Part shown: piece by piece, positions 1-64,000 of the stretch
Layout of the letters: each line of letters begins with the position of its first letter
Numbering within the stretch: the first letter of the stretch is position 1
Assembly (NCBI GenBank): GCA_020725555.1
Contig: DYEU01000010.1
Span: 138,980-202,979 of the forward strand
Length of the DNA stretch: 64,000 bases
Source: Desulfatibacillum sp.
GTDB lineage: Bacteria; Desulfobacterota; Desulfobacteria; Desulfobacterales; SpSt-501
Direction: 5' to 3'
Translations under genes and position numbers: made by a program
The notes under the pieces: model-generated
What the model was told of the DNA's origin: nothing
Database searches by the model: none
Seen by the model: only the letters and a program-made list of their open reading frames with translations

Positions 1-1
1 C

Positions 2-124
2 TTCTCCCAGATGCTCACCCTCTTCGTCACCCCCGTCTTCTACCTCGTGGCGGACGCCGCCGCAGCACGCCTCCGCCGCCTGCGGCGCCTCCCCCGGCAG
101 GTGCGGAGGGAGGGACGGGCCTGA
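2..124 (+). CDS. C-terminal end of an RND efflux pump inner-membrane subunit (partial)
   Basis: Only the last 40 residues are inside the window, in frame from base 2 to TGA at 122-124. They read FSQMLTLFVTPVFYLVAD followed by a basic Arg-rich tail. A Leu-Thr-Leu-Phe-Val-Thr-Pro-Val-x-Tyr end to the last membrane helix is typical of AcrB/MexB-type proton-driven exporters, where the helix is followed by a short cytoplasmic tail. Whether the substrate is a drug or a metal cannot be told from this fragment. The gene runs convergently into the dehydrogenase-CBS gene with 21 bases between the stops. Confidence 0.72.
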   Translation, partial: FSQMLTLFVTPVFYLVADAAAARLRRLRRLPRQVRREGRA

Positions 125-145
125 CCGCGGGGGGAGGCCCCCCGC

Positions 146-2050
146 TCACGAGGACGGCCGGGCCCCGGGCCCGAGAGCGGCCGCCGCCTCCTGCGCGCGC
201 AACAGCTGGGGCAGGTAGCGCTGGGCGAGCAGGTCCGAGCTCACGACCCCCAGCACCCGGCCGTTTTCCACGACCGGCATGGCCGAGATGCGGTGTTGCT
301 CGAGCTCGCGCACGATCTCGGGGATGCGGGCGGAGGGCGGCACGGCGATCACCTCCCGGGTCATCACGGTGTCCAGGCTTCGCTCCCCGCCCGCGCCCTG
401 GGACACGGCCCGCGTGATGTCCCACGTGGTGACGACGCCGGCGACCGTGCCGTCGGGCTCCAGAACGGCGACGATGTTGCCGCGGCCCTCGACGATCAGG
501 GAAGCCGCCTCGCTGAGCGGCGCGTGGACCGTCACGGCGGGGATCGGTTCCATGATGTCCCGGGCGGTGCGCTCGCTTTCGCGGGCGGCCAGCCGCCGCA
601 CGCTGATCCGCTCGGCCGCCTGGCAGGGCAGGAGATCGGGGGACGCCGCCAGGAGATCCACGAGCTCGGTCATGTTGCGGCGGATCACCCGTTCCCGGAA
701 GGCGATGCCGGCCGCCAGGCGCTTCTCGGAGAGTTGCGCGAACTCGCCGGCGTGTTCTTCCAGCCACGCCCCCACCGCCTCGCGGTCGCCCAGCCGCGCA
801 GGCGGGATGCGGATTGCGGGGGGCGTGGGGATGAGCCGCTCCTGGGCGGCGAAGATGACCCCGCCGGAGTTCACCAGATAGTCGGTGGCGATCAGGACCC
901 CCTTCTGCCGGAAGACGGCCTGCTCCATGCGCATGCGCGCGGCCTTGCGGTTGGGGTCCGGGGAGTAGGTGTTCGCCCCTTCCACGATGAGCGTCCAATC
1001 GCCCATGCGGTCGACCCGCTGGGAGGCGGCCTCGTGGGGCAGGACCCCCAGGTACTGGAAGACCGGCGCGGCCGGGATGAAGGCGAAGGCCGATTCGCGC
1101 AGCAGGTCGTCGGGAGCGCTCGAAAACTTGGGCCCCGGGGACGCACCCCGCATCCGGATGAACTCCTCGTAGAACCTGCGGGTCACAAGCCCCGTTTCCT
1201 TCCAGCGCCGGAAGAGCCCCTCGACGTCGAGACCCCCCGGGTCGTAGAGCGCCCCCTCCCGGTCGCTCACCCCCACGACCCGTGCCGCGGGCAGGCGCCG
1301 GGCGAGTTCGCGCGCGGCATGGGCCCCCACGGCCCCGAACCCCTGGATCAGGACGGTCACCTCCCCCGGCGCCGGGGCGCGCAGGCGGCCAAACTGCGGC
1401 AGCACGGTGAGGCGGGGCAGAATCTCGAGCAGCCGCTCGAGGGCGATCACCACCCCGCCGGCCGCCGCCCCGAGCTCGTCGATGCGGTTTCCCCCCATAG
1501 CGAGGGGCTTGGACACCGCACCCTCGAGCCCGTTTTCGACGGCGACGGTCTCCATGTCGGCGTCGTTCGAGCCGACGTCCGGCCCGGGCACGTAGCGATC
1601 CCCGTAGCGGCGAAGCAGGCGCGCAAAGCGCCGCATGACCTCGCGGTGCTCCGCGGGGGGGGCTTCGGGGTCGGCGACGACGCCCGCTTTGCCGCCGCCG
1701 AACGGGAGATCGGCCGCGGCGTTCTTGAGCGTCATTCCCCGGGCGAGGTTGTGGACTTCCGCGGGCGTGATGCCGGGCTGGACGCGGATCCCCCCCAGGG
1801 CGGGGGTTCCCATGGCGAGGTTGTCGATCACCAGCCAGCCCCCCACGGCGAGCCCCGGGACCTCGTCCCAGAGGGCGACGACCTGCTTGGGGCCGAGGCC
1901 GTCGCAGACGATCCCGAGCCGGGAAAGCAGCAACTCGTCCCGATGGTCCAAGACGAGATGGCAGCGCCCTTCCCGGCGTCGCAGGCGTTTTTGGAGGAGG
2001 CTCTCGGGGATGTGTTCCTCAAGCAGGCGACGCATGAAGAGCGGCATCAT
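146..2050 (-). CDS. Glu/Leu/Phe/Val dehydrogenase fused to a C-terminal CBS pair
   Basis: A 634-residue protein that joins an amino-acid dehydrogenase to a regulatory module. Residues about 40-210 form the dimerisation/substrate domain, with LPFGGGKAGV (catalytic Lys near 121) and PGPDVGSND. Residues about 230-420 hold the Rossmann fold with IQGFGAVG near 237. Residues about 497-610 are two CBS repeats, beginning at DIMEPIPAVTVHAP and TVMTREVIAVPPSA. The family catalyses reversible oxidative deamination of Glu (or branched/aromatic amino acids) with NAD(P). CBS pairs usually sense adenylates, so nucleotide control is a reasonable inference. The substrate is not decidable here. ATG at 2050 is preferred over an in-frame GTG at 2059 because GGAGG lies eight bases before it. 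The usual family length is about 420, so the extension is the odd feature. Confidence 0.88.
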   Translation of the reverse strand: MMPLFMRRLLEEHIPESLLQKRLRRREGRCHLVLDHRDELLLSRLGIVCDGLGPKQVVALWDEVPGLAVGGWLVIDNLAMGTPALGGIRVQPGITPAEVHNLARGMTLKNAAADLPFGGGKAGVVADPEAPPAEHREVMRRFARLLRRYGDRYVPGPDVGSNDADMETVAVENGLEGAVSKPLAMGGNRIDELGAAAGGVVIALERLLEILPRLTVLPQFGRLRAPAPGEVTVLIQGFGAVGAHAARELARRLPAARVVGVSDREGALYDPGGLDVEGLFRRWKETGLVTRRFYEEFIRMRGASPGPKFSSAPDDLLRESAFAFIPAAPVFQYLGVLPHEAASQRVDRMGDWTLIVEGANTYSPDPNRKAARMRMEQAVFRQKGVLIATDYLVNSGGVIFAAQERLIPTPPAIRIPPARLGDREAVGAWLEEHAGEFAQLSEKRLAAGIAFRERVIRRNMTELVDLLAASPDLLPCQAAERISVRRLAARESERTARDIMEPIPAVTVHAPLSEAASLIVEGRGNIVAVLEPDGTVAGVVTTWDITRAVSQGAGGERSLDTVMTREVIAVPPSARIPEIVRELEQHRISAMPVVENGRVLGVVSSDLLAQRYLPQLLRAQEAAAALGPGARPSS

Positions 2051-2091
2051 GGCCGGCACCTCCGGGCGGAGGGGAGGGGGGATTCTTGATC

Positions 2092-2120
2092 GCTATAGCG
2101 GGAAAGGGGGGGCGCGTCAA
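2092..2120 (-). promoter_or_regulatory. Sigma-70-type promoter of the dehydrogenase-CBS gene
   Basis: On the minus strand TTGACG (2120-2115) is followed after exactly 17 bases by TATAGC (2097-2092). The -10 hexamer lies in a perfect 10-bp palindrome, CGCTATAGCG (2091-2100), which could be incidental. The predicted start leaves a leader of roughly 35 bases before ATG 2050. Confidence 0.6.
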
Positions 2121-2131
2121 AGCGCCGGGGG

Positions 2132-2995
2132 TCAGCTCTTGCCCAGGGGCTTTTCGGGCCGGCGCGGCGGCGGCGGGGTCCCGGCGGCGGCGTGGGCCTC
2201 CTCCCCGCCGGCTGCGCCGAACGCGACGAGGATGGTCACGCGGCGATTCGAATAATCGTAGGGCTTGGCGGGGTTTTTCAGGCGGCGGTCGGCGTAGCCG
2301 TTCACGCTGGTGATTTGCCGGTCGCGCACCCCGCCCTCTTCGAGCACGCGGCGCGCGGCGTTGGCGCGGTCGGTGCTCAAATCCCAGTTGTTGTAGCCCG
2401 CGCCGGCGTAAGGCCGGCTGTCGGTGTGGCCCTCGATCACCACCTCGTTGGGCACCTGCCCGATGCGCGAGGCGATCAAGCGCAGGAGGGTGACCGCGTC
2501 CGGTTTCAGGCGGGCGCTGCCGATGTCGAAGAAGAGCCCCTCGGACTGCTCGATCAGCTCGATCCGCAGGCCCTCCTTGGTCAGGGTGATCTGGATCTGG
2601 TCCTTGAAGCGGGCGAGATCCGGGATGGCGGCGATCGCCTCCTTCAGCCGCTCGCCCGCCTCACGCAGCGCCTCGGCCTCGCGCTTTTTCTCCTCGACCG
2701 CCGAGTCCGACTGGACGGGGGGGACGTGCATTTTGGTATCGGTGAACGGGCGAATCCCGCTCACCCCGTTCATCACCCCCGAGGCCGTCTTGTGCACCGC
2801 CCCGGGATCGCGAAAGTAGAGCGCGACCGACTCGCGGATGGTCGCGTTGTGGGCGATGATCCACAGGACGATGAAGAGCGCCATCATCGCGGTCACGAAA
2901 TCGGCGTAGGCCACCTTCCAGGCCCCGCCGTGGTGGCCCTCGTGCCCCCCCCGTTTCTTCACCTTGCGGATGACGATCTTGTCGCTTTCGCTCAC
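2132..2995 (-). CDS. motB: MotB, flagellar stator / peptidoglycan-anchoring subunit
   Basis: A 287-residue stator protein. A basic, His/Gly-rich N-terminus precedes the single membrane helix YADFVTAMMALFIVLWII, with Asp32 at the position of the essential proton-carrying aspartate of MotB. After a charged linker, residues about 145-260 form an OmpA-like peptidoglycan-binding domain (GHTDSRPYAGAGYNNWDLS and an NRRVTILV end). The GTG start at 2995 overlaps the motA stop as GTGA, so the two are translationally coupled. With MotA it forms the ion channel that drives flagellar rotation. No flagellar structural genes are in the window. Confidence 0.95.
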   Translation of the reverse strand: MSESDKIVIRKVKKRGGHEGHHGGAWKVAYADFVTAMMALFIVLWIIAHNATIRESVALYFRDPGAVHKTASGVMNGVSGIRPFTDTKMHVPPVQSDSAVEEKKREAEALREAGERLKEAIAAIPDLARFKDQIQITLTKEGLRIELIEQSEGLFFDIGSARLKPDAVTLLRLIASRIGQVPNEVVIEGHTDSRPYAGAGYNNWDLSTDRANAARRVLEEGGVRDRQITSVNGYADRRLKNPAKPYDYSNRRVTILVAFGAAGGEEAHAAAGTPPPPRRPEKPLGKS

Positions 2996-3846
2996 TGCTT
3001 TTCCTTCACGTGGGCTTCCATCTCCGCAAACTCGGGCCGCGTCTCGGCGGGAATGCTGCGGCGGGCGAACTCGACGCAGACGAGCGGGCTGAACCCCCGA
3101 GCGAAGGCCGCGATCGCGTTCTTGACGACCTCAAAGACCTGGATCTCCTTCTCCCCCGAGATGTCGAGGTTGGAGGCCAGCGGCTGGATGAACCCGTAGC
3201 AGAGCAGGATCCCCAGGAAGGTCCCCACGAGGGCGGCGGCGACTTTCTTGCCGATCTCTCCGGCCGGGCCGTCGATCGCCTGCATGGTGATGACGATGCC
3301 CAGCACCGCGGCCACGATCCCCAGGCCCGGCATGGTGTCGCCGATCTTCGAGAGGACCTGGCTCGGCTTCTTCACCTCGTTGTGCTGGGTGTCGATGTCG
3401 CTTTCCATCAGGGCCTCGAGGTCGTGCGAGGCGATGCCGCCGATGATGACCATGCGGAAGGTGTCGGTCATGAAGGCGACGAGCTCCCCGTGCGCCAGGA
3501 TGTCCGGGTACTTGGAGAAAATCGCGCTTTCGGCGGGCGACTCGATGTGCTTTTCGAGAGCGATCAGCCCCTCCTTCTGGGCCATGTAGAGCAGCTCGTA
3601 GAGGAGCTTGAGGACCGAGAGGTAGGTCGCCTTGGTGATCGTCTTGCCCTGGAGGGCGGCGAGCGTCTTGGCGAGGATTTTCTGGAGAACGTTCTTGGGG
3701 GCGGAGGCGAGCAGCGCGCCCAGCCCCGCGCCGGCGATGATAATGAATTCAGCCGGTTGGACCAGAACCAGGAACGGGCCGCCCGCTTCGGCGAACCCCC
3801 CCAGGACGGAGAGCAGGACGACGGCAAATCCGATGATGACGAACAC
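2992..3846 (-). CDS. motA: MotA, flagellar stator ion-channel subunit
   Basis: A 284-residue inner-membrane protein with two N-terminal helices, a large cytoplasmic loop, and two C-terminal helices that include TMPGLGIVAAVLGIVI; the Pro of this motif is conserved in MotA and important for torque. LASAPKNVLQKI and the charged loop fit the family, and the length is normal (about 285). The start is GTG 3846, with GAGAGG about six bases upstream. motA is first in a two-gene operon with motB and is preceded by a sigma-28-like promoter. It forms the stator around MotB. Confidence 0.95.
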   Translation of the reverse strand: MFVIIGFAVVLLSVLGGFAEAGGPFLVLVQPAEFIIIAGAGLGALLASAPKNVLQKILAKTLAALQGKTITKATYLSVLKLLYELLYMAQKEGLIALEKHIESPAESAIFSKYPDILAHGELVAFMTDTFRMVIIGGIASHDLEALMESDIDTQHNEVKKPSQVLSKIGDTMPGLGIVAAVLGIVITMQAIDGPAGEIGKKVAAALVGTFLGILLCYGFIQPLASNLDISGEKEIQVFEVVKNAIAAFARGFSPLVCVEFARRSIPAETRPEFAEMEAHVKEKQ

Positions 3847-3927
3847 GCGGAACCTCTCGCCGGCGCAACCGGTCCCCCCCCGGCGACCAGGGCGTGAATT
3901 TCGGATCCCAACGGCGGTGCATTCTCT

Positions 3928-3955
3928 TTATCGGTCCCCCCCCGCCCGGACTTTA
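3928..3955 (-). promoter_or_regulatory. Sigma-28 (FliA)-type promoter for motAB
   Basis: Minus strand: TAAAGTCC (3955-3948), 12 bases, ACCGATAA (3935-3928). The enterobacterial FliA consensus is TAAAGTTT-N11-GCCGATAA. Here 6 of 8 and 7 of 8 positions match, with a spacer one base longer. The -35 element overlaps the stop codon of the MOSC gene. The predicted leader to motA is about 75 bases. A flagellar-sigma site in front of stator genes is functionally consistent. Confidence 0.62.
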
Positions 3956-4390
3956 ATCCTCCGGCCCCAGCCGGACCTCGTCCCCGACGCGCACCGTCCC
4001 GCCGCGGATGACCCGGGCGAAGACCCCCTCGCGGGGCATGATGCAGTCACCCGCCTTGTAGAAGATGGCGCAGCGGGTGTGGCACTCCTTGCCGATCTGG
4101 GTGATCTCCAGGACCGCCTCGGGGCCGAGGCGCACGCGGGTCCCGACGGGCACGGCCTTCCAGTCGACGCCCACGGTGGCGATGTTCTCGGCGAAGTCGC
4201 CGAAGGAGACCTCGAGCCCCCGGCGGCGGGCGTCCTCGATGCGCTCGGAGGCGAGCAGGCTCACCTGCCGGTGCCAGGGACCGGCATGGGCGTCCCCCTC
4301 GAGTCCGTGCTCGGGGCTGAGGCGGGCCTCCGCGACCGGTGTCTTGGGGGTTCCCTTTTTGCGGCTGACGGCGATGGAGACGATCTTCAT
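3953..4390 (-). CDS. MOSC domain protein (molybdenum-cofactor sulfurase C-terminal-like)
   Basis: A 145-residue stand-alone MOSC domain. Visible family features are an N-terminal SIAVSRKKGTPK strand, GLEGDAHAG, ITQIGKECHTRC and the GDCIMPREGVFARV segment with the conserved Cys. MOSC domains are thought to carry sulfur for metal-sulfur cofactor assembly, and short stand-alone versions of this type often lie near molybdopterin genes, although none is visible here. ATG 4390 is chosen because the longer reading frame upstream is a shadow of metW. It lies 44 bases downstream of metW on the same strand and is probably the last gene of the metX operon. The precise reaction is unknown. Confidence 0.82.
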   Translation of the reverse strand: MKIVSIAVSRKKGTPKTPVAEARLSPEHGLEGDAHAGPWHRQVSLLASERIEDARRRGLEVSFGDFAENIATVGVDWKAVPVGTRVRLGPEAVLEITQIGKECHTRCAIFYKAGDCIMPREGVFARVIRGGTVRVGDEVRLGPED

Positions 4391-4434
4391 CGGCGGCGGT
4401 CCTTTCCCCCGTGGCGCATCGGGGGCGCCGGGGG

Positions 4435-5052
4435 TCATTTCCCGATCATGAAAATGCCGTAGGTCGCCCGGAGGTTGGGCAGGAAACGCACGATCTTGCC
4501 GTAGCGGTCCTCGCTGTGGGTGTCGATCGCCGCCTCCCTGAGGATCCGGAGCCCGATCTGCCGGATGAAGCGCCGGAAGTCGTTGAGCGTGATCACGCGG
4601 ATGTTGGGCGTGTCGTACCACTGGTAGGGAAGCTGGCGCGAGACCGGGGCGTAGCCGGTGAAGAAGACCTGCAGCCGGATCCCCCAGTGGCTGAAATTGG
4701 GAAAGGACACGATCCCCCGGCGCCCGATGCGCAGCATGGCGCGGATGAGGACGTCGGGTTCGTAGACCTGCTGCAGGGTCTGGCTGAGGATGACGTAGTC
4801 GAAGCGGTCTTCGGGGTAATCGAGCACCTCCACGTTCATGTCGCCCTGGAGGACGGAGAGGCCCCGCTCGATGCAATGGGCCGCCTTCTCCTCGTTTTTC
4901 TCGATCCCCTCCCCGCGCACCCCCTTGCGGGCGATCAGGTAGCTCAGGAGCTCGCCCTCGCCGCAGCCGAGATCCATGACCTGGGCGCCGGGCTCGATCC
5001 AGGAGGCGATGATCTGGAGATCATAGCGCATCCGGGGATGTTCGGACTTCAC
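4435..5052 (-). CDS. metW: MetW, partner methyltransferase-like protein of methionine synthesis
   Basis: A 205-residue class I methyltransferase fold with the SAM motif VMDLGCGEGELL (about residues 25-36) and the MetW signatures YVILSQTLQQVYEPD, SFPNFSHWGIRL and QWYDTPNIRVIT. MetW is found beside MetX in many proteobacteria and is needed for methionine synthesis there, probably by stabilising or activating MetX. The GTG start at 5052 lies inside the end of metX (32-bp overlap) and is preceded by AAAGG, so translation is coupled. The order regulator-metX-metW is conserved in type. Confidence 0.93.
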   Translation of the reverse strand: MKSEHPRMRYDLQIIASWIEPGAQVMDLGCGEGELLSYLIARKGVRGEGIEKNEEKAAHCIERGLSVLQGDMNVEVLDYPEDRFDYVILSQTLQQVYEPDVLIRAMLRIGRRGIVSFPNFSHWGIRLQVFFTGYAPVSRQLPYQWYDTPNIRVITLNDFRRFIRQIGLRILREAAIDTHSEDRYGKIVRFLPNLRATYGIFMIGK

Positions 5053-6208
5053 GCAGGACCCTTTCCAGAAAGCCGTGAATCAGCGCCGAAAGCCGGGGGT
5101 TGGGCAGCAGGAAGGCGTCGTGCCCCCAGTCGGCCTCGATCTCGCAGAAGCTCACGTCCCGCCCGTTCTTCTTGAGCGCCTTGACGATCTCCCGGGACTG
5201 GTAGGTCGGGTAGAGCCAGTCCGAGGTGAAGGAGATCACCAGGAACCGCGCGCGGGCCTTGGCGAAGGCCCGCACGGCCGAGCCCGCCCCGTGCTGCAGG
5301 ATGAGGTCGTAGTAGTCCGCCGCCTTGGTGATGTAAAGAAAGGAGTTGGCGTCGAAGCGGTCGACGAACTTGCGCCCCTGGTAGCGCAGATAGCTCTCCA
5401 CCTGGAAATCGGCGTCGAAGTTGAAGGAAAAATCGCTCTTGTCCTGGAGCCGGCGGCCGAACTTGAGCCGCATGGCCTCGTCGGAGAGGTAGGTGATGTG
5501 CCCGATCATGCGCGCCACGGCGAGGCCGGTGGCGGGCTTGGGCCCGTCGTAGTAATCGCCGCGGTTCCAGTGCGGGTCGGCCATGATCGCCTGGCGGGCG
5601 ACCTCGTTGAAGGCGATGGCCAGCGCCGAGTGCCTCATGGTCGTGGCCAGCGCGACGGCCGAGGCGACGCGTTCCGGGTAGCGCACGGTCCACTCGAGGA
5701 CCTGCATCCCGCCGATCGAGCCGCCCACCACGCAAAGCAGGCGGCGGATCCCCAGATGATCGATCAGCGCCTTCTGGGCCGCGACCATGTCGCCGATGGT
5801 GACCACGGGGAAGTCGAGCCCGTAGGGCCGCCCCGTCTCGGGCCGGATGGAGCTCGGGCCGGTCGACCCGGCGCAGCCGCCGATGACGTTGGAGCAGATG
5901 ACGAAGCAGCGCTCCGTGTCGATCCCCTTGCCGGGCCCCACCATGAAGTCCCACCAGCCGGGCTTTTCGTCCTCGGCCGTGTAGACGCCGGCCACATGCG
6001 AATCCCCCGAGAGGGCGTGCAGCACGAGAACGGCGTTGTCCCGCTCGGGGGAGAGCCGGCCGCAGGTTTCGTAGGCGAGCGTCACGGGGCCGAGCTGCGC
6101 GCCGCTTTCGAGCCGGAGTCGCTCCGGCGGGTGGGCGAAGGTGAAGAACCGCTTCTGGACGATGCCGACCGAGGCCCCGTTTTTGTCGTGTTCGATGTAC
6201 TCGCTCAT
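5021..6208 (-). CDS. metX: MetX, homoserine O-acetyltransferase (alpha/beta hydrolase)
   Basis: A 395-residue alpha/beta-hydrolase acyltransferase that activates homoserine for methionine synthesis. The nucleophile elbow VVGGSIGGMQVLEW contains the catalytic Ser, FTSDWLYPT the Asp and WGHDAFLLP the His. ALSGDSHVAG and FVICSNVIGGCAGSTGPSS are family signatures. Acetyl- versus succinyl-CoA use cannot be assigned with certainty from motifs alone. ATG 6208 overlaps the stop of the upstream two-CW regulator by 4 bp (ATGA), and the 3' end overlaps metW. Confidence 0.93.
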   Translation of the reverse strand: MSEYIEHDKNGASVGIVQKRFFTFAHPPERLRLESGAQLGPVTLAYETCGRLSPERDNAVLVLHALSGDSHVAGVYTAEDEKPGWWDFMVGPGKGIDTERCFVICSNVIGGCAGSTGPSSIRPETGRPYGLDFPVVTIGDMVAAQKALIDHLGIRRLLCVVGGSIGGMQVLEWTVRYPERVASAVALATTMRHSALAIAFNEVARQAIMADPHWNRGDYYDGPKPATGLAVARMIGHITYLSDEAMRLKFGRRLQDKSDFSFNFDADFQVESYLRYQGRKFVDRFDANSFLYITKAADYYDLILQHGAGSAVRAFAKARARFLVISFTSDWLYPTYQSREIVKALKKNGRDVSFCEIEADWGHDAFLLPNPRLSALIHGFLERVLREVRTSPDAL

Positions 6209-6600
6209 CGAAGGCCGAGGGTCTCGAGGGGGACGCGGGCGGCGAAGACGGGGCAGCCGCGGCAGGCGGCCATTTTTTCGCGCCAGCTGCCGCGGTCTTC
6301 CCCGTCGCAGAGGCTCCCGGTGATCGCCCAGCAGAGGTCGCCGCTGTCCCAGCGTCCGGCGGGGCAGCCGCGGCGCTTCTCCGGCGGGCAGCCCCTGGCC
6401 TCCCAGCAGTCGCGCCCGTCCCGCGCGCCGGACTTGCGCGCGAGCAGCAGGTAGAGCTGGCGTTCGACGGCCGGCGGCACCGTCCGCCAGCCCTGCTCGT
6501 AGCTGTGAACGGCCTTGAGCGAGACGGCAAGAACCTGGGCGGCCTCTTTCTGCGTCATCTCGAGCGCTTTGCGGATCGTTTTGAACTCGCGGGGCTCCAT
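6205..6600 (-). CDS. Cro/CI-type HTH protein with a two-CW (Cys-Trp) domain
   Basis: A 131-residue protein. Residues about 1-55 form a helix-turn-helix of the Xre/DUF1870-like type (MTQKEAAQVLAVSLKAVHSYEQG). Residues about 60-118 hold eight cysteines with the CWEARGC, CP, CWAITGSLC and CRGCPVF arrangement of the two-CW domain, a small cysteine-rich domain best known from deltaproteobacteria that could bind metal or an Fe-S cluster. It overlaps metX by ATGA and so is probably the regulator or redox sensor of the met operon; this last point is inference from position. The start ATG 6600 is preceded by a strong GGGGAGGGAG site. Confidence 0.75.
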   Translation of the reverse strand: MEPREFKTIRKALEMTQKEAAQVLAVSLKAVHSYEQGWRTVPPAVERQLYLLLARKSGARDGRDCWEARGCPPEKRRGCPAGRWDSGDLCWAITGSLCDGEDRGSWREKMAACRGCPVFAARVPLETLGLR

Positions 6601-6907
6601 CGGCTCTCCCTCCCCTCCGGGCCTCCGGCCCGAAGGGGATATGTTCCTACATTCGCCGCGACCCTGTCAATCGACGCGAGCCGGGGCGGCGCTGCAGGCC
6701 GCGGCGGCGGCCCCCCGGCGCTGCGGGCCATTGCGGAGCCGAAGCCGTCGCGGAGGAAGAGGCGGGCTGCGGCGCGGATCAGGGCCGACACGGCAAGGAG
6801 CGCCGCACCAAACGGCCCCGGGCGGAGGTCAGGACCCCGCCGGGGTTCTTTGACGGGGGCTTGGCCGGCGTGGTAGGATGCCGCGTTTCCGGCGATTGCG
6901 AGGCATC
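6601..6907. other. Divergent intergenic region between the metX-operon regulator and the J-domain gene
   Basis: About 300 bases with no credible gene. It holds a GC-rich hairpin (GGGCC-TCC-GGCCC) next to the ribosome-binding site of the regulator, and on the minus strand TTGACA (6670-6665), whose only TA-containing -10 candidate (TAGGAA, 6649-6644) sits at an unfavourable 15-base spacing. A good plus-strand promoter for the J-domain gene lies at 6850-6879. The middle, about 6680-6845, is GC-rich and shows nothing recognisable. Confidence 0.5.
6850..6879 (+). promoter_or_regulatory. Promoter of the J-domain gene
   Basis: TTGACG (6850-6855), 18-base spacer, TAGGAT (6874-6879). The -10 hexamer covers a potential ATG at 6878, which therefore cannot be the translation start. 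The next in-frame ATG at 6908 is used instead. Confidence 0.6.
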
Positions 6908-7672
6908 ATGAATCTTTGGGTCCCCTCCGTTCCCTTCTCCGGCGGCAACGGCGATCTGCGGCGCTGCCTCTCGTGCGGCACGACCGAGAACATGAAGCGC
7001 CGCCGCTACTGCTCCGTCGAATGCCGCCAGAAGCTGCGCAACAACCTCAACATGCGCACCGGGCTCCTGCAGACGCTCCAGATCCGCTACGCCACCTTCT
7101 ACTTCACCGAGACGCTCATCATCCTCGACATGCTGCCCTACAACTCGAGCGACCTCTTGAGCTTCATGTACCCGCGCCGCCGGGGGAAAAAGCCGGTCGA
7201 GGACTTCTGCCGCATGTTCAACGACCTCGGCAACGCCTGGTGGGACGAGGTCCGCCGCACCAAGAAGCGCTACCTCGCCACCCGCCTCATCCTCTCCAAG
7301 GCCCGTCCCATCCCGGGGGACATCCACTGCGTGCGGCCGCTCGAGGTGCGCGAGCCCTCGCGCATGGCCCGTTCCATGACCTGTCTCAAGCTGCGCGCGC
7401 GCGACCTGCACTCGCCCAACCTGCAGCAGATCATCAAGCGCGCCTTCCGGCGGCGGGCGAAGGAAGTCCACCCCGACCAGGGCGGCGACTCGGCGCTCTT
7501 CCGCCGGCTGCGCACCGCCTACGAGGACCTGATCCGCTGGGCGGAGCACCCGGTCTTCACGACCCGCCGGGGGTTCCCCGACAAGTGGTTCTACGAGGGG
7601 GCGCTCAACCGCTGGACTCAGCCGACCCCCCTCTACCGCCTGCAGCGGGCCTTGGCCGAGGAAGAAGACTGA
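6908..7672 (+). CDS. Zinc-ribbon / J-domain-like protein of unknown function
   Basis: A 254-residue protein. Near the N-terminus CLSCGTTENMKRRRYCSVEC spaces four cysteines as a small treble-clef zinc finger. Residues about 175-225 resemble a J domain, with IIKRAFRRRAKEVHPDQGG carrying the HPD triad that stimulates DnaK ATPase. The central region is basic and rich in Tyr, Phe and Trp and matches no family I recognise. A DnaK co-chaperone or nucleic-acid-associated role is possible. ATG 6908 is chosen because the in-frame ATG at 6878 lies in the -10 box. It ends 24 bases before the convergent ilvD stop. Confidence 0.6.
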   Translation: MNLWVPSVPFSGGNGDLRRCLSCGTTENMKRRRYCSVECRQKLRNNLNMRTGLLQTLQIRYATFYFTETLIILDMLPYNSSDLLSFMYPRRRGKKPVEDFCRMFNDLGNAWWDEVRRTKKRYLATRLILSKARPIPGDIHCVRPLEVREPSRMARSMTCLKLRARDLHSPNLQQIIKRAFRRRAKEVHPDQGGDSALFRRLRTAYEDLIRWAEHPVFTTRRGFPDKWFYEGALNRWTQPTPLYRLQRALAEEED

Positions 7673-7696
7673 CCCCCGCCGCGCCCCCCCCTTCCG

Positions 7697-9370
7697 CTAC
7701 CGGGGAAAGACGGCGCCCTGCGCCGCGCTCGAGACCATCTGCGCGTAGCGCGCGAGGTAGCCGGTGCGGACCTTCGGCTCGAAGGGGGGCAGCGCCGCCA
7801 GCCGCCGCCGGATCTCCCGGGCGCTGAGCTTCGCCTCCAGTCGCCTCCCCGGGATGTCGATCCGCACGAGGTCGCCTTCCTGCAGGGCGGCGAGCGGCCC
7901 CCGGGCGGCCGCCTCCGGGGAAATGTGGCCCACGGCCGAACCGCGGCTCGCCCCGGAGAAGCGGCCGTCGGTGATGAGGGCCACCTCCCGGTCGAGCCCC
8001 ATGCCGGCGAGCGCCGCCGTCGGGGAGAGCATCTCCTGCATCCCCGGGCCGCCGCGCGGCCCCTCGTAGCGCACGACCACGACGTCGCCTTTGCGGATCT
8101 TGCCGCCGGTGATCGCCCGGAAGGCCTCCTCCTCGGAGTCGAAGATGCGGGCCGGCCCGGTGTGGTCGAGCATCTCCTCGGCCACGGCGGCCTGCTTGAC
8201 GATCGCCCCGTCGGGGGCGAGGTTCCCCCGCAGGACGGCGAGCCCGCCGGTCGCGTGCACGGGATCCTTGCAGGTGCGGATGACGGAGGTGTCGCGGATG
8301 CCGGCGCGCACGGCGCGCAGCATCCTGCCGACCGGCATCCCGGTCACGGTCAGCGCCTTCTCGCGCACGAGCCCCGCACGGCGCAACTCGGCCAGCACGG
8401 CCGGGATCCCGCCCGCGTGGAAGAAGTCGACGACGTGGTGGGGCCCGGCGGGGGCGAGCGTGGTGAGGTGCGGGGTCGTGTCCGTGAAGAGCCCGAAATC
8501 GGACAGCGTGAGCTCCACGCCGGCGTAGTAAGCGATCGCCGGCAGGTGGAGGGCGCTGTTCGTCGAGCCGCCGAGCGCCATGTCGCAGACGATGGCGTTC
8601 TCGAAGGCCTCCCGCGTCAGGATGTCCCGCGGCCGCAGGTTCCGCCGCACCAGGCGCACGATCGCCTGCCCCGTTTCCTTGGCGATCCAGAGCCGTTCGG
8701 CGTAGACCGCGGGGGCGCTGCCGCCGTAGGGCAGCACCATGCCGAGGGCCTCGGCGAGGTTGCTCATCGTGTTCGCGGTGAACATGCCCGCGCAGGACCC
8801 GGCGCCCGGGCAGGCGGCGCACTCGAGCTCGCGGAGCTCCGCCGGGCTCATGGTGCCGGCCTTGACGCGGCCCACGGCCTCGAAAACCTTGTCCACCCCG
8901 ACCTCGCGGCCCCGGTGCCTGCCCGGCAGCATCGGCCCGCCGGGCAGGAAGATGGAGGGCAGGTTCAGCCGGGCCGACGCGATCAGCATGCCGGGGATGA
9001 TCTTGTCGCAGGAGGCGACGAGCACGAGGCCGTCGAAGGGGTGGGCCATGGCCATGATCTCGAGCGAATCGGCGATGAGCTCCCGGCTGGGGAGGGAGTA
9101 TTTCATGCCGATGTGGTTCATGGCGATCCCGTCGCAAACCCCGATCGTGTTGAAGACGACGGGGGTGCCGCCGGCCGCGTACACCCCGGCCTTGACCGCC
9201 TCCACGACCTTGTCGAGGTGCATGTGGCCGGGAATGATCTCGTTGAAGGAATTGGCGATGCCGATGATCGGCCGCTCCATTTCCCAGTCCGTAAACCCCT
9301 CGGCGCGGAGCAGGGAGCGGTGCGGGGCCCGCTCGGGCCCTTGGATCATGAGGTCGCTGCGCTTGGCCAT
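7697..9370 (-). CDS. ilvD: Dihydroxy-acid dehydratase
   Basis: A 557-residue Fe-S dehydratase that converts 2,3-dihydroxy-isovalerate/methylvalerate to the 2-oxo acids of valine and isoleucine synthesis. Signatures are [73 protein letters not shown] and [12 protein letters not shown]; the Cys residues of the second to fourth ligate the cluster. The length is normal. ATG 9370 has AAAGGA nine bases upstream. It lies 38 bases after the SDR gene in the same operon. Related sugar-acid dehydratases share the fold, but the cysteine motifs and the IlvD-length C-terminus favour ilvD. Confidence 0.9.
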
Positions 9371-9408
9371 GGCATGGGTTCCTTTCTCGGGGGAGGCAGG
9401 GCGGCCCC

Positions 9409-10182
9409 TCAGATCATGAAGGCGCCGCCGTTGACGTCCAGGCAGACCCCGGTCACGAAGGGGGAGTCCAGAAGGTAGGCGAAGGCCCGCACCACGTCGT
9501 CGACCCGGCCCATGGACCCCGTCGCCGTGCGGGCGGAGATCTCGGCCTTGCGCTCGCTCGGGTAATCGACGAAGATGCCGGCGTCCTCGATGAAGGCCGG
9601 GGCGATGGCGTTCAGGGTGATGCCGAAGCGGCCGAGCTCGCGGGCGCCGTAGCGGGTGAGCCCCAGCATGCCCGCCTTGGAGGCCGCGTAGTGCGGGCCG
9701 ATCACCCCGCCGCCGCGGGCGGCGATCGAGGCGATGTTGACGATGCGGCCGAAACCCCGCTCCTTCATCCCCGGGATCACCTCGCGGCTCCAGTAAAATG
9801 CCGAGGAAAGGTTCGTGCGCAGGGTCTCCTCCCACGCCGCGTCGCTCACCTGCTCGAAGGCCGCCGGCGGCATGATCCCGGCGTTGTTGACGAGCACGGC
9901 AACCGGCCCGAGCGCCTCGCGCACGCGGGCGTGATGGGCCCGGACGACGGCGGGGTCGCCGGCATCGCCCTGGAGGAGCAGGAGCCCCCGCCCCGGCCGC
10001 AGGAGGGAACGAAGCCGCTTTTCGGCCGCGCCCGCCGCGGCCTCGTTGCGGTGCCAGACGACGGCGAGCGAGGCCCCGCGCCCCGCCAGGCATTCGGCGA
10101 TGCCCAGCCCGATGCCGCGCGTCCCGCCGGTCACGACGGCCGCGGCGCCGCCCAAGTCTTCAGTAGGGGAAATGGAGGACAT
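9409..10182 (-). CDS. Short-chain dehydrogenase/reductase (FabG-like)
   Basis: A 257-residue classical SDR. The cofactor motif [10 protein letters not shown] is near residue 18, LVNNAG near 97, the catalytic Ser is in NIASIAA, and Tyr/Lys are in [10 protein letters not shown]-terminal [11 protein letters not shown] motif is typical of FabG-type 3-oxoacyl reductases and sugar-alcohol dehydrogenases. The position between a DUF4390 gene and ilvD does not fix the substrate. The start overlaps the preceding gene by 23 bp, suggesting coupling. The reaction is NAD(P)H-linked carbonyl reduction or its reverse. Confidence 0.85.
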
Positions 10183-10723
10183 ACCAGTCGGTTTCCTCTT
10201 CCCAGAAGGACAGGAAAAAAAGGACGTGGTGCAGGCCCAGGGGGAGTCCGCGGCGCACGATTCCGGCCTTGGCGTGCAGTGCGTAGGAGGCGCCGCGCGC
10301 CAGGCGGTCGAGCGCAGCGAGCGGAAACCCCTCGATCGTGCTCATCCACTGCTGGGCCTCCTCGAGGGAGGAGGTCGTCTCGGCCTCGAAGCCCCGCCAG
10401 GAGCGCCGCACGGTGTACTCGTTCTTCACCCGGTCGTAACGCAGGACGTGCTCGAGGACGACATCGGCGATGCGCTCGTCGAGCCAGAGATCGCGGACGC
10501 GGTTCAGCCGCACGGTGAAGACGATCGAAACCGGCTTCCCCTCCAGAACCCGCTCTTTCACCTTCGCGGGGAAGGCCTCCTCGAGGCCGAGGTTCAGCAG
10601 CAGCCTTTCGGTGTCGGTGGCAACCGTGAGGTGGGAGATCAGCGCCGCCGGGTGGGCCGGGGTTGCGGTCCAGAGCAGCATGCCGGCCATGAGAAGCCCA
10701 AGCGGGGGGCGGACCCTGATCAC
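10160..10723 (-). CDS. DUF4390-family exported protein
   Basis: A 187-residue protein with an N-terminal signal sequence (hydrophobic PPLGLLMAGMLLW ending near TPAHPA) and a mature part resembling DUF4390 (ERLLLNLGLEEAF, GKPVSIVFTVRL, DVVLEHVLRYDRVKNEY). Members occur in proteobacteria, often next to signal-transduction or sun/fmu genes, and have no known activity. It is probably periplasmic. GTG 10723 is preferred because GGGAG lies nine bases upstream; an in-frame TTG at 10732 directly abuts that site. It is the first gene of the DUF4390-SDR-ilvD operon, with a promoter at 10762-10790. Confidence 0.72.
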   Translation of the reverse strand: MIRVRPPLGLLMAGMLLWTATPAHPAALISHLTVATDTERLLLNLGLEEAFPAKVKERVLEGKPVSIVFTVRLNRVRDLWLDERIADVVLEHVLRYDRVKNEYTVRRSWRGFEAETTSSLEEAQQWMSTIEGFPLAALDRLARGASYALHAKAGIVRRGLPLGLHHVLFFLSFWEEETDWYVLHFPY

Positions 10724-10761
10724 GAATGCCAACTCCCGAAACGTTCTCGCCGTCGGCGTCT

Positions 10762-10790
10762 CTCATAGCCGATCCCCCGGGGCCTGGCAA
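10762..10790 (-). promoter_or_regulatory. Promoter of the DUF4390-SDR-ilvD operon
   Basis: Minus strand TTGCCA (10790-10785), 17-base spacer, TATGAG (10767-10762). It is divergent from, and about 20 bases away from, the comM promoter. Confidence 0.5.
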
Positions 10791-10809
10791 GTTCGGCCCC
10801 CCGCGGCCG

Positions 10810-10838
10810 TTGTCTGCCGCCGGCCCCTCTGGTAGGAT
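10810..10838 (+). promoter_or_regulatory. Promoter of comM
   Basis: TTGTCT (10810-10815), 17-base spacer, TAGGAT (10833-10838), 32 bases before the comM start codon. TAGGAT and similar -10 boxes recur in this window. Confidence 0.55.
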
Positions 10839-10870
10839 GCGCGCCCGGCGGTCCCCCCGGGGGAGGAGAG

Positions 10871-12418
10871 ATGCTCGCGCGGGTCTTCAGCAGTGCGCTT
10901 CACGGTGTTGAGGCCTTGCGGGTGGAGGTCGAGGTCGACATCGCCCAGGGCCTTCCCGCCTTCGCCACCGTGGGCCTCCCCGAGACCGCGGTCAAGGAGA
11001 GCCGCGAGCGCGTCAAGGCGGCCATCGCCAATTCCGGCTTCCGCTTCCCCGCCGACCGCATCACGGTGAATCTCGCACCGGCCGACATCCGCAAGGAAGG
11101 CACGGGCTTCGACCTGCCGATCGCCCTGGGCATTCTCGCCGCCGGAGGCCTCGTCTCCCCGGAGGCGCTGACCCGGCACGTGGTGACGGGAGAGCTGTCG
11201 CTCGACGGCCGCGTGAAGCCCGTTCCGGGGGTGCTCTCCACCGCGCTCGCCGCGCGGCGCTGGGGGCTCGGCGCCGTGTTGGTCCCTGCCGCGAACGCCG
11301 CCGAGGCCTCGGTCGTCGCGGGGGTCCACGTCCATCCGGCGGGGAGCCTGGCCGAGGCCGTCGAGCACCTGAACGGCGAGCGGCCGATCCCGCCGCTTGA
11401 GGCCAGGGCCCTTGCGGCCTTCGAGGCCGAGGCCGCCGGCGATGAGGATCTCGCCGAGGTCCACGGCCAGGAGCACGCCAAGCGGGCGCTCGAAATCGCG
11501 GCCGCCGGAGGCCACAACCTGCTCTTCGTCGGCCCGCCCGGCTCCGGCAAAACCATGCTCGCCCGGAGGCTGCCCTCGATTCTGCCGCCGCTCAGCTTCG
11601 AGGAGGCGCTCGAGACCACCCAGGTCTACAGCGTGGCGGGCCTCCTCGAACCCGGCCGGACCCTGATCGTGCGCCGGCCCTTCCGCGCCCCGCACCACAC
11701 GATTTCCGACGCGGGCCTGATCGGCGGCGGGGCCGTCCCGCGGCCCGGCGAGGTGAGCCTCGCCCACCACGGGGTCCTCTTCCTGGACGAGCTGCCCGAG
11801 TTCCGGCGGCATGTCCTCGAGGCGCTGCGCCAGCCGCTCGAGGACCGGAGGGTGACCATTTCCCGGGCCGCCTCGGCGCTGACCTACCCGGCCGCCTTCA
11901 TGCTGGTCGCCGCCATGAACCCCTGCCCCTGCGGCTTCCTGGGCGACGCCCGGCACGCCTGTCGCTGCACGGAGCCGCAGATCCGGCGCTACCGCGCACG
12001 CGTCTCCGGGCCCCTCCTCGACCGCATCGACCTGCAGGTCGAGGTGCCGGCGGTCGCCCGCGGGGACCTGCTGGGGCCGGCCGCCGCGGAGCCCTCCTCC
12101 GCCGTCCGCGAACGGGTCGCCCGGGCGCGCGGCGTGCAACAGGCCCGCTTCCGGCGGAGCCGCATCGCCTGCAACGCCCGCATGGGGAACCGCCACCTGC
12201 GGGCCTTCTGCCCGATCGAGGCCGACTCCCGCCGGCTGCTCGAGGCCGCCGTCGAGCGCCTGGGCCTTTCGGCGCGCGCCTTCCAGCGCGTGCTCAAAGT
12301 CGCGCGCACGATCGCCGACCTCGAAGGCGACGAACGGATCGGCGCGCGCCATGTCTCCGAGGCCCTCCAGTACCGCGGCTTCGAGGCCGCCCCCGAGGCC
12401 CCGCCGGCCGGGGCGTGA
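10871..12418 (+). CDS. comM: YifB/ComM family Mg-chelatase-like AAA+ ATPase
   Basis: A 515-residue AAA+ helicase-type ATPase. The N-terminal third is the ComM-specific ChlI-like domain (GLPAFATVGLPETAVKESRERVK, ADIRKEGTGFDLPIALG). Walker A is FVGPPGSGKTMLARRLPSIL (about residues 217-236) and Walker B is GVLFLDELPEF. The zinc-binding CPCGFLGD...CRC motif follows, and a C-terminal Mg-chelatase domain ends the protein. In Vibrio and Acinetobacter ComM extends branch migration during natural transformation. The GGGGGAGGAGAG site precedes ATG. Transformation ability of this host is not implied. Confidence 0.93.
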   Translation: MLARVFSSALHGVEALRVEVEVDIAQGLPAFATVGLPETAVKESRERVKAAIANSGFRFPADRITVNLAPADIRKEGTGFDLPIALGILAAGGLVSPEALTRHVVTGELSLDGRVKPVPGVLSTALAARRWGLGAVLVPAANAAEASVVAGVHVHPAGSLAEAVEHLNGERPIPPLEARALAAFEAEAAGDEDLAEVHGQEHAKRALEIAAAGGHNLLFVGPPGSGKTMLARRLPSILPPLSFEEALETTQVYSVAGLLEPGRTLIVRRPFRAPHHTISDAGLIGGGAVPRPGEVSLAHHGVLFLDELPEFRRHVLEALRQPLEDRRVTISRAASALTYPAAFMLVAAMNPCPCGFLGDARHACRCTEPQIRRYRARVSGPLLDRIDLQVEVPAVARGDLLGPAAAEPSSAVRERVARARGVQQARFRRSRIACNARMGNRHLRAFCPIEADSRRLLEAAVERLGLSARAFQRVLKVARTIADLEGDERIGARHVSEALQYRGFEAAPEAPPAGA

Positions 12419-12517
12419 GTCGGCGCGCCGGAGGCCGCCTTGACAGCCCTGCGCGCCCCGTGGCAGAAACGGGGTGCGTTTCGCCCGCGAACACCACCTT
12501 CCCGTCCTCGGCCGGCC

Positions 12518-13246
12518 ATGAACCGCAGCCCCCTCGCCGCCGCCCCCGAAACCGCAGGCCTGCTCGCGGGCCTTCACCGGCTGCGCGCCGGCCTGATCCG
12601 GGCCTGCGCCGTGGTGCTGGTCTTCTCGGTCGCCGGCTATTTCGCCGCCGAGCCGCTCCTCGCCTTCCTCTGCCGGCACACCGGCGTCCGGCTTGCCGCG
12701 TTCGGCATCCCGGAGGTCTTCTTCAGCCTGATGACGATAGCGCTCGCCTGCGGGGTCTTCGCCGCTTCCCCGTACCTCCTCTGGGCCCTGCTATCCGCCC
12801 TGCAGGCGTCGTTTCCCTCCTTTTCCGGCCCCCGCATGCGACGCGCCTGGGTCGCCGCGGTCCTGCTCTTCTTCGCCGGCGTCGGCTTCTGCCTCAAGGT
12901 GACCCTTCCCTACGGGGTCGGGTTCCTGCTCGAATTCGAGGGGCCTTCCCTCGAGGCCCTCATCTCGGTGCGCAAATTCGTCGGCTTCTGCCTGCTCTTC
13001 CTCTTCGCCTTCGGCGCCCTCTTCGAGCTCCCCCTCGCCATGATCCTCCTTGGCCGCCTCGGCGTCGTGCGCCGCGAGGCCCTCGCCCGCAACCGGCGCT
13101 ATGCGATCCTCGGGATCACGATCGTCTCCGCCGTCCTCACCCCCACCCCGGACGCCTTCAACCTGGCCCTGATGGCGGTGCCGCTCTACCTCCTCTTCGA
13201 GGTGGGCCTGTTCGGGATGCGCCTGCAGCGGAGCTCCGGACCGTGA
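12518..13246 (+). CDS. tatC: TatC, twin-arginine translocase receptor subunit
   Basis: A 242-residue protein with six hydrophobic helices and TatC-like motifs: an LHRLRAGLIRACAVVLVF start, FGIPEVFFSLMTIALACG, FELPLAMILLGRLGVV and ITIVSAVLTPTPDAFN (the conserved TPD/P region before the last helices). TatC recognises RR signal peptides of folded, often cofactor-containing proteins. ATG 12518 is chosen as the first Met before the cytoplasmic N-tail; longer frames run back into non-conserved sequence. tatA/tatB are not in the window. It overlaps the next gene as GTGA. Confidence 0.9.
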   Translation: MNRSPLAAAPETAGLLAGLHRLRAGLIRACAVVLVFSVAGYFAAEPLLAFLCRHTGVRLAAFGIPEVFFSLMTIALACGVFAASPYLLWALLSALQASFPSFSGPRMRRAWVAAVLLFFAGVGFCLKVTLPYGVGFLLEFEGPSLEALISVRKFVGFCLLFLFAFGALFELPLAMILLGRLGVVRREALARNRRYAILGITIVSAVLTPTPDAFNLALMAVPLYLLFEVGLFGMRLQRSSGP

Positions 13247-13785
13247 CGAGCAAGGTCATCGACCTCGCCGCCTTCCGCGAAAAGACCCTCGAACAGAAGG
13301 CCTTCGGGCCCTGGCGCACGCGTTTCGGCGAGGACTACGGGGTGGGGACGCGCTTGGCCGACCTTTCCGACCGGGTGCTGCTGTTTCTGGCCACGCCCGG
13401 CGACGAAAGCGCGACCGCCTTCTACGAGCTGATCCTGGGGACGCTCGATCTGGGGACGGCGACCCGGTTCTTCTACCTCGAAAACGAGGAGCAGCTCCGC
13501 GTGGTCGACATCCACCTGCTGCTCGCCGACCTGGTGCGCTTCGAGCTGATGCGCCGGATCGGCTGGGTGAGAGCGGTCCCCTGCGGGGAGGTGCGCCTGG
13601 TAGACCTCATCCGGCGCTTCGAGGAACACCGCGTCGCCGTGCGGGACCATCCGCCCGAGCTCTCCGAGTCCCACCCGGCCTACGAGGCCTACCGGAGCCT
13701 GCCGCGGGGCGACCGGGAGGTCTTCATCCGCCGCCTGCTGCGCGAGGCCGTCGAGACCTTCAAAAGCCGCCTGGGGGGCGCCTGA
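13243..13785 (+). CDS. Unknown 180-residue protein coupled to tatC
   Basis: GTG 13243 overlaps the tatC stop (GTGA). The protein starts TSKVIDLAAFREKTLEQKAF and is soluble, acidic and mostly helical, with no signal peptide, membrane helix, cysteine pattern or motif I recognise. The middle (FYELILGTLDLGTATRFFYL, DIHLLLADLVRFELMRRIGW) looks like a helical bundle. Its coupling to tatC suggests co-expression, but no Tat-related function can be assigned. It ends six bases before the convergent mlaC-like stop. Confidence 0.75.
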   Translation: MTSKVIDLAAFREKTLEQKAFGPWRTRFGEDYGVGTRLADLSDRVLLFLATPGDESATAFYELILGTLDLGTATRFFYLENEEQLRVVDIHLLLADLVRFELMRRIGWVRAVPCGEVRLVDLIRRFEEHRVAVRDHPPELSESHPAYEAYRSLPRGDREVFIRRLLREAVETFKSRLGGA

Positions 13786-13791
13786 GCCGTT

Positions 13792-14445
13792 TCAGGGCGG
13801 GCCTCCCGCCCCGCGGCGGCGGAGCAGCGCGAGGATCTCGCCCGGCCCGCGCGTGCGGTGCAGGGCGGTGAGCTGCGCGCGGTACAGCGCCGCCGCGCCG
13901 ATCCCGAAGGCGGCGACATCGAAGACCCGCCAGCCCCCGACGTTGCGCCGCAGCTGCACCTCGAAGGGGATCTCGTACCCCGAGCCGCGCAACAGCCCGC
14001 GCACCGAAGCCCGGCCGGGGCCCGCAAGCCGCTGCCCGAGAAGCAACACCTCCTCGCCGTCGTAGCGCTCGAGGAGCCGGGGGAGATGGGCCGCGAGCAA
14101 AAAGTCGGAGAAGGCCTCCACGAACTCGCCCCGGGCGGCGGGGGTCAGCTCCCGCCAGCCCGCGGCATAGGCGCGGCGAGAGAACTCGGGGAAGTCGACG
14201 GCGCCCGTGACGATCGCGCGCAGACGGGCAAGCTTCGCCTCCGGGCAGGACGGGTCCTGCCCGCAGCGCAACCGCAGCACCGCGAGGCCTTCCCCCACGA
14301 TCCGGCCCAGCGCCGCGATCGGCGCCTCCTCGGCGGCCGCAGCCGGGAGAGCGACCCCCAGGAGGCAGACGAGAAGGCCGAGGCGGAGCCCCCGGCCGCG
14401 GGAGAGCGGCCGGGACCGGGGCGCCGGAGCGACGGGGTGGCTCAC
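13792..14445 (-). CDS. MlaC/Ttg2D-type periplasmic phospholipid-binding protein
   Basis: A 217-residue exported protein with an N-terminal basic-hydrophobic signal sequence ending near [10 protein letters not shown]. The mature part matches the MlaC (Tgt2/ABC transporter auxiliary) fold: [24 protein letters not shown] and [10 protein letters not shown], then [21 protein letters not shown]. MlaC proteins ferry phospholipids across the periplasm between an outer-membrane and an inner-membrane complex. The other mla genes are absent here, so an orphan paralogue is possible. GTG 14445 overlaps the dapL stop (GTGA). Confidence 0.75.
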
Positions 14446-15674
14446 GCCCGGCCGCGCAGGGCGGCGCGAATGCGCTCCATGGCCAGCGCCACCTTCTCGA
14501 AGTCGTTGAAGGCGCTGATCCGCACGTAGCCCGCCCCGCAGCGGCCGAAGCCCACACCCGGCGTGCAGACGACGTTCGCCTTCTCGAGCAGGAGATCGAA
14601 GAAGGCCCAGGAATCCATCCGCGTGTCCACCCAGAGGTAGGGGGAGTGGTCCCCGCCGATGCACTCGTAGCCCAAGTCGGTCATCTCGCGGCGGATCAGG
14701 GCGGCGTTGCGCAGGTAGCCGTCGATCCGCTCGCGGCACTGGGCCCGTCCCTCGGGGCTGTAGACGGCCTCGGCCGCCCGCTGCACGGGGTAGGAGACGC
14801 CGTTGAACTTGGTCGTGTGCCGCCGCAGCCAGAGGGCGTGCACGGAGTGCGGCTCGCCCGCGGCCGTCCAGGCCGTGCAGCCCTTGGGCACCACCGTGTA
14901 GGCGCAGCGGGTGCCCGTGAACCCCGCGGTCTTGGAAAAGCTGCGGAACTCGATCGCCACCTCGCGGGCGCCCTCGATCTCGAAGATCGAGTGCGGCAGG
15001 CGCTCGTCGCGGATGAAGGTCTCGTAGGCCGCGTCGTAGAGGATGAGCGCGCGGCGCTCGCGGGCGTAGTCCACCCAGGCCTGGAGCCGCTCGCGGGAGA
15101 TCACCGCGCCGGTCGGGTTGTTGGGGAAGCAGAGGTAGATCAGGTCCACGTCGCGGCCGGGCAACCCGGGCACGTAGCCGTTTTCCCGCGTGCTGTCGAG
15201 GTAGACGACCCCCGCGTAGCGGCCGTCGGCGAAAGCCCCCGTGCGGCCGGCCATGACGTTGGTGTCGAGGTAGACGGGGTAGACCGGGTCGGGGATCGCC
15301 ACCGTGACGTCGGCGGCGAAGATCTCCTGGATGTTGGCGACGTCGCATTTGGAGCCGTCGCTCACGAAGATCTCGTCGGCCTCGATCGGGGCCCCGCGGC
15401 GCTGGAAATCCTCGCGCGCGATCTTCTCGCGCAAAAACGGGTAGCCCTGCTCGGGCCCGTAGCCGCGGAAGCTCTCCGCCGCGGCCATCTCGTCCACGGC
15501 GCGGTGAAAGGCCTCGACGCAGGCCGGCGGCAGCGGCCGGGTGACGTCCCCGATGCCGAGCTTGATGATCTCCTTTCCGGGGTGGGCCTTCTGGAAGGCC
15601 GCCACGCGCCGGGCGATGTCGGAGAAGAGGTAGGAGGCCTGGAGCTTGAGGTAGTGCTCGTTGACGCGGATCAT
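14442..15674 (-). CDS. dapL: LL-diaminopimelate aminotransferase
   Basis: A 410-residue fold-type I PLP enzyme that converts tetrahydrodipicolinate plus glutamate directly to LL-diaminopimelate for lysine and peptidoglycan. DapL signatures are [52 protein letters not shown] and the PLP lysine in [15 protein letters not shown]. DapL occurs in deltaproteobacteria, Chlamydiae, cyanobacteria and plants and replaces the succinylase/dehydrogenase branches. ATG 15674 fits the family start. It is transcribed divergently from livK. Confidence 0.95.
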
Positions 15675-15707
15675 CGGGGCACCTCGCCGTACGGGGAGTG
15701 AAATGTC

Positions 15708-15736
15708 TTGACTTCGCTCGGTCTCCTTAATAGGAA
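15708..15736 (+). promoter_or_regulatory. Promoter of the liv operon
   Basis: TTGACT (15708-15713), 17-base spacer, TAGGAA (15731-15736). The predicted leader to livK is about 95 bases. No repeat resembling a regulator site is obvious. Confidence 0.6.
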
Positions 15737-15839
15737 AAAAGCCTCATTTCAAGCCATCCGGAGGCGGCCGCCGCGGGATCCGGAGGGGAAGCCCGCGGCG
15801 ATTCATTCCCGGACGGGCCACCACCCAGGGGAGGTCAGG

Positions 15840-17063
15840 ATGAAAAGCGGACGGTTCGTCTCCAAGGGTCTGGTTTGGGTTCTGGCGGCGGTGCTGGCGG
15901 CGGCGGGCCTTCCCGCCGGCGCCGCGGCGCGCAACATCAAGGTCGGCATCCTCGACACCTACAGCGGGCCGCCCGCGGTCTTCGGCAACGACGCCTTGAA
16001 CGGCTTCAAGATGGCCGTGGAGGAGATCAACCGCCAAGGGGTGCTCGGCGGCAAGATCGTATTCGTCACGCGCGACGACAAGTTCAAGGTCGACATCGGC
16101 CTCAACCTCGCCAAGGAGCTCGCCCTCAAGGAGAACGTCGACCTGATCGTGGGGGTGGTGAACAGCGGGGTCGCGCTCGCCGTCTCGGACGCCGTGGCCA
16201 AGAAGGAAAAGATTCCCTTCTTCACCTGGATGGGCAAAAGCGCCAACATCACCGGCAAGGCCGGTCACCGCTACGTCTTCTCCACGACCGAGAACACGGC
16301 CATGGCGACCAAGGCCGCGGCGACGGTGCTTGCGCGCAAGTCCTACAAGCGGATCTGGGTTGCGGGCGACGACTACGAGTACGGCCACGCCCTGGACGAA
16401 AGCTTCACGCACTCCATGAAGCAGCTCAAGCCCGAGGTGGAATTCATCGGCCGGACCTGGTGGAAGCTCGGCGAACCCGATCTCGTCCCCTACTTCACGA
16501 GCATCCAGGCCGCCAAGCCCGACCTCGTCCACTTCTGCACCGGCGGGGCGAGCATGGCGAACGTGCTCAAGACCATCCAGGCGACGGGCCTCCACCGCAC
16601 GACGGCGATCTACATCCACACGGCGATCGACTACGCCGTGCTCAAGCCCCTCGGCCTGAACGCCCCCGAGGGGGTCATGGGGACGATGGACTACCTGTTC
16701 TACCACCCGGAGATGAGCGGCCACCAGAAGTTCGTCAAGGAGTTCCAGGCGCGCTACAAGACCCCGCCGGGCTTCCCCGCCTACCATGCCTACGTGACCG
16801 CGCAGTTCATCGCCGAAGGCTTCCGCAAGGCGGGCAAGATCGACCGCGAGGCCTTCATCGACGCCCTCGAGGGCCTCAAGGTCGACACCCCGGTCGGCCG
16901 GGTCGAGATGCGCGCCTGCGACCACCAGGCCGTTCTCCCGATCTACTTCGGGACGACCCGGCTCTCGCAGGAGCACCAAGCGGCCGTCGCCACCGACATC
17001 CTCACCCTGCGGGGGGCCGAGGTCATGCCCACCTGCGAGGAGGTGCTCGGAGCCCGCAAGTAG
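15840..17063 (+). CDS. Periplasmic branched-chain amino-acid/amide-type binding protein
   Basis: A 407-residue type I periplasmic binding protein (Peripla_BP_6). A signal peptide ends near AGAAA, followed by IKVGILDTYSGPPAVFGND and a normal two-lobe LivK-like fold. It delivers its ligand to LivHMGF. The ligand cannot be read from the sequence, as family members bind Leu/Ile/Val, amides, urea, short-chain or aromatic acids. ATG 15840 has GGGGAGG five bases upstream. It is the first gene of the liv-cupin-thiE transcript. Confidence 0.9.
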   Translation: MKSGRFVSKGLVWVLAAVLAAAGLPAGAAARNIKVGILDTYSGPPAVFGNDALNGFKMAVEEINRQGVLGGKIVFVTRDDKFKVDIGLNLAKELALKENVDLIVGVVNSGVALAVSDAVAKKEKIPFFTWMGKSANITGKAGHRYVFSTTENTAMATKAAATVLARKSYKRIWVAGDDYEYGHALDESFTHSMKQLKPEVEFIGRTWWKLGEPDLVPYFTSIQAAKPDLVHFCTGGASMANVLKTIQATGLHRTTAIYIHTAIDYAVLKPLGLNAPEGVMGTMDYLFYHPEMSGHQKFVKEFQARYKTPPGFPAYHAYVTAQFIAEGFRKAGKIDREAFIDALEGLKVDTPVGRVEMRACDHQAVLPIYFGTTRLSQEHQAAVATDILTLRGAEVMPTCEEVLGARK

Positions 17064-17111
17064 GCCTGCCGGCGCCGCCGGACGGCGCGCGGCCCCCTAC
17101 GGAATGCGCCG

Positions 17112-18002
17112 ATGGAGACCGCCCTGAGCCTTTCCTCCGCCTTGAGCCAGCTCCTCGTGGGGCTCAGCCGGGCGATGATCCTCTTCATCGTCGCCTCGGG
17201 GCTGAGCTTCATCCTCGGGGTGCTGCGCGTGCCCAACGTGGCCCACGGCTCGCTCTACATGATCGGCGCCTTCGCCGCCCACACGATCGCGACCGCCCTG
17301 GGCGGGCACCCCGCGGGCTTCTGGCTCGCGATGCTCGGCGCGCCGCTGATCGTTGGCGGCATCAGCCTCGCCGCCGAGCGGTTGCTCTTCCGGCACCTCT
17401 ACGAGCGCGAGCACCTCATGCTGCTCCTCTTCACCTTCGGGCTCGCCCTGATCCTGGGGGATCTGACCAAGATGGTCTGGGGTGCGGACTACCGCTCGAT
17501 CGTTCCGCCGCCCTTTCTCCAGGGCTCGCTCGACGTCCTGGGCACGGCGCTGCCGCGCTACAACCTCTTTCTGCTCCTGGTCGGCCCCGCGGTCGCCGTC
17601 GCCCTGTGGCTCGTCTCGACGAAAACGCGCTTCGGCCGGATCGCCCGCGCGGCCGCGGTCGACCGCGAAATGGTCGGCGCGCTCGGCATCCACGTGAGCT
17701 GGGTCTTCGCCTGGGCCTTCGTCCTGGGGTGCGTGCTCGCCGGCCTGGGCGGGGCGCTGGTGTCGCCCACGATCAGCGTGACCCTCGGGATGGACCACAC
17801 GATCATCATCGAGGCCTTTCTCATCGTCACCATCGGCGGGCTGGGAAACATCTGGGGCGCGCTCGTGGGGTCGCTCCTCTTCGGGGTCACGCAATCGCTG
17901 GGGGTCCTCCTCCTGCCGCAGTTCGCCATCGTCTTCCCCTACCTCGCGGTGGTCGTCATCCTGACCCTCAAACCCACGGGCCTGCTGCGCTCGGTGTGGT
18001 GA
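17112..18002 (+). CDS. livH: Branched-chain-type ABC permease LivH
   Basis: A 296-residue inner-membrane permease with about eight helices. The N-terminal helices contain MILFIVASGLSFILGVLRVPNVAHG, the GxxFILG-N-AHG region typical of LivH, and near the C-terminus lies VTIGGLGNIWGALVGSLLFG, with the conserved GGLGxxxGAxxG motif that contacts the ATPase. It pairs with LivM. The sequence does not define the transported compound. The start ATG 17112 has no strong ribosome-binding site. Confidence 0.92.
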   Translation: METALSLSSALSQLLVGLSRAMILFIVASGLSFILGVLRVPNVAHGSLYMIGAFAAHTIATALGGHPAGFWLAMLGAPLIVGGISLAAERLLFRHLYEREHLMLLLFTFGLALILGDLTKMVWGADYRSIVPPPFLQGSLDVLGTALPRYNLFLLLVGPAVAVALWLVSTKTRFGRIARAAAVDREMVGALGIHVSWVFAWAFVLGCVLAGLGGALVSPTISVTLGMDHTIIIEAFLIVTIGGLGNIWGALVGSLLFGVTQSLGVLLLPQFAIVFPYLAVVVILTLKPTGLLRSVW

Positions 18003-18012
18003 GAAGCCTCTC

Positions 18013-18996
18013 ATGCGGCCGCAACGAACGGTTTCCCCCGCGACGCTCTGGGCGCTCGGCCTGTGGCTCGCCCTCTTCTTCGCCCCGTTCGTCGCGGGCC
18101 GCTTCGCGGTCTACCTCCTGGGGGTGATCCTCGTCACCGGGCTCCTCGCCATGAGCCTGAACTTGCTCGTCGGGCACGGCGGGGCCTACCAGTTCCACCA
18201 CGCCGCCTTCTACGGGGTCGGCGCCTACACCGCGGCCCTGTGCATCACGAAGGGGGGGCTTCCGGCCTGGGCGGGTCTCGCGGCAGGCCCGCTCGCGGCC
18301 GCGCTCGCCGGGCTGCTGATCGGCAGCCTCTGCATCCGGCTGAACAAGCTCTACTTCGGCATGATCCAGATCTCGCTCGGCTCGCTGCTCTGGATCCTCG
18401 CCCTGCGCTGGTACAGCCTCACCAACGGCGACGACGGCATCCACGGCATCCCCCTGCCCGAGGCGATCGCCGGCCCCGGCGGAGCCTTCGCCTGCATCCT
18501 GGCCGCGGTCGGCCTCTGCCTGCTCGCCATGCACCGCATCCTCGCCTCCCCCTTCGGGACGACGCTTCGCGCCATCCGGGACAACCCCCAGCGCTGCGCC
18601 GCGGTCGGCATCGACGTCCGCCGCCACCAGCTGGCGGCCATCGTCATCGCCACCTTCTTCGCCGGGGTGGCCGGATCGCTCTTCGTGGTGCTCGAGGGGT
18701 CGGTCTTCCCGGACATGCTCTTCTGGGTGTACTCGCTGGAGATCTTCATCATGTGCCTCCTCGGCGGCTGGTTCACCTTCTTCGGCCCCATGCTGGGGGC
18801 GGCGATCATCGTCCTGCTGCGCACGCTCGTGGGCGGGATGACCGAGTACTGGACGCTCGTCCTGGGGGTCGTCCTCATCGGCCTCATCTTCTTCCTGCCG
18901 GAGGGGATCATGGGCATCGGCCACCGCCTGCGGCTCTACCGGCGGCGCGCGGCCGGGGCCTCCTCCCCGCGGGAGAACGGCCATGCTGCGGGTTGA
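18013..18996 (+). CDS. livM: Branched-chain-type ABC permease LivM
   Basis: A 327-residue permease, the partner of LivH. Hydrophobic helices run from the N-terminus, with MSLNLLVGHGGAYQFHHAAFYGVGAYTAAL matching the LivM sNLLxGxxGxxSxGhaaFfGiGAY pattern (His replaces Ser in QFHH). RAIRDNPQRCAAVGIDV is the EAA-like coupling loop. It ends with a charged cytoplasmic tail. Its 3' end overlaps livG by 14 bp. Confidence 0.92.
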   Translation: MRPQRTVSPATLWALGLWLALFFAPFVAGRFAVYLLGVILVTGLLAMSLNLLVGHGGAYQFHHAAFYGVGAYTAALCITKGGLPAWAGLAAGPLAAALAGLLIGSLCIRLNKLYFGMIQISLGSLLWILALRWYSLTNGDDGIHGIPLPEAIAGPGGAFACILAAVGLCLLAMHRILASPFGTTLRAIRDNPQRCAAVGIDVRRHQLAAIVIATFFAGVAGSLFVVLEGSVFPDMLFWVYSLEIFIMCLLGGWFTFFGPMLGAAIIVLLRTLVGGMTEYWTLVLGVVLIGLIFFLPEGIMGIGHRLRLYRRRAAGASSPRENGHAAG

Positions 18997-19717
18997 AGGC
19001 CTCTGCAAGGCGTTCGCCGATTTCCAGGCCGTCAACGGGGCCTCCCTCACCGTCCGGCCGGGGGACCTCGTCGCCGTGATCGGCCCGAACGGGGCGGGCA
19101 AGACGACCCTCTTCAACCTGATCACGGGCCACCTCCAGGCCGATCGCGGCTCGATCCGCTTCAAGGGCGAGGAGATCGGCCGCCTTCCGGCGCACGAAAT
19201 CTGCCGCCGCGGGATCGCCCGCTCCTTCCAGATCGCCAACATCTTCCCCCGCCTTTCCGTCTTCGAGAACGTCCAGGTGGCCGTGCTCTCGGCCAAGGGG
19301 CTCAGCCGCAACCTCTTCCGGCCCACCCGCCGGCTGGTCCTCCGGGAGACCGAGAGCATCCTCGAGCGCGTGGGGCTGCAGAACCGCCGCGTCGATCTCG
19401 CCGGCTCGCTCTCCCACGGCGACAAGCGGATCCTCGAGATCGCCATCGCCTTAGGCAACGAGCCGGAACTGCTGATCCTCGACGAGCCGACCGCCGGGAT
19501 GTCGCCGGAGGAGACCGCCGCCACCCTCGAGTTGATCCGCCGCCTGGCCCGCGACCAGGGCCTCACCCTCCTCTTCTGCGAGCACGACATGGAGGTCGTC
19601 TTCAACGTGGCGACGAGCATCATGGTCATGCAGCACGGCATGACCCTCGTGCAGGGCCCGCCGGAGGAGGTCCGGGCGAACCCCGTCGTCCAGGAAGCCT
19701 ACCTCGGGAGGGAGTGA
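18983..19717 (+). CDS. livG: Branched-chain-type ABC ATPase LivG
   Basis: A 244-residue ATPase. Walker A is GPNGAGKTTLFN, the signature is LSHGDKRILEIAIAL (the LSHGxQR variant usual in LivG), Walker B is LLILDEPTAGMSPEE, and the H-loop is FCEHDMEVV. The LivG-specific extra segment FENVQVAVLSAKGLSRNLF is present. It powers import with LivF. The start is at ATG 18983 inside livM, preceded by GGAGAACGG. Confidence 0.93.
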   Translation: MLRVEGLCKAFADFQAVNGASLTVRPGDLVAVIGPNGAGKTTLFNLITGHLQADRGSIRFKGEEIGRLPAHEICRRGIARSFQIANIFPRLSVFENVQVAVLSAKGLSRNLFRPTRRLVLRETESILERVGLQNRRVDLAGSLSHGDKRILEIAIALGNEPELLILDEPTAGMSPEETAATLELIRRLARDQGLTLLFCEHDMEVVFNVATSIMVMQHGMTLVQGPPEEVRANPVVQEAYLGRE

Positions 19718-19720
19718 GCG

Positions 19721-20416
19721 ATGCTCGAGGTCCGCGAGATCCACACCTTCTACGGCCTGAGCCACATCCTCTTCGGGGTCTCGCTCTCGGTTCCCCCGGG
19801 GCGCGTCGTCTGCCTCCTCGGCCGCAACGGCGCCGGCAAGACGACCACCCTCAAGAGCATCCTCGGGCTCGCCCCCCCGGCCCGGGGGAAGATCCTCTGG
19901 AACGGGGAGGAGATCCAGCGTGAGCCCGCCTTTCTGCGCGCCCGCCGCGGCATCGGCTACGTCCCCGACGATCGCCGGATCTTCGCCGACCTCACGGTCG
20001 GGGAGAACCTCGACATCGCCGCCCGCGAGGGGCCGGGGACGGTGCGCTGGGACAAGGACAAGGTCTACGAGCTGTTCCCGGCCCTGCGGGCGATGGACCG
20101 CCGCAAGGGCGGCCTCCTGAGCGGGGGCGAGCAGAAGATGCTCGCCATCGCCCGCGCCCTGATGACCAACCCCCTGCTCCTGCTGCTCGACGAGCCGACC
20201 GAGGGGCTCGCCCCGCTCCTCGTCCAGTCCTTGGGCGAGCGCATCCGCCGCCTCAAGGAGCTCGGCCTGACGGTGCTCCTGGCCGAGCAGAACATCCGCT
20301 TCACGCTGGGGCTGAGCGACTACGGCTACGTCATCGACAACGGCCGCATCCGCTGCGAGGGGCCGGTCGCCGAGCTGATGGAAAACGAGGACGTGCGCCG
20401 CTTCTGCGGCCTGTGA
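19721..20416 (+). CDS. livF: Branched-chain-type ABC ATPase LivF
   Basis: A 231-residue ATPase. Walker A is GRNGAGKTTTLKSI, the signature is LSGGEQKMLAIARALM, Walker B is LLLLDEPTEGLAPLL, and the H-region is LLAEQNIRF, the LivF-type variant with Gln in place of His. It starts 3 bases after livG stops. With LivG it forms the ATPase heterodimer of the importer. Confidence 0.93.
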   Translation: MLEVREIHTFYGLSHILFGVSLSVPPGRVVCLLGRNGAGKTTTLKSILGLAPPARGKILWNGEEIQREPAFLRARRGIGYVPDDRRIFADLTVGENLDIAAREGPGTVRWDKDKVYELFPALRAMDRRKGGLLSGGEQKMLAIARALMTNPLLLLLDEPTEGLAPLLVQSLGERIRRLKELGLTVLLAEQNIRFTLGLSDYGYVIDNGRIRCEGPVAELMENEDVRRFCGL

Positions 20417-20436
20417 CCCCACGAACGGAGGATGCC

Positions 20437-20775
20437 ATGGCCCCGGTTCACCCCTTGAGGGACCTGCCCCCCCGCACCCCCGCCCCGGGGATCGAGCTCC
20501 GGGCGATCCACGGCGAACGCATGAGCCTCGCCCACTTCCGCTTCGCCCCCGGCACCCCGCTCGCCGCCCACGCCCACCCCCATGAGCAGATCGGCATGCT
20601 GCTCGCCGGGCGCATGGAGCTGACCATCGGCGGGGTGACGCGAACGGTGGCGGCGGGCGAGGCCTGGTGCATCCCGGCGGGCACGGTGCACGCGGCCCGC
20701 TGCCTGGAGGGCCCGGCCGAGGTGGTCGAGGCCTTCGCGCCGGTACGCGACGACTGGCGGGGCGACACGCCGTGA
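20437..20775 (+). CDS. Small cupin-domain protein
   Basis: A 112-residue single cupin. The metal-binding pattern is visible as HAHPHEQIGMLLAGRMELTIGG and then PAGTVHAARC (two His plus Glu in motif 1, His in motif 2). Stand-alone cupins of this size act as small metal-dependent enzymes or ligand sensors; the function here is not known. ATG 20437 has GGAGG five bases upstream. The gene follows livF by 20 bases and overlaps thiE by GTGA, so it belongs to the same transcript. Confidence 0.85.
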   Translation: MAPVHPLRDLPPRTPAPGIELRAIHGERMSLAHFRFAPGTPLAAHAHPHEQIGMLLAGRMELTIGGVTRTVAAGEAWCIPAGTVHAARCLEGPAEVVEAFAPVRDDWRGDTP

Positions 20776-21503
20776 ACCGCCCCCCACCCCGGGAGATCTT
20801 CCGGCGCGCCACGGCGCGGATCTATTGCTTCGCCGACTCGCCGGAGCTGTGCCGCCGCCTGCTCGCGGCCGGGGCGCAGGTCATCCAGCTCCGCCACAAG
20901 ACCGCATCCGACGCGGAGTTCCGCGATCTCGCCCTCCGGATGCAGGAACTGGTCCGCGCCCGGGAGGATGCCCTCCTGATCGTGAACGACCGCGTAAACA
21001 TCGCGCTCGCGATCGGGGCCGACGGCGTCCACGTGGGGCAGCGGGACCTCGACGCCAGCGAGGTCGTGCGCCGCGCGCCCCCCGGCATGGTCATCGGGGT
21101 TTCGGCCCGCACGCCCGAGGAGGCCCGCCGGGCCGAGGCGGCCGGGGCGACCTATGTGGGCGCGGGGTCGGTCTTCCCCACGGCCACCAAGGCCGATGCA
21201 CGGGTGATCGGCCTCGAGGGGCTGCGCCGGGTCGTGGCCGCGGTCCGCCTCCCGGTCGTCGCGATCGGCGGGATCACGCAGGCCACGGTCCGCGAGGTGC
21301 TCGCCGCCGGGGCGCGCCTCTGCGCCGTGATCTCGGCTGTCAACCAGGCCCCCGACCCGGCGGAGGCCCTCCGGCGCCTGCTAGCCGCCTGCGCAGAGCT
21401 GCCAGGCGATCAGGGCGACGAACGGGGCCGAGGCGGCGGCCAGGAAGGCGGCGTCGCGGATCGTGAAGGGGGCCAGGGCGGCCGGCCGGCGGCGGGGGCT
21501 TAG
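20772..21503 (+). CDS. thiE: Thiamine-phosphate synthase with an unusual antisense-encoded tail
   Basis: Residues 1 to about 207 are a complete ThiE TIM barrel that joins hydroxymethylpyrimidine diphosphate and thiazole phosphate: VIQLRHK, NDRVNIALAIGADGVHVGQ, VGAGSVFPTATKADA and AIGGIT are all present. GTG 20772 overlaps the cupin stop. The frame then continues about 36 residues (Gly/Arg/Asp-rich, low complexity) to TAG 21501-21503, running 123 bp into the convergent ECF transporter gene. The usual family length is about 210, so the tail is probably a by-product of a lost stop codon rather than a domain. Confidence 0.88.
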   Translation: MNRPPPREIFRRATARIYCFADSPELCRRLLAAGAQVIQLRHKTASDAEFRDLALRMQELVRAREDALLIVNDRVNIALAIGADGVHVGQRDLDASEVVRRAPPGMVIGVSARTPEEARRAEAAGATYVGAGSVFPTATKADARVIGLEGLRRVVAAVRLPVVAIGGITQATVREVLAAGARLCAVISAVNQAPDPAEALRRLLAACAELPGDQGDERGRGGGQEGGVADREGGQGGRPAAGA

Positions 21504-23549
21504 GACGCCGCGCGCCTCCATGGCGAGGGCGAGCTCGTCGGCCAGCCGCAGTCCCTGGACGAGGAGAGGGACGAAAAGCGCCGTCAGCCTACCGAGATTC
21601 CGCGGGCTGAGCCTCAGGTCGATCCCCCGCGCCTGCTGGGCGTCGCGGACGGACCGCAAGGTCTTCTCGATCCGGGGGACGTAGCGCAACCCGGCGGTCA
21701 GGAGAAACCCGACCCCCTCCGGCACGCGGAGCGTGCGCAGCGCAGCGGCGAGCTCCTCGGGGGAAAGCGGTCCCAGGCAGGCAGCCGAGAGCGCCAGCAA
21801 CCCCGTGAGGCGAAGAAGCAGGGCCCCCGCCTCCGCAGCGCCGAAGAAGAGCAGGCTCCCCGCCCCCGCCAGCACGAACATCCCGATCGCCCGCCGCAGA
21901 AACGAGGCCCCCGCCGCCGGCCGGGCGGCGCCGCGCAAAAGCAAGAGGGCGGCCCACGCGGCGACTCCGGCCTGCAGGAAGGGCTCGCGCGCGGTGAAGA
22001 GCGCGGCCAGGCCCGCGGCGAGGAGGAAAAGCCCGGCGAAGGGGTGAAGCGGCCGACCCCGCCGGGGCCGCGCCGCGGAGGCCGGGGGGGGCGCCGCCGG
22101 TCCGGGGGGCTCCGCCCCCAGCCCGCGGGCGATCTCCTCCACCGTCCCCTCCCCCCGGATCCGCCCCCCCTCGAGCAGGATCGCCCGGTGGGCGACGGCG
22201 GCCGCAAACGAGAGGTCGTGCGTGGCGACCAGGACCGCAACCCCGCGCCGGGCGAGCCCGGCGATTTGGCCGGCGAGCGCCTCCTTGCCGCGGGCGTCCT
22301 GGCTCACCGTGGGCTCATCCAGCAGCAGAACGGCCGGGTCCGCGGCCAGGACGGCGGCGATCGCCACCGCTTTTTTCTCCCCCTCGCTCAGGCGGTAGGG
22401 GGAGCGCGCAAGCAGCGCCTCGAGGCCGGGCCAGAGCTCGGCGATCGCCGCGGGCGGGTCCTGGCCCCGGAGCCGGTGGCCCACCTCGAGCTCCTCGCGC
22501 ACCGTGGGCTTGAAGAACTGGTCGTTGGGGTTCTGGAAGCAGATGCCGATGCGGCGCGCCCGCTGCCGGGGGGAAAGCGAAGAGAGCTCTTCGGCCCCGA
22601 GCCGCACCGCGCCTTGGGCCGGCCGCAGCAGTCCGGCAAGGGCGCGGAGCAGGCTCGACTTCCCCGCCCCGTTTCGGCCCACGAGCGCGACGACCTCCCC
22701 CGCACGGAGCGCAAGCGAAACGCCGCAGAGGACCGGCGCGCCCTCGAGCTCGACCCAGAGGTCCGCGGCGGAAAGACGCGGCGCTTCGGCCGGGTTCGAC
22801 GTGGCGGGCGGCCGGGGCGGGTAGGCGGGAAGGAGGCCCTTTGCCGCAAGTAGCCGCCGGGCTTCCCGGGCGGCCCCGCTGAAGGTGCAGGTCCCGCGCT
22901 CGAAGACGGCGAGGGCCTCGGCGTCCTCGAGAAAGGCGCCCTCGCGGTGCTCGAGGACGACCACCGTTCTGCCCTGCCGGTGCACGTCGGCCAAGATCTC
23001 CTCCAGCCGGCGGCGGAACACCCAGTCGAGATCGGCGAAGGGCTCGTCGAGGACCAGCAGATCGGGCTCGAGCACCAGCACCGAGGCGACGGCCGCAAGC
23101 CTCCGCTCTCCGCCGGAGAGCGACTCGGGCGGACGCGCAAGGAGCCCCTCGATCCCCAGGGCGGCGGCGGCCGCGCCGATGCGGGCGGCGATGGCGGCGG
23201 GGGCGAGGCCCAGGTTCTCGAGGCCGAAGGCGAGATCGGCCGCCACGGTGCTGCCGAAGAGCTGGGCGTCGGCGTTCTGGAGAACCAGCCCCACGCGGTG
23301 AAAGAGCGCCGCGGGCCCCAGCCGGCGGGGGTCGAGGCCGTCGATGCGGATTTCGCCTACGAGATCGCCGCCGAAAAAATGGGGGATGAGCCCGTTCAGG
23401 AGGTAGGTGAAGGTGGTTTTGCCCGCGCCGTTCTCCCCGAAGACGACGGCGTAGGCGCCCGGCGCGATCCGCAGGGTCAGGTCGCCCAGGAGCGGCTGGC
23501 CGGCGGCGTCCCGGTAGGAGACGCCCCTCGCCTCTACTCCGGCCGCCAC
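21381..23549 (-). CDS. ECF transporter: two ATPase domains and the T component fused in one protein
   Basis: A 722-residue fusion of the whole ECF module. Domain 1 (about 5-240) has Walker A GENGAGKTT (38-46), signature LSGGERR (144-150) and Walker B LLVLDEPFADL. Domain 2 (about 258-480) has Walker A GRNGAGKSS (291-299), signature LSEGEKK and Walker B VLLLDEPTVSQ. After an Ala/Pro linker, residues about 500-722 are an EcfT membrane domain with the two Ala-Arg-Gly coupling motifs at 640-642 and 679-681. These parts are usually three proteins (EcfA, EcfA', EcfT). It overlaps thiW by 16 bp, so ThiW is the likely substrate-binding S component. Import of a thiamine precursor is inferred. Confidence 0.9.
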   Translation of the reverse strand: MAAGVEARGVSYRDAAGQPLLGDLTLRIAPGAYAVVFGENGAGKTTFTYLLNGLIPHFFGGDLVGEIRIDGLDPRRLGPAALFHRVGLVLQNADAQLFGSTVAADLAFGLENLGLAPAAIAARIGAAAAALGIEGLLARPPESLSGGERRLAAVASVLVLEPDLLVLDEPFADLDWVFRRRLEEILADVHRQGRTVVVLEHREGAFLEDAEALAVFERGTCTFSGAAREARRLLAAKGLLPAYPPRPPATSNPAEAPRLSAADLWVELEGAPVLCGVSLALRAGEVVALVGRNGAGKSSLLRALAGLLRPAQGAVRLGAEELSSLSPRQRARRIGICFQNPNDQFFKPTVREELEVGHRLRGQDPPAAIAELWPGLEALLARSPYRLSEGEKKAVAIAAVLAADPAVLLLDEPTVSQDARGKEALAGQIAGLARRGVAVLVATHDLSFAAAVAHRAILLEGGRIRGEGTVEEIARGLGAEPPGPAAPPPASAARPRRGRPLHPFAGLFLLAAGLAALFTAREPFLQAGVAAWAALLLLRGAARPAAGASFLRRAIGMFVLAGAGSLLFFGAAEAGALLLRLTGLLALSAACLGPLSPEELAAALRTLRVPEGVGFLLTAGLRYVPRIEKTLRSVRDAQQARGIDLRLSPRNLGRLTALFVPLLVQGLRLADELALAMEARGVLSPRRRPAALAPFTIRDAAFLAAASAPFVALIAWQLCAGG

Positions 23550-24019
23550 AGCCCGGCCTTTCGCAGGACCTGGAGCAAAAGGAGCGCGATCAGGGCGCCG
23601 GCGAGCGCGCTCAGGCTAAAGGCGACGACCAGCGTTCCTGCGGCGACGGCCTTCTGCAAGAGAACGGGGGCCACGATCCAGGCCGAGGCGAGCGCCCCGA
23701 GAAGCCCCGTCCCGATCACTTCGCCCAGGGCCGCGGCCCAGCTGCGGCGGAGGAGCCGGTAGGCGCAACCGGCGAGCAGCGCGCCGATCATCCCGCCCGG
23801 AAAGGCGAGCAGCGTCCCCAGGCCGAGGAGGTTCCGCAGCAGGGCCGCGCAGAAGGCAATCCAGACGGCGTAGCCGGGCCCCAGCAGGACCGCGGCGAGG
23901 ACGTTCACCATGTGCTGGGCGGGGTAGCACTTGGCGATCCCGACGGGGATGAACAGCGGCGAGAGGGCGACCGCCAAGGCCACCAGCACCGCCGCCCGGG
24001 CGATGTCGCGCGTCTTCAT
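23534..24019 (-). CDS. thiW: ThiW-family S component of the ECF transporter
   Basis: A 161-residue membrane protein with five to six helices. The N-terminal ARAAVLVALAVALSPLFIPVG and then CYPAQHMVNVLAAVLLGPGYA match the ThiW family, which is predicted to bind a thiazole or other thiamine precursor. The family S-component trait of small Ala/Gly-rich helix surfaces for docking the T subunit is present. AGGAAAGAGG precedes ATG 24019. It is first in a two-gene operon whose leader contains an intrinsic terminator (24041-24068). thiE lies immediately beyond, on the opposite strand. Confidence 0.82.
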   Translation of the reverse strand: MKTRDIARAAVLVALAVALSPLFIPVGIAKCYPAQHMVNVLAAVLLGPGYAVWIAFCAALLRNLLGLGTLLAFPGGMIGALLAGCAYRLLRRSWAAALGEVIGTGLLGALASAWIVAPVLLQKAVAAGTLVVAFSLSALAGALIALLLLQVLRKAGLWRPE

Positions 24020-24040
24020 AGCGTCCTCTTTCCTGAGGTG

Positions 24041-24068
24041 AAAAAAACCGTTTCCCCAAGGAAACGGT
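24041..24068 (-). terminator. Intrinsic terminator in the thiW leader (attenuator candidate)
   Basis: On the minus strand ACCGTTTCC-TTGG-GGAAACGGT forms a perfect 9-bp stem with a 4-base loop (24068-24047), followed at once by a T run (24047-24041). It lies 22 bases before the thiW start codon. A promoter-like sequence is upstream (24167-24138), so transcripts reaching thiW must read through it. Alternatively it terminates lutC transcription. The leader between promoter and terminator can fold as GCGGGCGG (24125-24118) with CCGCCCGC (24081-24074). Confidence 0.8.
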
Positions 24069-24137
24069 CCCTTGCGGGCGGAGGGCCCGTACCCCGATCC
24101 CCACGGGGCCCCCGGCCGCCCGCGGCTTTCCCGCGGA

Positions 24138-24167
24138 ACGCTACCGGAGGGACCGCGGGGGTGTCAA
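24138..24167 (-). promoter_or_regulatory. Promoter candidate for thiW-ECF
   Basis: Minus strand TTGACA (24167-24162) with TAGCGT (24143-24138) at an 18-base spacing, or GTAGCG at 17. The -35 is perfect and the -10 is modest. The segment CGGTCCCT inside the spacer is complementary to AGGGACCG just before the terminator stem, which would matter only if transcription begins farther upstream. Confidence 0.5.
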
Positions 24168-24230
24168 GCGCCCCTCGCCCTCGGAGCCCGGTCGGGGGGC
24201 TTGCGGCAAGCGCCGCCCGGGGCGGCGGGG

Positions 24231-25013
24231 TCAGCCCGGCACGAGGAAGACAACCATCTCGCGCGGGCCGTGGGCGCCGTGGACCATGGTGGCCTCGATG
24301 TCGGCGGTCTTGCTCGGCCCGGAGATGAAGGAGAGGTAGTTCGAAAGCCCCTCGGTGCGGAACCGCTCCTCCCAGCGCAGCAGCGCGAAGAGCTCCTTCA
24401 TGTCGGCGAGGATCCGGCTCCGGGGGACCAGGGCGACGTGGATCGAGGGGAGAAGAGCGACCGAGCGCGGCTCGCCCGGCCGGTTCCGCAAAACGACGGT
24501 CGCCGTCTCGGCGAGGCAGAAATCGGCGGCGGTGATGCCGATGAAGGAAGCGGCGATCCGGGAGCGCTGCCGGCGGCGCTCTTCGTCCGCGGCTGCGGCA
24601 TCAAGCGCCGGATCGACTGGCCGCGTGAGATGAAGGGGGATCCCCTGCCGCGCGAGCGGCTCGGCGAGGCCCAGGCTCTCGATCAGCGGGTGGCTCCAGG
24701 CGACGAGCTGCTTTTCCCCGCCCCACTCCGGGCTCTTCTCCGCGACCAGCCGCAGCACGGCGTCGCGCGCGGCGGCGAGGTCGTCGAGCGCCTGCACCTC
24801 GAGATGAAGCGGGCGGGCCGCAGCGGCGAGCCGCGAGACGAGCTCTTCCCGCTCCCGCTCCGAACGACCGGAGACGCGGGCGAGCAGCCGTCGCTCCTCG
24901 GCCGAGGGCTCCGCCGGGAAAAGATCCCCTGCCGGGCGCGCGGCGTTCGGCGGATGGCCGAGGGCGCGGCGGAGGGTCTGGAAAAAGAGGGTTTCCTCCC
25001 GATGTTCAGCCAC
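24231..25013 (-). CDS. lutC: LUD-domain protein, LutC-like
   Basis: A 260-residue LUD (lactate utilisation) protein. ASFIGITAADFCLAETATVVL is the LutC/YkgG family signature, and the C-terminus FISGPSKTADIEATMVHGAHGP matches the conserved SGPSrTADIe-xxxxGvHGP end. LutC is the soluble partner of the LutA/LutB iron-sulfur proteins that oxidise L-lactate. GTG 25013 overlaps the lutB stop by 8 bp. It is the last gene of the dctPQM-lutABC run. GC-rich hairpins follow it at about 24190-24225. Confidence 0.9.
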   Translation of the reverse strand: MAEHREETLFFQTLRRALGHPPNAARPAGDLFPAEPSAEERRLLARVSGRSEREREELVSRLAAAARPLHLEVQALDDLAAARDAVLRLVAEKSPEWGGEKQLVAWSHPLIESLGLAEPLARQGIPLHLTRPVDPALDAAAADEERRRQRSRIAASFIGITAADFCLAETATVVLRNRPGEPRSVALLPSIHVALVPRSRILADMKELFALLRWEERFRTEGLSNYLSFISGPSKTADIEATMVHGAHGPREMVVFLVPG

Positions 25014-26454
25014 GGTCCGCCTCCTTTCGTCGTTTGGCGAAGCGGCGGCGGAACGGTTCTGCGGCGACGGGCGGAAAATCGCGGCTCTTCGTCCAGCCGG
25101 AAAAGGGCGGCGGAAGGCGGCGGATCCAGCCCGCGGGGGTCCGCGGCAGAAGGCGCTGGAGCACGGCACCCGCCTGCAGCGCCCGCTCGTAGAGGGCGGG
25201 CCGCGAAACGAGCCCTTCCCAGAGCTTCCAGACCTGGCGCTCGAGCCCCCCGGAGGGCTCCACCCCCCAGCCGGGATCGCCCTCGGCCAGGATGGCGCGC
25301 AGCTCGAGCAGCATGCGCGGCAGGTCGATGTCCATCGAGCAGGCGTCCTTGCAGGCCCCGCAGAGGGTTTCCCCCAAGCAGAGGTCGCGGCCGCGGCGGA
25401 TCCCGGTCAAAAGCGGCGTCACCACCGCGCCCACCGGCCCCGAGTAGGCAAACCCGTAGGCGTGGCCGCCGATCCGGCCGTAGACCGGGCAGACGTTCAG
25501 GCAGGCCGCGCAGCGGATGCAGCAGAGCATCTCGCGGAAGCGGGGGTCGGCGAGCATCCGGCTGCGGCCGTTGTCCACGACGACGAGGTGGAATTCCTCG
25601 GGGCCGTCGGACTCCCCCGGCCTTCGCGGGCCGCCGATGAAGCTCACGTAGGTGCCGATGTCTTGGACCGAGGCCCCGCGGCAGAGCAGCCGCAGGATGA
25701 TCTCGTACTCGTCCAGGCGGGCGACGATCCGCTCCATGCCCATGAAGGCGACGTGCACCCGCGCCAGGGTCGTCGCCATGCGGATGTTGCCCTCGTTGGA
25801 GACGGTCGAGATGTGCCCCGTCTCCGCGCAGGCGAGGTTCACCCCGGAGATCCCCATGTCGGCGGCGAGGAACTTCTCCCGCAGGGCGCGGCGGGCGGCG
25901 TGGGTGAGCCGCGGGGGGTCGGTCGTGCGCGGGATGCCGAGATGCTGCGCGAAGAGATCGGCGATTTCGTTTCGCGTCTTGTGGATGGCCGGGGCGATGA
26001 TGTGCGAGGGGGTCTCGCCGGCGAGCTGGACGATGTACTCGCCGAGATCGGTCTCGACCACCTCGACCCCGTGCGCCGCCAGCGCCGCGTTGAGCCCGAT
26101 CTCCTCGGTCACCATGGATTTGCCCTTGACCGCGATCTTGACCCCCAACCGGCGGGCGATCCCCGCGCAATGGGCGACGGCCTCCTCCGCGGTCGCCGCG
26201 AAGAAGACCTCGCCGCCGTTTTCGCGGATGCGGCGGGCGAGCCGCTCGAGCAGGATGTCGAGATGGGCGATCGCCTTCTCGCGGATCGCATGCGCCGTCT
26301 GCCGGAGGCCCGGGCCCTCGGGCAGGCGGCGGTAGGCCTCGGCCGTCCCCCGGCCGAAGCGCTCCTGCAGCCCGGCGAGCGCCCGGCGCAGCACCGGGTC
26401 GGCGATCCCCCGGCGGGCCTCTTCCACGTAACGGTCGGTGCGGATGGCGCTCAT
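25006..26454 (-). CDS. lutB: LutB-type iron-sulfur oxidoreductase subunit
   Basis: A 482-residue protein with an N-terminal LUD domain (KIAVKGKSMVTEEIGLN, GISGVNLACAETGHIST) and a C-terminal bacterial-type ferredoxin part with CIRCAACLNVCPVYG and CGACKDACSMDIDLP, giving two [4Fe-4S] sites (about residues 305-370). A DUF3390-like tail follows. In Bacillus LutB and in LldF homologues this is the electron-transfer core of cytochrome-independent L-lactate oxidation to pyruvate. ATG 26454 is chosen, and lutA ends 20 bases upstream. Confidence 0.93.
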   Translation of the reverse strand: MSAIRTDRYVEEARRGIADPVLRRALAGLQERFGRGTAEAYRRLPEGPGLRQTAHAIREKAIAHLDILLERLARRIRENGGEVFFAATAEEAVAHCAGIARRLGVKIAVKGKSMVTEEIGLNAALAAHGVEVVETDLGEYIVQLAGETPSHIIAPAIHKTRNEIADLFAQHLGIPRTTDPPRLTHAARRALREKFLAADMGISGVNLACAETGHISTVSNEGNIRMATTLARVHVAFMGMERIVARLDEYEIILRLLCRGASVQDIGTYVSFIGGPRRPGESDGPEEFHLVVVDNGRSRMLADPRFREMLCCIRCAACLNVCPVYGRIGGHAYGFAYSGPVGAVVTPLLTGIRRGRDLCLGETLCGACKDACSMDIDLPRMLLELRAILAEGDPGWGVEPSGGLERQVWKLWEGLVSRPALYERALQAGAVLQRLLPRTPAGWIRRLPPPFSGWTKSRDFPPVAAEPFRRRFAKRRKEADRG

Positions 26455-26474
26455 GGCTTCTCTCCCCGGGCGGC

Positions 26475-27200
26475 TCACCGCCCGCCGGCCAGCACCTGGG
26501 CGATGTGGAGCGCGCGCACGCCAAGCCCCTTGCGCCGCAGGGCGCCTTCGATGTGCAGCAGGCAGCCCAGATCGGCGCCCACCACGGCCTCGGCGCCGGA
26601 TTCGCGGATCCACTCGACCTTGTCGGCGACCAGGGCGGTCGAGATGTCGGGGTACTTCACGGAGAACGCCCCCCCGAAGCCGCAGCAGCAGTCGGGGTTC
26701 TTCATCTCCACGAGCTCGAGCCCCCGGACCCGCCGCAGCAGGCGCCGCGGCTGCTCCCGGACCCCCAGCCCGCGCAGCAGGTGGCAGGAGTCGTGGTAGG
26801 TCACCCGGCCGGGGAAGGAGGCCCCCAGGTCGTCGCGACCGAGGACGTCCACGAGGTACTCCGTGAATTCGAAGGTCCGCGCCGCCGTGCGCAGGGCAAG
26901 CGCCCGCCAGTCCGGCTCCCCGTCGAAAAGAGCGGGAACGTGATGGCGCACCATGGCGACGCAGGAGCCCGAGGGGCAGCAGATGGCCTCCGCGTCGCCA
27001 AAGAGGCGCAGGAAGCGGCGCGCGGCCGTGCGGGCTTCGTTGCGGTAGCCGGCGTTGAAGGCCGGCTGACCGCAGCAGGTCTGCTCCGCGGGGCAATGCA
27101 CGGCGAAGCCCAGCCGCTTGAAGACCGCGACCACGGCTTCGGCGGCCTCGGGCCGGAAGGCGTCCATCAGGCAGGGCACGAACAGCGTGACGGTGTCCAC
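26475..27200 (-). CDS. lutA: LutA-type cysteine-rich (CCG) oxidoreductase subunit
   Basis: A 241-residue protein with two CCG-type motifs: AEQTCCGQPAFNAG with CCPSGSC near the middle, and YHDSCHLLRG with NPDCCCGFGGAFSVKYP in the second half. These cysteine-rich domains bind the catalytic [4Fe-4S] or related cluster in LutA, GlpC and HdrB. The length matches LutA (about 240). It is followed 20 bases later by lutB, completing the lutABC complex that oxidises L-lactate to pyruvate. It lies 54 bases after dctM. Confidence 0.93.
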   Translation of the reverse strand: MDTVTLFVPCLMDAFRPEAAEAVVAVFKRLGFAVHCPAEQTCCGQPAFNAGYRNEARTAARRFLRLFGDAEAICCPSGSCVAMVRHHVPALFDGEPDWRALALRTAARTFEFTEYLVDVLGRDDLGASFPGRVTYHDSCHLLRGLGVREQPRRLLRRVRGLELVEMKNPDCCCGFGGAFSVKYPDISTALVADKVEWIRESGAEAVVGADLGCLLHIEGALRRKGLGVRALHIAQVLAGGR

Positions 27201-27254
27201 GGGTCTCGGGTTCCGCGTTCTCCGGAGCCGGCGCCGGGGTTCGGCCCGGCGCGA

Positions 27255-28574
27255 TCAGCTCCTCATCAGCCCCGGCAGGAAGGTGATGATACCGGGGAAG
27301 AGGATGCAGAGCAACAAGGCCAGCATTTGCAGGCCCACGAAGGGGACGACGCCGCGGTAGATGTCGGTTGTGCTGACCTCCGGCGGGGTGATGCCTTTCA
27401 GGTAAAAAATGGAGTAGGCAAACGGCGGCGTCAGAAACGAGATCTGCAGATTCACCATCACGAGCGTCGCGAACCACACCGGGTCGAGGCCGAACGAAGC
27501 CGCCGCAGGGGTGAGCAACGGCACCATGATGAAAACGATCCCGATCCAGTCGATGACCATCCCGAGGAGGATCAACAGGAGGTTGGAGCCGATCAAAAAG
27601 CCCCATTTCCCGAAGGGCAGGTTGGCGAAGAGCCGCTGGATCAGGTCGTCCCCGCCCAGGGCGATGAACACCGTGGAGAAGAAGGCGGCGCAGACGGCGA
27701 TCATGAGAATCATGCTCGTGATCTGCAAGGTCTGCAGACAGGCATTCCGGACGAGCCGCAGGGTAATCCCGCCGTAGCCGGCCGCCAGCAGCATGCCCGC
27801 CAGCGCCCCCACCGCGGCCGCCTCGGTGACCGCGGCGATGCCGAAGAAGATGCTCCCCAGAACCGCCAGGATCAAGACGGCGGGCGGCAGGATGGAGGTT
27901 GCCAGAAGCGCGAGCTTCCGCGACCAGGGGACCGCCCGCTCCTGGGAGGCGAGCGGCGGGCCGTCTTCGGGCCGCAGGTAGCAGCGGACGCCGATGTAAA
28001 GAACGTAAAGGCCGGCGAGGAGCAGCCCGGGGAAGACGGCGGCCAGGAAAAGCCTGCCGACCGAGATCCCGGCGAGCGGCCCGTAGATAACGATCATGAC
28101 GCTCGGGGGAATCAGGATGCCCAGGGTTCCGCCTGCGCAGATCGCCCCGCAGGCGAGCGACTTGTCGTAGCGGCGCGAGAGCATCGCCGGCAGGGCGATC
28201 AGGCCAACGGTGATCTCGGAGGCCCCGACCACCCCGGTGGCGGCGGCGAACACGGCGCAAATCAGGATGGTGCTGATTCCCAGCCCGCCGCGCAGCCCGC
28301 CCAGAAGCAGGTGGAGGGCGCTGTAGAGCCGCTCGGCGATGCCCGCCTTTTCCATGAACACGCCCATGTAGAGAAAAAGCGGGACGGCGAGCAGGTCGTA
28401 GTTCTTCATCACGCCTTCGAGACGCACGATGAAGTGCCCGAAGACCTCCGGGCCGATGAAGGCCCAGCCGAAGACCATCGAGACCCCCCCCAGCACGAAG
28501 GCGGTGGGGTATCCCAGAAAAATCCCCGCAAACAGGCCGGCGAACATCAGGGCGATGACGATCTCCGGGCTCAT
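27255..28574 (-). CDS. dctM: TRAP transporter large membrane subunit DctM
   Basis: A 439-residue protein with about twelve helices of the DctM/SiaM family: FLGYPTAFVLGGVSMVFG, YDLLAVPLFLYMGVFMEKAG, GGTLGILIPPSVMIVIYG and the C-terminal IVFIMVPLLTPAAASFGLDP with NLQISFLTPPFAYSIFYLKG. It carries out Na+-driven uptake of the acid delivered by DctP. ATG 28574 overlaps the dctQ stop (ATGA). Downstream lutABC suggests lactate or a related 2-oxo/2-hydroxy acid as substrate. Confidence 0.94.
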   Translation of the reverse strand: MSPEIVIALMFAGLFAGIFLGYPTAFVLGGVSMVFGWAFIGPEVFGHFIVRLEGVMKNYDLLAVPLFLYMGVFMEKAGIAERLYSALHLLLGGLRGGLGISTILICAVFAAATGVVGASEITVGLIALPAMLSRRYDKSLACGAICAGGTLGILIPPSVMIVIYGPLAGISVGRLFLAAVFPGLLLAGLYVLYIGVRCYLRPEDGPPLASQERAVPWSRKLALLATSILPPAVLILAVLGSIFFGIAAVTEAAAVGALAGMLLAAGYGGITLRLVRNACLQTLQITSMILMIAVCAAFFSTVFIALGGDDLIQRLFANLPFGKWGFLIGSNLLLILLGMVIDWIGIVFIMVPLLTPAAASFGLDPVWFATLVMVNLQISFLTPPFAYSIFYLKGITPPEVSTTDIYRGVVPFVGLQMLALLLCILFPGIITFLPGLMRS

Positions 28575-29083
28575 GCCCGCTCCTCCCCCCGGCCGACCAG
28601 AACGCAGAGCGAGCGGAGGAAATCGGCGACCCCCTGCAAAAGGAGCAGGGCCGCACCGACCGGCATCACGGTCTTGAAGGGGTAGAGCACGGGCATCCAG
28701 TATCCCTGCATGGAGCGCTCCTGGGTGATCCAGGAAAGATACACGTACGGGATGAGCCGATAGAGGAGAATGCCCCAGAGCGGAAAGAAAAAGAGAAGCG
28801 TCAGACAAACGTCGATCAGGGCCTGGGCCCGGCGGGAAAATTTCCGGTAAAAGATATCGATGCGCACGTGTCCTTTTTTGAGCGAGGTGTAGCCGACGCC
28901 GAGCCAGAAGTAGGTGCCCCCCAGCATGTAGCTCGTGTCAAAGGCCCACTTCGTGGGGGCATTGAACACGTAGCGCATCACGATCTCCCAGCCGAGGGTC
29001 AGGGTGAAAACGAGAACGAGCCAGCAGACGACCCTGCCGCTCCACTCGCTGACGGAGTCGAGGATTCGAACGAAGCGCTTCAT
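28571..29083 (-). CDS. dctQ: TRAP transporter small membrane subunit DctQ
   Basis: A 170-residue four-helix protein. VCWLVLVFTLTLGWEIVMRYVFNAPTKWAFD contains the RYVF-n-aP-t-W motif of DctQ, and GHVRIDIFY is the conserved segment after the second helix. It pairs with DctM. An 85-base gap with a strong hairpin separates it from dctP, which usually allows the binding protein to be made in excess. Confidence 0.93.
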   Translation of the reverse strand: MKRFVRILDSVSEWSGRVVCWLVLVFTLTLGWEIVMRYVFNAPTKWAFDTSYMLGGTYFWLGVGYTSLKKGHVRIDIFYRKFSRRAQALIDVCLTLLFFFPLWGILLYRLIPYVYLSWITQERSMQGYWMPVLYPFKTVMPVGAALLLLQGVADFLRSLCVLVGRGEERA

Positions 29084-29123
29084 CGCGGCGCCTGGGGCAT
29101 GGGCTCCGGAAAGAGATGCCGGC

Positions 29124-29152
29124 GGCCGCCGGGGGAGGCTCGCCCGGCGGCC
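29124..29152 (-). terminator. GC-rich stem-loop between dctP and dctQ
   Basis: GGCCGCCGGG (29124-29133) and CCCGGCGGCC (29143-29152) form a 10-bp stem with a 9-base loop in the dctP-dctQ gap. There is no T run, so it is more likely an mRNA-stabilising or partial-termination element that raises dctP over dctQM than a true terminator. Confidence 0.5.
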
Positions 29153-29168
29153 GGCGGTTTCGGGTCGG

Positions 29169-30218
29169 CTATTCGTACTGCGGGGTCATGAGATCCCGGT
29201 AGCCGTTGTATTCCTTGCGGAACTTCTTCTGCGACTCCCAGACCTTGGCGAAAAAGGGATCTTTTGCCGCTTTCTGGTCCAGCAGGGCGACCGCCTTGGC
29301 GTAAAGCTCCTTCTGGATCTTGGGGTCGAGGTAATGGATGATCACCCCTTTTTCCTTGAAGAAATTGAGCGCTTCGATGTCTTTCGCGATGCTGTTGGTC
29401 AGCATGCGCATCGTGGTCATCTGGGCCGCCCCGCCGACGACTTCCTTCAGGTCCGCCGGCAGCTTCTCCCAGGAAGACTTGTTCACCAGGATGTCGAGAA
29501 TGGTGCTCGGCTGGTGGATGCCGGGGACCAGGAGGTACTTGGCGATCTCGTGAAAGGCGAGCGTCCGGTCCATGCTGGGGATGCTGAACTCCCCCGCGTC
29601 GATCACGTTGCGTTGCAGGGATTCGTAGATCTGGCCGGCCGGCAGCATGACCACGGAGGCCCCGGCGGCGGCGAGGATCTCCCCCCAGTAGCCCGAGGTG
29701 CGGAATTTCAGCCCCTTGAAATCTTCCAGGCTCTTGATGGGCTTGTTGGACCATGCCAGGTTTTCCGGCGGGATGATGCCGCAGGGGGCGACAAAACCGA
29801 AGCCGTAGGGTGCGTAGAGCTCCTGGTAGAGGGCGTAGCCCTCGCCGTCATACATCCAGGCCAGGTAAGGGACGGCCTCCATGCCGAAGGGGAGGTAGCC
29901 GAAGAGAGCGCCGGCGGGCATCTTGCCGATCCAGTAAGCCGGCGAGGCATGGGCGACGTCGATGTTGCCCATCCGCGCGGAATCGAAGACCTCCAGCGCC
30001 CCCACGAGCTTGCCCGCGGGGTAGCTCTTGATTTCGAGCCGCCCCCCGCTCATGCGGTTGACCGATTCGGCGAAGAAATCGGCGGCCCACTGAATCTGGG
30101 TCCCTCCAGGCCAGGCCGAGGCCATCTTCCAGGTGATTTTCTGGGCATCCGCCGCCGGGGCCGTCGCCAGGGCGATCAACGCCCAGAACATGGCGAAACG
30201 AGCTGCTTTCGCGTTCAT
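29169..30218 (-). CDS. dctP: TRAP solute-binding protein, TakP-like (2-oxo/2-hydroxy monocarboxylate type)
   Basis: A 349-residue periplasmic DctP-fold protein with a signal peptide ending near PAADA. Motifs are ITWKMASAWPGGTQIQ, PAGKLVGALEVFDSARMGNIDVAHA, LKFRTSGYWGEILAAAGAS and the GEFSIPSMDRTL / KYLLVPGIHQPSTI region. The last is characteristic of the TakP/DctP7 cluster that binds pyruvate, lactate or related monocarboxylates, often as dimers with Ca2+. The context with lutABC favours lactate. ATG has AAGGAGG about six bases upstream, and the promoter lies at 30253-30281. Confidence 0.9.
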   Translation of the reverse strand: MNAKAARFAMFWALIALATAPAADAQKITWKMASAWPGGTQIQWAADFFAESVNRMSGGRLEIKSYPAGKLVGALEVFDSARMGNIDVAHASPAYWIGKMPAGALFGYLPFGMEAVPYLAWMYDGEGYALYQELYAPYGFGFVAPCGIIPPENLAWSNKPIKSLEDFKGLKFRTSGYWGEILAAAGASVVMLPAGQIYESLQRNVIDAGEFSIPSMDRTLAFHEIAKYLLVPGIHQPSTILDILVNKSSWEKLPADLKEVVGGAAQMTTMRMLTNSIAKDIEALNFFKEKGVIIHYLDPKIQKELYAKAVALLDQKAAKDPFFAKVWESQKKFRKEYNGYRDLMTPQYE

Positions 30219-30252
30219 GGCCGCCTCCTTCTTGAATGAGGTTAAAAATAGC

Positions 30253-30281
30253 TAGCTAGCATGAAGCAAATACCCTGTCAA
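30253..30281 (-). promoter_or_regulatory. Promoter and palindrome upstream of dctPQM-lutABC
   Basis: Minus strand TTGACA (30281-30276), 17-base spacer, TAGCTA (30258-30253). The -10 sits inside the palindromic run TAGCTAGCTA/GCTAGCTAGC (30249-30260), a possible operator. The leader to dctP is about 28 bases. Confidence 0.6.
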
Positions 30282-30331
30282 CCGAATGACCGGGCGGGGA
30301 CCGCTCCTGCGCGGGGAAGCGGGCGCCTCCA

Positions 30332-30360
30332 TGGAAAAGCGCCGCAACCTCTGATAGAAA
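30332..30360 (+). promoter_or_regulatory. Weak promoter candidate for the GAF-GGDEF gene
   Basis: TGGAAA (30332-30337), 17-base spacer, TAGAAA (30355-30360). The predicted transcript would start only about three bases before ATG 30370, which has no ribosome-binding site, so near-leaderless expression is possible. Confidence 0.4.
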
Positions 30361-30369
30361 AGCCGTCCC

Positions 30370-31437
30370 ATGGATGCCACGCAAGGCTCGCTGATCGAGC
30401 TGTGCGAAAAGATCGAACGGCTGGCCCAGTTCCAGGACAAGGTCGAGCCGCCGTCGGATCCCGCGCGCATCTGGAGCGTCTTCCTGCAGGACGCCCGCGC
30501 CCTCGTCGCCGTCGAGGCCAGCGCCCTCTTCCTCGTGGAGGAGACCTCCCAGGAGTTCGTGATCGACCGCGCCGAGCCCGAGACCCTGCGGGCGGCCTTC
30601 CAGCGCGAGATCGACCTCCAGATCGAGGTCGGCGTCTTCCCGGTCGTCCTGCAGCGCCGACAGCCCTCGATCACCCCCGCGCTCGGCTTCGGCCGCGAGT
30701 GGTCCATCGTGCTGCTGCCCCTCGCCACGGGGCGGCGCACCCTGGGCATGGCCGCACTCCTCACCCCCCTGCAGGAGAGCGCGCTCACGCTCGAGAACAT
30801 GCGGCTTCTCGGCGTGCTGGCCCGCCAGTGCTCGCTCGTCATGGAAAACGCCGTGCTCTACGAGCGGCTGCTCCGGGAGAAGGAGTCCCTCGAGGAGGCC
30901 AACCGCCGGATCCTCTACCTCTCCCAGCGCGACGCCCTCACGGGCTGCTTCAACCGCGGCTACATGAACGAACAGCTGCCGCGGGAGATCCGGCGCGCCG
31001 CGCGCTACCGGCGTGCGCTCTCGCTCGCCCTCTGCGACCTCGACCACTTCAAGGGGATCAACGACGCGCGCGGGCATCTTTGCGGGGACCGCGTGCTCAA
31101 GGAATTCGTCGCCACCACCCTCGATCTGATCCGCACCGACTCGGACTGGATGGCCCGCTACGGCGGGGAAGAGTTCCTGCTGGTTCTGCCGGAGACCTCG
31201 CTCGCCAACGCGATCCGGCTCGCCGAGCGCCTGCGCACCCACATCGCCGGCAAGGCCTTCGCCTGCGAGGGCGACTCCTTCGCGGTGACGGCCAGCTTCG
31301 GGGTGGTCGGGCTCGATGCCGGCGACGTGCCGAAGGGGCTCACGGCCGAAGCCCTGCTGCACCAGGCCGACGAATACCTCTACCGCGCCAAGAAGAAAGG
31401 GCGAAACCGCGTGGTCGGCGGGCCGCCCTCCTTCTGA
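30370..31437 (+). CDS. GAF-GGDEF diguanylate cyclase
   Basis: A 355-residue soluble protein. Residues about 35-170 form a GAF-like sensor domain (ALVAVEASALFLVEE, GREWSIVLLPLATGRRTLGMAALL). A short coiled-coil (LLREKESLEEANRRILYL) leads into a GGDEF domain (about 185-350) with DALTGCFNRGYMN, DLDHFKGINDARGH and the intact active site YGGEEFLLVLPE. It should make cyclic di-GMP. No canonical RxxD inhibitory site is found at the usual place five residues before GGEEF. The signal sensed is unknown. It stands alone between operons. Confidence 0.92.
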   Translation: MDATQGSLIELCEKIERLAQFQDKVEPPSDPARIWSVFLQDARALVAVEASALFLVEETSQEFVIDRAEPETLRAAFQREIDLQIEVGVFPVVLQRRQPSITPALGFGREWSIVLLPLATGRRTLGMAALLTPLQESALTLENMRLLGVLARQCSLVMENAVLYERLLREKESLEEANRRILYLSQRDALTGCFNRGYMNEQLPREIRRAARYRRALSLALCDLDHFKGINDARGHLCGDRVLKEFVATTLDLIRTDSDWMARYGGEEFLLVLPETSLANAIRLAERLRTHIAGKAFACEGDSFAVTASFGVVGLDAGDVPKGLTAEALLHQADEYLYRAKKKGRNRVVGGPPSF

Positions 31438-31455
31438 GAGCGCCCGCCCCCGGCG

Positions 31456-32478
31456 TCACTCGAGCAGCTCCCCGCGCAGCCGGGCGATCGTCTCCTCGGG
31501 CACCCCCGCCCGGCCGGTCAGATAGGCGAGCGCCGTGCCGTAGGTCTGCCGGATGTAGGCGAGCAGGGCGCGGATGCGGCTCTCGGGCGCGGTGAAGTAA
31601 GGGGCGACCCGTTCGAGATCGACGCCGAGCGGCCGCAACTGGTCGAACATCGCCCGGCGCACGGGAGCGTTGTAGCCGTCGGAGAGCCCGTAATCGGCGA
31701 CGACCGTCTCCCCGGGGACGCCGAGCGCAAGAAGCAGGAGCGCGGCCGCCGTGCCGGTGCGGTCCTTGCCGCCGGTGCAATGAAAGAGCAGGGGGCGGTT
31801 TTCCGGCGCGGCGGCGAGCTCGAAAAAGCGACGCCACAGGCCGGGCTCCCGCTCCAGGCTCTCGATGTAGCCCTCGAGCATGAACTCCTCGGAAATCCAG
31901 TCCCAGTCGCCCCGGAGAATCCGCTCGTAGACCGCGGTCGGCTCGAAGTCGCCGTGCTGGATGGGCAGGTGCACCCGGCGGGCCTCGCCGGGCTGCGGGA
32001 ACCGGGCGGGCATCTTCTCCGCCTCGGCCGCCGTGCGAAAATCGCAGACCGTCCGGATGCCGAGCCGCAGAAGCTGCTCGCGGCCGCGCTCGGTCAGGCG
32101 CCCGAGGTGGCTCGAGCGGAAGAGCTCCCCCCAGCGGACCCGGCGCCCGCTTTCGGTCTCGTAGCCCCCGAGATCCCGGAAATTGGGCGCCCCCTCGATG
32201 AAGGGCCGCCGCTCGCCCACGAGCGCGATCCCGCCGTTTTCGGATTCAAGGCGGAAGAAATGGGGGCCGGCCGCGACCGGGGCCGGGAGGACGATGCGGT
32301 CGCCACCGTCCACGCGGGCGACGGGAGGGTGGCCCGCGAGCGCCGCCGGGGCGTTCCCGTGAAACACGCGGACGCCGTTTAGGGCTCCCATGGCGTTCCA
32401 AGAGAGTTCGACGGTGTCTTCGTCGACGCGCCGGACGCCCGCCGGATGGAGATGGGCTGCCCTCTCGCTTGGGCCCAC
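31456..32478 (-). CDS. Tyrosine-type protein phosphatase with an N-terminal beta domain
   Basis: A 340-residue protein. The first 90 residues look like a beta-sandwich (VDEDTVELSWNAMG; fibronectin-like), followed by the Tyr_phosphatase3 domain: GAPNFRDLGGYETESGRRVRWGELFRSSHL, then the P-loop HCTGGKDRTGTAAALL with the catalytic Cys and Arg (C-x5-R), and a C-terminal helical part. Such enzymes dephosphorylate Tyr or other small phosphates; some act on phosphoinositides. No signal peptide is seen. GTG 32478 is selected for GGAAGGGG about six bases upstream. It may be co-transcribed with the lyase gene 73 bases upstream. Confidence 0.85.
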   Translation of the reverse strand: MGPSERAAHLHPAGVRRVDEDTVELSWNAMGALNGVRVFHGNAPAALAGHPPVARVDGGDRIVLPAPVAAGPHFFRLESENGGIALVGERRPFIEGAPNFRDLGGYETESGRRVRWGELFRSSHLGRLTERGREQLLRLGIRTVCDFRTAAEAEKMPARFPQPGEARRVHLPIQHGDFEPTAVYERILRGDWDWISEEFMLEGYIESLEREPGLWRRFFELAAAPENRPLLFHCTGGKDRTGTAAALLLLALGVPGETVVADYGLSDGYNAPVRRAMFDQLRPLGVDLERVAPYFTAPESRIRALLAYIRQTYGTALAYLTGRAGVPEETIARLRGELLE

Positions 32479-32551
32479 GGCGATCCCCTTCCTTTCCCGA
32501 TGCCCTGCGGGGTCCCCCCGATCGAGACGGCGGCGCTTGCCCGCACCGCGG

Positions 32552-33466
32552 TCAATTCCCGAGGACTCCGGTTGCGAGCACTCGGCACACCCGTCCCGGC
32601 AAGCGGCGTCCGAGAAGCTCCTCGTAGCGCCGGACGGCACGGCACAGGCGGCTCAGGTCGATTCCGGTCGCAACGCCGAGCTGCTCGAAAAGATGCACGA
32701 CATCCTCGGCGGCGACGTTGCCGGCTGCCCCTTCCACGAAGGGGCAGCCCCCCAGCCCTCCTGCCGACACGTCGAAACGGCGCACGCCGCACTCCCAGGC
32801 GGCGAGCAGGTTGGCGATCCCCAGGCCCCGCGTATCGTGAAGGTGAAGGGCAAGGGGGGTTTCTCCCGCCGCTTCCTGCACCTTCCGGATCAACCGCCGC
32901 ACCAGAAGCGGGTTGGCCATCCCCGTCGTGTCGGCGAGGTTGATCTCCGGGGCGCCCGCCTCCGCGAGCGACTTGGCCATCGCCGCCACACGCTCCTCGG
33001 GGATCGGCCCCTCGTGCACGCAACCGAAGGCGCACTGGATCCCCGCCTGCACCGCGAACCCGGATGCCCGCGCTTCCCCGATCATTCGGAGCAGCTCGTC
33101 GAAGGCTTCCGCGGCCGAGCGGCCGACGTTTCTTCGGCTGTGCCAATCGGAAGCCGACGAGGAAAGGCTCAGATGCCGCACACCGCAGGCCCGCGCGCGG
33201 GAGAGCCCCCGCGCGTTCAACACCAACGCCGAGACGGCCACCTCGGGGAAATCCCGCAGCACGCTGCGGATCAACTCCTCGCTCTGCGCCATCTGGGGGA
33301 TCACCCGCGGATCCACAAAGGAAGCGGCCTGGATTTGCCGAAACCCGGCTTCGGCCAGAAGCCGAAAGAGGGCGAGCTTATCCTCAAGGCGAAGAATTCG
33401 GGCTTCAGCCTGGAGCCCGTCCCGCAGGGAGTGATCTTCCAGCAGAACCGTTTCCATCGTCCTCAT
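32552..33466 (-). CDS. HMG-CoA lyase family enzyme
   Basis: A 304-residue TIM-barrel lyase of the HMGL-like (DRE-TIM) family. The Arg-Asp of DHSLRDGLQ, the metal-binding HLHDTRGLG and the mobile-loop Cys in GLGGCPFVEGAAGNVAAEDVV reproduce the 3-hydroxy-3-methylglutaryl-CoA lyase active site, splitting HMG-CoA to acetoacetate and acetyl-CoA in leucine or ketone metabolism. Related substrates (hydroxymethylglutarate homologues) are possible. Two starts, ATG 33466 and ATG 33457, are equally plausible. No other Leu-degradation gene is adjacent, so the pathway is uncertain. Confidence 0.82.
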   Translation of the reverse strand: MRTMETVLLEDHSLRDGLQAEARILRLEDKLALFRLLAEAGFRQIQAASFVDPRVIPQMAQSEELIRSVLRDFPEVAVSALVLNARGLSRARACGVRHLSLSSSASDWHSRRNVGRSAAEAFDELLRMIGEARASGFAVQAGIQCAFGCVHEGPIPEERVAAMAKSLAEAGAPEINLADTTGMANPLLVRRLIRKVQEAAGETPLALHLHDTRGLGIANLLAAWECGVRRFDVSAGGLGGCPFVEGAAGNVAAEDVVHLFEQLGVATGIDLSRLCRAVRRYEELLGRRLPGRVCRVLATGVLGN

Positions 33467-33581
33467 CCGGCAGGGGCCGATCGCCCGGAGGTGTGCCTTC
33501 CGGGAGGTCTTTTCGATTTTTCCCGCCATTGTCAAGGACGCCTCGAGCGTCCGCCTGCGCCGCGGATGCCGGCCGGCCGGC

Positions 33582-33610
33582 TTGACACCCCCGCCGCCCC
33601 CCTTTACGAT
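33582..33610 (+). promoter_or_regulatory. Promoter of lgt
   Basis: TTGACA (33582-33587), 17-base spacer, TACGAT (33605-33610), giving about a 40-base leader before ATG 33656. It is one of the best sigma-70-type promoters in the window. Confidence 0.68.
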
Positions 33611-33655
33611 CGCAGGAGCCGTCGTTAGAAAAGCTTTCGCAAACCGAGGAACCGC

Positions 33656-34537
33656 ATGGACGCCTTCTGGGCCTGGTGGCAGAGCCTGCCCCAGCGGATC
33701 GACCCGGTGATTTTCCAGATCGGGTCCTTCCGCTTGCAGTACTACGGCCTGATGTACCTCGTCGCCTTCGGGGTCACCTACGCCCTCGTCCTGCGGCGGC
33801 TGCGCACGGAACGCGGCTTCGCCATCACGCGGGATCAGGCGAACGACCTTTTCACCTGGGTCATCGTCGGGCTGATGGTGGGTGCGCGGCTGGGCTACGT
33901 CCTCTTCTACAACTTCGGCTACTACCTGGAGCGGCCCCTCGAGATCGTGCTCCCCTTCGATTTCAGGAACGGAATCCGCTTCACGGGCTTCTCGGGGATG
34001 TCCTACCACGGCGGCTTGATCGGGGTGCTCGCCGCCGCCTGGGGATGCACACGGCGGCAGGGGGTCTCGCTGCGCGAGGCGGCCGACCTGGTCGTCCCGG
34101 CCGCCCCGCTGGGCTACACCTTCGGCCGGATCGGCAACTTCATCAACGGCGAGCTCTACGGCCGGGTGACCGCCTCTCCGATCGGCATGGTCTTCCCCCT
34201 CGCCCCCGACCGCGCCCTGCGCCACCCTTCCCAGCTCTACGAAGCGCTTCTCGAAGGGGTGGCGCTCTTTGCGCTCTTGTGGTCCCTGCGCCGGAGGCCC
34301 TTTCCGCGGGGCGCCATGCTCGCCCTCTACCTCGTCGGCTACGGGACGGCCCGCTTCCTCGTCGAGTTTTTCCGGGAGCCGGACGCCCACATCGGCTACA
34401 CCTGGGGCGGCCTGACCCGCGGCCAGCTCCTCTGCGCCGGCATGATCGCCGCCGGCCTCATCCTCTACCGTTTCCTCCGGCGCCTGCCGCAGAGCCCCCC
34501 TGCGGGTCTGCGGTCACCTTCACCACGGCGAGCGTGA
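33656..34537 (+). CDS. lgt: Prolipoprotein diacylglyceryl transferase
   Basis: A 293-residue inner-membrane enzyme with about seven helices that adds diacylglycerol to the lipobox Cys of prolipoproteins. The Lgt signature GRIGNFINGELYGR is present with the essential Arg/Asn, together with FSGMSYHGGLIGVLAAAW (the catalytic His region) and the final YTWGGLTRGQLLC. The length is normal. The last 80 bp overlap the convergent phosphatase gene. It has its own promoter at 33582. Confidence 0.95.
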   Translation: MDAFWAWWQSLPQRIDPVIFQIGSFRLQYYGLMYLVAFGVTYALVLRRLRTERGFAITRDQANDLFTWVIVGLMVGARLGYVLFYNFGYYLERPLEIVLPFDFRNGIRFTGFSGMSYHGGLIGVLAAAWGCTRRQGVSLREAADLVVPAAPLGYTFGRIGNFINGELYGRVTASPIGMVFPLAPDRALRHPSQLYEALLEGVALFALLWSLRRRPFPRGAMLALYLVGYGTARFLVEFFREPDAHIGYTWGGLTRGQLLCAGMIAAGLILYRFLRRLPQSPPAGLRSPSPRRA

Positions 34538-36317
34538 CATCGTCTTCCATGGGGGAAACCCCACGGAAGCGGTCGAGATCCGCGAGCACGGCCTCGAGGA
34601 TCCCCGCGGCCGGAAGGTGGGCGTGGCGTTCGAGCACCGCCGCAAGGCGCATCTTTCCGTAACGCCCCGCGCCCGGGTTCCGGCTTTCCCAGATGCCGTC
34701 GGTCCCGATCAGGAGGACGTCTCCGGCCCGAAGGCCGGAGAGCGGGGACGCCCGGTAGGCCGCCTCCTCCGCGACACCCAGGGCGGCTCCGGGGGGTTTC
34801 CTCAGGCGGCTCACCCGGCCCGAGGCGGCGTCGAAGAAAAACGGCGGATCGTGGCCGGCGGCGACCCACTCGCCGCGAAGCGGGGAGGGAGCCATCTCCA
34901 CGGCGACGAGGGTGACGAAGCTGCCGCTGCGGGCCGTGTCCCGGCAGAGCAGGCGGTTGGTCTCCGCCACCGCCGCGGCGAGCCCGATCGGCCGCCTGAG
35001 CTCGGCGCGCAGAAAGGCCCGCACGGTCGTCATCAGGAGCGCGGCCGAGATGCCGTGCCCGACGACGTCGCCGACGGCGAAGCACCAGGAGGGCCGGCCG
35101 GTGCCCTCGCCGCGGGCAATGAAATCGAAGTAGTCCCCCCCGGTTTCCTGGCAGTACAGGCTGCGCGCGGCGATGTCGAGGCCGGGGACTTCGGGCGGCC
35201 GCGAGGGAAGGAGGTTTCGTTGCACCTCCTCGGCGAGCTTGAGCGCCTCCTTGAGTGCCAGGCGCTCCCGGAGCTGGCGGGTCATGCGGTTGAAGCTGAG
35301 GATCATCTCCCCGATCTCGTCGCGGCGCCGCACGGGCAGCGGGTCGCCGAACTCCCCATGCGACAGGCGGATCGCCTCGCGCGCGACCTGGCGGATTTCC
35401 CCGGCCAGACGGCCCATGGCCCAGGCGATCGTGCCGCCGATCAGCACCATGAGGCCGAGGGAAAAGAGGACGTAGACGTCGCGGAAGGCGAGCAGGGGGG
35501 CGAGCACCTCGCGGCCGGGGGCGATCAGCACGAGAAACCAGGGCGCCTCGCTCAACCGGTGAAAGCCGCTCACCTCCCGCGGCGGCACGCCCGCCCCCAG
35601 CAGCGTCCCCGAGGGGCTGCCGGCCATCGCCCTGAGCGTCGCCTGCTCGAGGGGGTCGCCGCTTGCGCCCAGGACCCCGGCGGAGTATGGCGTGCGGCCG
35701 ATGAGGATGCGCCCGGTTTCATCCACCAGAAAGGCCTTGAGGGTCTGCCACCAGGCGGAATCGATCACGTGGCGGAAGATGAAATCGAAGTCGACGACCG
35801 CTTCCAGCCGCCCGACGGCCGCGCCCTCGTCGTCGAGGAGCTCAGCCACCACCTCGAAGGTGCCGTGCTCGTCCCGCGGGTCGAAACGCGGGGGGGTGAC
35901 GCCGCGGATCCTCGTCCCGGCGTAGCGGCCCATCATCCGCCCGTGGCCGGGGCCGCCCCGCATCCCGGCGTGGGGCCCCGGCGCGGAGGGCGCGGCCTTT
36001 TCCCCGTCGAGCCGCACTTCGACGACCCCCTCCTGCCGGATGAGGCGATCGAGAGCCCAGCGCCGGAAGGCTTCCCCGGGCAGATCGGCCGGCGCCTCCT
36101 CGAAGACGCGGATCGCCGCCTTGATGCGCGCCAGGTGCATGTCCGCGATGTGCGCCGCGCGCGCGAGCTTCAAAACGGCCGACTCGCGCCACTGGGCGAG
36201 CAGCTGGTCGCGCAGCAGGAAAAACCCGGTGAGCCCCGCGGCAAGCAGCAGGACCGCAACCGGAAGAATCATCGCCGCGGAGAAGCGCCACTGCAGACGT
36301 GAGGAGAAGGCCGGCAT
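34458..36317 (-). CDS. Membrane sensor with HAMP and SpoIIE/PP2C phosphatase domain (RsbU-like)
   Basis: A 619-residue inner-membrane protein. A first helix (about 12-36) precedes a periplasmic sensor region that contains a His/Gly/Met-rich stretch (GPHAGMRGGPGHGRMMGRYAG), a second helix (about 290-312, VYVLFSLGLMVLIGGTIAW) precedes a HAMP linker, and the C-terminal half is a PP2C-like serine phosphatase of the SpoIIE type. Metal-binding motifs are QETGGDYFDFI, GDVVGHGISAALLM and GTDGIWE. The family activates anti-anti-sigma factors by dephosphorylation, but no RsbV/RsbW partner is in the window. ATG 36317 follows GGGGGG. Confidence 0.9.
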   Translation of the reverse strand: MPAFSSRLQWRFSAAMILPVAVLLLAAGLTGFFLLRDQLLAQWRESAVLKLARAAHIADMHLARIKAAIRVFEEAPADLPGEAFRRWALDRLIRQEGVVEVRLDGEKAAPSAPGPHAGMRGGPGHGRMMGRYAGTRIRGVTPPRFDPRDEHGTFEVVAELLDDEGAAVGRLEAVVDFDFIFRHVIDSAWWQTLKAFLVDETGRILIGRTPYSAGVLGASGDPLEQATLRAMAGSPSGTLLGAGVPPREVSGFHRLSEAPWFLVLIAPGREVLAPLLAFRDVYVLFSLGLMVLIGGTIAWAMGRLAGEIRQVAREAIRLSHGEFGDPLPVRRRDEIGEMILSFNRMTRQLRERLALKEALKLAEEVQRNLLPSRPPEVPGLDIAARSLYCQETGGDYFDFIARGEGTGRPSWCFAVGDVVGHGISAALLMTTVRAFLRAELRRPIGLAAAVAETNRLLCRDTARSGSFVTLVAVEMAPSPLRGEWVAAGHDPPFFFDAASGRVSRLRKPPGAALGVAEEAAYRASPLSGLRAGDVLLIGTDGIWESRNPGAGRYGKMRLAAVLERHAHLPAAGILEAVLADLDRFRGVSPMEDDVTLAVVKVTADPQGGSAAGAGGNGRG

Positions 36318-36344
36318 GATCCCCCCGGAACGAAGAGCCGTCCC

Positions 36345-36374
36345 GGTATACCGCGCCGGCCGACCCGGCGGCAA
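36345..36374 (-). promoter_or_regulatory. Promoter of the SpoIIE-type phosphatase gene
   Basis: Minus strand TTGCCG (36374-36369), 18-base spacer, TATACC (36350-36345). It is divergent from the ABC transporter promoter 17 bases away. Confidence 0.48.
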
Positions 36375-36390
36375 GCGGGGGCGCGTCTCC

Positions 36391-36419
36391 TTGAGAATCG
36401 GGATTCGGGTTGCTATGGT
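36391..36419 (+). promoter_or_regulatory. Promoter of the NitT/TauT-like ABC operon
   Basis: TTGAGA (36391-36396), 17-base spacer, TATGGT (36414-36419), about 65 bases before the ATPase gene start at 36484. Confidence 0.55.
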
Positions 36420-36483
36420 AGCCCCCGCCGCCCGGCGGGGGGAGCCTCCCGCCCCGCGAGGGGGGATTTCCCGGAGGGTCCGG

Positions 36484-37176
36484 ATGGAGCTCGAGGGCCA
36501 GGACATCGCCTACCGCTACCCGAACGCCGCCGCGGACCTCTTCGAGGGTCTCGACTTCCGCATCCGGGGGCCGGGCTTTCACGCCCTCTTCGGGCCTTCC
36601 GGGGTGGGGAAATCGACGCTCGCGCGCCTGCTGAGCGGGTCGCTTGCCGGGCAGCGCGGCCGCCTCAACGCGCGGGGCATGGACCGCGTGCTGTACACCT
36701 ACAACCTCGAGCGCCTTCCGGGCTGGACGACCCTGCGGGAGCATTTCGAGGAGACCGCCTCGGCCTCCGGCCGCCCCCGCCTCGAAACCCTGCTCGACAC
36801 CTTCGACATCCGGCCGCTCGCGGACGCCCGCTTCCCGCGGCTCTCGCTCGGGCAGCAAAACCGGGCCAACCTCGTGCGCTACCTCCTGCAGGAGTTCGAT
36901 CTCCTGATCATGGACGAAAGCCTCGCCAACGTCGACGAGGCGACCCGCCACCGGATCCTTCTGCGGATCAAAGCGCTCTTCCCCGAGCGCTGTTTTCTCT
37001 ACATCTCGCACAACGTGGCCGAGGTGGCCCGCTTCTGCGGAGACGTCCTCGTCCTGCGCGGCCACCCCAAGCGCCCGCCCCTCGTCGTCGTCCCCGGCGG
37101 GGACCAGCGCGAGGGCGCCGAGCCCGACCCGGCGCGGCTTGAACGCGCCATGCTGGCGATCGTCCATGCTGCATAG
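36484..37176 (+). CDS. ABC transporter ATPase, NitT/TauT-like
   Basis: A 230-residue ATPase. Walker A is GPSGVGKSTLARLLSG near residue 36, the signature LSLGQQNRANLVRYLL departs from LSGGQ, and Walker B is LLIMDESLANVD with Ser replacing the usual Pro after the catalytic Glu. The H-loop is YISHNVAEVARF. The group resembles ATPases for nitrate, taurine, sulfonates and pyrimidine precursors. ATG 36484 has GGAGGG seven bases upstream. The gene overlaps the permease gene by 11 bp; the operon is ATPase-permease-binding protein. Confidence 0.85.
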   Translation: MELEGQDIAYRYPNAAADLFEGLDFRIRGPGFHALFGPSGVGKSTLARLLSGSLAGQRGRLNARGMDRVLYTYNLERLPGWTTLREHFEETASASGRPRLETLLDTFDIRPLADARFPRLSLGQQNRANLVRYLLQEFDLLIMDESLANVDEATRHRILLRIKALFPERCFLYISHNVAEVARFCGDVLVLRGHPKRPPLVVVPGGDQREGAEPDPARLERAMLAIVHAA

Positions 37177-37915
37177 GCGCCTGACCCAGTTCTTCATCCT
37201 GTATGCGGCCGGTGTCGGCCTGCTGCTCGCGTTCAAGGTCGCCCTGGGGCTTTCGGACTACGTCATCCCCGGCCCGGGGGAGATCTGGCGGACGGGACAG
37301 ACCTACGGGGCGGCCTACGCCGCCGCCGTCCTGAACACGCTCGGTGTGGCCGTCCTGGGCCATGGGCTCTCGATCGTCCTCGCCGCGGCGGTCGCCGTGA
37401 TCGCCCGGCTCAAGGACTGGATCGGCGGCTTCATTCGCACGGCCGCCTTCAACATCCAGTCCTACCCCATCGTCGCCGTCGCCCCCATCCTCTTCATCCT
37501 CCTGGGCGACGGGCTGGCGACGCGCCTGCTGATCGCCGCCTTGATCTGCTACTTTCCCCTTCTGCTCTCGTTTCTGGGCGTCTTCTCCGAGCCCGTGCGC
37601 GAGATCGAGCATTTCTACGAGGCCACCGGCCGCATGACCTGGCGGCTGCAGATCAAGATCCGGGCCTTCGAAAACCTGCAGAAACTCACCACCGTCGTGG
37701 TCGGAAGCGCCACCCTGGCCATGGTGGGGACGATCGTGGCCGAGTTCATCGCCGCCACGGCGGGAATCGGCTACAGCATCCGCATCGCCCTCTACCAGAG
37801 CGACCTCGCCAAGATCCTGGTGGCGCTGCTGCTGATCGGGGTCGGGACCTCGCTCTGGCTCGTCCTGCTCGAGGGGCTGGGGGCCGCCCTGCAGCGGAGA
37901 ATGGAGCGCCCATGA
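37166..37915 (+). CDS. ABC transporter permease, NitT/TauT-like
   Basis: A 249-residue permease with about six helices of the BPD_transp_1 (SsuC/TauC-like) family. LSDYVIPGPGEIWRTGQTYGAAYAAAVLNTLGVA carries the P-sP-x-i-w start of the family, and the EAA-type loop is YEATGRMTWRLQIKIRAFENLQKLTTVV. VGTIVAEFIAATAGIGYSI is the conserved C-terminal part. The start ATG 37166 overlaps the ATPase gene. The 3' end overlaps the binding-protein gene by ATGA. Confidence 0.88.
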   Translation: MLHRRLTQFFILYAAGVGLLLAFKVALGLSDYVIPGPGEIWRTGQTYGAAYAAAVLNTLGVAVLGHGLSIVLAAAVAVIARLKDWIGGFIRTAAFNIQSYPIVAVAPILFILLGDGLATRLLIAALICYFPLLLSFLGVFSEPVREIEHFYEATGRMTWRLQIKIRAFENLQKLTTVVVGSATLAMVGTIVAEFIAATAGIGYSIRIALYQSDLAKILVALLLIGVGTSLWLVLLEGLGAALQRRMERP

Positions 37916-38931
37916 GGCGGCGGCGTGCGGCCGGGGGTTCGGGGGCGGGGCGTGGCCTTCGCCGGTGGGCGGCGGCGGCCGCCCTGGTCGCGCTGCTTGC
38001 GGGCTGCGCCCCGCGCGAGGGGGTGGAGGAGATCCACTACCGCCTGAAGTGGCTCTGCAACGTGAGCACCGTCGGGGACCTCTACGCCCTCGAAAAGGGG
38101 CATTTCGCGCGCGCGGGGCTGCGGGTGAACGTGAAGCCCGGGGGGCCCGAACGCGACGCCCTGAAGGAGCTCGAGCTCGGCCACGCCCAGTTCGGCGTCG
38201 CCTCGGCCGACCAGGTCCTGCGGGCCGCAGCCAAGGGAGCCCCCCTCGTGGTCCTGGCCCAGCTCTTCCAGGTCAACCCCCTGCAATGGATCTACCGCCC
38301 CGACAAGAGCCCCTTCCGCGAGCCCGCCGATCTGCGGGGCCGGACCGTCGGCGTCACCTTCGGCGGCAACGACGAGACCATCCTGCGCGCCCTTCTCGCC
38401 CGCCACGGCATCGCCGAGGGCGAGTTGCGCCTCTTCAGCGTGCGCTACGACTACACGCCCTTCTACGAGGGGCGGGTGCATTTCTGGCCCCTCTACATCA
38501 ACGCGCAGGCGCCGATCATCGGCGAACGGCTCGAAAAGGCGGGCGAACCGATCGCCTTTCTCGACCCCCACCGCTGGGGGGTGCGCTTCGTCGCCAACTC
38601 GGTCATCACCACGCGGGAGATGCTCCGCCAGCATCCCCGGACGGTGAGCCGCTTTCTCGCTGCGCTGCTGGAAGCCTGGCGGGAAGCCCTCGATCCGGCA
38701 AACGAGGAGGCCGCGGTCCAGGTCCTGCTCGCCGCCGACCGCGAAACCCCCGAGGCGATCGTGCGCCGCCAGATTCCCGTCACGCGGCGCCTCATGGTCC
38801 CGGAACCGCCGGCCGCCTTCGGCCGCATCGACGAGGCCGCCTGGCGCGAGACCGAGGAGATCCTGCGCGTGCAGGGGTTGATCGAGCGGCCGGTCGACGT
38901 GAGATCCCTCTTCGCCGAAAACCTGCCCTGA
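37912..38931 (+). CDS. NMT1/THI5-like substrate-binding lipoprotein
   Basis: A 339-residue SBP. An Arg-rich N-terminus and hydrophobic core end at the lipobox LLAGC near residue 32, so it is probably anchored to the outer leaflet of the inner membrane. The mature part IHYRLKWLCNVSTVGDLYALEKGHFARAGL, LKELELGHAQFGVASADQV and LRGRTVGVTFGGNDETIL is the NMT1/THI5 family pattern of ABC importers for nitrate, alkanesulfonates or thiamine-pyrimidine precursors. The ligand is not assignable. Confidence 0.87.
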   Translation: MRRRRAAGGSGAGRGLRRWAAAAALVALLAGCAPREGVEEIHYRLKWLCNVSTVGDLYALEKGHFARAGLRVNVKPGGPERDALKELELGHAQFGVASADQVLRAAAKGAPLVVLAQLFQVNPLQWIYRPDKSPFREPADLRGRTVGVTFGGNDETILRALLARHGIAEGELRLFSVRYDYTPFYEGRVHFWPLYINAQAPIIGERLEKAGEPIAFLDPHRWGVRFVANSVITTREMLRQHPRTVSRFLAALLEAWREALDPANEEAAVQVLLAADRETPEAIVRRQIPVTRRLMVPEPPAAFGRIDEAAWRETEEILRVQGLIERPVDVRSLFAENLP

Positions 38932-39022
38932 CCCCGGGGGCCCCCCTTTTCCCCCCCGCCGAAGGAGACTGGCGCCGCCCCGGCACTCCCCGGCCGAAGC
39001 CCCCGGGGAACGCGGGCCGAAT

Positions 39023-39051
39023 TTCCCCTGCAGGTGCGATCGTGGTATGAT
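39023..39051 (+). promoter_or_regulatory. Promoter candidate of the hybrid kinase gene
   Basis: TATGAT (39046-39051) is an excellent -10, but the -35 at 17 bases (TTCCCC, 39023-39028) is poor. The -10 overlaps an ATG at 39047, which excludes that codon as start and supports ATG 39134. The preceding stretch 38932-39022 is GC-rich with no clear feature. Confidence 0.45.
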
Positions 39052-39133
39052 GAAGAAGGTTCCGTTTTCCTCGTCATCGGCCGACCCCGTCCCGGGGGAT
39101 GCCGCGACGCCGAGCTGCGGGAAGGCGCCATCC

Positions 39134-41419
39134 ATGTCTTTTTCAGAAGGATTGCGGAGGGTTGTCGAGTTCATCGAACGCCGCTTCGGCAGCCTTCGCG
39201 CCGCGGAGGCGGAGGAAGACGGTTTTACCCGCTGGCGGGAGCGGATCCTTCTTTCCATCCTCGCCGCCAGCACCACCCTTTGCCTGCTCGCCATGGCCCC
39301 CGCCCTCTATCTCGCCCTCGGCCGGGGCCTCTGGGTGCTTGCCGTCTTCGACGTGCTCGCCGCCTCGCTGTGCGCCTCGCTTCTTTTGCTGCGGCGGCTC
39401 TCCTTCCGCAAACGGGCCAGTTTGACCCTCCTGTTGCCCTTTCTCGTGGGCATCACGGTCATCTCCCAGGCGGGGTTCCTGAGCGGCGGCCCGGCCTGGC
39501 TCTTCGCCTTCAGCGTGCTCGCGGGCGTGCTGCTGGGGATCCGGGCCGCGCTCGCGGCCATCGGGATGAACACGGCGGCCATCCTCGGCCTCGCCTGGCT
39601 CTCCGCGGAGGGGCTCCTGGCCGCTCCCAACGAGACGATCGGCGTCGTCCTCGCCGTCAGCGCGGGGGCCAACTTCGTCTTTCTCAACCTCGTCGCCGCC
39701 ATCTCGGTCGCCGTGCTCGTAAACGGCCTGCAATCCCTGAACCGCAAGGCGCTCGCCGTGACCCAGGCCTTGCGGGACGAGCGGGCCGATCTCCTGCGCA
39801 CGCGGGAAAAACTGCGGGAGGAGATCGCCGTGCGCCGGGCCTCCGAGCAGGCGCTGCGCCAGAGCGAGCAGAAATACCGGCTGCTCGCCGAGAACGTGCG
39901 CGACGTGATCTGGATGACCGATCTCGATCTGCGCTTCACCTTCGTCAGCCCCTCGATCCAGGCCCTCCAGGGGTTCACCCCCGAGGAGCACCGCAGGCTG
40001 CGGCCCGAGGAGCTGATCACCCCGGAGTCGCTCGCCCGGGCCCGCCGCGAACTCGCCCGCCAGCTCGAGCTCGGCCGCAAGACCGGCTCCTTCGAGCGCT
40101 CCGTCACGATGGAGGTCGAGCTCCTCCACAAGGACGGCCGGATCGTCCCCGCCGAGGTGAGCGCCTCCTTTCTCGTGGGGGAAGGGGGGATCCCCGTCGG
40201 CATCCTCGGGGTCACGCGCGACGTCACCGAGCGGCGCCGGGCGGAGGAGGAAAAGCGCGAGCTGATGGAGCGCCTTGCGCGATCGAAGAAAATGGAGGCA
40301 CTCGGCACCATGGCCGGCGGGGTCGCCCACGACCTGAACAACGTGCTCTCGGGGATCATCAGCTACCCCGACCTCCTGCTCATGGACCTGCCGCCCGACA
40401 GCCCCCTCCGGCGGCCGCTCGAGGTGATCCGCGAGTCCGGCAAGAAGGCCGCGGCCATCGTCCAGGACCTCCTCACCCTCGCCCGCCGCGGGGTGCCCAC
40501 CTTCGAGGTGCTCAACCTGAACCTCCTCGTCGAGGAATACCTGGTCAGCCCCGAGTACCTGCGGCTCAAGGCCTTCCACCCCCGCGTCGAGGTGGAAACC
40601 CGCCTGGAGCCCGATCTCCTGAACATCCTGGGGTCCCCGATCCACCTGTCCAAGACCATCATGAACCTCGTCTCCAACGCCGCGGAGGCCATGCCGCAGG
40701 GGGGCAAGGTCGTGATCGCCACCGAAAACGTCCACTTCGACACCCCTCCCGCCGGCCGGGAACTGCGCGAGGGGGATTACGCCCTGCTGCGCGTGACCGA
40801 CACCGGCATCGGGATCCCCCCCGAGGACCTGCAGCGGATCTTCGAGCCGTTCTTCACCAAGAAGAAAATGGGCCGCAGCGGCACGGGGCTCGGGATGGCC
40901 GTCGTGTGGGGCACGGTCCAGGACCACCGGGGGGCGATCGACGTGCAGAGCACCGAGGGCGAGGGGACGGAGATCCGCGTGTATCTGCCGGCGACGCGGG
41001 AGTCCTGCCCGCTGCGCAGCCCTTCGGGTTCCCTCGAGGCGCTGCGGGGCGCGGGGGAGAAGGTGCTCGTCGTCGACGACATGAAGGAACAGCGGGAGAT
41101 CGCGGTCGAGATCCTCGGCCAGCTGGGCTACGACGTGCGGGCGGTGGAAACCGGCGAGCAGGCCGTCGAGCTCCTGCGGCGCGAAAAGGTCGATCTCCTC
41201 GTTCTCGACATGATCATGGACCCGGGGATCGACGGCCTGGAGACCCTGCACCGCGTGAAGCAGCTGCACCCGCACCAGAAGGCGATCATCACCAGCGGCT
41301 ACGCCGAGACCGAGCGGGTGCGGATCGCCCAGCAGTTGGGCGCCGGCTGCTACCTGAAAAAACCCTACACCGTGCAGAACCTCGCCGCGGCGATCAAGGC
41401 CGAGCTTTCCCGAGGCTGA
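39134..41419 (+). CDS. Membrane PAS hybrid histidine kinase with C-terminal receiver
   Basis: A 761-residue hybrid kinase. About six membrane helices occupy residues 30-200, a coiled segment and PAS domain follow (about 235-380, DVIWMTDLDLRFTFVSPS), then the dimerisation/H-box GGVAHDLNNVLSG with the phosphorylated His, and the ATPase domain with its N-box MNLVSNAAEA and G-box DTGIGIPPEDLQ / GTGLGMAV. A receiver domain (about 645-760) has VVDD at its start, LVLDMIMD with the acceptor Asp, ITSGY and KKPY. Autophosphorylation and relay within one protein are expected. ATG 39134 has GGGAAGG upstream. No partner regulator is adjacent. Confidence 0.92.
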   Translation: MSFSEGLRRVVEFIERRFGSLRAAEAEEDGFTRWRERILLSILAASTTLCLLAMAPALYLALGRGLWVLAVFDVLAASLCASLLLLRRLSFRKRASLTLLLPFLVGITVISQAGFLSGGPAWLFAFSVLAGVLLGIRAALAAIGMNTAAILGLAWLSAEGLLAAPNETIGVVLAVSAGANFVFLNLVAAISVAVLVNGLQSLNRKALAVTQALRDERADLLRTREKLREEIAVRRASEQALRQSEQKYRLLAENVRDVIWMTDLDLRFTFVSPSIQALQGFTPEEHRRLRPEELITPESLARARRELARQLELGRKTGSFERSVTMEVELLHKDGRIVPAEVSASFLVGEGGIPVGILGVTRDVTERRRAEEEKRELMERLARSKKMEALGTMAGGVAHDLNNVLSGIISYPDLLLMDLPPDSPLRRPLEVIRESGKKAAAIVQDLLTLARRGVPTFEVLNLNLLVEEYLVSPEYLRLKAFHPRVEVETRLEPDLLNILGSPIHLSKTIMNLVSNAAEAMPQGGKVVIATENVHFDTPPAGRELREGDYALLRVTDTGIGIPPEDLQRIFEPFFTKKKMGRSGTGLGMAVVWGTVQDHRGAIDVQSTEGEGTEIRVYLPATRESCPLRSPSGSLEALRGAGEKVLVVDDMKEQREIAVEILGQLGYDVRAVETGEQAVELLRREKVDLLVLDMIMDPGIDGLETLHRVKQLHPHQKAIITSGYAETERVRIAQQLGAGCYLKKPYTVQNLAAAIKAELSRG

Positions 41420-41441
41420 GGCACTCTCCCCCTCCCCGCCC

Positions 41442-41470
41442 TTCACAAACGGGGGCTTCCGGTTTATAGG
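41442..41470 (+). promoter_or_regulatory. Promoter of the aminotransferase gene
   Basis: TTCACA (41442-41447), 17-base spacer, TATAGG (41465-41470), about 40 bases before ATG 41512. Confidence 0.55.
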
Positions 41471-41511
41471 GTCGAAGCCAGCGACGAACCCCGGAGGTGC
41501 CTCAAGCGACC

Positions 41512-42684
41512 ATGTCCCTCATCGCCTCGTCCGCCCAGAAAGTGATCCCGCCGGGCCGGATCGATCTCGCCATCGGCCAGCCCTCGCCGCGGCTTCTCCC
41601 CTTCGCAGCGATGGCCCAGGCGGCCGCCCACGCGGGGGCCGACCCCGAGCGGCTGCTTCTCTCCTACGGCACGGAACAGGGCGACGGCCGCTTCCGCGAA
41701 GCCCTGGCGCACCTGCTCGGCCCGCTCTACGGGAGAGCCGTCGATCCCGCGGAACTGCTGGTCACCAACGGCGCCTCCCAGGCGCTCGACCTCGTCTGCA
41801 CGCTTTTTTCCCGCACCGGCGATCGCATCCTCGTCGAGGAGCCGACCTACTTTCTTGCGCGCAAGATCTTCGCGGACCACGGGCTCACGCCGGTGGCGCT
41901 GCCCATGGACGAGGAGGGGCTCGTGGTGGAGGCCGTCGCCGAGGCGCTCCGCGGCGCGAAGCCCGCCTTTCTCTACACGATCCCCACCTACCACAACCCG
42001 ACGAGCCGCTGCCTCTCGACCGAACGGCGCAGACGGCTCGCCGAGCTCAGCCGGGACCGGGGCCTGCTCGTCGTCGCCGACGAGGTCTACCACCCCCTCG
42101 CCTACGAGACCCCGCCGCCACCGCCGCTCGCCTCGTTCTGCCGCGAGGCCGAGATCCTCTCGCTCGGGTCCTTCTCCAAGATCCTCGCCCCCGGGCTGCG
42201 CCTGGGATGGCTCCAGGCCGACCCGCGCCGCATCCGCCGCTTCACCGCCTGCGGCCTGCTCGACAGCGGGGGGGGGCTCAACCCCTACACCTCGGGAATC
42301 GTCCGCGGCGCTCTCGAGCTCGGCCTCGTGGAAACGCACCTGGCGCTGTTGAAAGCGACCTACCGCCCCCGGCTGCTCGCCCTGTGCACGGCCCTGCGCA
42401 AGGCGCTCCCTCCCGAGGTGCGCTTCCTGCAGCCCGAAGGGGGGTTCTTCGTCTGGCTGGAGTTCCCCGACGGGGTGGACACCGAGGCGTTGCTTGACCC
42501 CGCCCTCGAGCGCGGCCTCGAGTTCATGCCCGGCCCCCGCTTCTCGAACCGCAACGCCCTGCGCAATTGCATGCGCCTGAGCTTCGCCTACTTCGAGATC
42601 CCGGATCTCGAGGAGGGGGCCGCGCGGCTGGGCCGCCTGGTGCGGGAAACGCCGGCCGGAGTCGCCTTCGGGGACCGCAGGTAG
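41512..42684 (+). CDS. Fold-type I PLP aminotransferase (2-aminoadipate/aromatic-like, MocR-related)
   Basis: A 390-residue class I/II aminotransferase. IDLAIGQPSPRLLPF, SYGTEQGDGRFREALAHLL, VTNGASQALDLVCTLF, YTIPTYHNPTSRCLS and the PLP lysine in SLGSFSKILAPGLRLGW are visible. The GxQxGxxxLR style and the FPTYHNPT motif put it with 2-aminoadipate aminotransferase/LysN and related broad-specificity aromatic/2-oxo acid aminotransferases. ATG 41512 is chosen, with GGAGG farther upstream than usual (14 bases); an in-frame GTG at 41497 overlaps that site. It probably shares a transcript with the dehydrogenase 63 bases downstream. Confidence 0.82.
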   Translation: MSLIASSAQKVIPPGRIDLAIGQPSPRLLPFAAMAQAAAHAGADPERLLLSYGTEQGDGRFREALAHLLGPLYGRAVDPAELLVTNGASQALDLVCTLFSRTGDRILVEEPTYFLARKIFADHGLTPVALPMDEEGLVVEAVAEALRGAKPAFLYTIPTYHNPTSRCLSTERRRRLAELSRDRGLLVVADEVYHPLAYETPPPPPLASFCREAEILSLGSFSKILAPGLRLGWLQADPRRIRRFTACGLLDSGGGLNPYTSGIVRGALELGLVETHLALLKATYRPRLLALCTALRKALPPEVRFLQPEGGFFVWLEFPDGVDTEALLDPALERGLEFMPGPRFSNRNALRNCMRLSFAYFEIPDLEEGAARLGRLVRETPAGVAFGDRR

Positions 42685-42747
42685 CCTCCGCCGCCTGGGC
42701 TTCGGCCTGTGGGGTGGAGAAAACGATCTCTGTCCGGAGCAACCGCC

Positions 42748-43806
42748 ATGGCCTACCGCATTGCGTTGATTCCCGGGGACGGGATCGGCCGCGAGGTCGT
42801 CCCCGAAGCCGTCCGGGTGCTCAAGGCGCTCGCCGCGGGCTTTCGCTTTTCGATCGAGTTCACCGAGTTCCCCTATTCCTGCGGCATGTACCGGGAGACC
42901 GGAGCGATGATGCCGCCCGACGGGCTCGAGCGGCTGCGGTCCTTCGACGCCATTTTCCTCGGCGCGGTCGGGGACCCGGAGGTTCCCGACCACGTCTCGC
43001 TCTGGGGGCTGCTCATCCCCATCCGGCGCGGCTTCGACCAGTACGTCAACCTGCGGCCGGTCCGGCTCCTGCCGGGGATCCGCTCGCCGCTCGCCGGCCG
43101 CACGGCCCGGGACATCGACTTCGTCATCGTGCGCGAAAACACGGAAGGGGAGTACTCCCAGATCGGCGGCCGGCTCTGCGCGGGAACCGAGCGCGAGATC
43201 GCCGTGCAGGAGTCGGTCTTCACCCGCCTCGGGGTCGACCGCGTGCTGCGCTTCGCCTTCGAGCTCGCGCGCGGCCGCCGCGGGCATGTCACCTCGGCCA
43301 CGAAGTCGAACGGCATCATCCACACCATGCCCTTCTGGGACGAGCGCTTCCGCGCGATCGCCGCGGACTACCCCGACGTGCGCACCGCGCAGTTCCACAT
43401 CGACATCCTCTCGGCCCATTTCGTCCAGCACCCCGACTGGTTCGATGTCGTGGTCGCCAGCAACCTCTTCGGCGACATCCTCTCCGACCTCGGCCCCGCT
43501 TGTGCGGGCGGGATCGGGATCGCCCCCTCGGCCAACCTCAACCCCGAGCGCCGTTTCCCCTCGATGTTCGAGCCCGTGCACGGCTCGGCCCCGGACATCG
43601 CCGGCCGCGGCATCGCCAACCCCATCGCCACCCTCTGGTCGGCTTCGATGATGCTCGATTTTCTGGGCGAAGCCGCGGCGGCAGCGGCCCTGATGGCGGC
43701 GATCGAAGCGGTGACCGCGGAGGGCAAGACGCTCACCCCCGACCTCGGGGGAAAGGCCGGGACGCGGGAGGTCGTCGATGCCGTGCTTGGCCGGCTGAAC
43801 CCCTGA
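42748..43806 (+). CDS. Tartrate/D-malate-type beta-decarboxylating dehydrogenase
   Basis: A 352-residue isocitrate/isopropylmalate dehydrogenase-fold enzyme. ALIPGDGIGREVVPEAVRVL starts the fold. MMPPDGLERLRSFDAIFLGAVGDPEVPDHVSLWGLL and IRRGFDQYVNLRPVRLL are typical of the tartrate dehydrogenase/D-malate dehydrogenase (TtuC/DmlA) group, with FEPVHGSAPDIAG at the nucleotide site. It oxidises and decarboxylates 2-hydroxydicarboxylates with NAD and a divalent metal. The length is normal. ATG 42748 fits the family start. With the aminotransferase upstream the pair could serve 2-oxo-acid metabolism; this is inference. Confidence 0.87.
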   Translation: MAYRIALIPGDGIGREVVPEAVRVLKALAAGFRFSIEFTEFPYSCGMYRETGAMMPPDGLERLRSFDAIFLGAVGDPEVPDHVSLWGLLIPIRRGFDQYVNLRPVRLLPGIRSPLAGRTARDIDFVIVRENTEGEYSQIGGRLCAGTEREIAVQESVFTRLGVDRVLRFAFELARGRRGHVTSATKSNGIIHTMPFWDERFRAIAADYPDVRTAQFHIDILSAHFVQHPDWFDVVVASNLFGDILSDLGPACAGGIGIAPSANLNPERRFPSMFEPVHGSAPDIAGRGIANPIATLWSASMMLDFLGEAAAAAALMAAIEAVTAEGKTLTPDLGGKAGTREVVDAVLGRLNP

Positions 43807-43814
43807 AATGAAAG

Positions 43815-43836
43815 AGGCCCCCGCTACCGGGGGCCT
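43815..43836 (-). terminator. Terminator downstream of the Gly-rich protein gene
   Basis: AGGCCCCCG-CTAC-CGGGGGCCT is a perfect 9-bp stem with a 4-base loop. On the minus strand it is followed by CTTTCATTTC, a T-rich tract, and it lies 23 bases after the stop at 43859. On the plus strand no T run follows, so it mainly serves the minus-strand transcript, though it may also help end the convergent dehydrogenase transcript. Confidence 0.7.
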
Positions 43837-43858
43837 CCCGCGTTCGCATCCGGCTCTT

Positions 43859-44338
43859 CTACTTGGCGGTCGCGCCGAAGCCGGTGCCGTCCTGGGGGCC
43901 GCTGCCCTGGTTGCCCATGCCGTCACCCGGGCCGAAGCCCTTCGCCTGGCCTGTCCCGGGCCCCGGCCCGAAGCCGGTGCCGTCCTGGGGGCCGCTGCCC
44001 TGGTTTCCGGTTCCATCTCCCGGGCCGTAGCCGAATCCCTTGCCCTTCGCCGCCCCCTGGGCCGCTGCAGCGCCGAGCGCCGCACCGGGGCCGGGACCGA
44101 CCGACGCCCCCGGGCCGGGACCAATCGACGCCCCGGGGCCGGGACCTGCCGAGGCCCCCGGCCCGGGCCCTGCGCCGGCGGCGCCGCCGCCACCGCCCCC
44201 CCCCGCTCCGGCCCCGGCGCCGCCTCCGCCGCCACCGGCCCCGGCGCCGCCGCCGCCACCGCCTCCTTTCGCATCAACAGGCGCGACCGCGATCGCAAGC
44301 GACAAGAGCAAGCAAAGCAACATCCAGGACTTCTTCAT
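43859..44338 (-). CDS. Secreted Gly-rich repeat protein of the ECF-sigma locus
   Basis: A 159-residue protein with a standard signal peptide (KKSWMLLCLLLSLAIAVAPVDA). The mature part is almost all low complexity: three Gly runs with Ala, then four 8-residue units GPGPGA-S/A-x (about residues 57-90), and two copies of GDGxGNQGSGPQDGTGFG (C-terminal 60 residues, the second ending in GATAK). No enzyme motif exists. Similar Gly-Asn-Gln-Gly proteins may form extended surface or matrix structures. ATG 44338 has AAAGGAGC about nine bases upstream. The gene has its own ECF-type promoter at 44418-44443 and its own terminator, unlike the four genes upstream. Confidence 0.8.
   Translation of the reverse strand: MKKSWMLLCLLLSLAIAVAPVDAKGGGGGGGAGAGGGGGGAGAGAGGGGGGGAAGAGPGPGASAGPGPGASIGPGPGASVGPGPGAALGAAAAQGAAKGKGFGYGPGDGTGNQGSGPQDGTGFGPGPGTGQAKGFGPGDGMGNQGSGPQDGTGFGATAK
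43876..44005 (-). repeat. Two 37-bp direct repeats inside the Gly-rich gene
   Basis: Positions 43876-43912 and 43969-44005 are identical over 37 bases, 93 bases apart (31 codons, in frame). They encode the two GNQGSGPQDGTGFG units. Identity at the DNA level, beyond the protein, suggests recent duplication or gene conversion. Confidence 0.85.
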
Positions 44339-44417
44339 GATTCTGTGCTCCTTTCCCTGAGACGGAATTGCGGGGTTCGGTGGTGCCCCCTTGCCGAAAA
44401 CCCCGTTTGTCTCATTC

Positions 44418-44443
44418 AACGCAGAAACCCCAACCCGGTTACA
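44418..44443 (-). promoter_or_regulatory. ECF-sigma-type promoter of the Gly-rich protein gene
   Basis: Minus strand TGTAAC (44443-44438), 16-base spacer, CGTT (44421-44418), continuing as CGTTG. The same hexamer, spacing and CGTTG stand upstream of the sigma-factor gene at 46771-46745, while the spacers are unrelated. The leader to ATG 44338 is about 70 bases. Confidence 0.72.
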
Positions 44444-44472
44444 CGTCTCCCCACAGAAACTCGGACGGCTCT

Positions 44473-45363
44473 TCAGCGCCCCCCCCCTGGCCCCCCGCCG
44501 CCTCCCGGTCCCCCGCCGCCCCCTCCCGGGCCGCCGCCCGGGCCGTCCCCGGCGCCGCCTGGGCCTCCTCCTCCCCCGGAGGGCGCGGCGCCTCCCGCAG
44601 CGACACCGTGCGGGGATTGTCCGTGGGCCGTCTCCTGCGCCAGCGCCTGGAGGGCGCTCTGGGGGGACTGGGCGCGGGCCTGGTCGAGGAACGACTGGTG
44701 CATGGCGGCAATGGCCGCCGCCCCCCGACCTCCGGCCAGCGCCCGGGAGACGACCTCGGCGGCGAGATCGGAGGAAACGCCGAAGCGCGACAGATCCCGC
44801 AGCATCCGCAGCGCGGCGGCGGCGAGCTCGGCGGCGGAATCCCCGCGGCGCCCGGCGGAGGCCTCCCGGAGGTTCCGGATCGTGCGCACCGCGTCTTCCT
44901 CGCGCAGCCCGGCGGCGAGACTCTCGGCCAGGATCTCCCCCAGCACCCGAACCTCGCCTGGCTCGGAGACGAGCGTTTTCGCAAGGCCGTAGGCGAGGGC
45001 GTAGCGAGCGCGCACGGCCTCGAGCGCCCCGATCACGCGTTCGGGGGGCACGCGTTTGGAGAGGCCTTCGAACGCCTTGAGCAGCAGCGGCCGGACGGGC
45101 AACCCCTCGGATTGCGCCCGCTCCAGCAGCGCGGTCACCGCCTCCCCCTGCTCGCGGGAAAACCCGGCGGAGCTCATCGCCCCGGCCAGCCATTCGGCTT
45201 CCTCGGCGGCGAAGCCCAGCCGGGCGATCCGGCGCGCCTGCCCGGCAGGGGCCCCCTGTTCTCCCTCTGCGGCGGGGCCCGGGCAGGGGAATGCGGCAAG
45301 CCCGAAGGCCGCCAGAAGCACCCATCCCAACACATGGCGTCTTCTCATCATGGTCGCACTCAT
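44473..45363 (-). CDS. Exported helical protein with Gly/Pro-rich C-terminus (ECF-sigma locus)
   Basis: A 296-residue protein. A basic, hydrophobic N-terminus (RRRHVLGWVLLAAFGLAAF) ending near GPAAEG acts as a signal sequence. Residues about 40-235 are charged helices rich in Ala, Leu, Arg and Glu with no motif I recognise. The last 45 residues are Gly/Pro repeats (GGGGGPGGAGDGPGGGPGG). The tail resembles the mature Gly-rich protein encoded next. ATG 45363 overlaps the preceding stop (ATGA); ATG 45351 is an alternative with GGAG upstream. An envelope location is inferred; the function is unknown. Confidence 0.72.
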   Translation of the reverse strand: MSATMMRRRHVLGWVLLAAFGLAAFPCPGPAAEGEQGAPAGQARRIARLGFAAEEAEWLAGAMSSAGFSREQGEAVTALLERAQSEGLPVRPLLLKAFEGLSKRVPPERVIGALEAVRARYALAYGLAKTLVSEPGEVRVLGEILAESLAAGLREEDAVRTIRNLREASAGRRGDSAAELAAAALRMLRDLSRFGVSSDLAAEVVSRALAGGRGAAAIAAMHQSFLDQARAQSPQSALQALAQETAHGQSPHGVAAGGAAPSGGGGGPGGAGDGPGGGPGGGGGGPGGGGGPGGGR

Positions 45364-45701
45364 CTCCAGGGGGCGGCGTGGGGGTCAAACACGCAATTCC
45401 AGGAGCCGAAATCGTCGCTTTCGCGCAGGGGGCATTCCGGGAGCTCGATCTTTCCGTCCACCCGGAAGCTGTAACGAAACTCGCGCAGACCCGCCCTGCG
45501 GGCCCGCCACAGCCCGAACCCCAAGTGCTCCGCGGGAATGTCCTCCACGGCTTCGGCCGCGGCGAGAAGCGCAACCTCCCGGGCGCCCGGGGCATGCAAG
45601 TAGAGCTCCACGGCCTTTTCCCGCACTTCCAGAAAATGCCGCGTGCAGCCGGCGTTCACGGCCACCGCCGCCGCAAGCATCCCCAGCACCACCCGCCTCA
45701 C
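45360..45701 (-). CDS. Small exported protein with an early-set, glycogen-binding-like fold
   Basis: A 113-residue protein. The hydrophobic N-terminus ends in VNAGC at residue 19, a possible lipobox with an unusual Asn at position -3. The rest (VELYLHAPGAREVALLA, LREFRYSFRVDGKIELPECP and DDFGSWNCVF) has the strand order and the DG-x-x-x-P ... DDFG-x-x-N ending of AMPK-beta/isoamylase early-set (CBM48-like) domains. Cys90 and Cys103 could form a disulfide. It lacks the GSFTGW tryptophan of the upstream gene's domain, so sugar binding may be lost. GTG 45701 overlaps the previous stop. Confidence 0.7.
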   Translation of the reverse strand: MRRVVLGMLAAAVAVNAGCTRHFLEVREKAVELYLHAPGAREVALLAAAEAVEDIPAEHLGFGLWRARRAGLREFRYSFRVDGKIELPECPLRESDDFGSWNCVFDPHAAPWR

Positions 45702-46264
45702 GAGGAGAACGTCACCTCCAGGATCGAATTTTCTCCTCCGAAGTCGTCCTGTTCCCGCAGCGCGACCGTGGGGTCGGCCAGCCGCCGGCCGCCCTCGACG
45801 ATGTAGCTGAAGCGGTGCTCCCCGGGGGGCAGGTCGAGCGTGATCTCCCAGTAGCCCGCGCCCCCGGCCCTCCTCATCGGCAGGCTTCGCCAGCCGGTAA
45901 AGCTGCCGGTAATTTCCACCCGCGCCGCCTCCGGCTGGTAGAGGACGAACCGGTGGGGCCTCAGCGCCTCACCGGCCGGAGCGGGGATCAGGAAAAACCA
46001 GAGGGCCGCCGCCGCGGCCGCGCCCGCGGCGAAGGCCGCAAGGGGCGCCATCCAGCGCCGCAGACGGAACCGAAACGGCTCCGCGACGCGGAGCTCCGGC
46101 AGGGCCGCCTCCCGCGGCTCGGCCCGCAGCCATTTTTCCTGCTCGAGCAGCGCGAGCGCCTCCGCGGCATACTCGCGGCTTGCCTGCACGGCCCGGAGGA
46201 ATTGCTCTTTTTCGTCCAGGTCGAGCTCGTCGTCGATAAACTGGCTGATCCAGGTGGGGTTCAT
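45698..46264 (-). CDS. Anti-sigma-like membrane protein with an AMPK-beta/CBM48-type domain
   Basis: A 188-residue single-pass protein. Residues 1-70 form an acidic helical cytoplasmic tail (SQFIDDELDLDEKEQFL) like the sigma-binding part of anti-sigma factors without the zinc motif. A helix at about 71-93 (WMAPLAAFAAGAAAAAALWFF) spans the membrane. Residues about 104-187 outside form a glycogen-binding-like domain with GSFTGWRSLPM, GYWEITLDLPPGEHRFSY and DDFGGENSILEV, including the two Trp that bind glucan in AMPK-beta (residues 125 and 139). ATG 46264 overlaps the sigma stop (ATGA). Sensing of a sugar polymer is inferred. Confidence 0.78.
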   Translation of the reverse strand: MNPTWISQFIDDELDLDEKEQFLRAVQASREYAAEALALLEQEKWLRAEPREAALPELRVAEPFRFRLRRWMAPLAAFAAGAAAAAALWFFLIPAPAGEALRPHRFVLYQPEAARVEITGSFTGWRSLPMRRAGGAGYWEITLDLPPGEHRFSYIVEGGRRLADPTVALREQDDFGGENSILEVTFSS

Positions 46265-46734
46265 GGCTTCTCCGAATCGAGGAGGCTCCTCAGCCGGCAC
46301 CGCGCCCGGTGGATCTTCACCCGGACGTTGCCTTCGCTCAACCCCGTCAGGGCGGCGATCTCGCGGTAGGAGAGTTCCCCGCCCGCCACGAGGGAGAGGA
46401 GATCCTGATCTTCCTCGTCCAGCCGCTGCAGGGCCGCGAGCGCCCGGCGAGCCTCGTCCCGGGCGAGGAGCCTCTCTTCCAGGCCGGGGGCCTGCGCCTC
46501 CTCCCGCGGTGGGTCGGCCTCGCGCTTGCGCCTGCGCAAGGCGTCGATCAGGAGGTTGCGGCCGATCGTGTAGAGCAGCCGGGCGTTCCAGCGCTCGGCG
46601 GGGTAGGCGGCATAGAGCCGGGTGAAGCTTTCCTGCAGGATGTCGCTCGCCAGGGACGGGTCGGCCGTCCTACGGAAAAGGTAGGCGAAAAACGGCTTTC
46701 GCTGGCTGCGGTAAAAGTGTTGAAAGGGTTCCAC
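46261..46734 (-). CDS. ECF-type RNA polymerase sigma factor
   Basis: A 157-residue sigma factor with region 2 (about 5-70: LASDILQESFTRLYAAYP, ARLLYTIGRNLLIDALRRRK) and region 4 (about 100-150: LSYREIAALTGLSEGNVRVKIHRARCRLRSLL) and no region 1 or 3, as in the ECF class. GTG 46734 is the only start consistent with region 2. It is the first gene of a locus with its anti-sigma-like partner directly downstream, so it probably directs transcription from TGTAAC-N16-CGTT promoters including its own. The predicted leader is only a few bases. Confidence 0.9.
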   Translation of the reverse strand: MEPFQHFYRSQRKPFFAYLFRRTADPSLASDILQESFTRLYAAYPAERWNARLLYTIGRNLLIDALRRRKREADPPREEAQAPGLEERLLARDEARRALAALQRLDEEDQDLLSLVAGGELSYREIAALTGLSEGNVRVKIHRARCRLRSLLDSEKP

Positions 46735-46745
46735 GCACCCATTCC

Positions 46746-46771
46746 AACGAATGAGGGGCGCCGTCGTTACA
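46746..46771 (-). promoter_or_regulatory. ECF-sigma-type autoregulated promoter of the sigma operon
   Basis: Minus strand TGTAAC (46771-46766), 16-base spacer, CGTT (46749-46746), continuing CGTTGGAATG. It is identical in both boxes and spacing to the site at 44418-44443. It starts transcription only about five bases before GTG 46734, so the sigma gene would be nearly leaderless. Confidence 0.75.
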
Positions 46772-46834
46772 GGAAAAACGATCCGTCCTCGATGGCGGGG
46801 CGGGTGGGGCGGCGGCGAAGACCCGGCGGAGCGT

Positions 46835-47260
46835 TCAGAGACGGTAGAGTTCTTTTTCCGCGAGCGGCTGCAGGCCTGCCGAGCGCAGCGGCTCCGCGGC
46901 GGCGGCGAGATCGGGGACCTCGATCACGAGGATCGCCCGCCGGTCGCGTGCGAACCCGTAGGCGTCCTCGACGTTGATCCCCCGCCGGGTGAGCACCGTG
47001 AGCACGGCGTGCAGGCCGCCCGGTTTGTCCTCCACGGCCACCGCGAGGACCGGCCGCTTGGAGGCGAGGATCCCGGCCGCGGTGAGCGCCTGCAACGCGG
47101 CGTCGGGGTCGTTTACGAGAAGCTTGACGACCCCGTGCTCGCCCAGGTCGGAGATCTTGATCGCCCGGATGTTGACCCCGGCCCGGGCGAGCACGCCGGT
47201 GATGGCCTCCAGGCGACCGGGGCGGTTTTCGGCGAAGACGGAGAGATGCCAGGCCGTCAT
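46835..47260 (-). CDS. Tandem ACT-domain protein
   Basis: A 141-residue protein made of two ACT repeats: LSVFAENRPGRLEAITGVLARAGVNIRAIKISD and LAVAVEDKPGGLHAVLTVLTRRGINVEDAYGF. ACT dimers bind amino acids and regulate enzymes. Small ACT proteins of this kind are typically found directly beside phenylacetate-CoA ligase genes, as here, and are believed to sense aromatic amino acids. ATG 47260 is preceded by GGAG. It is the last gene of the long gntR-glcD-TAXI-etf-paaK operon, 20 bases after paaK. Confidence 0.88.
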   Translation of the reverse strand: MTAWHLSVFAENRPGRLEAITGVLARAGVNIRAIKISDLGEHGVVKLLVNDPDAALQALTAAGILASKRPVLAVAVEDKPGGLHAVLTVLTRRGINVEDAYGFARDRRAILVIEVPDLAAAAEPLRSAGLQPLAEKELYRL

Positions 47261-47280
47261 GACGGGCTCCTTGGTTCCGT

Positions 47281-48603
47281 TCAGCTCCCGCGCCGCCGGT
47301 CCAGGACGCGCACGGCCTTGCCCTCGGTGCGGGGAAGCGAGCCGGGCTCGACGAGCTGGACCCGCGGGGTGAAGAGGATCTCGCTTTTGAGGGCGGCGAG
47401 GATTTTCTCCCGCAGGGCCTTGAGGCTCTTCACGTCCCCCTGGAACATCTCGCGCCGCACCTCCACCTCGACGGTCATCACGTCGAGGTCGCCCTCGCGG
47501 TCGAGCACGATGCGGTAGTCCCGGCCCACCTCGGGCATGCCCATGAGGAGGGTCTCCACCTGGATGGGGAAGACGTTCACCCCCTTGACGATGAACATGT
47601 CGTCGGAGCGGCCCTTGATGCGGTCGATGCGGCGGTGGGTCCGGCCGCAGGGGCAGGGCCCGGGCAGAAGGGCCGTCAGGTCGCGCGTGCGGTAGCGGAT
47701 GAGCGGCATGGCCTCGCGGTCGAGCGTCGTGAGCACGAGCTCGCCCTCCTCGCCCTCGGCGACCGGCGTGAGCGTCTTGGGGTCCAGCACCTCGACCAGG
47801 AAGGCGTCCTCCCAGATGTGCATCCCGTTCTGCTCGGGGCATTCGAAGGCGACGCCGGGACCGGCCATCTCGGAGAGGCCGTAGGAGTTGAAGACGCGGA
47901 CGCCGAGCTCCCGCTCGACACGGCGCCGGGTCTCCTCCGAGTAGGGCTCGGCCCCGAGGTAGGCGGTCTTGAGGTCCAGGTCGCGCCGGGGGTCGATCCC
48001 CATCTCCTCGAGCACGGCGAGCAGCCGGAAGGCATAGCTCGGGATGGCGTGGATCACGGTCGTGCCGAAGTCCTGCATGAACTGGACCTGCCGCCGGCTG
48101 TTGCCGGGACCGGCCGGGACGGTCAGCATGCCGAGCCGCTCGGAGCCGTAGTGGAAACCGAGCCCGCCGGTGAACATGCCGTAGCCCGTCATGTTCTGGA
48201 AGACATCGGAGGACCGCGCACCGGTCATGTACATGCAGCGGGCCATGCGCTCGGCCCAGGCCTCGAGGTCCCGCGCGCTGTGCAGGACCACCGTGGCCCG
48301 CCCGGTCGTCCCCGAGGAGGAGTGCAGGCGCACCGCCTCCTCGCGGGAAACGGCGAGAAACCCGAAGGGGTAGCCCTGCCGCAGGTGGTCCTTGGTCGTG
48401 AGCGGCAGGCGCCCGAGGTCCTCCAGACCCCGGATCGCCTCCACGGCGACGCCGGCTTCTTCGAAGAGCCGGCGGTAGAACGGGGAGCGGGCCGCGGCCG
48501 CCAGCGTCCGCCGCAGGCGCTGCTCCTGGAGGGCGCGCAGGCGCTCCCGCGGGAGCGTTTCGATCTCGGGGTCCCAGTAGACCGGGTGGCGGGGGCGGTT
48601 CAT
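47281..48603 (-). CDS. paaK: Phenylacetate-CoA ligase family protein
   Basis: A 440-residue AMP-forming aryl-CoA ligase. The P-loop-like LHSSSGTTGRATVVLHSA, YGMFTGGLGFHYGSERLG, YGLSEMAGPGVAFECP, IRYRTRDLTALLPGPCPCGR and RIKGRSDDMFIVKGVNVFP are characteristic of PaaK. It activates phenylacetate or a similar aryl acid to its CoA thioester. The ATG overlaps the etfA stop (ATGA). The next gene is an ACT protein, the pairing common in aryl-ketoacid metabolism. Substrates other than phenylacetate (indoleacetate, hydroxyphenylacetate) are possible. Confidence 0.9.
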   Translation of the reverse strand: MNRPRHPVYWDPEIETLPRERLRALQEQRLRRTLAAAARSPFYRRLFEEAGVAVEAIRGLEDLGRLPLTTKDHLRQGYPFGFLAVSREEAVRLHSSSGTTGRATVVLHSARDLEAWAERMARCMYMTGARSSDVFQNMTGYGMFTGGLGFHYGSERLGMLTVPAGPGNSRRQVQFMQDFGTTVIHAIPSYAFRLLAVLEEMGIDPRRDLDLKTAYLGAEPYSEETRRRVERELGVRVFNSYGLSEMAGPGVAFECPEQNGMHIWEDAFLVEVLDPKTLTPVAEGEEGELVLTTLDREAMPLIRYRTRDLTALLPGPCPCGRTHRRIDRIKGRSDDMFIVKGVNVFPIQVETLLMGMPEVGRDYRIVLDREGDLDVMTVEVEVRREMFQGDVKSLKALREKILAALKSEILFTPRVQLVEPGSLPRTEGKAVRVLDRRRGS

Positions 48604-49808
48604 CGGGTCTCTTTGCAGGCGGCGGCCGGCAGAAGATCGAGCAGCCGCGGCAGGATCGCCCGGGCGTCCCCCACCACGCCCAGGTCGGCGAGGTCGAAGA
48701 TCGGGGCTTGGGGGTCGGTGTTGATGGCCACGACGCGCTTGGCGGAACTCATGCCGACGACATGCTGGATCGCTCCGCTGATGCCGGCCGCGATGTAGAG
48801 GTCCGGGCCCACCGTCGTCCCCGACTGGCCGACCTGGAGGGTGTGCGGGATCCAGCCGAGCTCGACGATCGCCCGCGAGCCGGCGAGCGCCCCGCCGAGG
48901 CGCTGGGCGATACGGCGCAGGGGCTCGAGGTGCGCCGGGTCCCCCATCCCGCGTCCGGCGGCGACGATGACCCGGGCCTCCTCGATCTTCGCCTCCCCGC
49001 AGGGGATCTCCACCGTCTCCACGACGCGGGTGCGGATGGCGGCCCGGGCGAGCTGGACGGGAAACTCCTCGATGCAAACCGTCCGGCGCTCGTCGGCGGG
49101 CAGGGTGGTGAAGACGTTCGGGCGCACGGTCGCACACTGCGGCCGGGTGTAGGGGGCGACGATGCTCGCCATGATGTTTCCGCCGAAGGCGGGCCGCGTC
49201 TGCACGAGCTGTCCGGAGGCGTCGATCTCGAGCCCGGTGCAGTCCGCGGTGAGCCCGAGGCGCAGGCGGGCGGCGACCCGGGGGGCGAGGTCGCGGCCGT
49301 TGGGGGTCGCGCCGAAGAGGAGGACCGCGGGCTTCTCCCTCGCCACCACGGCCGCGAGCACGGTGGCGAAGGCGTCGGTCGTGTACCGGCCGAGGAGCTC
49401 GTGGCGGCAGGCGAGCACCCGGTCCGCCCCGTGGCGGCAGAGACGCTCGAGGCCGGCCAGGCGGTCATCGCCCAGGACGACGGCGGTGAGCGGCTGCCCC
49501 AGCCGGTCGGAAAGGGCCCGGCCGCGGCCGAGGAGCTCGTAGACCACGCGGCGGGGGTGGAGAAGGCCCTCGGCGGCCTCGCACTCGGCCCAGACGAAGA
49601 CCCCCCGGTAGCGGGAGAGCTCCTCGGGGGAGGCCTGGCGGCGCGCGATGGAAATCGCCGACTGCGGGCAGGCGTTGACGCAGGCGCCGCAGAGCGTGCA
49701 GCGCTCGTCGGGCGCGACCCGTTCCCCCGCGAGCGAAAGTGCCCCGAAGGGGCAGGCCTTCTGGCACAGGCCGCAGCGGTTGCAGATCTCGTGGTCGATC
49801 GTGAGCAT
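48600..49808 (-). CDS. etfA: Electron-transfer flavoprotein alpha with an N-terminal 2x[4Fe-4S] ferredoxin domain
   Basis: A 402-residue EtfA with an added ferredoxin head. CNRCGLCQKACPFGAL and CTLCGACVNACPQSAI (residues about 8-55) give two [4Fe-4S] ligand sets. The EtfA FAD domain follows and ends in the signature VGQSGTTVGPDLYIAAGISGAIQHVVGM and INTDPQAPIFDLADLGVVGD. An EtfA with a ferredoxin extension is known from the Acetobacterium lactate dehydrogenase/EtfAB complex, which uses ferredoxin to drive lactate oxidation by NAD. It sits with etfB and a GlcD-type dehydrogenase gene, so a confurcating complex is likely. paaK overlaps its stop. Confidence 0.9.
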   Translation of the reverse strand: MLTIDHEICNRCGLCQKACPFGALSLAGERVAPDERCTLCGACVNACPQSAISIARRQASPEELSRYRGVFVWAECEAAEGLLHPRRVVYELLGRGRALSDRLGQPLTAVVLGDDRLAGLERLCRHGADRVLACRHELLGRYTTDAFATVLAAVVAREKPAVLLFGATPNGRDLAPRVAARLRLGLTADCTGLEIDASGQLVQTRPAFGGNIMASIVAPYTRPQCATVRPNVFTTLPADERRTVCIEEFPVQLARAAIRTRVVETVEIPCGEAKIEEARVIVAAGRGMGDPAHLEPLRRIAQRLGGALAGSRAIVELGWIPHTLQVGQSGTTVGPDLYIAAGISGAIQHVVGMSSAKRVVAINTDPQAPIFDLADLGVVGDARAILPRLLDLLPAAACKETR

Positions 49809-49813
49809 CGTCC

Positions 49814-50617
49814 TCAGCCCTCGATGAAGCCCTCCTCGCGGAGAAAGGCGGCGATCGCCCGTGCCGCCTCGGCGGGCTCAAGCCCTTCGACCCGGCGGCC
49901 CCCTTTTTTGGGCGGCGGCGGGAAGACCTTCACGACCTGGGTGAAGGAGCCGGCAAGGCCCAGCTCGGATTCCTTGAGGGGCAGCTCGGATGCGCCCAGG
50001 CGGCGGATCTCCCTCTTGCGCGCGGCGATCACCGCGGCCAGCGAGGGCATGCGGCGCACCGGCTCCCCCTTGCTCGCCGAGACGAGGGCCGGCAGCCTGG
50101 CCTCGACCACCTCGTAGCCGGTCTCGATTTCGCGCCGCACGCGGATCCGCTTGCCGTTCGCCGCCCACGACATCTCCACCCCGTACATGATCTGGGGGAT
50201 CCCCAGGATCTCGGCCAGCTCCGGTCCCACCTGGGCCGTGTCACCGTCGATCGCCTGCTTGCCCGCGAGGATGAGGTCGAAGTCGGGGTGGGTCGCGCGG
50301 ATCACCGCGGCCAGGGTCAGCGCCGTCGCCCAGGTGTCGGCGCCGGCAAAGCGGCGGTCCGAGGCGAGAACGGCCCGGTCCGCGCCCAGCTCGAGGCAGC
50401 GGACGAGCGCCGCCTCGGCCTGGGGCGGACCCATGGTGAGGGCGACGATCTCCGTCCCCGGCAGCGCCGCCTTCAGGCGCGCGGCGTGGTCGAGCGCGTA
50501 CTCGCAGAAGGGGTTCAGGATCGAGGCGACCCCTTCCCGGATCAGGGTCCCGGTTTCGGGATCGACCCGGACGTCGGTGATTTCGGGGACCTGTTTCACG
50601 CAGACGAGGAGTTTCAT
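49814..50617 (-). CDS. etfB: Electron-transfer flavoprotein beta subunit
   Basis: A 267-residue EtfB. KLLVCVKQVPEITDVRVDPETG starts the fold, and GKQAIDGDTAQVGPELAEILGIPQI carries the DGDTAQVGP segment seen in bifurcating Etfs rather than the DDxxQTGQ of simple ones. EtfB binds FAD and, in bifurcating types, NAD(H). ATG 50617 is chosen. Five bases separate it from etfA. It lies downstream of the TAXI permease gene. Confidence 0.92.
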   Translation of the reverse strand: MKLLVCVKQVPEITDVRVDPETGTLIREGVASILNPFCEYALDHAARLKAALPGTEIVALTMGPPQAEAALVRCLELGADRAVLASDRRFAGADTWATALTLAAVIRATHPDFDLILAGKQAIDGDTAQVGPELAEILGIPQIMYGVEMSWAANGKRIRVRREIETGYEVVEARLPALVSASKGEPVRRMPSLAAVIAARKREIRRLGASELPLKESELGLAGSFTQVVKVFPPPPKKGGRRVEGLEPAEAARAIAAFLREEGFIEG

Positions 50618-50642
50618 GCGCCGTCCGTCCCTCGGATGCCGA

Positions 50643-52610
50643 TCAGCCGGCGGTCGCCGTAGCCGGCCTGCGGACCCATTTCTGCAGGGCCGCCGCGAGG
50701 AGAAAACACGCAAGCCCCACCGCATCGGTGAGCCCCTCGGGGACGATGAGGCATCCCGCGGCGACGAAGAGCAGAAGCCGCTCAAGCAGGCTGCAGCCCC
50801 GGAAGAGCCAGTTTTCGATCGCCCCGCTGATGGCGACGAGCCCCACGGCGGCCGTGACCAGGGCCTGCACCAGGCGCAGCGCCGTGTACTCGCCGGTGAG
50901 CAGGAGCATGGGCGAGTAGACCGCAAGGTAGGGGATCAGGAAGCCCGCGATCGCCAGCCGGGTCGAAATCCAGCCCACGCGGTAGGGCGGGGCGCCCGCG
51001 ATCCCCGCGCCGGTGAAGGCGGCCAGGCAGACGGGGGGGGTCAGGTTGGAGAGGCAGGCGTAGTAAAAGACGAAGAAATGGGCGACCAGCGGCGGGACGT
51101 GCAGCTTGATCAGGGCGGGGGCGGCGATCGTGGCGGCGACGATGTAGCAGGCCGTCGTCGGCAGCCCCATCCCCAGGATGATGCAGGTGATCATCGTGAG
51201 GACCAGGGTGACGATCAGGATCCCCTGGGAGAGGCCCAGGATGTTGGCGCCGAAGGTGAGCCCGAGGCTTGTCAGCGAGCTCACGCCGACGACGAAGCCG
51301 ACCACGGCGCAGGCGACGGCCACCCCCAGGGCGCCGCGGGCGCCCGACTCCAGGGCCTTGAGAAGCCCGTGGAACGTGAGCCGCGTCTCCCGGCTGAGGA
51401 AACTCGCCGCGATGGTGATGAAGATGGTGATGAAGGCGGCATAGAGCGGGGTGATCCCCCGCAGGAGCAGCAAGACGATGGCCGCGATCGGAATCAGCAG
51501 GTGGCCCTGGGCCTTGAGGGTCTTCCCCAGGCTGGGCAGCTCCTCCCGCGGCAGTCCCTTCAGGCCGATTTTGCGCGCCTCCTGGTGCACCATGCAGAAG
51601 ACGGCGAAGTAGTAGAAGAAGGCCGGGATCACGGCCGCGATCATGATCGTCGTGTAGGACTCGCCCAGGAACTCGGCCATGACGAAGGCCGCCGCCCCCA
51701 TCACCGGGGGCATGATCTGGCCGCCCGTCGAGGCGACGGCCTCCACGGCGCCGGCGAAGGCCGGCCGGTAGCCGATTCCTTTCATGAGCGGAATGGTGAA
51801 GGCCCCGGTGGTGGCGACGTTGGCGACCGCGCTGCCGTTGATCATGCCGAGCATGCCGCTGGCGAATATGCTCACCTTGGCCGGCCCGCCCGCGGTGTGC
51901 CCGGCGATGGCCATGGAGAGCGCGTTGAAAAAGCGCGCCATGCCCGTCTGCTGGAGGAAGGCCCCGAAGAGGATGAAGAGAAAGATGTAGGTCGAGGAGA
52001 CCCCGAGAGCCACGCCGAAGATCCCCTCGGTGGTGAGAAACATGTGGTCGATGATCCGCTCGAGCGAATAGCCGCGGTGCCCGAACTGGCCGGGGATGAG
52101 GTTTCCGTACAGGGCGTAGAGGACGAAGAGGACGGCCATGATCGGGAGCTCGATCCCCGTGGCGCGGCGGGCGGCCTCGAGCACGAGGAGGCAGAGGACC
52201 CCGCCGGTGAAGATGTCCAGGGCGGTCGTCACCCCCCCGCTCAGGGCGATGCGGTCGTACTGCGTGAGCAGGTAGATCTCGACCGCCACGGCGAGCGCCG
52301 CCAGCCCGTAATCCCAGAGCGAAACCCGGCCCCGCGGGCTGCGGCGGCGGGCGGGGTAGAGAAGAAAGATCAGCACCAGGACGAAGCAGAGGTGGATGCT
52401 GCGCTGCTTGATCGCCTCGAGCAGCCCGATGCCCGCGGTGTAGAGGTGGAAGAGGGACATGGCGATCGCGATCGTCGAGACGGCGATCGCCATGGGACCG
52501 GCGAGCTTCCGGTAGCGCGACTCGGCGTCGTATTTCCGGGCGATCTCCTCGGCTCGCTCATCCTTCTCGTCCCGGGTGAAGGCCTCAATCGCCTGCTTGT
52601 CGATGGTCAT
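50643..52610 (-). CDS. TAXI-type TRAP transporter fused membrane subunit (DctQM)
   Basis: A 655-residue permease that joins the small DctQ-like part (first about 180 residues, four helices) to the large DctM-like part, as in TAXI-TRAP systems. GVSSTYIFLFILFGAFLQQTG, GMLGMINGSAVANVATTGAFTIPLM, GGQIMPPVMGAAAFVMAEFLG and NLTPPVCLAAFTGAGIAG are signatures. It uses a Na+ or H+ gradient to import the ligand brought by the TAXI protein. ATG 52610 is preceded by GGGAGGGGG. The ligand is likely the acid oxidised by the GlcD-type enzyme encoded upstream. Confidence 0.93.
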   Translation of the reverse strand: MTIDKQAIEAFTRDEKDERAEEIARKYDAESRYRKLAGPMAIAVSTIAIAMSLFHLYTAGIGLLEAIKQRSIHLCFVLVLIFLLYPARRRSPRGRVSLWDYGLAALAVAVEIYLLTQYDRIALSGGVTTALDIFTGGVLCLLVLEAARRATGIELPIMAVLFVLYALYGNLIPGQFGHRGYSLERIIDHMFLTTEGIFGVALGVSSTYIFLFILFGAFLQQTGMARFFNALSMAIAGHTAGGPAKVSIFASGMLGMINGSAVANVATTGAFTIPLMKGIGYRPAFAGAVEAVASTGGQIMPPVMGAAAFVMAEFLGESYTTIMIAAVIPAFFYYFAVFCMVHQEARKIGLKGLPREELPSLGKTLKAQGHLLIPIAAIVLLLLRGITPLYAAFITIFITIAASFLSRETRLTFHGLLKALESGARGALGVAVACAVVGFVVGVSSLTSLGLTFGANILGLSQGILIVTLVLTMITCIILGMGLPTTACYIVAATIAAPALIKLHVPPLVAHFFVFYYACLSNLTPPVCLAAFTGAGIAGAPPYRVGWISTRLAIAGFLIPYLAVYSPMLLLTGEYTALRLVQALVTAAVGLVAISGAIENWLFRGCSLLERLLLFVAAGCLIVPEGLTDAVGLACFLLAAALQKWVRRPATATAG

Positions 52611-52706
52611 CGGTTCCCCCTCCCACGGGCGGGCGCGGGAAGCATCTCCCGCCGGTTGCCGGTCCCGTGTCGAATGCGGGGGCGCCCCCGCCGCGAAAGA
52701 TGGCGC

Positions 52707-53675
52707 CTATTTCAGGATCCCGATCTCCCTGTAGTATTTCTCCGCCCCGGGGTGCAGCGGGACGGTCATGCCTTTCAGCGCGTTTTCGGGCTGGATTCCC
52801 TGGGCGGCCTTGTGGGCGGCGACGAGGTCGGCCAGGTTCTCATAGATCGTCCGCGTGAAGCGGTAGACGAGGTCCTCCTTGAGATCCTCGCGGCAGATCA
52901 GGATGTTGGCGACGGCCACGGTGCGCACGTCCTCATCCTGGCCCATGTAGGTCCCCTTGGGGATCACGAACTCGTAGTACCAGGGCATCTTCTCCACGAG
53001 CTCGCGGATCTTTTCGGGTTCGAGCGAGAGCAGCCGCAGCTTGACCGAGGCGGCGACGTCCATCACCGCGGCGGTCGGCAGGCCGCCCGCGATGAGAATG
53101 CCGGAGGTGCGGCCGTCCTTGAGGGCGTTTGCCGCCTCGCCGTAGCCCAGGTAGTCGGCCTTCACGTTCTTCCTCTCGCGGTAGTCCAGGCCGTAGAGGC
53201 CGAGGATTTCACGGCTGTTCACCTCTGTCGCGCTCCCCACGGCCCCTGGGACGAACCCCTTGCCCTCGAGGTCTTTCACCGAGCGGATGCCCGAATCGGC
53301 CGCGACGGCGATCTGCATCACGTTCGGGTAAAGGTGGGTGATCCCGCGGAGCATCTTGACCGGCTTGTCCTTGAACATCTCCAGGCCGTTGTAGGCGTAG
53401 TAGGCGACCCCGTTCTGCGCGAAGGCCACTTCCGCTTCCTTCTTCTGCATGAGCAGGACGTTCTGGGGGGTTCCCGCCGTCGCCTGGGCCGAGGCCTTCA
53501 CGCCAGGGACCTTGGTGTTGAAGAGCTGGGCCATGGCGTTGCCCATGGGGTAGTAGACGCCGGCCGTCGTGGCGGTCGCGATGTTGATGTTCTCGAGCCC
53601 GAAGGCGACTCCGGGCAGAAGGACCGCAACGGCGGCGATCCAGGCCCACAGATTCCCTCTGCCGATATTCCTCAT
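52707..53675 (-). CDS. TAXI-family TRAP solute-binding protein
   Basis: A 322-residue periplasmic protein with a signal peptide ending near GVAFG. The mature start ENINIATATTAGVYYPMGNAMAQLFN, TAGTPQNVLLMQKKEAEVAFAQNGVAYYAY and LRGITHLYPNVMQIAVAADSGIRSVKDLEGK belong to the TAXI family (TIGR02122-type), with few characterised ligands (glutamate, 2-oxoglutarate, aromatic/lactate-like acids). ATG has AAAGGAGG about eight bases upstream. It lies between glcD and the DctQM gene. Confidence 0.92.
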   Translation of the reverse strand: MRNIGRGNLWAWIAAVAVLLPGVAFGLENINIATATTAGVYYPMGNAMAQLFNTKVPGVKASAQATAGTPQNVLLMQKKEAEVAFAQNGVAYYAYNGLEMFKDKPVKMLRGITHLYPNVMQIAVAADSGIRSVKDLEGKGFVPGAVGSATEVNSREILGLYGLDYRERKNVKADYLGYGEAANALKDGRTSGILIAGGLPTAAVMDVAASVKLRLLSLEPEKIRELVEKMPWYYEFVIPKGTYMGQDEDVRTVAVANILICREDLKEDLVYRFTRTIYENLADLVAAHKAAQGIQPENALKGMTVPLHPGAEKYYREIGILK

Positions 53676-53763
53676 GGGGTGTTCCTCCTTTGCTGCGGGG
53701 CCCGGCCGGCCCCCCTTGGGATCGTTCCGCGCCTGCCGGCGCGGCCTGAAAGCCTTCCTCCGC

Positions 53764-55416
53764 TTACCGCGACGCGCAGGGGGGCGCCTCGAAGATGTTT
53801 CCCGGGTTGAGCAGCCCCTGCGGATCGAGGGCGCGCTTCACGGCGCGCATCTCCTCGATCTCCTCCTCGCGGTACATGGTTTTCAGAAACTTCGCCTTGA
53901 GCTTGCCGATGCCGTGCTCGGCCGAAACCGTGCCTCCCAGGGCGACCGCCTGCTCGGCGAACCGGCCGTAGAGGGAAAGCGCCGTTTCGAGGTCGGCCAT
54001 GTCGCGCGGCAGGATGTTGATGTGCAGGTGGTTGTTGCCGATGTGGCCGAAGGCCGCCCACTCGAGGCCGGCCTCCTCGAGCGACTCGCGGTAGACCCGC
54101 CACATGGTCTCCAGGTGCTCGTCGGGGACGGCGAGGTCGGTGCCGAGCTTGTGCAGCGCGGGGTGCTTTTTTTTGCGCTCGGCGAGGATCGCGTTGATCG
54201 TCTCGGGGAGGATGTGCCGGAAATGCTTGAGCCGCTCGAGCTCGCGCGGCTCGTAGGCGGCCCAGGTGTCCGCGGCGGAGCTCCCGCAGGAGGAGAGCAC
54301 CTCCTCGAGGGCTTCCTTCGCCTGGGGCCCCGCCGCGGGGTCGAAGTCGAGCTCGAAGAACAGGGCCGCCCCCGCCCCCGCCGGGATCGGCGGGGTGCCC
54401 ACGGAGCGGGCGTCCCGCGCCTGGCGGGCACGCAGCAGCGCGAGCGCGGTCGCGGAGTACATCTCGAGGAAATCGAGCCGCAGGCGCGGGTCCTCGCGCA
54501 ACGCGCGGACCAAGCGGATCGCCTGTTCGTCGGAGGAGAGAAACTGCACGACCGAAATCTTCGGCGTGCGCGGGAGCAGCCCCACGGTCACCTCGGTGAT
54601 GATCCCGAAGGACCCCTCGGAGCCGATGAACAGATCGACGAGGTCCATCTCCGGGGCACTGAAGAAGCCGGCCGTGTTCTTGGTGTGCGGGATCCGGTAG
54701 GAGGGGATCCGCACGCGCCGGTCCCGGCCGGAGGAGTCCCGGATGAGGAACTCGCCGGCGGGGGAGGCGAAGATCCTTCCCCGGGCGAGATCGAGCACCT
54801 CGCCGTCGGCCAGCATCACGCGGACCCCGCGCACCCAGGCGCGCGTCGGCCCGTAACGGAAGGTGCGCGCGCCCGAGGCGTTGGTGGCGACCGTGCCGCC
54901 GAGGGAGGCGCTCAACTCCGTCGGGTCCGGGGGGTACACGTAGGCCTGCGGGTCCTGCCGGAAAGAGGCGAGCGCCTCGCGGATCCGCGCGTCGTCCGAC
55001 CGCTCGAGATCGGGGAAGCGCTTCTCGGCGAGCTGCCGCGCGATCGCGCGCAGGCTCACGGCGCTCTGGGCCCGCAGGCGCCACTCGCCCCCCCACTCGT
55101 CCCAGGCGATTTTCGTCACGCGGTCGAAGCCTTCGAGCGAGACGAGCGCCCCCCCGGAGGGCACGCACCCCCCCACGAGGCCCGTGCGCGCCCCCGCGAT
55201 CGTGACGCACATCCCCCGCCGCCCCATTTCCTTGAGCACGGCGCAGAGCTCGGCCTCGTTGCGCGGGAAAAAAAGGAAGTCGAAGGGCTTGCAGGAAAAC
55301 TTGGACTCGTCGGTGAGGTAGGCGGGGTATTCCTCGCGGATGGCCGCAAAGCCTTCCACCCGCCGCACGGCGTCGAAATCGGCCGGCGGAACGTTCTGGC
55401 TGGTCACTTCATGCAT
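53764..55416 (-). CDS. FAD-linked 2-hydroxyacid dehydrogenase, GlcD/D-lactate dehydrogenase type
   Basis: A 550-residue flavoprotein. The PCMH FAD domain shows ITIAGARTGLVGGCVPSGG and the GTVATNASGARTFRYG segment. The C-terminal cap has FGHIGNNHLHINILP and SAEHGIGKLKA, then LDPQGLLNPGNIF. It belongs to the glycolate oxidase GlcD/D-lactate dehydrogenase family, which oxidises 2-hydroxyacids. With etfAB downstream it could be the dehydrogenase of a lactate-type, electron-confurcating complex. It overlaps gntR by 8 bp. It is somewhat longer than the usual 460-490 because of an N-terminal extension of about 50 residues. Confidence 0.92.
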   Translation of the reverse strand: MHEVTSQNVPPADFDAVRRVEGFAAIREEYPAYLTDESKFSCKPFDFLFFPRNEAELCAVLKEMGRRGMCVTIAGARTGLVGGCVPSGGALVSLEGFDRVTKIAWDEWGGEWRLRAQSAVSLRAIARQLAEKRFPDLERSDDARIREALASFRQDPQAYVYPPDPTELSASLGGTVATNASGARTFRYGPTRAWVRGVRVMLADGEVLDLARGRIFASPAGEFLIRDSSGRDRRVRIPSYRIPHTKNTAGFFSAPEMDLVDLFIGSEGSFGIITEVTVGLLPRTPKISVVQFLSSDEQAIRLVRALREDPRLRLDFLEMYSATALALLRARQARDARSVGTPPIPAGAGAALFFELDFDPAAGPQAKEALEEVLSSCGSSAADTWAAYEPRELERLKHFRHILPETINAILAERKKKHPALHKLGTDLAVPDEHLETMWRVYRESLEEAGLEWAAFGHIGNNHLHINILPRDMADLETALSLYGRFAEQAVALGGTVSAEHGIGKLKAKFLKTMYREEEIEEMRAVKRALDPQGLLNPGNIFEAPPCASR

Positions 55417-56170
55417 GAGACCCGCTCCCCCTGCGGGCGCCTTCCCGGCGGCCGCGGGCGAGGCCCAGGCGCCGGGCGGCGTTTTCGAGATGGGCCTGGC
55501 AGCTGCGCCGCGCGCCTTCCGCGTCGCCCGCGGCCACGGCCGCGAAAATCGCCTCGTGCTCCTGCTGCACGAGCCGCGGCAGGCCGCTCGTGCGGCTGGA
55601 ATGGGTGCGCGCGGTCTGGATGACCTGGAAGAGCCGCGAATGGAGATAGTCCATGAGGTCCCGGAGGTAGCGGTTGCCGCTCATCCGGGCAAGCGCGCGG
55701 TGGAACCGGACATCGTGCCGAGTCCCGTCGGTCTGTTCTTCCACCGCCCGGGCCATCCGCCCGAGGCAGGCGGAAAGCCCGCGAAGTTGGGCCGGGGTGC
55801 GCCGGAGGGCCGCAAGCGCGGCGGCCTCGGCTTCGAGGATCGCCCGCATCTCGTAGATGTCGGCCAGCTCGCGGGGCTTGAGGCGGCTTCCCTCGGCGAC
55901 GCGGAAGGAGCGCCGGCCGGAGGAGCCGACCACGATCGCGCCGAATCCCTGGCGCGAGACCAGGAGCCCGTCGTACTTGAGCTGGGAGAGCGCCTCGCGC
56001 ACCACGGAGCGGCTGACGCGGTAGCGCGCCGCCAGCGCCGCCTCGGAGGGAAGACGCGTTCCCGGCGGAAAGGCCCCGGAGGCGATCTGCCGCGAAAGCA
56101 GCGCGGCCAGCTGCTCCGGATAGCCCCGCGGGGGCCGGAGGGCCTGGTTGTCAGACAACCTGACAGCCAT
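55409..56170 (-). CDS. FadR-subfamily GntR transcriptional regulator
   Basis: A 253-residue regulator with a winged HTH (residues about 18-85: PPGTRLPSEAALAARYRVSRSVVREALSQLKYDG) and an all-helical FCD ligand domain (about 105-225) with YEMRAILEAEAAALAALRR, HDVRFHRALARMSGN and VQQEHEAIFAAVAAGD, which carry the Asp/His metal-ligand residues. FCD domains usually bind organic acids such as lactate. ATG 56170 is used, where the predicted promoter places the transcript start. The first codons contain a perfect palindrome at 56146-56160, so self-regulation is likely. It is the first gene of the glcD-TAXI-etf-paaK operon. Confidence 0.9.
   Translation of the reverse strand: MAVRLSDNQALRPPRGYPEQLAALLSRQIASGAFPPGTRLPSEAALAARYRVSRSVVREALSQLKYDGLLVSRQGFGAIVVGSSGRRSFRVAEGSRLKPRELADIYEMRAILEAEAAALAALRRTPAQLRGLSACLGRMARAVEEQTDGTRHDVRFHRALARMSGNRYLRDLMDYLHSRLFQVIQTARTHSSRTSGLPRLVQQEHEAIFAAVAAGDAEGARRSCQAHLENAARRLGLARGRREGARRGSGSHA
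56146..56160. promoter_or_regulatory. Perfect 15-bp operator-like palindrome in the start of gntR
   Basis: GGTTGTC-A-GACAACC is a perfect 7-1-7 inverted repeat covering codons 4-8 of the regulator. The FadR-type consensus core (TTGTC-N-GACAA-like) matches well. It begins about ten bases after the predicted transcript start, a position suited to repression of the operon. Confidence 0.72.
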
Positions 56171-56176
56171 GGCGGC

Positions 56177-56205
56177 CTTGTACCTTCCTTCCCGGAAAAG
56201 GTCAA
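56177..56205 (-). promoter_or_regulatory. Promoter of the gntR-glcD operon (predicted leaderless start)
   Basis: Minus strand TTGACC (56205-56200), 17-base spacer, TACAAG (56182-56177). The expected start, seven bases downstream, falls on the A of ATG 56170. Confidence 0.52.
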
Positions 56206-56247
56206 GGGGGAAACGAAACGGCTCCCCCACCCCCGCGCCCCACCGGC

Positions 56248-56277
56248 TTGACAAGCCCGTTGACCCTGGGGTCTAGT
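56248..56277 (+). promoter_or_regulatory. Promoter candidate of argB
   Basis: TTGACA (56248-56253) with TCTAGT (56272-56277) at an 18-base spacing. The -10 is modest. No ARG box was recognised. Confidence 0.42.
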
Positions 56278-56341
56278 CGGGCCGCATCGCTCGCGGCCGC
56301 CCGGCCGCCATCGCCGCCCCCCCCTTCCCGGAGGAGACGTC

Positions 56342-57250
56342 ATGGAATGCAGCGAGATGGACAGCCTGGTCCGCAAGGCCGAGATCCTGATCGAGGCCCT
56401 GCCCTACATCCAGAAACTCTACGGCAAGACCGTGGTCATCAAGTACGGCGGCAATGCCATGATCAGCGAGCCGCTGAAGCACGGGGTGATGGAGGACATC
56501 ACGCTTCTCAAGTTCATCGGCGTCAACCCGATCGTCGTGCACGGCGGAGGCCCCGAGATCTCCCGCATGCTCGACAAGCTCGACATCCCCTCCCGCTTCG
56601 TGAACGGCCTGCGCATCACCGACCCGGCCACCATGGAAATCGCCCAGATGGTGCTCGTCGGCAAAACCAACAAGGAGATCGTCTCGCTGCTCAACCAGAA
56701 GGGCAGCAAGGCCGTCGGCTTCTGCGGCATCGACGGCCGCCTGATCGAGTGCACCAAGCGCGAGGCGGTCTCGAGCGAGGGGGAAGCCGTCGATCTCGGC
56801 CAGGTCGGGCAGATCAGCCGCATCAACACCTCGCTGCTCGCGCTCGTCGCCCGCGACGAGTACATCCCGGTGGTCGCCCCCATCGGGGTCGGGCCGGGCG
56901 GTGAGAGCTACAACTGCAACGCCGACGAGGTGGCCGGGGAGATCGCCGCGGCGATGAAGGCCGAGAAGCTGATGTTCCTGACCGACGTGGAGGGGGTCCA
57001 GGAGGAGGGCCGGGTCCTCTCCGCGCTGACGATCGCCCAGGTCCACGAACTGATCGAGCGCCGGGTCATCGTCGGCGGGATGATCCCCAAGGTCCAGGGC
57101 TGCATTGAGGCCCTGGAGAAAGGCGTGACCCGCACCCACATCATCGACGGCCGCATCCCGCACTGCATCCTGCTCGAGATCTTCACCTACCGGGGGATCG
57201 GCACGATGATCATGAAGGAGCGCAAGCTCTACGAGCACGAAAAGCTCTGA
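56342..57250 (+). CDS. argB: N-acetylglutamate kinase
   Basis: A 302-residue amino-acid kinase that phosphorylates N-acetylglutamate in arginine synthesis. [13 protein letters not shown] (phosphate-binding Lys and Gly-Gly), [25 protein letters not shown] and [18 protein letters not shown] are present. The N-terminal helix before the kinase core (about 25 residues) resembles arginine-feedback-inhibited enzymes. ATG 56342 has GGAGGAGA about four bases upstream. It is divergent from gntR and alone. Confidence 0.95.
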
Positions 57251-57297
57251 GGGGAACCGCGGCCGGAGGGGAGGCCCCCACACGGGCCCGGCCTCGC

Positions 57298-58083
57298 TCA
57301 GGCCGAAGAGGGCGCCCGCAGCGGCAGGCGGAAGAGGCGGGCGCGGTCCGTGCGGCAGAGGCTCTGGCGGTACTCGATGGGGCGGTCCCGGAAGCTCAGG
57401 GCGAGCATCTCGATTTGGAGCAGCGGAAACCCCGCCGGCACGGCGAGCGGGGGGCCGCTTTCCCCGTCGGAGAGGACGGCCGAAAACATCTCCTGGTAGC
57501 GCAGCGTGGGCAAGCGGTAGCGTTCCTCCACCAGCCGGTAGAGCGGCTTGGTTTCGAAGGCCTCCCGCGGCAGCTGCTCGAGGCCCGCAAACAACCGCTG
57601 GGGCAAGAAAGACGAGGTCCACACCACGGGGGTTGCGCCCATCGCGAAGACCCGATCGATCCGGAACATCGTCTCCCCGGACTTCAGGCGCAGCCAGCGC
57701 GCCGCCGCCAGGTCCCGAACGCCGACGTGCAGGGCCAGAAACCTCACCTGGAGGGGTGCATCGTCGTCGTCGAAACCCTCGACGAAGTGGTAGAGCCGGA
57801 GCTGGTCCCTTCCGATCAACGAGCCGGAAACGAAGCTGCCCTTGCCCTGGATGCGATGGAGCAGGCCCTGGTGGACCATCTGGAGGAGGGCGGTCTTGAC
57901 CGTGCCGACGCTCACGCCGTAGAGCCGCGCAAGCTCCTTCTCCGTGGGGATCCGGTCCCCCGGGGCGTATTCGCCCTTCTCGATGCGGTTGGTCAGCCCG
58001 TCCTGGACGAGGCGGTAGCGGGCGATCGCCCGCGCGTTGCGCCTGCCGGCCGCCCCCCGGCGGGCGGACGGTGACCGCGCCAT
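57298..58083 (-). CDS. GntR-family regulator of the HutC (UTRA) subfamily
   Basis: A 261-residue regulator: an N-terminal wHTH (about 25-90: YAPGDRIPTEKELARLYGVSVGTVKTALLQMVHQG) and a C-terminal UTRA ligand domain (about 100-250: VRDLAAARWLRLKSGETMFRIDRVF, FPLLQIEMLALSFRDRPIEYRQSLCR). UTRA domains sense small molecules such as amino acids or sugars. It is the last gene of the hydantoinase-tctBAC run and probably controls it. GGGAGGAGG precedes ATG 58083. Confidence 0.9.
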   Translation of the reverse strand: MARSPSARRGAAGRRNARAIARYRLVQDGLTNRIEKGEYAPGDRIPTEKELARLYGVSVGTVKTALLQMVHQGLLHRIQGKGSFVSGSLIGRDQLRLYHFVEGFDDDDAPLQVRFLALHVGVRDLAAARWLRLKSGETMFRIDRVFAMGATPVVWTSSFLPQRLFAGLEQLPREAFETKPLYRLVEERYRLPTLRYQEMFSAVLSDGESGPPLAVPAGFPLLQIEMLALSFRDRPIEYRQSLCRTDRARLFRLPLRAPSSA

Positions 58084-58191
58084 GGAAGCCTCCTCCCCGG
58101 GACCCGAGGGCCGGGGACTCGCGCGCAGCGCGTTTTCCGTGCCGCCGCTTGCCGGGGAGAGGGGAATCTCCCCGCTCCCCCGCGGCGGGGT

Positions 58192-59163
58192 TCATTGAAT
58201 CACGATGTTCTCTTTTTTGGCAATCTCGCTTGCCCGCTTGAGCTCGCTTTCGATGAAGGCCTTGAGATCCGCCGGGCCGAGGTGCGCCGCGTTGAATCCG
58301 AGTTTGTTTAGGGCCTCGACGACGGCGGGATCGGCGAGGGCCTTGGCGACGGCACGGTCCATCTTCTGGATCACGGCCGGGGGCGTCTTGGCCGGCGCGA
58401 CGAAAGCGAACCAGCCGGACATGACGACGGCGGGGTACCCCTTTTCGGCGAAGGTGGGCACCGCGGCCATTTCGGGTAGCCGCCGGTCGGCGTAGGAGGC
58501 GAGCACGCGGAGATCGCCGGAGGCCACCTTGCCGGTGATCGCCGGGAGCGCGGTCACCAGGAAGTCGATGTGCCCGCCGAGGAGCGCGGTCACCCCGGGC
58601 GCCGATCCCTGGAAGGGCACGTGCTTGAACTGGATCCGCGCCGCGCTCTTGAAGAGCTCGCCCGAGAAATGGCCGAGGCTCCCCACGCCGGGCGAGCCGA
58701 AGTTGAGCGTGTTCGGGTTCGCGCGGGCATGCGCGATCAGCTCGTCGATCGTCCGGAAGCGCGAGTCGCCCTTCACGGCGAGCACGATGGGCTGGGTGAC
58801 GATGCGGCTGATCGGCTCAAAATCGGTGAGCACGTTGAAGGGGGTCTTTTCGTCGGCGGCCTGACGCAAGACGTGGGATAGGCTCAGCACCAGCAGGTTG
58901 TATCCGTCCGGCGGCGAGTTGGCGATCGTCTGCGCGGCCAGCAGCCCGCCCGAGCCGGGCTTGTTCAGGACCACCGTCTGCCCGCCGAGGTTCGCCGCAA
59001 TCTTGTCGTTCAGCGCCCGCACCACGATGTCGGTTTCCCCGCCGGCCGCGAAGCCGACGACCAGGTTGACCGGCTTTTCCGGCCACTCGGCCGCCCCGGC
59101 CGCAAGAGCCGCCCCGAGCAGCCCCGCGATCCCCAAGAACCCCATCCATGCGATCTTTCTCAT
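58192..59163 (-). CDS. tctC: Tripartite tricarboxylate transporter binding protein TctC
   Basis: A 323-residue periplasmic Bug-family binding protein with a signal peptide ending near GAAEWPEKP. PVNLVVGFAAGGETDIVVRAL, GQTVVLNKPGSGGLLAAQ and FGSPGVGSLGHFSGELF are the family pattern. Ligands of Bug proteins range from citrate to aromatic acids and amino-acid derivatives; here the context is an amidohydrolase. ATG 59163 has AAAGGAGG upstream. It follows tctA by 48 bases. Confidence 0.93.
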   Translation of the reverse strand: MRKIAWMGFLGIAGLLGAALAAGAAEWPEKPVNLVVGFAAGGETDIVVRALNDKIAANLGGQTVVLNKPGSGGLLAAQTIANSPPDGYNLLVLSLSHVLRQAADEKTPFNVLTDFEPISRIVTQPIVLAVKGDSRFRTIDELIAHARANPNTLNFGSPGVGSLGHFSGELFKSAARIQFKHVPFQGSAPGVTALLGGHIDFLVTALPAITGKVASGDLRVLASYADRRLPEMAAVPTFAEKGYPAVVMSGWFAFVAPAKTPPAVIQKMDRAVAKALADPAVVEALNKLGFNAAHLGPADLKAFIESELKRASEIAKKENIVIQ

Positions 59164-59211
59164 CCCTTCCTCCTTTCCGGGCTTGCCCCTGGGATCCCCG
59201 GGCTTCCCGCA

Positions 59212-60714
59212 TCAGTCGTTGTCCGCGAGGTATTTTTTCCGGCTCCGCATCCAGGGCAGGAGATTGGAGAGCAGCAGGAGCAGCGCGCCGGCGAGAAACG
59301 CGCCCGAAATCGGCCGGGTGAAGAACACCAGCGGGTTCCCGTTGAAGATGATCAGCGACTGCCGGAGCGCGTTTTCGAAGAGCGGCCCCAGGATCATGGC
59401 CAGGACGAGCGGGGCCATCTCGTAGTCGAGCTTGCGCAGGAGGTAGCCGAAGACGCCGAAGCCGAGCATCAGCCAGGTGTCGAGGAGGCTGTAGTTCACG
59501 CCGAACACGCCGATCAGGCAGAAGAGCAGGATGTAGGGGAAGAGCAGCGTGTAGCGCACCTTGAGGATCTGGACCCACAGCCCGATGAAGGGCAGGTTGA
59601 GCAGGAGCAGCATGCCGTTTCCGAGGTACATGCTGGCGATCGTCCCCCAGAACAGGGCGGGCTGCTCTTTCATGATCAGCGGTCCCGGCTGCAGCCCGTG
59701 GATCACCAGCGCTCCGAGCATCAGGGCCATGACGGCGTTGGTGGGGATCCCGATGGTGAGCAGCGGGATGAAGGCCCCGCCCGTGGCCGCGTTGTTCGCC
59801 GTCTCCGGCCCGGCGACACCGGCGATCGCCCCACGGCCGAAGGCCTCCGGTCGCGGCGAAAGCTTTTTCTCCATCGCGTACGAGGCAAACGAGGAGAGGA
59901 TCGCCCCGCCGCCGGGCAGGATGCCGAGAAAGAAGCCGAGAAAGGTGCCGCGGAAAATGGGGCCGAGGCTTTCCTTCCAGTCCTGCCGCGTGGGGAGCAA
60001 CCCCTTCAGCTTCACCGCGGCGATGCTTCGCTCCATGTTCTTTTCCACGTTCAGGAGCACCTCGGAGACGCCGAAGAGCCCCATGACGACGGGGATGATG
60101 CCGATGCCGTCGTCCAGCTCGAAGAAGCCGAAGGTGAAGCGGCTGCGGCCGGAAATCGTGTCGGTGCCGACGATCCCGAGCACGATGCCCAGGGCGGCCA
60201 TGACGAGCGCCTTGGAGATCGGCCCGTTGGCCAGGTAGACGAGAATGCACAGGCCGAGGACCATGAGCGAGAAGTACTCCGGGGGCCCGAACGTGAGCGC
60301 CAGGCGTGCCAGCGGCGGGGCGAGCAGGGCGAGCAGGAAGACGGTGATCGAGCCGCCGATGAAGGAGCCGAAGGCCGCGATCCCCAGGGCGGCCCCCGCC
60401 CGCCCTTGCTTGGCCATCTGGTGGCCGTCGATGCAGGTGACCACGCTGGCCGCCTCCCCGGGGATGTTCACCAGAATGGAGGTGGTCGAGCCGCCGTACA
60501 TCGCCCCGTAGTAAATGCCGGCGAGCATGATCAGGGCCGACTCGGGCGGGATGTAAAAGGTGCTCGGCAACAGCAGCGCGATCGCGCCGAGGGGGCCGAT
60601 TCCCGGGAGCACGCCGATCAGGGTGCCGACGAAGACGCCGACAAAGCAGAACAGGAGATTCATCGGCTGGAGGGCGACCCCGAAGCCTTGAAGCAGGTTT
60701 CCGATCACCTCCAT
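59212..60714 (-). CDS. tctA: Tripartite tricarboxylate transporter large subunit TctA
   Basis: A 500-residue, about twelve-helix permease. LIGVLPGIGPLGAIALLLPSTFYIPPESALIMLAGIYYGAMYGGSTTSILVNIPGE contains the duplicated PGxGPLxAIALLLP and GGSTTSILxNxPGE family motifs, and AGPETANNAATGGAFIPLLTIGIPTNAVMAL is the second half. It imports the acid bound by TctC using a cation gradient. It starts one base after the tctB stop. Confidence 0.94.
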   Translation of the reverse strand: MEVIGNLLQGFGVALQPMNLLFCFVGVFVGTLIGVLPGIGPLGAIALLLPSTFYIPPESALIMLAGIYYGAMYGGSTTSILVNIPGEAASVVTCIDGHQMAKQGRAGAALGIAAFGSFIGGSITVFLLALLAPPLARLALTFGPPEYFSLMVLGLCILVYLANGPISKALVMAALGIVLGIVGTDTISGRSRFTFGFFELDDGIGIIPVVMGLFGVSEVLLNVEKNMERSIAAVKLKGLLPTRQDWKESLGPIFRGTFLGFFLGILPGGGAILSSFASYAMEKKLSPRPEAFGRGAIAGVAGPETANNAATGGAFIPLLTIGIPTNAVMALMLGALVIHGLQPGPLIMKEQPALFWGTIASMYLGNGMLLLLNLPFIGLWVQILKVRYTLLFPYILLFCLIGVFGVNYSLLDTWLMLGFGVFGYLLRKLDYEMAPLVLAMILGPLFENALRQSLIIFNGNPLVFFTRPISGAFLAGALLLLLSNLLPWMRSRKKYLADND

Positions 60715-60715
60715 G

Positions 60716-61198
60716 TCAGAACAGCCATCCTTTCAGGCGATGGACCTCCAGGAGGCCGCCGGGGAATTGCACCTGGAGAAGGTATTGGAAAACCACGAGG
60801 CAGGCCAGGGCCGAGGAAACGGCGAGCAAGAGCGTGAGCCGCCAGCGGTGGGGGTGAATCGCCCGGAAGAGATAGATCAGGAGAAGCAGGGTGCAGAGGA
60901 AGAAACCGAGGTGGTTGAGGAGCAGCGTAAACCCGACCGGCCCGGCCAGCGTGAGGAGCACGCGCCGCGCGGCCCCCGGCTCTTCCCAGAAGGGGCCCGG
61001 CGGGGCCGGCCGCCTCCGGGCCATCGAGCTGGCGAGCAACCCCGCGGCGAAGAGGACGAGGAGCGCGCCGGCGAAGACGGCGATGAACCCGGGCCCCGGC
61101 GAGGCAAAGGAGCCGAACCCCAGCCGGAACCCCGAGAAGACGACATAGCCTCCCAGTGCGATCCAGAACGCCCCGAGCCAGCCGTCTCCGCGCTTCAT
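60716..61198 (-). CDS. tctB: Tripartite tricarboxylate transporter small subunit TctB
   Basis: A 160-residue protein with four hydrophobic helices (WLGAFWIALGGYVVFSGF, FIAVFAGALLVLFAAGLL, LGFFLCTLLLLIYLFRAI, LLAVSSALACLVVFQYLL), as in TctB. ATG 61198 overlaps the hydrolase stop (ATGA), and it is directly followed by tctA. With TctA it forms the membrane part of the importer. Confidence 0.88.
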   Translation of the reverse strand: MKRGDGWLGAFWIALGGYVVFSGFRLGFGSFASPGPGFIAVFAGALLVLFAAGLLASSMARRRPAPPGPFWEEPGAARRVLLTLAGPVGFTLLLNHLGFFLCTLLLLIYLFRAIHPHRWRLTLLLAVSSALACLVVFQYLLQVQFPGGLLEVHRLKGWLF

Positions 61199-62559
61199 GG
61201 CCTCCTCGGCGCCGCCTCCCGGCCGTTGGTGGACCTCTCGTCCTCGTCGGCGAGCCTCACGAGCGAGGCCGCAAGCAGCCTGAGGCCTTTCTCGATGTCT
61301 TCCCAGTCGGTCCATTCCGCCGGGTGGTGCCCGATCCCCTCCCGGCTGGGGAGAAAGATCATGCCCACCGGCGAATGCTCCGCGAGGTGCATCGCGTCGT
61401 GGCCCGTCCGGCTGGGCATCCGCAAGTAAGGGTAGCCCAGGGCTTCGGCGCAGGAGGCGATCGTCTCCAGGACAAGCGGGGAGACGGGGCGGGATTCGTC
61501 CTCCATGAGCGTTTCCACCTCCAGGGCGACCCCGCGCCGCCGGGCGGTCTCCTCGAAGGCGGCGCGGATCTCCGCCACGGGGATGGACTTCGGGAAATGG
61601 GCCCTCCCGCGCACCTCCAGGATCATCTCGCATTCGCCGGGGATGACGTTGATCGCCCCCGGGACCACGCGCAGGGCCCCCACGGTCCCCACGATGTCGC
61701 GGGTGTGGTAGCTGCGGCAGATGCGCTCGACGGCCAAAACGCCCTCGGCGGCGGCCGCGAGCGCGTCGCGCCGGCGGTCCATCGGGGTGCCGCCGGCATG
61801 GTCGGCCTGGCCCACGAAGCGCACGCGGTAACGGTAGGCGCCGACGATGTCGGTCACCAGCCCCAGGGGAACCTTCCGGTCGTAGAGCGTGCGGCCCTGT
61901 TCGACGTGCACCTCGACGAAGGCAAGGCAGCGGAAGTCCCCGGGCCGCACCGCGAGCAGCGCTTCGGGCGAGACCCCCATGGACCGCAGCGCCTCGGCGA
62001 GGGTCCGGCCTTCGGGGTCGCGCCGCTCCTCGAGCAGCCGGCGGCTCAGCCGGCCGCAAAGGCCCCGGCTGCCGATGCAGCTCAGGCCGAAGCGGTTCGG
62101 CTCCTCGGCGAGAAAGGAGATCACCTCGAGGCCCCGCCGGGTGACGATGCCCGCCTCCCGCAGCGCGCGCAGCACCTCGAGGCCTCCGAGCAGCCCGACC
62201 GCCCCGTCGAAGTGGCCGCCGTTTTCGACGCTGTCGGAGTGGGAGCCGGTGGCGACGCGCAGGCCCCCCTCCCTTCCCGGGCGGTAGCCGTGGATGTTCC
62301 CGGCGGGGTCCTCGTAGACTTCGAGACCGGCCGCGGCCATGCGCTCGCGGATGAAAGCGCGCCCCTGCCGATCGGCCTCGGAAAAGGCGAGTCTTCCGGA
62401 CCCGCCGCCGGCGGTGCGGCCGATGGCCGCGAAGGCCTCAAAATCCTCCTGCAGCCGCTCGAGGCGCACCGGGATCGGGAGAGGCTCGGACCGCGCGGGG
62501 TGGGCGGCAGCGGATCGGGAGGCGACGGGCAGGCCGGAGGCTGGGGGCAAGGAATTCAT
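61195..62559 (-). CDS. M20-family amidohydrolase (hydantoinase/carbamoylase, beta-ureidopropionase-like)
   Basis: A 454-residue zinc amidohydrolase. ATGSHSDSVENGGHFDGAVGLLGGLEVL provides the first His and bridging Asp, EEPNRFG the catalytic Glu/ligand, FVEVHVEQGRTL a His, FVGQADHAGGTPMDRR the lid, and RTGHDAMHLA the last His. The class hydrolyses N-carbamoyl amino acids, allantoate or ureidopropionate. It leads the operon with a TTT importer and a HutC-type regulator. ATG 62559 lacks a recognisable ribosome-binding site. The upstream leader is 79 percent AT over 61 bases, unlike the gene. Confidence 0.88.
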   Translation of the reverse strand: MNSLPPASGLPVASRSAAAHPARSEPLPIPVRLERLQEDFEAFAAIGRTAGGGSGRLAFSEADRQGRAFIRERMAAAGLEVYEDPAGNIHGYRPGREGGLRVATGSHSDSVENGGHFDGAVGLLGGLEVLRALREAGIVTRRGLEVISFLAEEPNRFGLSCIGSRGLCGRLSRRLLEERRDPEGRTLAEALRSMGVSPEALLAVRPGDFRCLAFVEVHVEQGRTLYDRKVPLGLVTDIVGAYRYRVRFVGQADHAGGTPMDRRRDALAAAAEGVLAVERICRSYHTRDIVGTVGALRVVPGAINVIPGECEMILEVRGRAHFPKSIPVAEIRAAFEETARRRGVALEVETLMEDESRPVSPLVLETIASCAEALGYPYLRMPSRTGHDAMHLAEHSPVGMIFLPSREGIGHHPAEWTDWEDIEKGLRLLAASLVRLADEDERSTNGREAAPRRP

Positions 62560-62577
62560 AATGGATGACTTTTATTT

Positions 62578-62606
62578 ATATAAGGAAAAACAGTATAATA
62601 TGACAA
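62578..62606 (-). promoter_or_regulatory. Second, gene-proximal promoter of the amidohydrolase operon
   Basis: Minus strand TTGTCA (62606-62601), 17-base spacer, TTATAT (62583-62578). The predicted transcript starts about 12 bases before ATG 62559. It is tandem with the stronger promoter at 62631-62659. Confidence 0.5.
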
Positions 62607-62625
62607 GTTATCTATATCTTTTTGC

Positions 62626-62645
62626 CGAAACTTATATCGGTTTCG
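62626..62645. promoter_or_regulatory. Inverted repeat over the -10 box of the amidohydrolase promoter
   Basis: CGAAAC (62626-62631), 8 bases, GTTTCG (62640-62645) form a 6-8-6 inverted repeat that overlaps the -10 box of the distal promoter. It may be an operator for the HutC-type regulator; the link is not proven. Confidence 0.45.
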
Positions 62646-62659
62646 CGAACCCCTGTCAA
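62631..62659 (-). promoter_or_regulatory. Distal promoter of the amidohydrolase-tct operon
   Basis: Minus strand TTGACA (62659-62654), 17-base spacer, TATAAG (62636-62631), a near-consensus sigma-70-type promoter about 65 bases from the start codon. Confidence 0.7.
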
Positions 62660-62718
62660 GCGTTTTCTTGACCGGCTCGCCGCCGGAAGCGCCGGCCGGG
62701 AGATCCGGGCAGGCCGGT

Positions 62719-64000
62719 TCACATGTTTTCGAGAACCTCGAGTCCGAGAAGCTCCAGCCCCCGTTTGAGGACGAGGGCGGTGGCGCGGATGAGCGCCAGG
62801 CGCGCGGCGGCGAGGCCGGCCGTCTCGGCCTGCAGGACCGCGTGGCGGTTGTAGAACTGGTTGAAGGCGCGCGCCGTGTTAAAGACGTGCACCGCAAGGC
62901 GCGCGGGGCTGAACTCGGCGGCAGCGGCGGCGACCTCTTCGGGGAACTGCAGGAGGTGGCGCAAGAGAAGCGTCTCCTCGGGATTCCCGAGCCGGCCGAA
63001 GTCGGCGCTTTCCTCGGCGATCCCGCGCTCGGCCGCCTTTTCGAGGATCCCGAAGATCCGGGCATAGGCGTACTGGCAATAGGGGCCGGTGAAGCCGTCG
63101 AAGGAGATCGACTCGGCGGGGTCGAAATGGATGCTCTGCGCGGGGCGCACCCGCAGGAGATAGAACTTGATCGCCCCCACGCCGATCGTCTCCGCCCGGC
63201 GGCGGATTTCCTCCGCCGCAAGCCGCCCCTCGGGGTCACGGCGGCGGATTTCCTCCGCGGCGAGCTCGACCATGCCCTCGATCAGGTCGTCGGCGTCGAC
63301 CACCTTCCCCTCGCGGGATTTCATCTTGCCCTCGGGGAGATAGACCATGCCGTAGGAGAGATGGCGGCAGGCCCGGGCCCAGGGGAACCCGAGCGCCTCG
63401 AGGATGGCGAAGAGGCACTGGAAGTGGTGCTCCTGCTCGCTGCCCACGACGTAGACCGAGGAGTCGAGGGCGTGCTCGGTCACCTTGCGAATGGCCGTCC
63501 CGATGTCCTGGGTGATGTAGAGGCTCGTCCCGTCGGGGCGCAGCACCGTGACCCGCTTCGGGGAGCCGTCCTTTTCCCGGCCGAAGGGTTTCTCCGGCAG
63601 CACGAAGACGGTGTTGCCGCGTTCGTCGCGCGTGAAGACCCCGCGGGCCAGGCCGTCGGCGATCACGTCTTTCCCGAGCTTGTACGTCTCGGACTCGTAG
63701 TAAACGACCTCGAAGCGCATGCCGAAGCGGCGGTAGGTCTCCGCGAAGCCTTCGTAGACCCAGCCGTTCATCGTTTTCCAGAGGGCGAGGATCTCGGGGT
63801 CGCCCGCCTCCCAGCGCTGGAGCATCTCCTGCACGGCCGGCTCAAGCGAGGGGTCCTTCTCGGCCTCGATCGCGTAGCGCACGTACCACGTGCCGACGAA
63901 ATGGTCGCCTTTCATCCCTGCGGAGGCGGGGGTGGCCCCCCCGGCGAAGCGCTGCCAGGCGAGCATGCTCTTGCAGATGTGCACCCCGCGGTCGTTGATC
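62719..64000 (-). CDS. argS: Arginyl-tRNA synthetase, C-terminal part (partial)
   Basis: The visible 427 residues run from inside the catalytic domain to the end. INDRGVHICKSMLAWQRF is the class Ia motif region after HIGH, SYGMVYLPEGKMKSREGKVVDADDL holds the KMSKS-equivalent KMKSREGK, and FDPAESISFDGFTGPYCQYAYARI is the ArgS-specific segment. A DALR anticodon-binding domain ends in LGLEVLENM. The N-terminus lies beyond the window. A 14-residue tandem duplication, AAEEIRRRDPEGRL/AAEEIRRR, is present about two thirds through; a 20-bp identical repeat 42 bases apart underlies it (63197-63216 and 63239-63258). Confidence 0.94.
   Translation of the reverse strand, partial: INDRGVHICKSMLAWQRFAGGATPASAGMKGDHFVGTWYVRYAIEAEKDPSLEPAVQEMLQRWEAGDPEILALWKTMNGWVYEGFAETYRRFGMRFEVVYYESETYKLGKDVIADGLARGVFTRDERGNTVFVLPEKPFGREKDGSPKRVTVLRPDGTSLYITQDIGTAIRKVTEHALDSSVYVVGSEQEHHFQCLFAILEALGFPWARACRHLSYGMVYLPEGKMKSREGKVVDADDLIEGMVELAAEEIRRRDPEGRLAAEEIRRRAETIGVGAIKFYLLRVRPAQSIHFDPAESISFDGFTGPYCQYAYARIFGILEKAAERGIAEESADFGRLGNPEETLLLRHLLQFPEEVAAAAAEFSPARLAVHVFNTARAFNQFYNRHAVLQAETAGLAAARLALIRATALVLKRGLELLGLEVLENM

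Follow-up and report, generated by a model that had tools for sequence, protein, structure and literature searches.

An ECF sigma factor module with a CBM48-type membrane partner and a promoter-linked Gly-rich secreted protein in Desulfatibacillum sp.: conserved in two phyla and apparently undescribed

ECF sigma factors are usually held by a membrane anti-sigma factor that is encoded together with them. In systems of the RpoE–RseA and SigW–RsiW type, a sigma factor with regions 2 and 4 only is encoded in overlap with a membrane partner that has a cytosolic N-terminal part, one transmembrane segment and an outer domain, and the promoter is autoregulated, with an AAC-containing −35 element and a CGT −10 element. 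The locus described here has all of these features, whereas its outer domain has the AMPK-beta/CBM48 fold, the N-terminal part of its membrane protein goes unrecognised by known anti-sigma models, and two extra partners, an exported protein termed Hel and a lipoprotein, are fixed members. The outer domain shares its sequence family and fold with the CBM48 domains of AMPK beta-1, SNF1-beta and SEX4, including the GSFxxW motif with the first sugar-stacking tryptophan and the positions of L146 (here Phe) and N150; unlike these domains it lies outside the cytoplasm, attached to a sigma regulator, and the sugar-site positions W133, K126 and T148 are altered. The nearest idea described is that of ECF52 SCO4117 from Streptomyces, in which ECF control likewise involves a carbohydrate-binding domain on the outer side of the membrane, there fused to the sigma factor itself, whereas here the domain lies on a separate membrane protein and belongs to another fold family (PMC8999054). 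As in the RseA–RseB type, an exported helper is encoded with the sigma factor and the membrane partner; Hel, however, is all-helical, has no significant PDB match and appears itself to be a sigma target in many genomes. No paper describing this system was found, which does not prove that no description exists, and we rate the locus as an ECF circuit of standard type whose sensor fold is unusual, whose fixed partners belong to an undescribed family and whose regulon of Gly-rich proteins is narrow. Such a circuit would bring the glycogen-sensing fold of AMPK-beta into signalling outside the cytoplasm, and it covers three families for which we found no described role: the CBM48 anti-sigma-like proteins, Hel and the GPGDGTGN Gly-rich secreted proteins.

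The window (the whole stretch of 64,000 nucleotides that was analysed) carries five minus-strand genes in the order given by the original prediction, and neighbouring genes among the first four share exactly 4 nt (ATGA or GTGA), as had been claimed. The features are listed below.

46746–46771, minus strand: P1, putative ECF-type promoter TGTAAC-N16-CGTT upstream of the sigma gene (genome scan, related loci).
46261–46734, minus strand: ECF sigma factor, GTG start, 157 aa, regions 2 and 4 only (Pfam).
45698–46264, minus strand: putative anti-sigma membrane protein (gene 2), with an N-terminal part (aa 1–65), one transmembrane segment (about aa 75–93) and an external AMPK-beta/CBM48 domain (aa 105–185) (Pfam PF16561, hydropathy, 48 homologues).
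45360–45701, minus strand: lipoprotein with a degenerate CBM48-like domain (gene 3) (HHalign, AF2, Foldseek, Cys19).
44473–45363, minus strand: Hel (gene 4), exported, predicted all-helical, with a Gly/Pro tail (AF2, linkage in 23 of 23).
44418–44443, minus strand: P2, putative ECF-type promoter TGTAAC-N16-CGTT upstream of the Gly-rich gene (genome scan, kept in sister genomes).
43859–44338, minus strand: Gly-rich secreted protein (gene 5), C-terminal GPGDGMGNQGSGPQDGTGFGATAK (signal peptide, codon-position test, same-promoter homologues).
43811–43837, minus strand: likely intrinsic terminator, GAGGCCCCC ... GGGGGCCTC, then TTT (direct sequence reading).

Searching 84,980 species genomes with the gene 2 alignment returned 54 loci in about 50 genomes, mostly from Desulfobacterota (records named Desulfobacterales, Desulfobulbaceae, Syntrophales and others) and Deferribacterota (Denitrovibrio, Seleniivibrio and Calditerrivibrio), and the order of sigma, sensor, lipoprotein and Hel is kept in nearly all of them. 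Recurrence of the gene order in other genomes had been proposed as a check; because the order of sigma, CBM48 membrane protein, lipoprotein and Hel recurs in about 50 loci of two phyla, found via the membrane protein alone, the arrangement is far above chance. Clustering of the neighbouring genes showed, outside the cassette, only synteny between closely related genomes, and since nothing else around them is conserved the four genes form a unit. The five-gene observation is real, and the sigma switch is conserved and apparently undescribed. The cassette also occurs in the cultured species Desulfogranum japonicum, Desulfobulbus rhabdoformis, Desulfoluna limicola and Desulforhopalus singaporensis, and the circuit, complete with sensor, sigma factor, promoter and targets, is therefore testable.

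Gene content, domain folds, the conserved cassette and the shared promoter are seen in the sequences themselves; the inhibition of sigma, its signal, and where the Gly-rich product ends up and what it does are inferred. We consider it quite probable that the locus is an envelope-sensing ECF sigma module with its regulon. The cytosolic N-terminal part of the membrane protein would hold the sigma factor, and the external CBM48-type domain would read the state of the envelope, probably in concert with the CBM48-like lipoprotein and with exported Hel. The signal that frees the sigma factor would most likely be an envelope or exopolysaccharide glycan acting at the altered sugar site, a proposal that we hold with slightly less than even confidence. 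Freed sigma would transcribe the four-gene operon to which it belongs from P1 and the gene of the Gly-rich secreted protein from P2. In other species an additional promoter directly upstream of hel may also respond to it, and in a few of them a di-haem peroxidase gene as well. The products may form an extracellular matrix or surface layer.

The external domain of gene 2, in a protein in which the claimed GSFTGW and GYW motifs are both found, matches the AMPK-beta glycogen-recognition domain in Pfam (PF16561, 43.2 bits against a cut-off of 26.8, 4.5e-11) and aligns with the solved glycogen-binding domain of AMPK beta-1 (phmmer, E 2.3e-6), and a match to the AMPK1_CBM/CBM48 family was obtained for all 48 gene 2 homologues. 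By homology the domain is a member of CBM48, and glucan binding is putative. The sugar contacts of AMPK-beta, which we take to be W100, K126, W133, L146, T148 and N150, can be followed through the alignment of the 48 sensors: W125, F175 and N179, the equivalents of W100, L146 and N150, are Trp in 48, Phe in 47 and Asn in 46, whereas the equivalents of K126, W133 and T148 are mostly replaced, so that three of the six contact positions are altered and the full AMPK beta-1 set is absent from the gene 2 domain. Because three contact positions are almost invariant, we place glycan sensing slightly ahead of protein docking, the two being nearly even. According to the docking explanation, which is a plausible one though we would not call it probable, the CBM48-type domain is a docking site for proteins, and Hel, the lipoprotein or undelivered Gly-rich product would trigger or block the release of sigma in the manner of RseB and RseA, with the module monitoring its own secretion. 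The replaced sugar-site positions favour docking and the three retained ones speak against it; the two exported partners bear on it as follows.

Gene 3 encodes a lipoprotein (Cys19 is invariant in all 51 homologues) with a nearly invariant pair of further cysteines, C90 and C103. It had been read as a small exported protein with a second, degenerate early-set domain, and this reading holds: its AF2 model (pLDDT 90) has SEX4 and AMPK-beta as best Foldseek matches, with a TM-score normalised by query of about 0.6 against both, together with SNF1-beta and other CBM48 domains, at a probability of 1.00. The lipoprotein is thereby predicted to have the AMPK-beta/SEX4 CBM fold. Its sequence lies below the Pfam CBM48 cut-off (16.0 bits versus 22.4), and the key tryptophan is lost, the binding-Trp position being Phe or Tyr in 49 of the 51 homologues. 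Since profile comparison with HHalign aligns the lipoprotein with the gene 2 sensor domain (98.8%, E 1.4e-16), the two look like a duplicated pair, and such a paralogue of the sensor domain would suit docking. Both external domains were thus aligned with the AMPK-beta fold, as the original prediction had asked, gene 2 by sequence and gene 3 by predicted fold. Of the refuting outcomes named in that prediction, none that the analysis could address was observed.

Hel, predicted as an exported helical protein with a Gly/Pro tail, does give a confident all-helical AF2 model (pLDDT 92, pTM 0.84). No PDB fold match below E 1e-3 was obtained, and neither a PDB sequence match nor a convincing Pfam or NCBIfam family was found; Hel is an undescribed protein family. 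In an even phylum sample it is present in 23 of 198 genomes, where a CBM48 anti-sigma-like gene adjoins hel in all 23 cases and the sigma gene is present in 22. Fourteen of the 23 loci belong to a divergent type B, which lacks a separate lipoprotein and, in the stretch examined, the TGTAAC-N16-CGTT promoter. Because Hel accompanies the CBM48 anti-sigma-like gene in all of these cases, even where the lipoprotein is missing, it is the best candidate for an obligatory partner, and this constant company counts in favour of docking; against it, Hel shows neither the sequence family nor the fold of RseB.

Returning to the sigma module with a membrane anti-sigma factor, the Pfam domains of genes 1 and 2 agree with the claimed pair of an ECF sigma factor and an anti-sigma-like protein with an AMPK-beta-type outer domain. 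In the sigma factor, Sigma70_r2 and Sigma70_r4_2 are above the Pfam cut-off and region 3 is absent, and the NCBIfam sigma70-ECF model gives 73.4 bits (cut-off 42.9); with regions 2 and 4, no region 3 and 157 aa, it is an ECF factor, a class of about 160–200 aa. Gene 2 has a single hydrophobic stretch (aa 72–97, from hydropathy) with an Arg-rich flank on its N-terminal side, and thus the layout of a membrane anti-sigma factor: co-encoded with a 4-nt overlap, one transmembrane segment, a cytosolic N-terminal part and an outer C-terminal part. The N-terminal part has an invariant DDEL-type motif, and no PDB relative of it was found. No known anti-sigma domain was above cut-off in gene 2, zf-HC2 being weak in four of the 48 homologues, and identity as a zinc-finger anti-sigma factor was rejected, the HxxxCxxC motif being absent across all 48. 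Gene 2 is most likely the anti-sigma factor, and it would inhibit sigma through its N-terminal part. It is unlikely that the membrane protein is instead a positive partner or scaffold, with sigma controlled mainly by its own autoregulated transcription: the missing zinc motif, the lack of a recognised anti-sigma domain and the autoregulatory site upstream of sigma would all allow this, but gene order, translational coupling, the one transmembrane segment and the DDEL-type N-terminal part fit a membrane anti-sigma factor, and about 44% of class I anti-sigma domains are without the zinc motif (PMC7406223).

The promoter links the sigma factor with the Gly-rich gene. TGTAAC-N16-CGTT has two matches in the 3.59-Mb genome, which lie only upstream of the sigma and Gly-rich genes, the motif ending 11 nt upstream of the former start and 79 nt upstream of the latter, and the reversed control has no match in the same genome. 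As base composition gives a chance expectation of about 1.6 matches per genome, the evidence rests on their position and not on their number. Each of three sister genomes has exactly two copies of TGTAAC-N16-CGTTA, one upstream of sigma and one upstream of the Gly-rich gene. Across the 54 related loci (505 kb) there are 85 sites against four for reversed controls, counts that are not independent, some of the scanned loci being close relatives. Of 52 loci, 38 have the site upstream of the sigma gene, nearly always 35–51 bp from the start (mode 37), and the exact site is missing there in about a quarter of the loci; it precedes hel in 23 of 48, and where hel has no site of its own one is often found upstream of a Gly-rich gene placed downstream, divergent or upstream. 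A stricter pattern gave two matches over 146 genomes of the order, both in cassettes, and genomes that lack the cassette show no enrichment of the site over control; these genome-wide scans used fixed patterns, which miss weak sites. An earlier match in one genome (G009) led to a cassette-type sigma gene truncated at the contig end. Judged by the conservation of these sites, the sigma factor would recognise an ECF-type promoter, including its own.

In another genome, G060, two Gly-rich genes located megabases from the cassette each have a site upstream, and these two genes, and no others, were returned when the proteins of that genome were searched independently for the Gly motif. A third site in G060 looks like chance. 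The sigma control of the Gly-rich secreted protein that had been proposed is backed by the promoter shared between P1 and P2, by the sister genomes and by these unlinked genes, and the shared promoter makes the regulon link well supported.

The Gly-rich protein of the window has a signal peptide, and its gene differs from the copy in a sister genome (L074) at 14, 16 and 69 sites in codon positions 1, 2 and 3, so that, despite 40% Gly, it is a real coding frame under purifying selection, and the claim of a Gly-rich secreted protein stands. That this frame and its promoter match arose by chance in a GC-rich genome is suggested by the 70% GC of the window with its many spurious overlapping ORFs and by the number of matches expected from composition, but this is already contradicted, and can hardly be true, given the placement of both genome matches, their repetition in sister genomes and at unlinked Gly-rich genes, and the selection seen at codon positions. 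The long overlapping ORFs in other frames were rejected as composition artefacts. The Gly-rich proteins have in common a signal peptide and a C-terminal motif like GPGDGTGNxGxGPxDGTG(Y/F)G, and no Pfam identity was found for them. The protein of Calditerrivibrio, from the other phylum and 86 aa in length, ends in DGTGFGATAK, with letters identical to those of the window protein.

A more specific version of the envelope-sensing module is speculative and rather improbable as a whole: in anaerobic Desulfobacterota and Deferribacterota, the external AMPK-beta-type domain of a sigma switch would sense a glycan and trigger secretion of a Gly-rich extracellular matrix together with Hel, and some species would oxidise or cross-link this matrix via di-haem (MauG-type) peroxidases of the same regulon. 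In some genomes the promoter site is also found upstream of a di-haem cytochrome c peroxidase gene (PF03150), and in G060 such a gene lies after a Gly-rich gene.

The cassette in the window, comprising the ECF sigma factor, the putative membrane anti-sigma protein, the CBM48-like lipoprotein and the exported helical protein Hel, is adjoined by the following genes.

46835–53675, minus strand: ACT-like protein, CoA ligase, ferredoxin/flavoprotein-like proteins and transporter genes

The synteny of these neighbours with the cassette is restricted to the sister genome, and they do not accompany it elsewhere.

Two further kinds of gene were observed at the ECF-type promoter motif in the compared loci (position in the locus after the colon).

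L106:4399, L115:4312 and L152: genes behind the cassette promoter for small exported proteins that carry a DQTRxxDRLKDGSC-like pattern
L082:1789, L106:2595, L145 and L141 (G060 C1 near 444 kb): the motif or a motif-bearing Gly-rich gene, then a gene for a di-haem cytochrome c peroxidase (CCP_MauG)

The former, which some species encode downstream of this promoter and which are not Gly-rich in L106 and L152, are a possible second target family of the sigma factor. Di-haem peroxidases of the latter type can modify other proteins, and the Gly-rich product might therefore be a substrate.

A divergent form of the module, type B (L180–L193), consists of the sigma factor, a CBM48 anti-sigma-like protein and a Hel protein mostly of about 200 amino acids, which in most cases lacks the Gly tail; a separate lipoprotein is absent, and the hosts belong to other families of the same phylum, Desulfobacterota. 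In genome G005 (L041/L121), a single 278-amino-acid frame spans the membrane protein and the lipoprotein, running through a deletion within the CBM domain that represents either a real loss or a sequencing error. Finally, the cassette of L114, from a MAG labelled Flavobacteriaceae, closely resembles that of L104, from a Desulfobacterales MAG, and the former MAG is probably a mixed or mislabelled bin.
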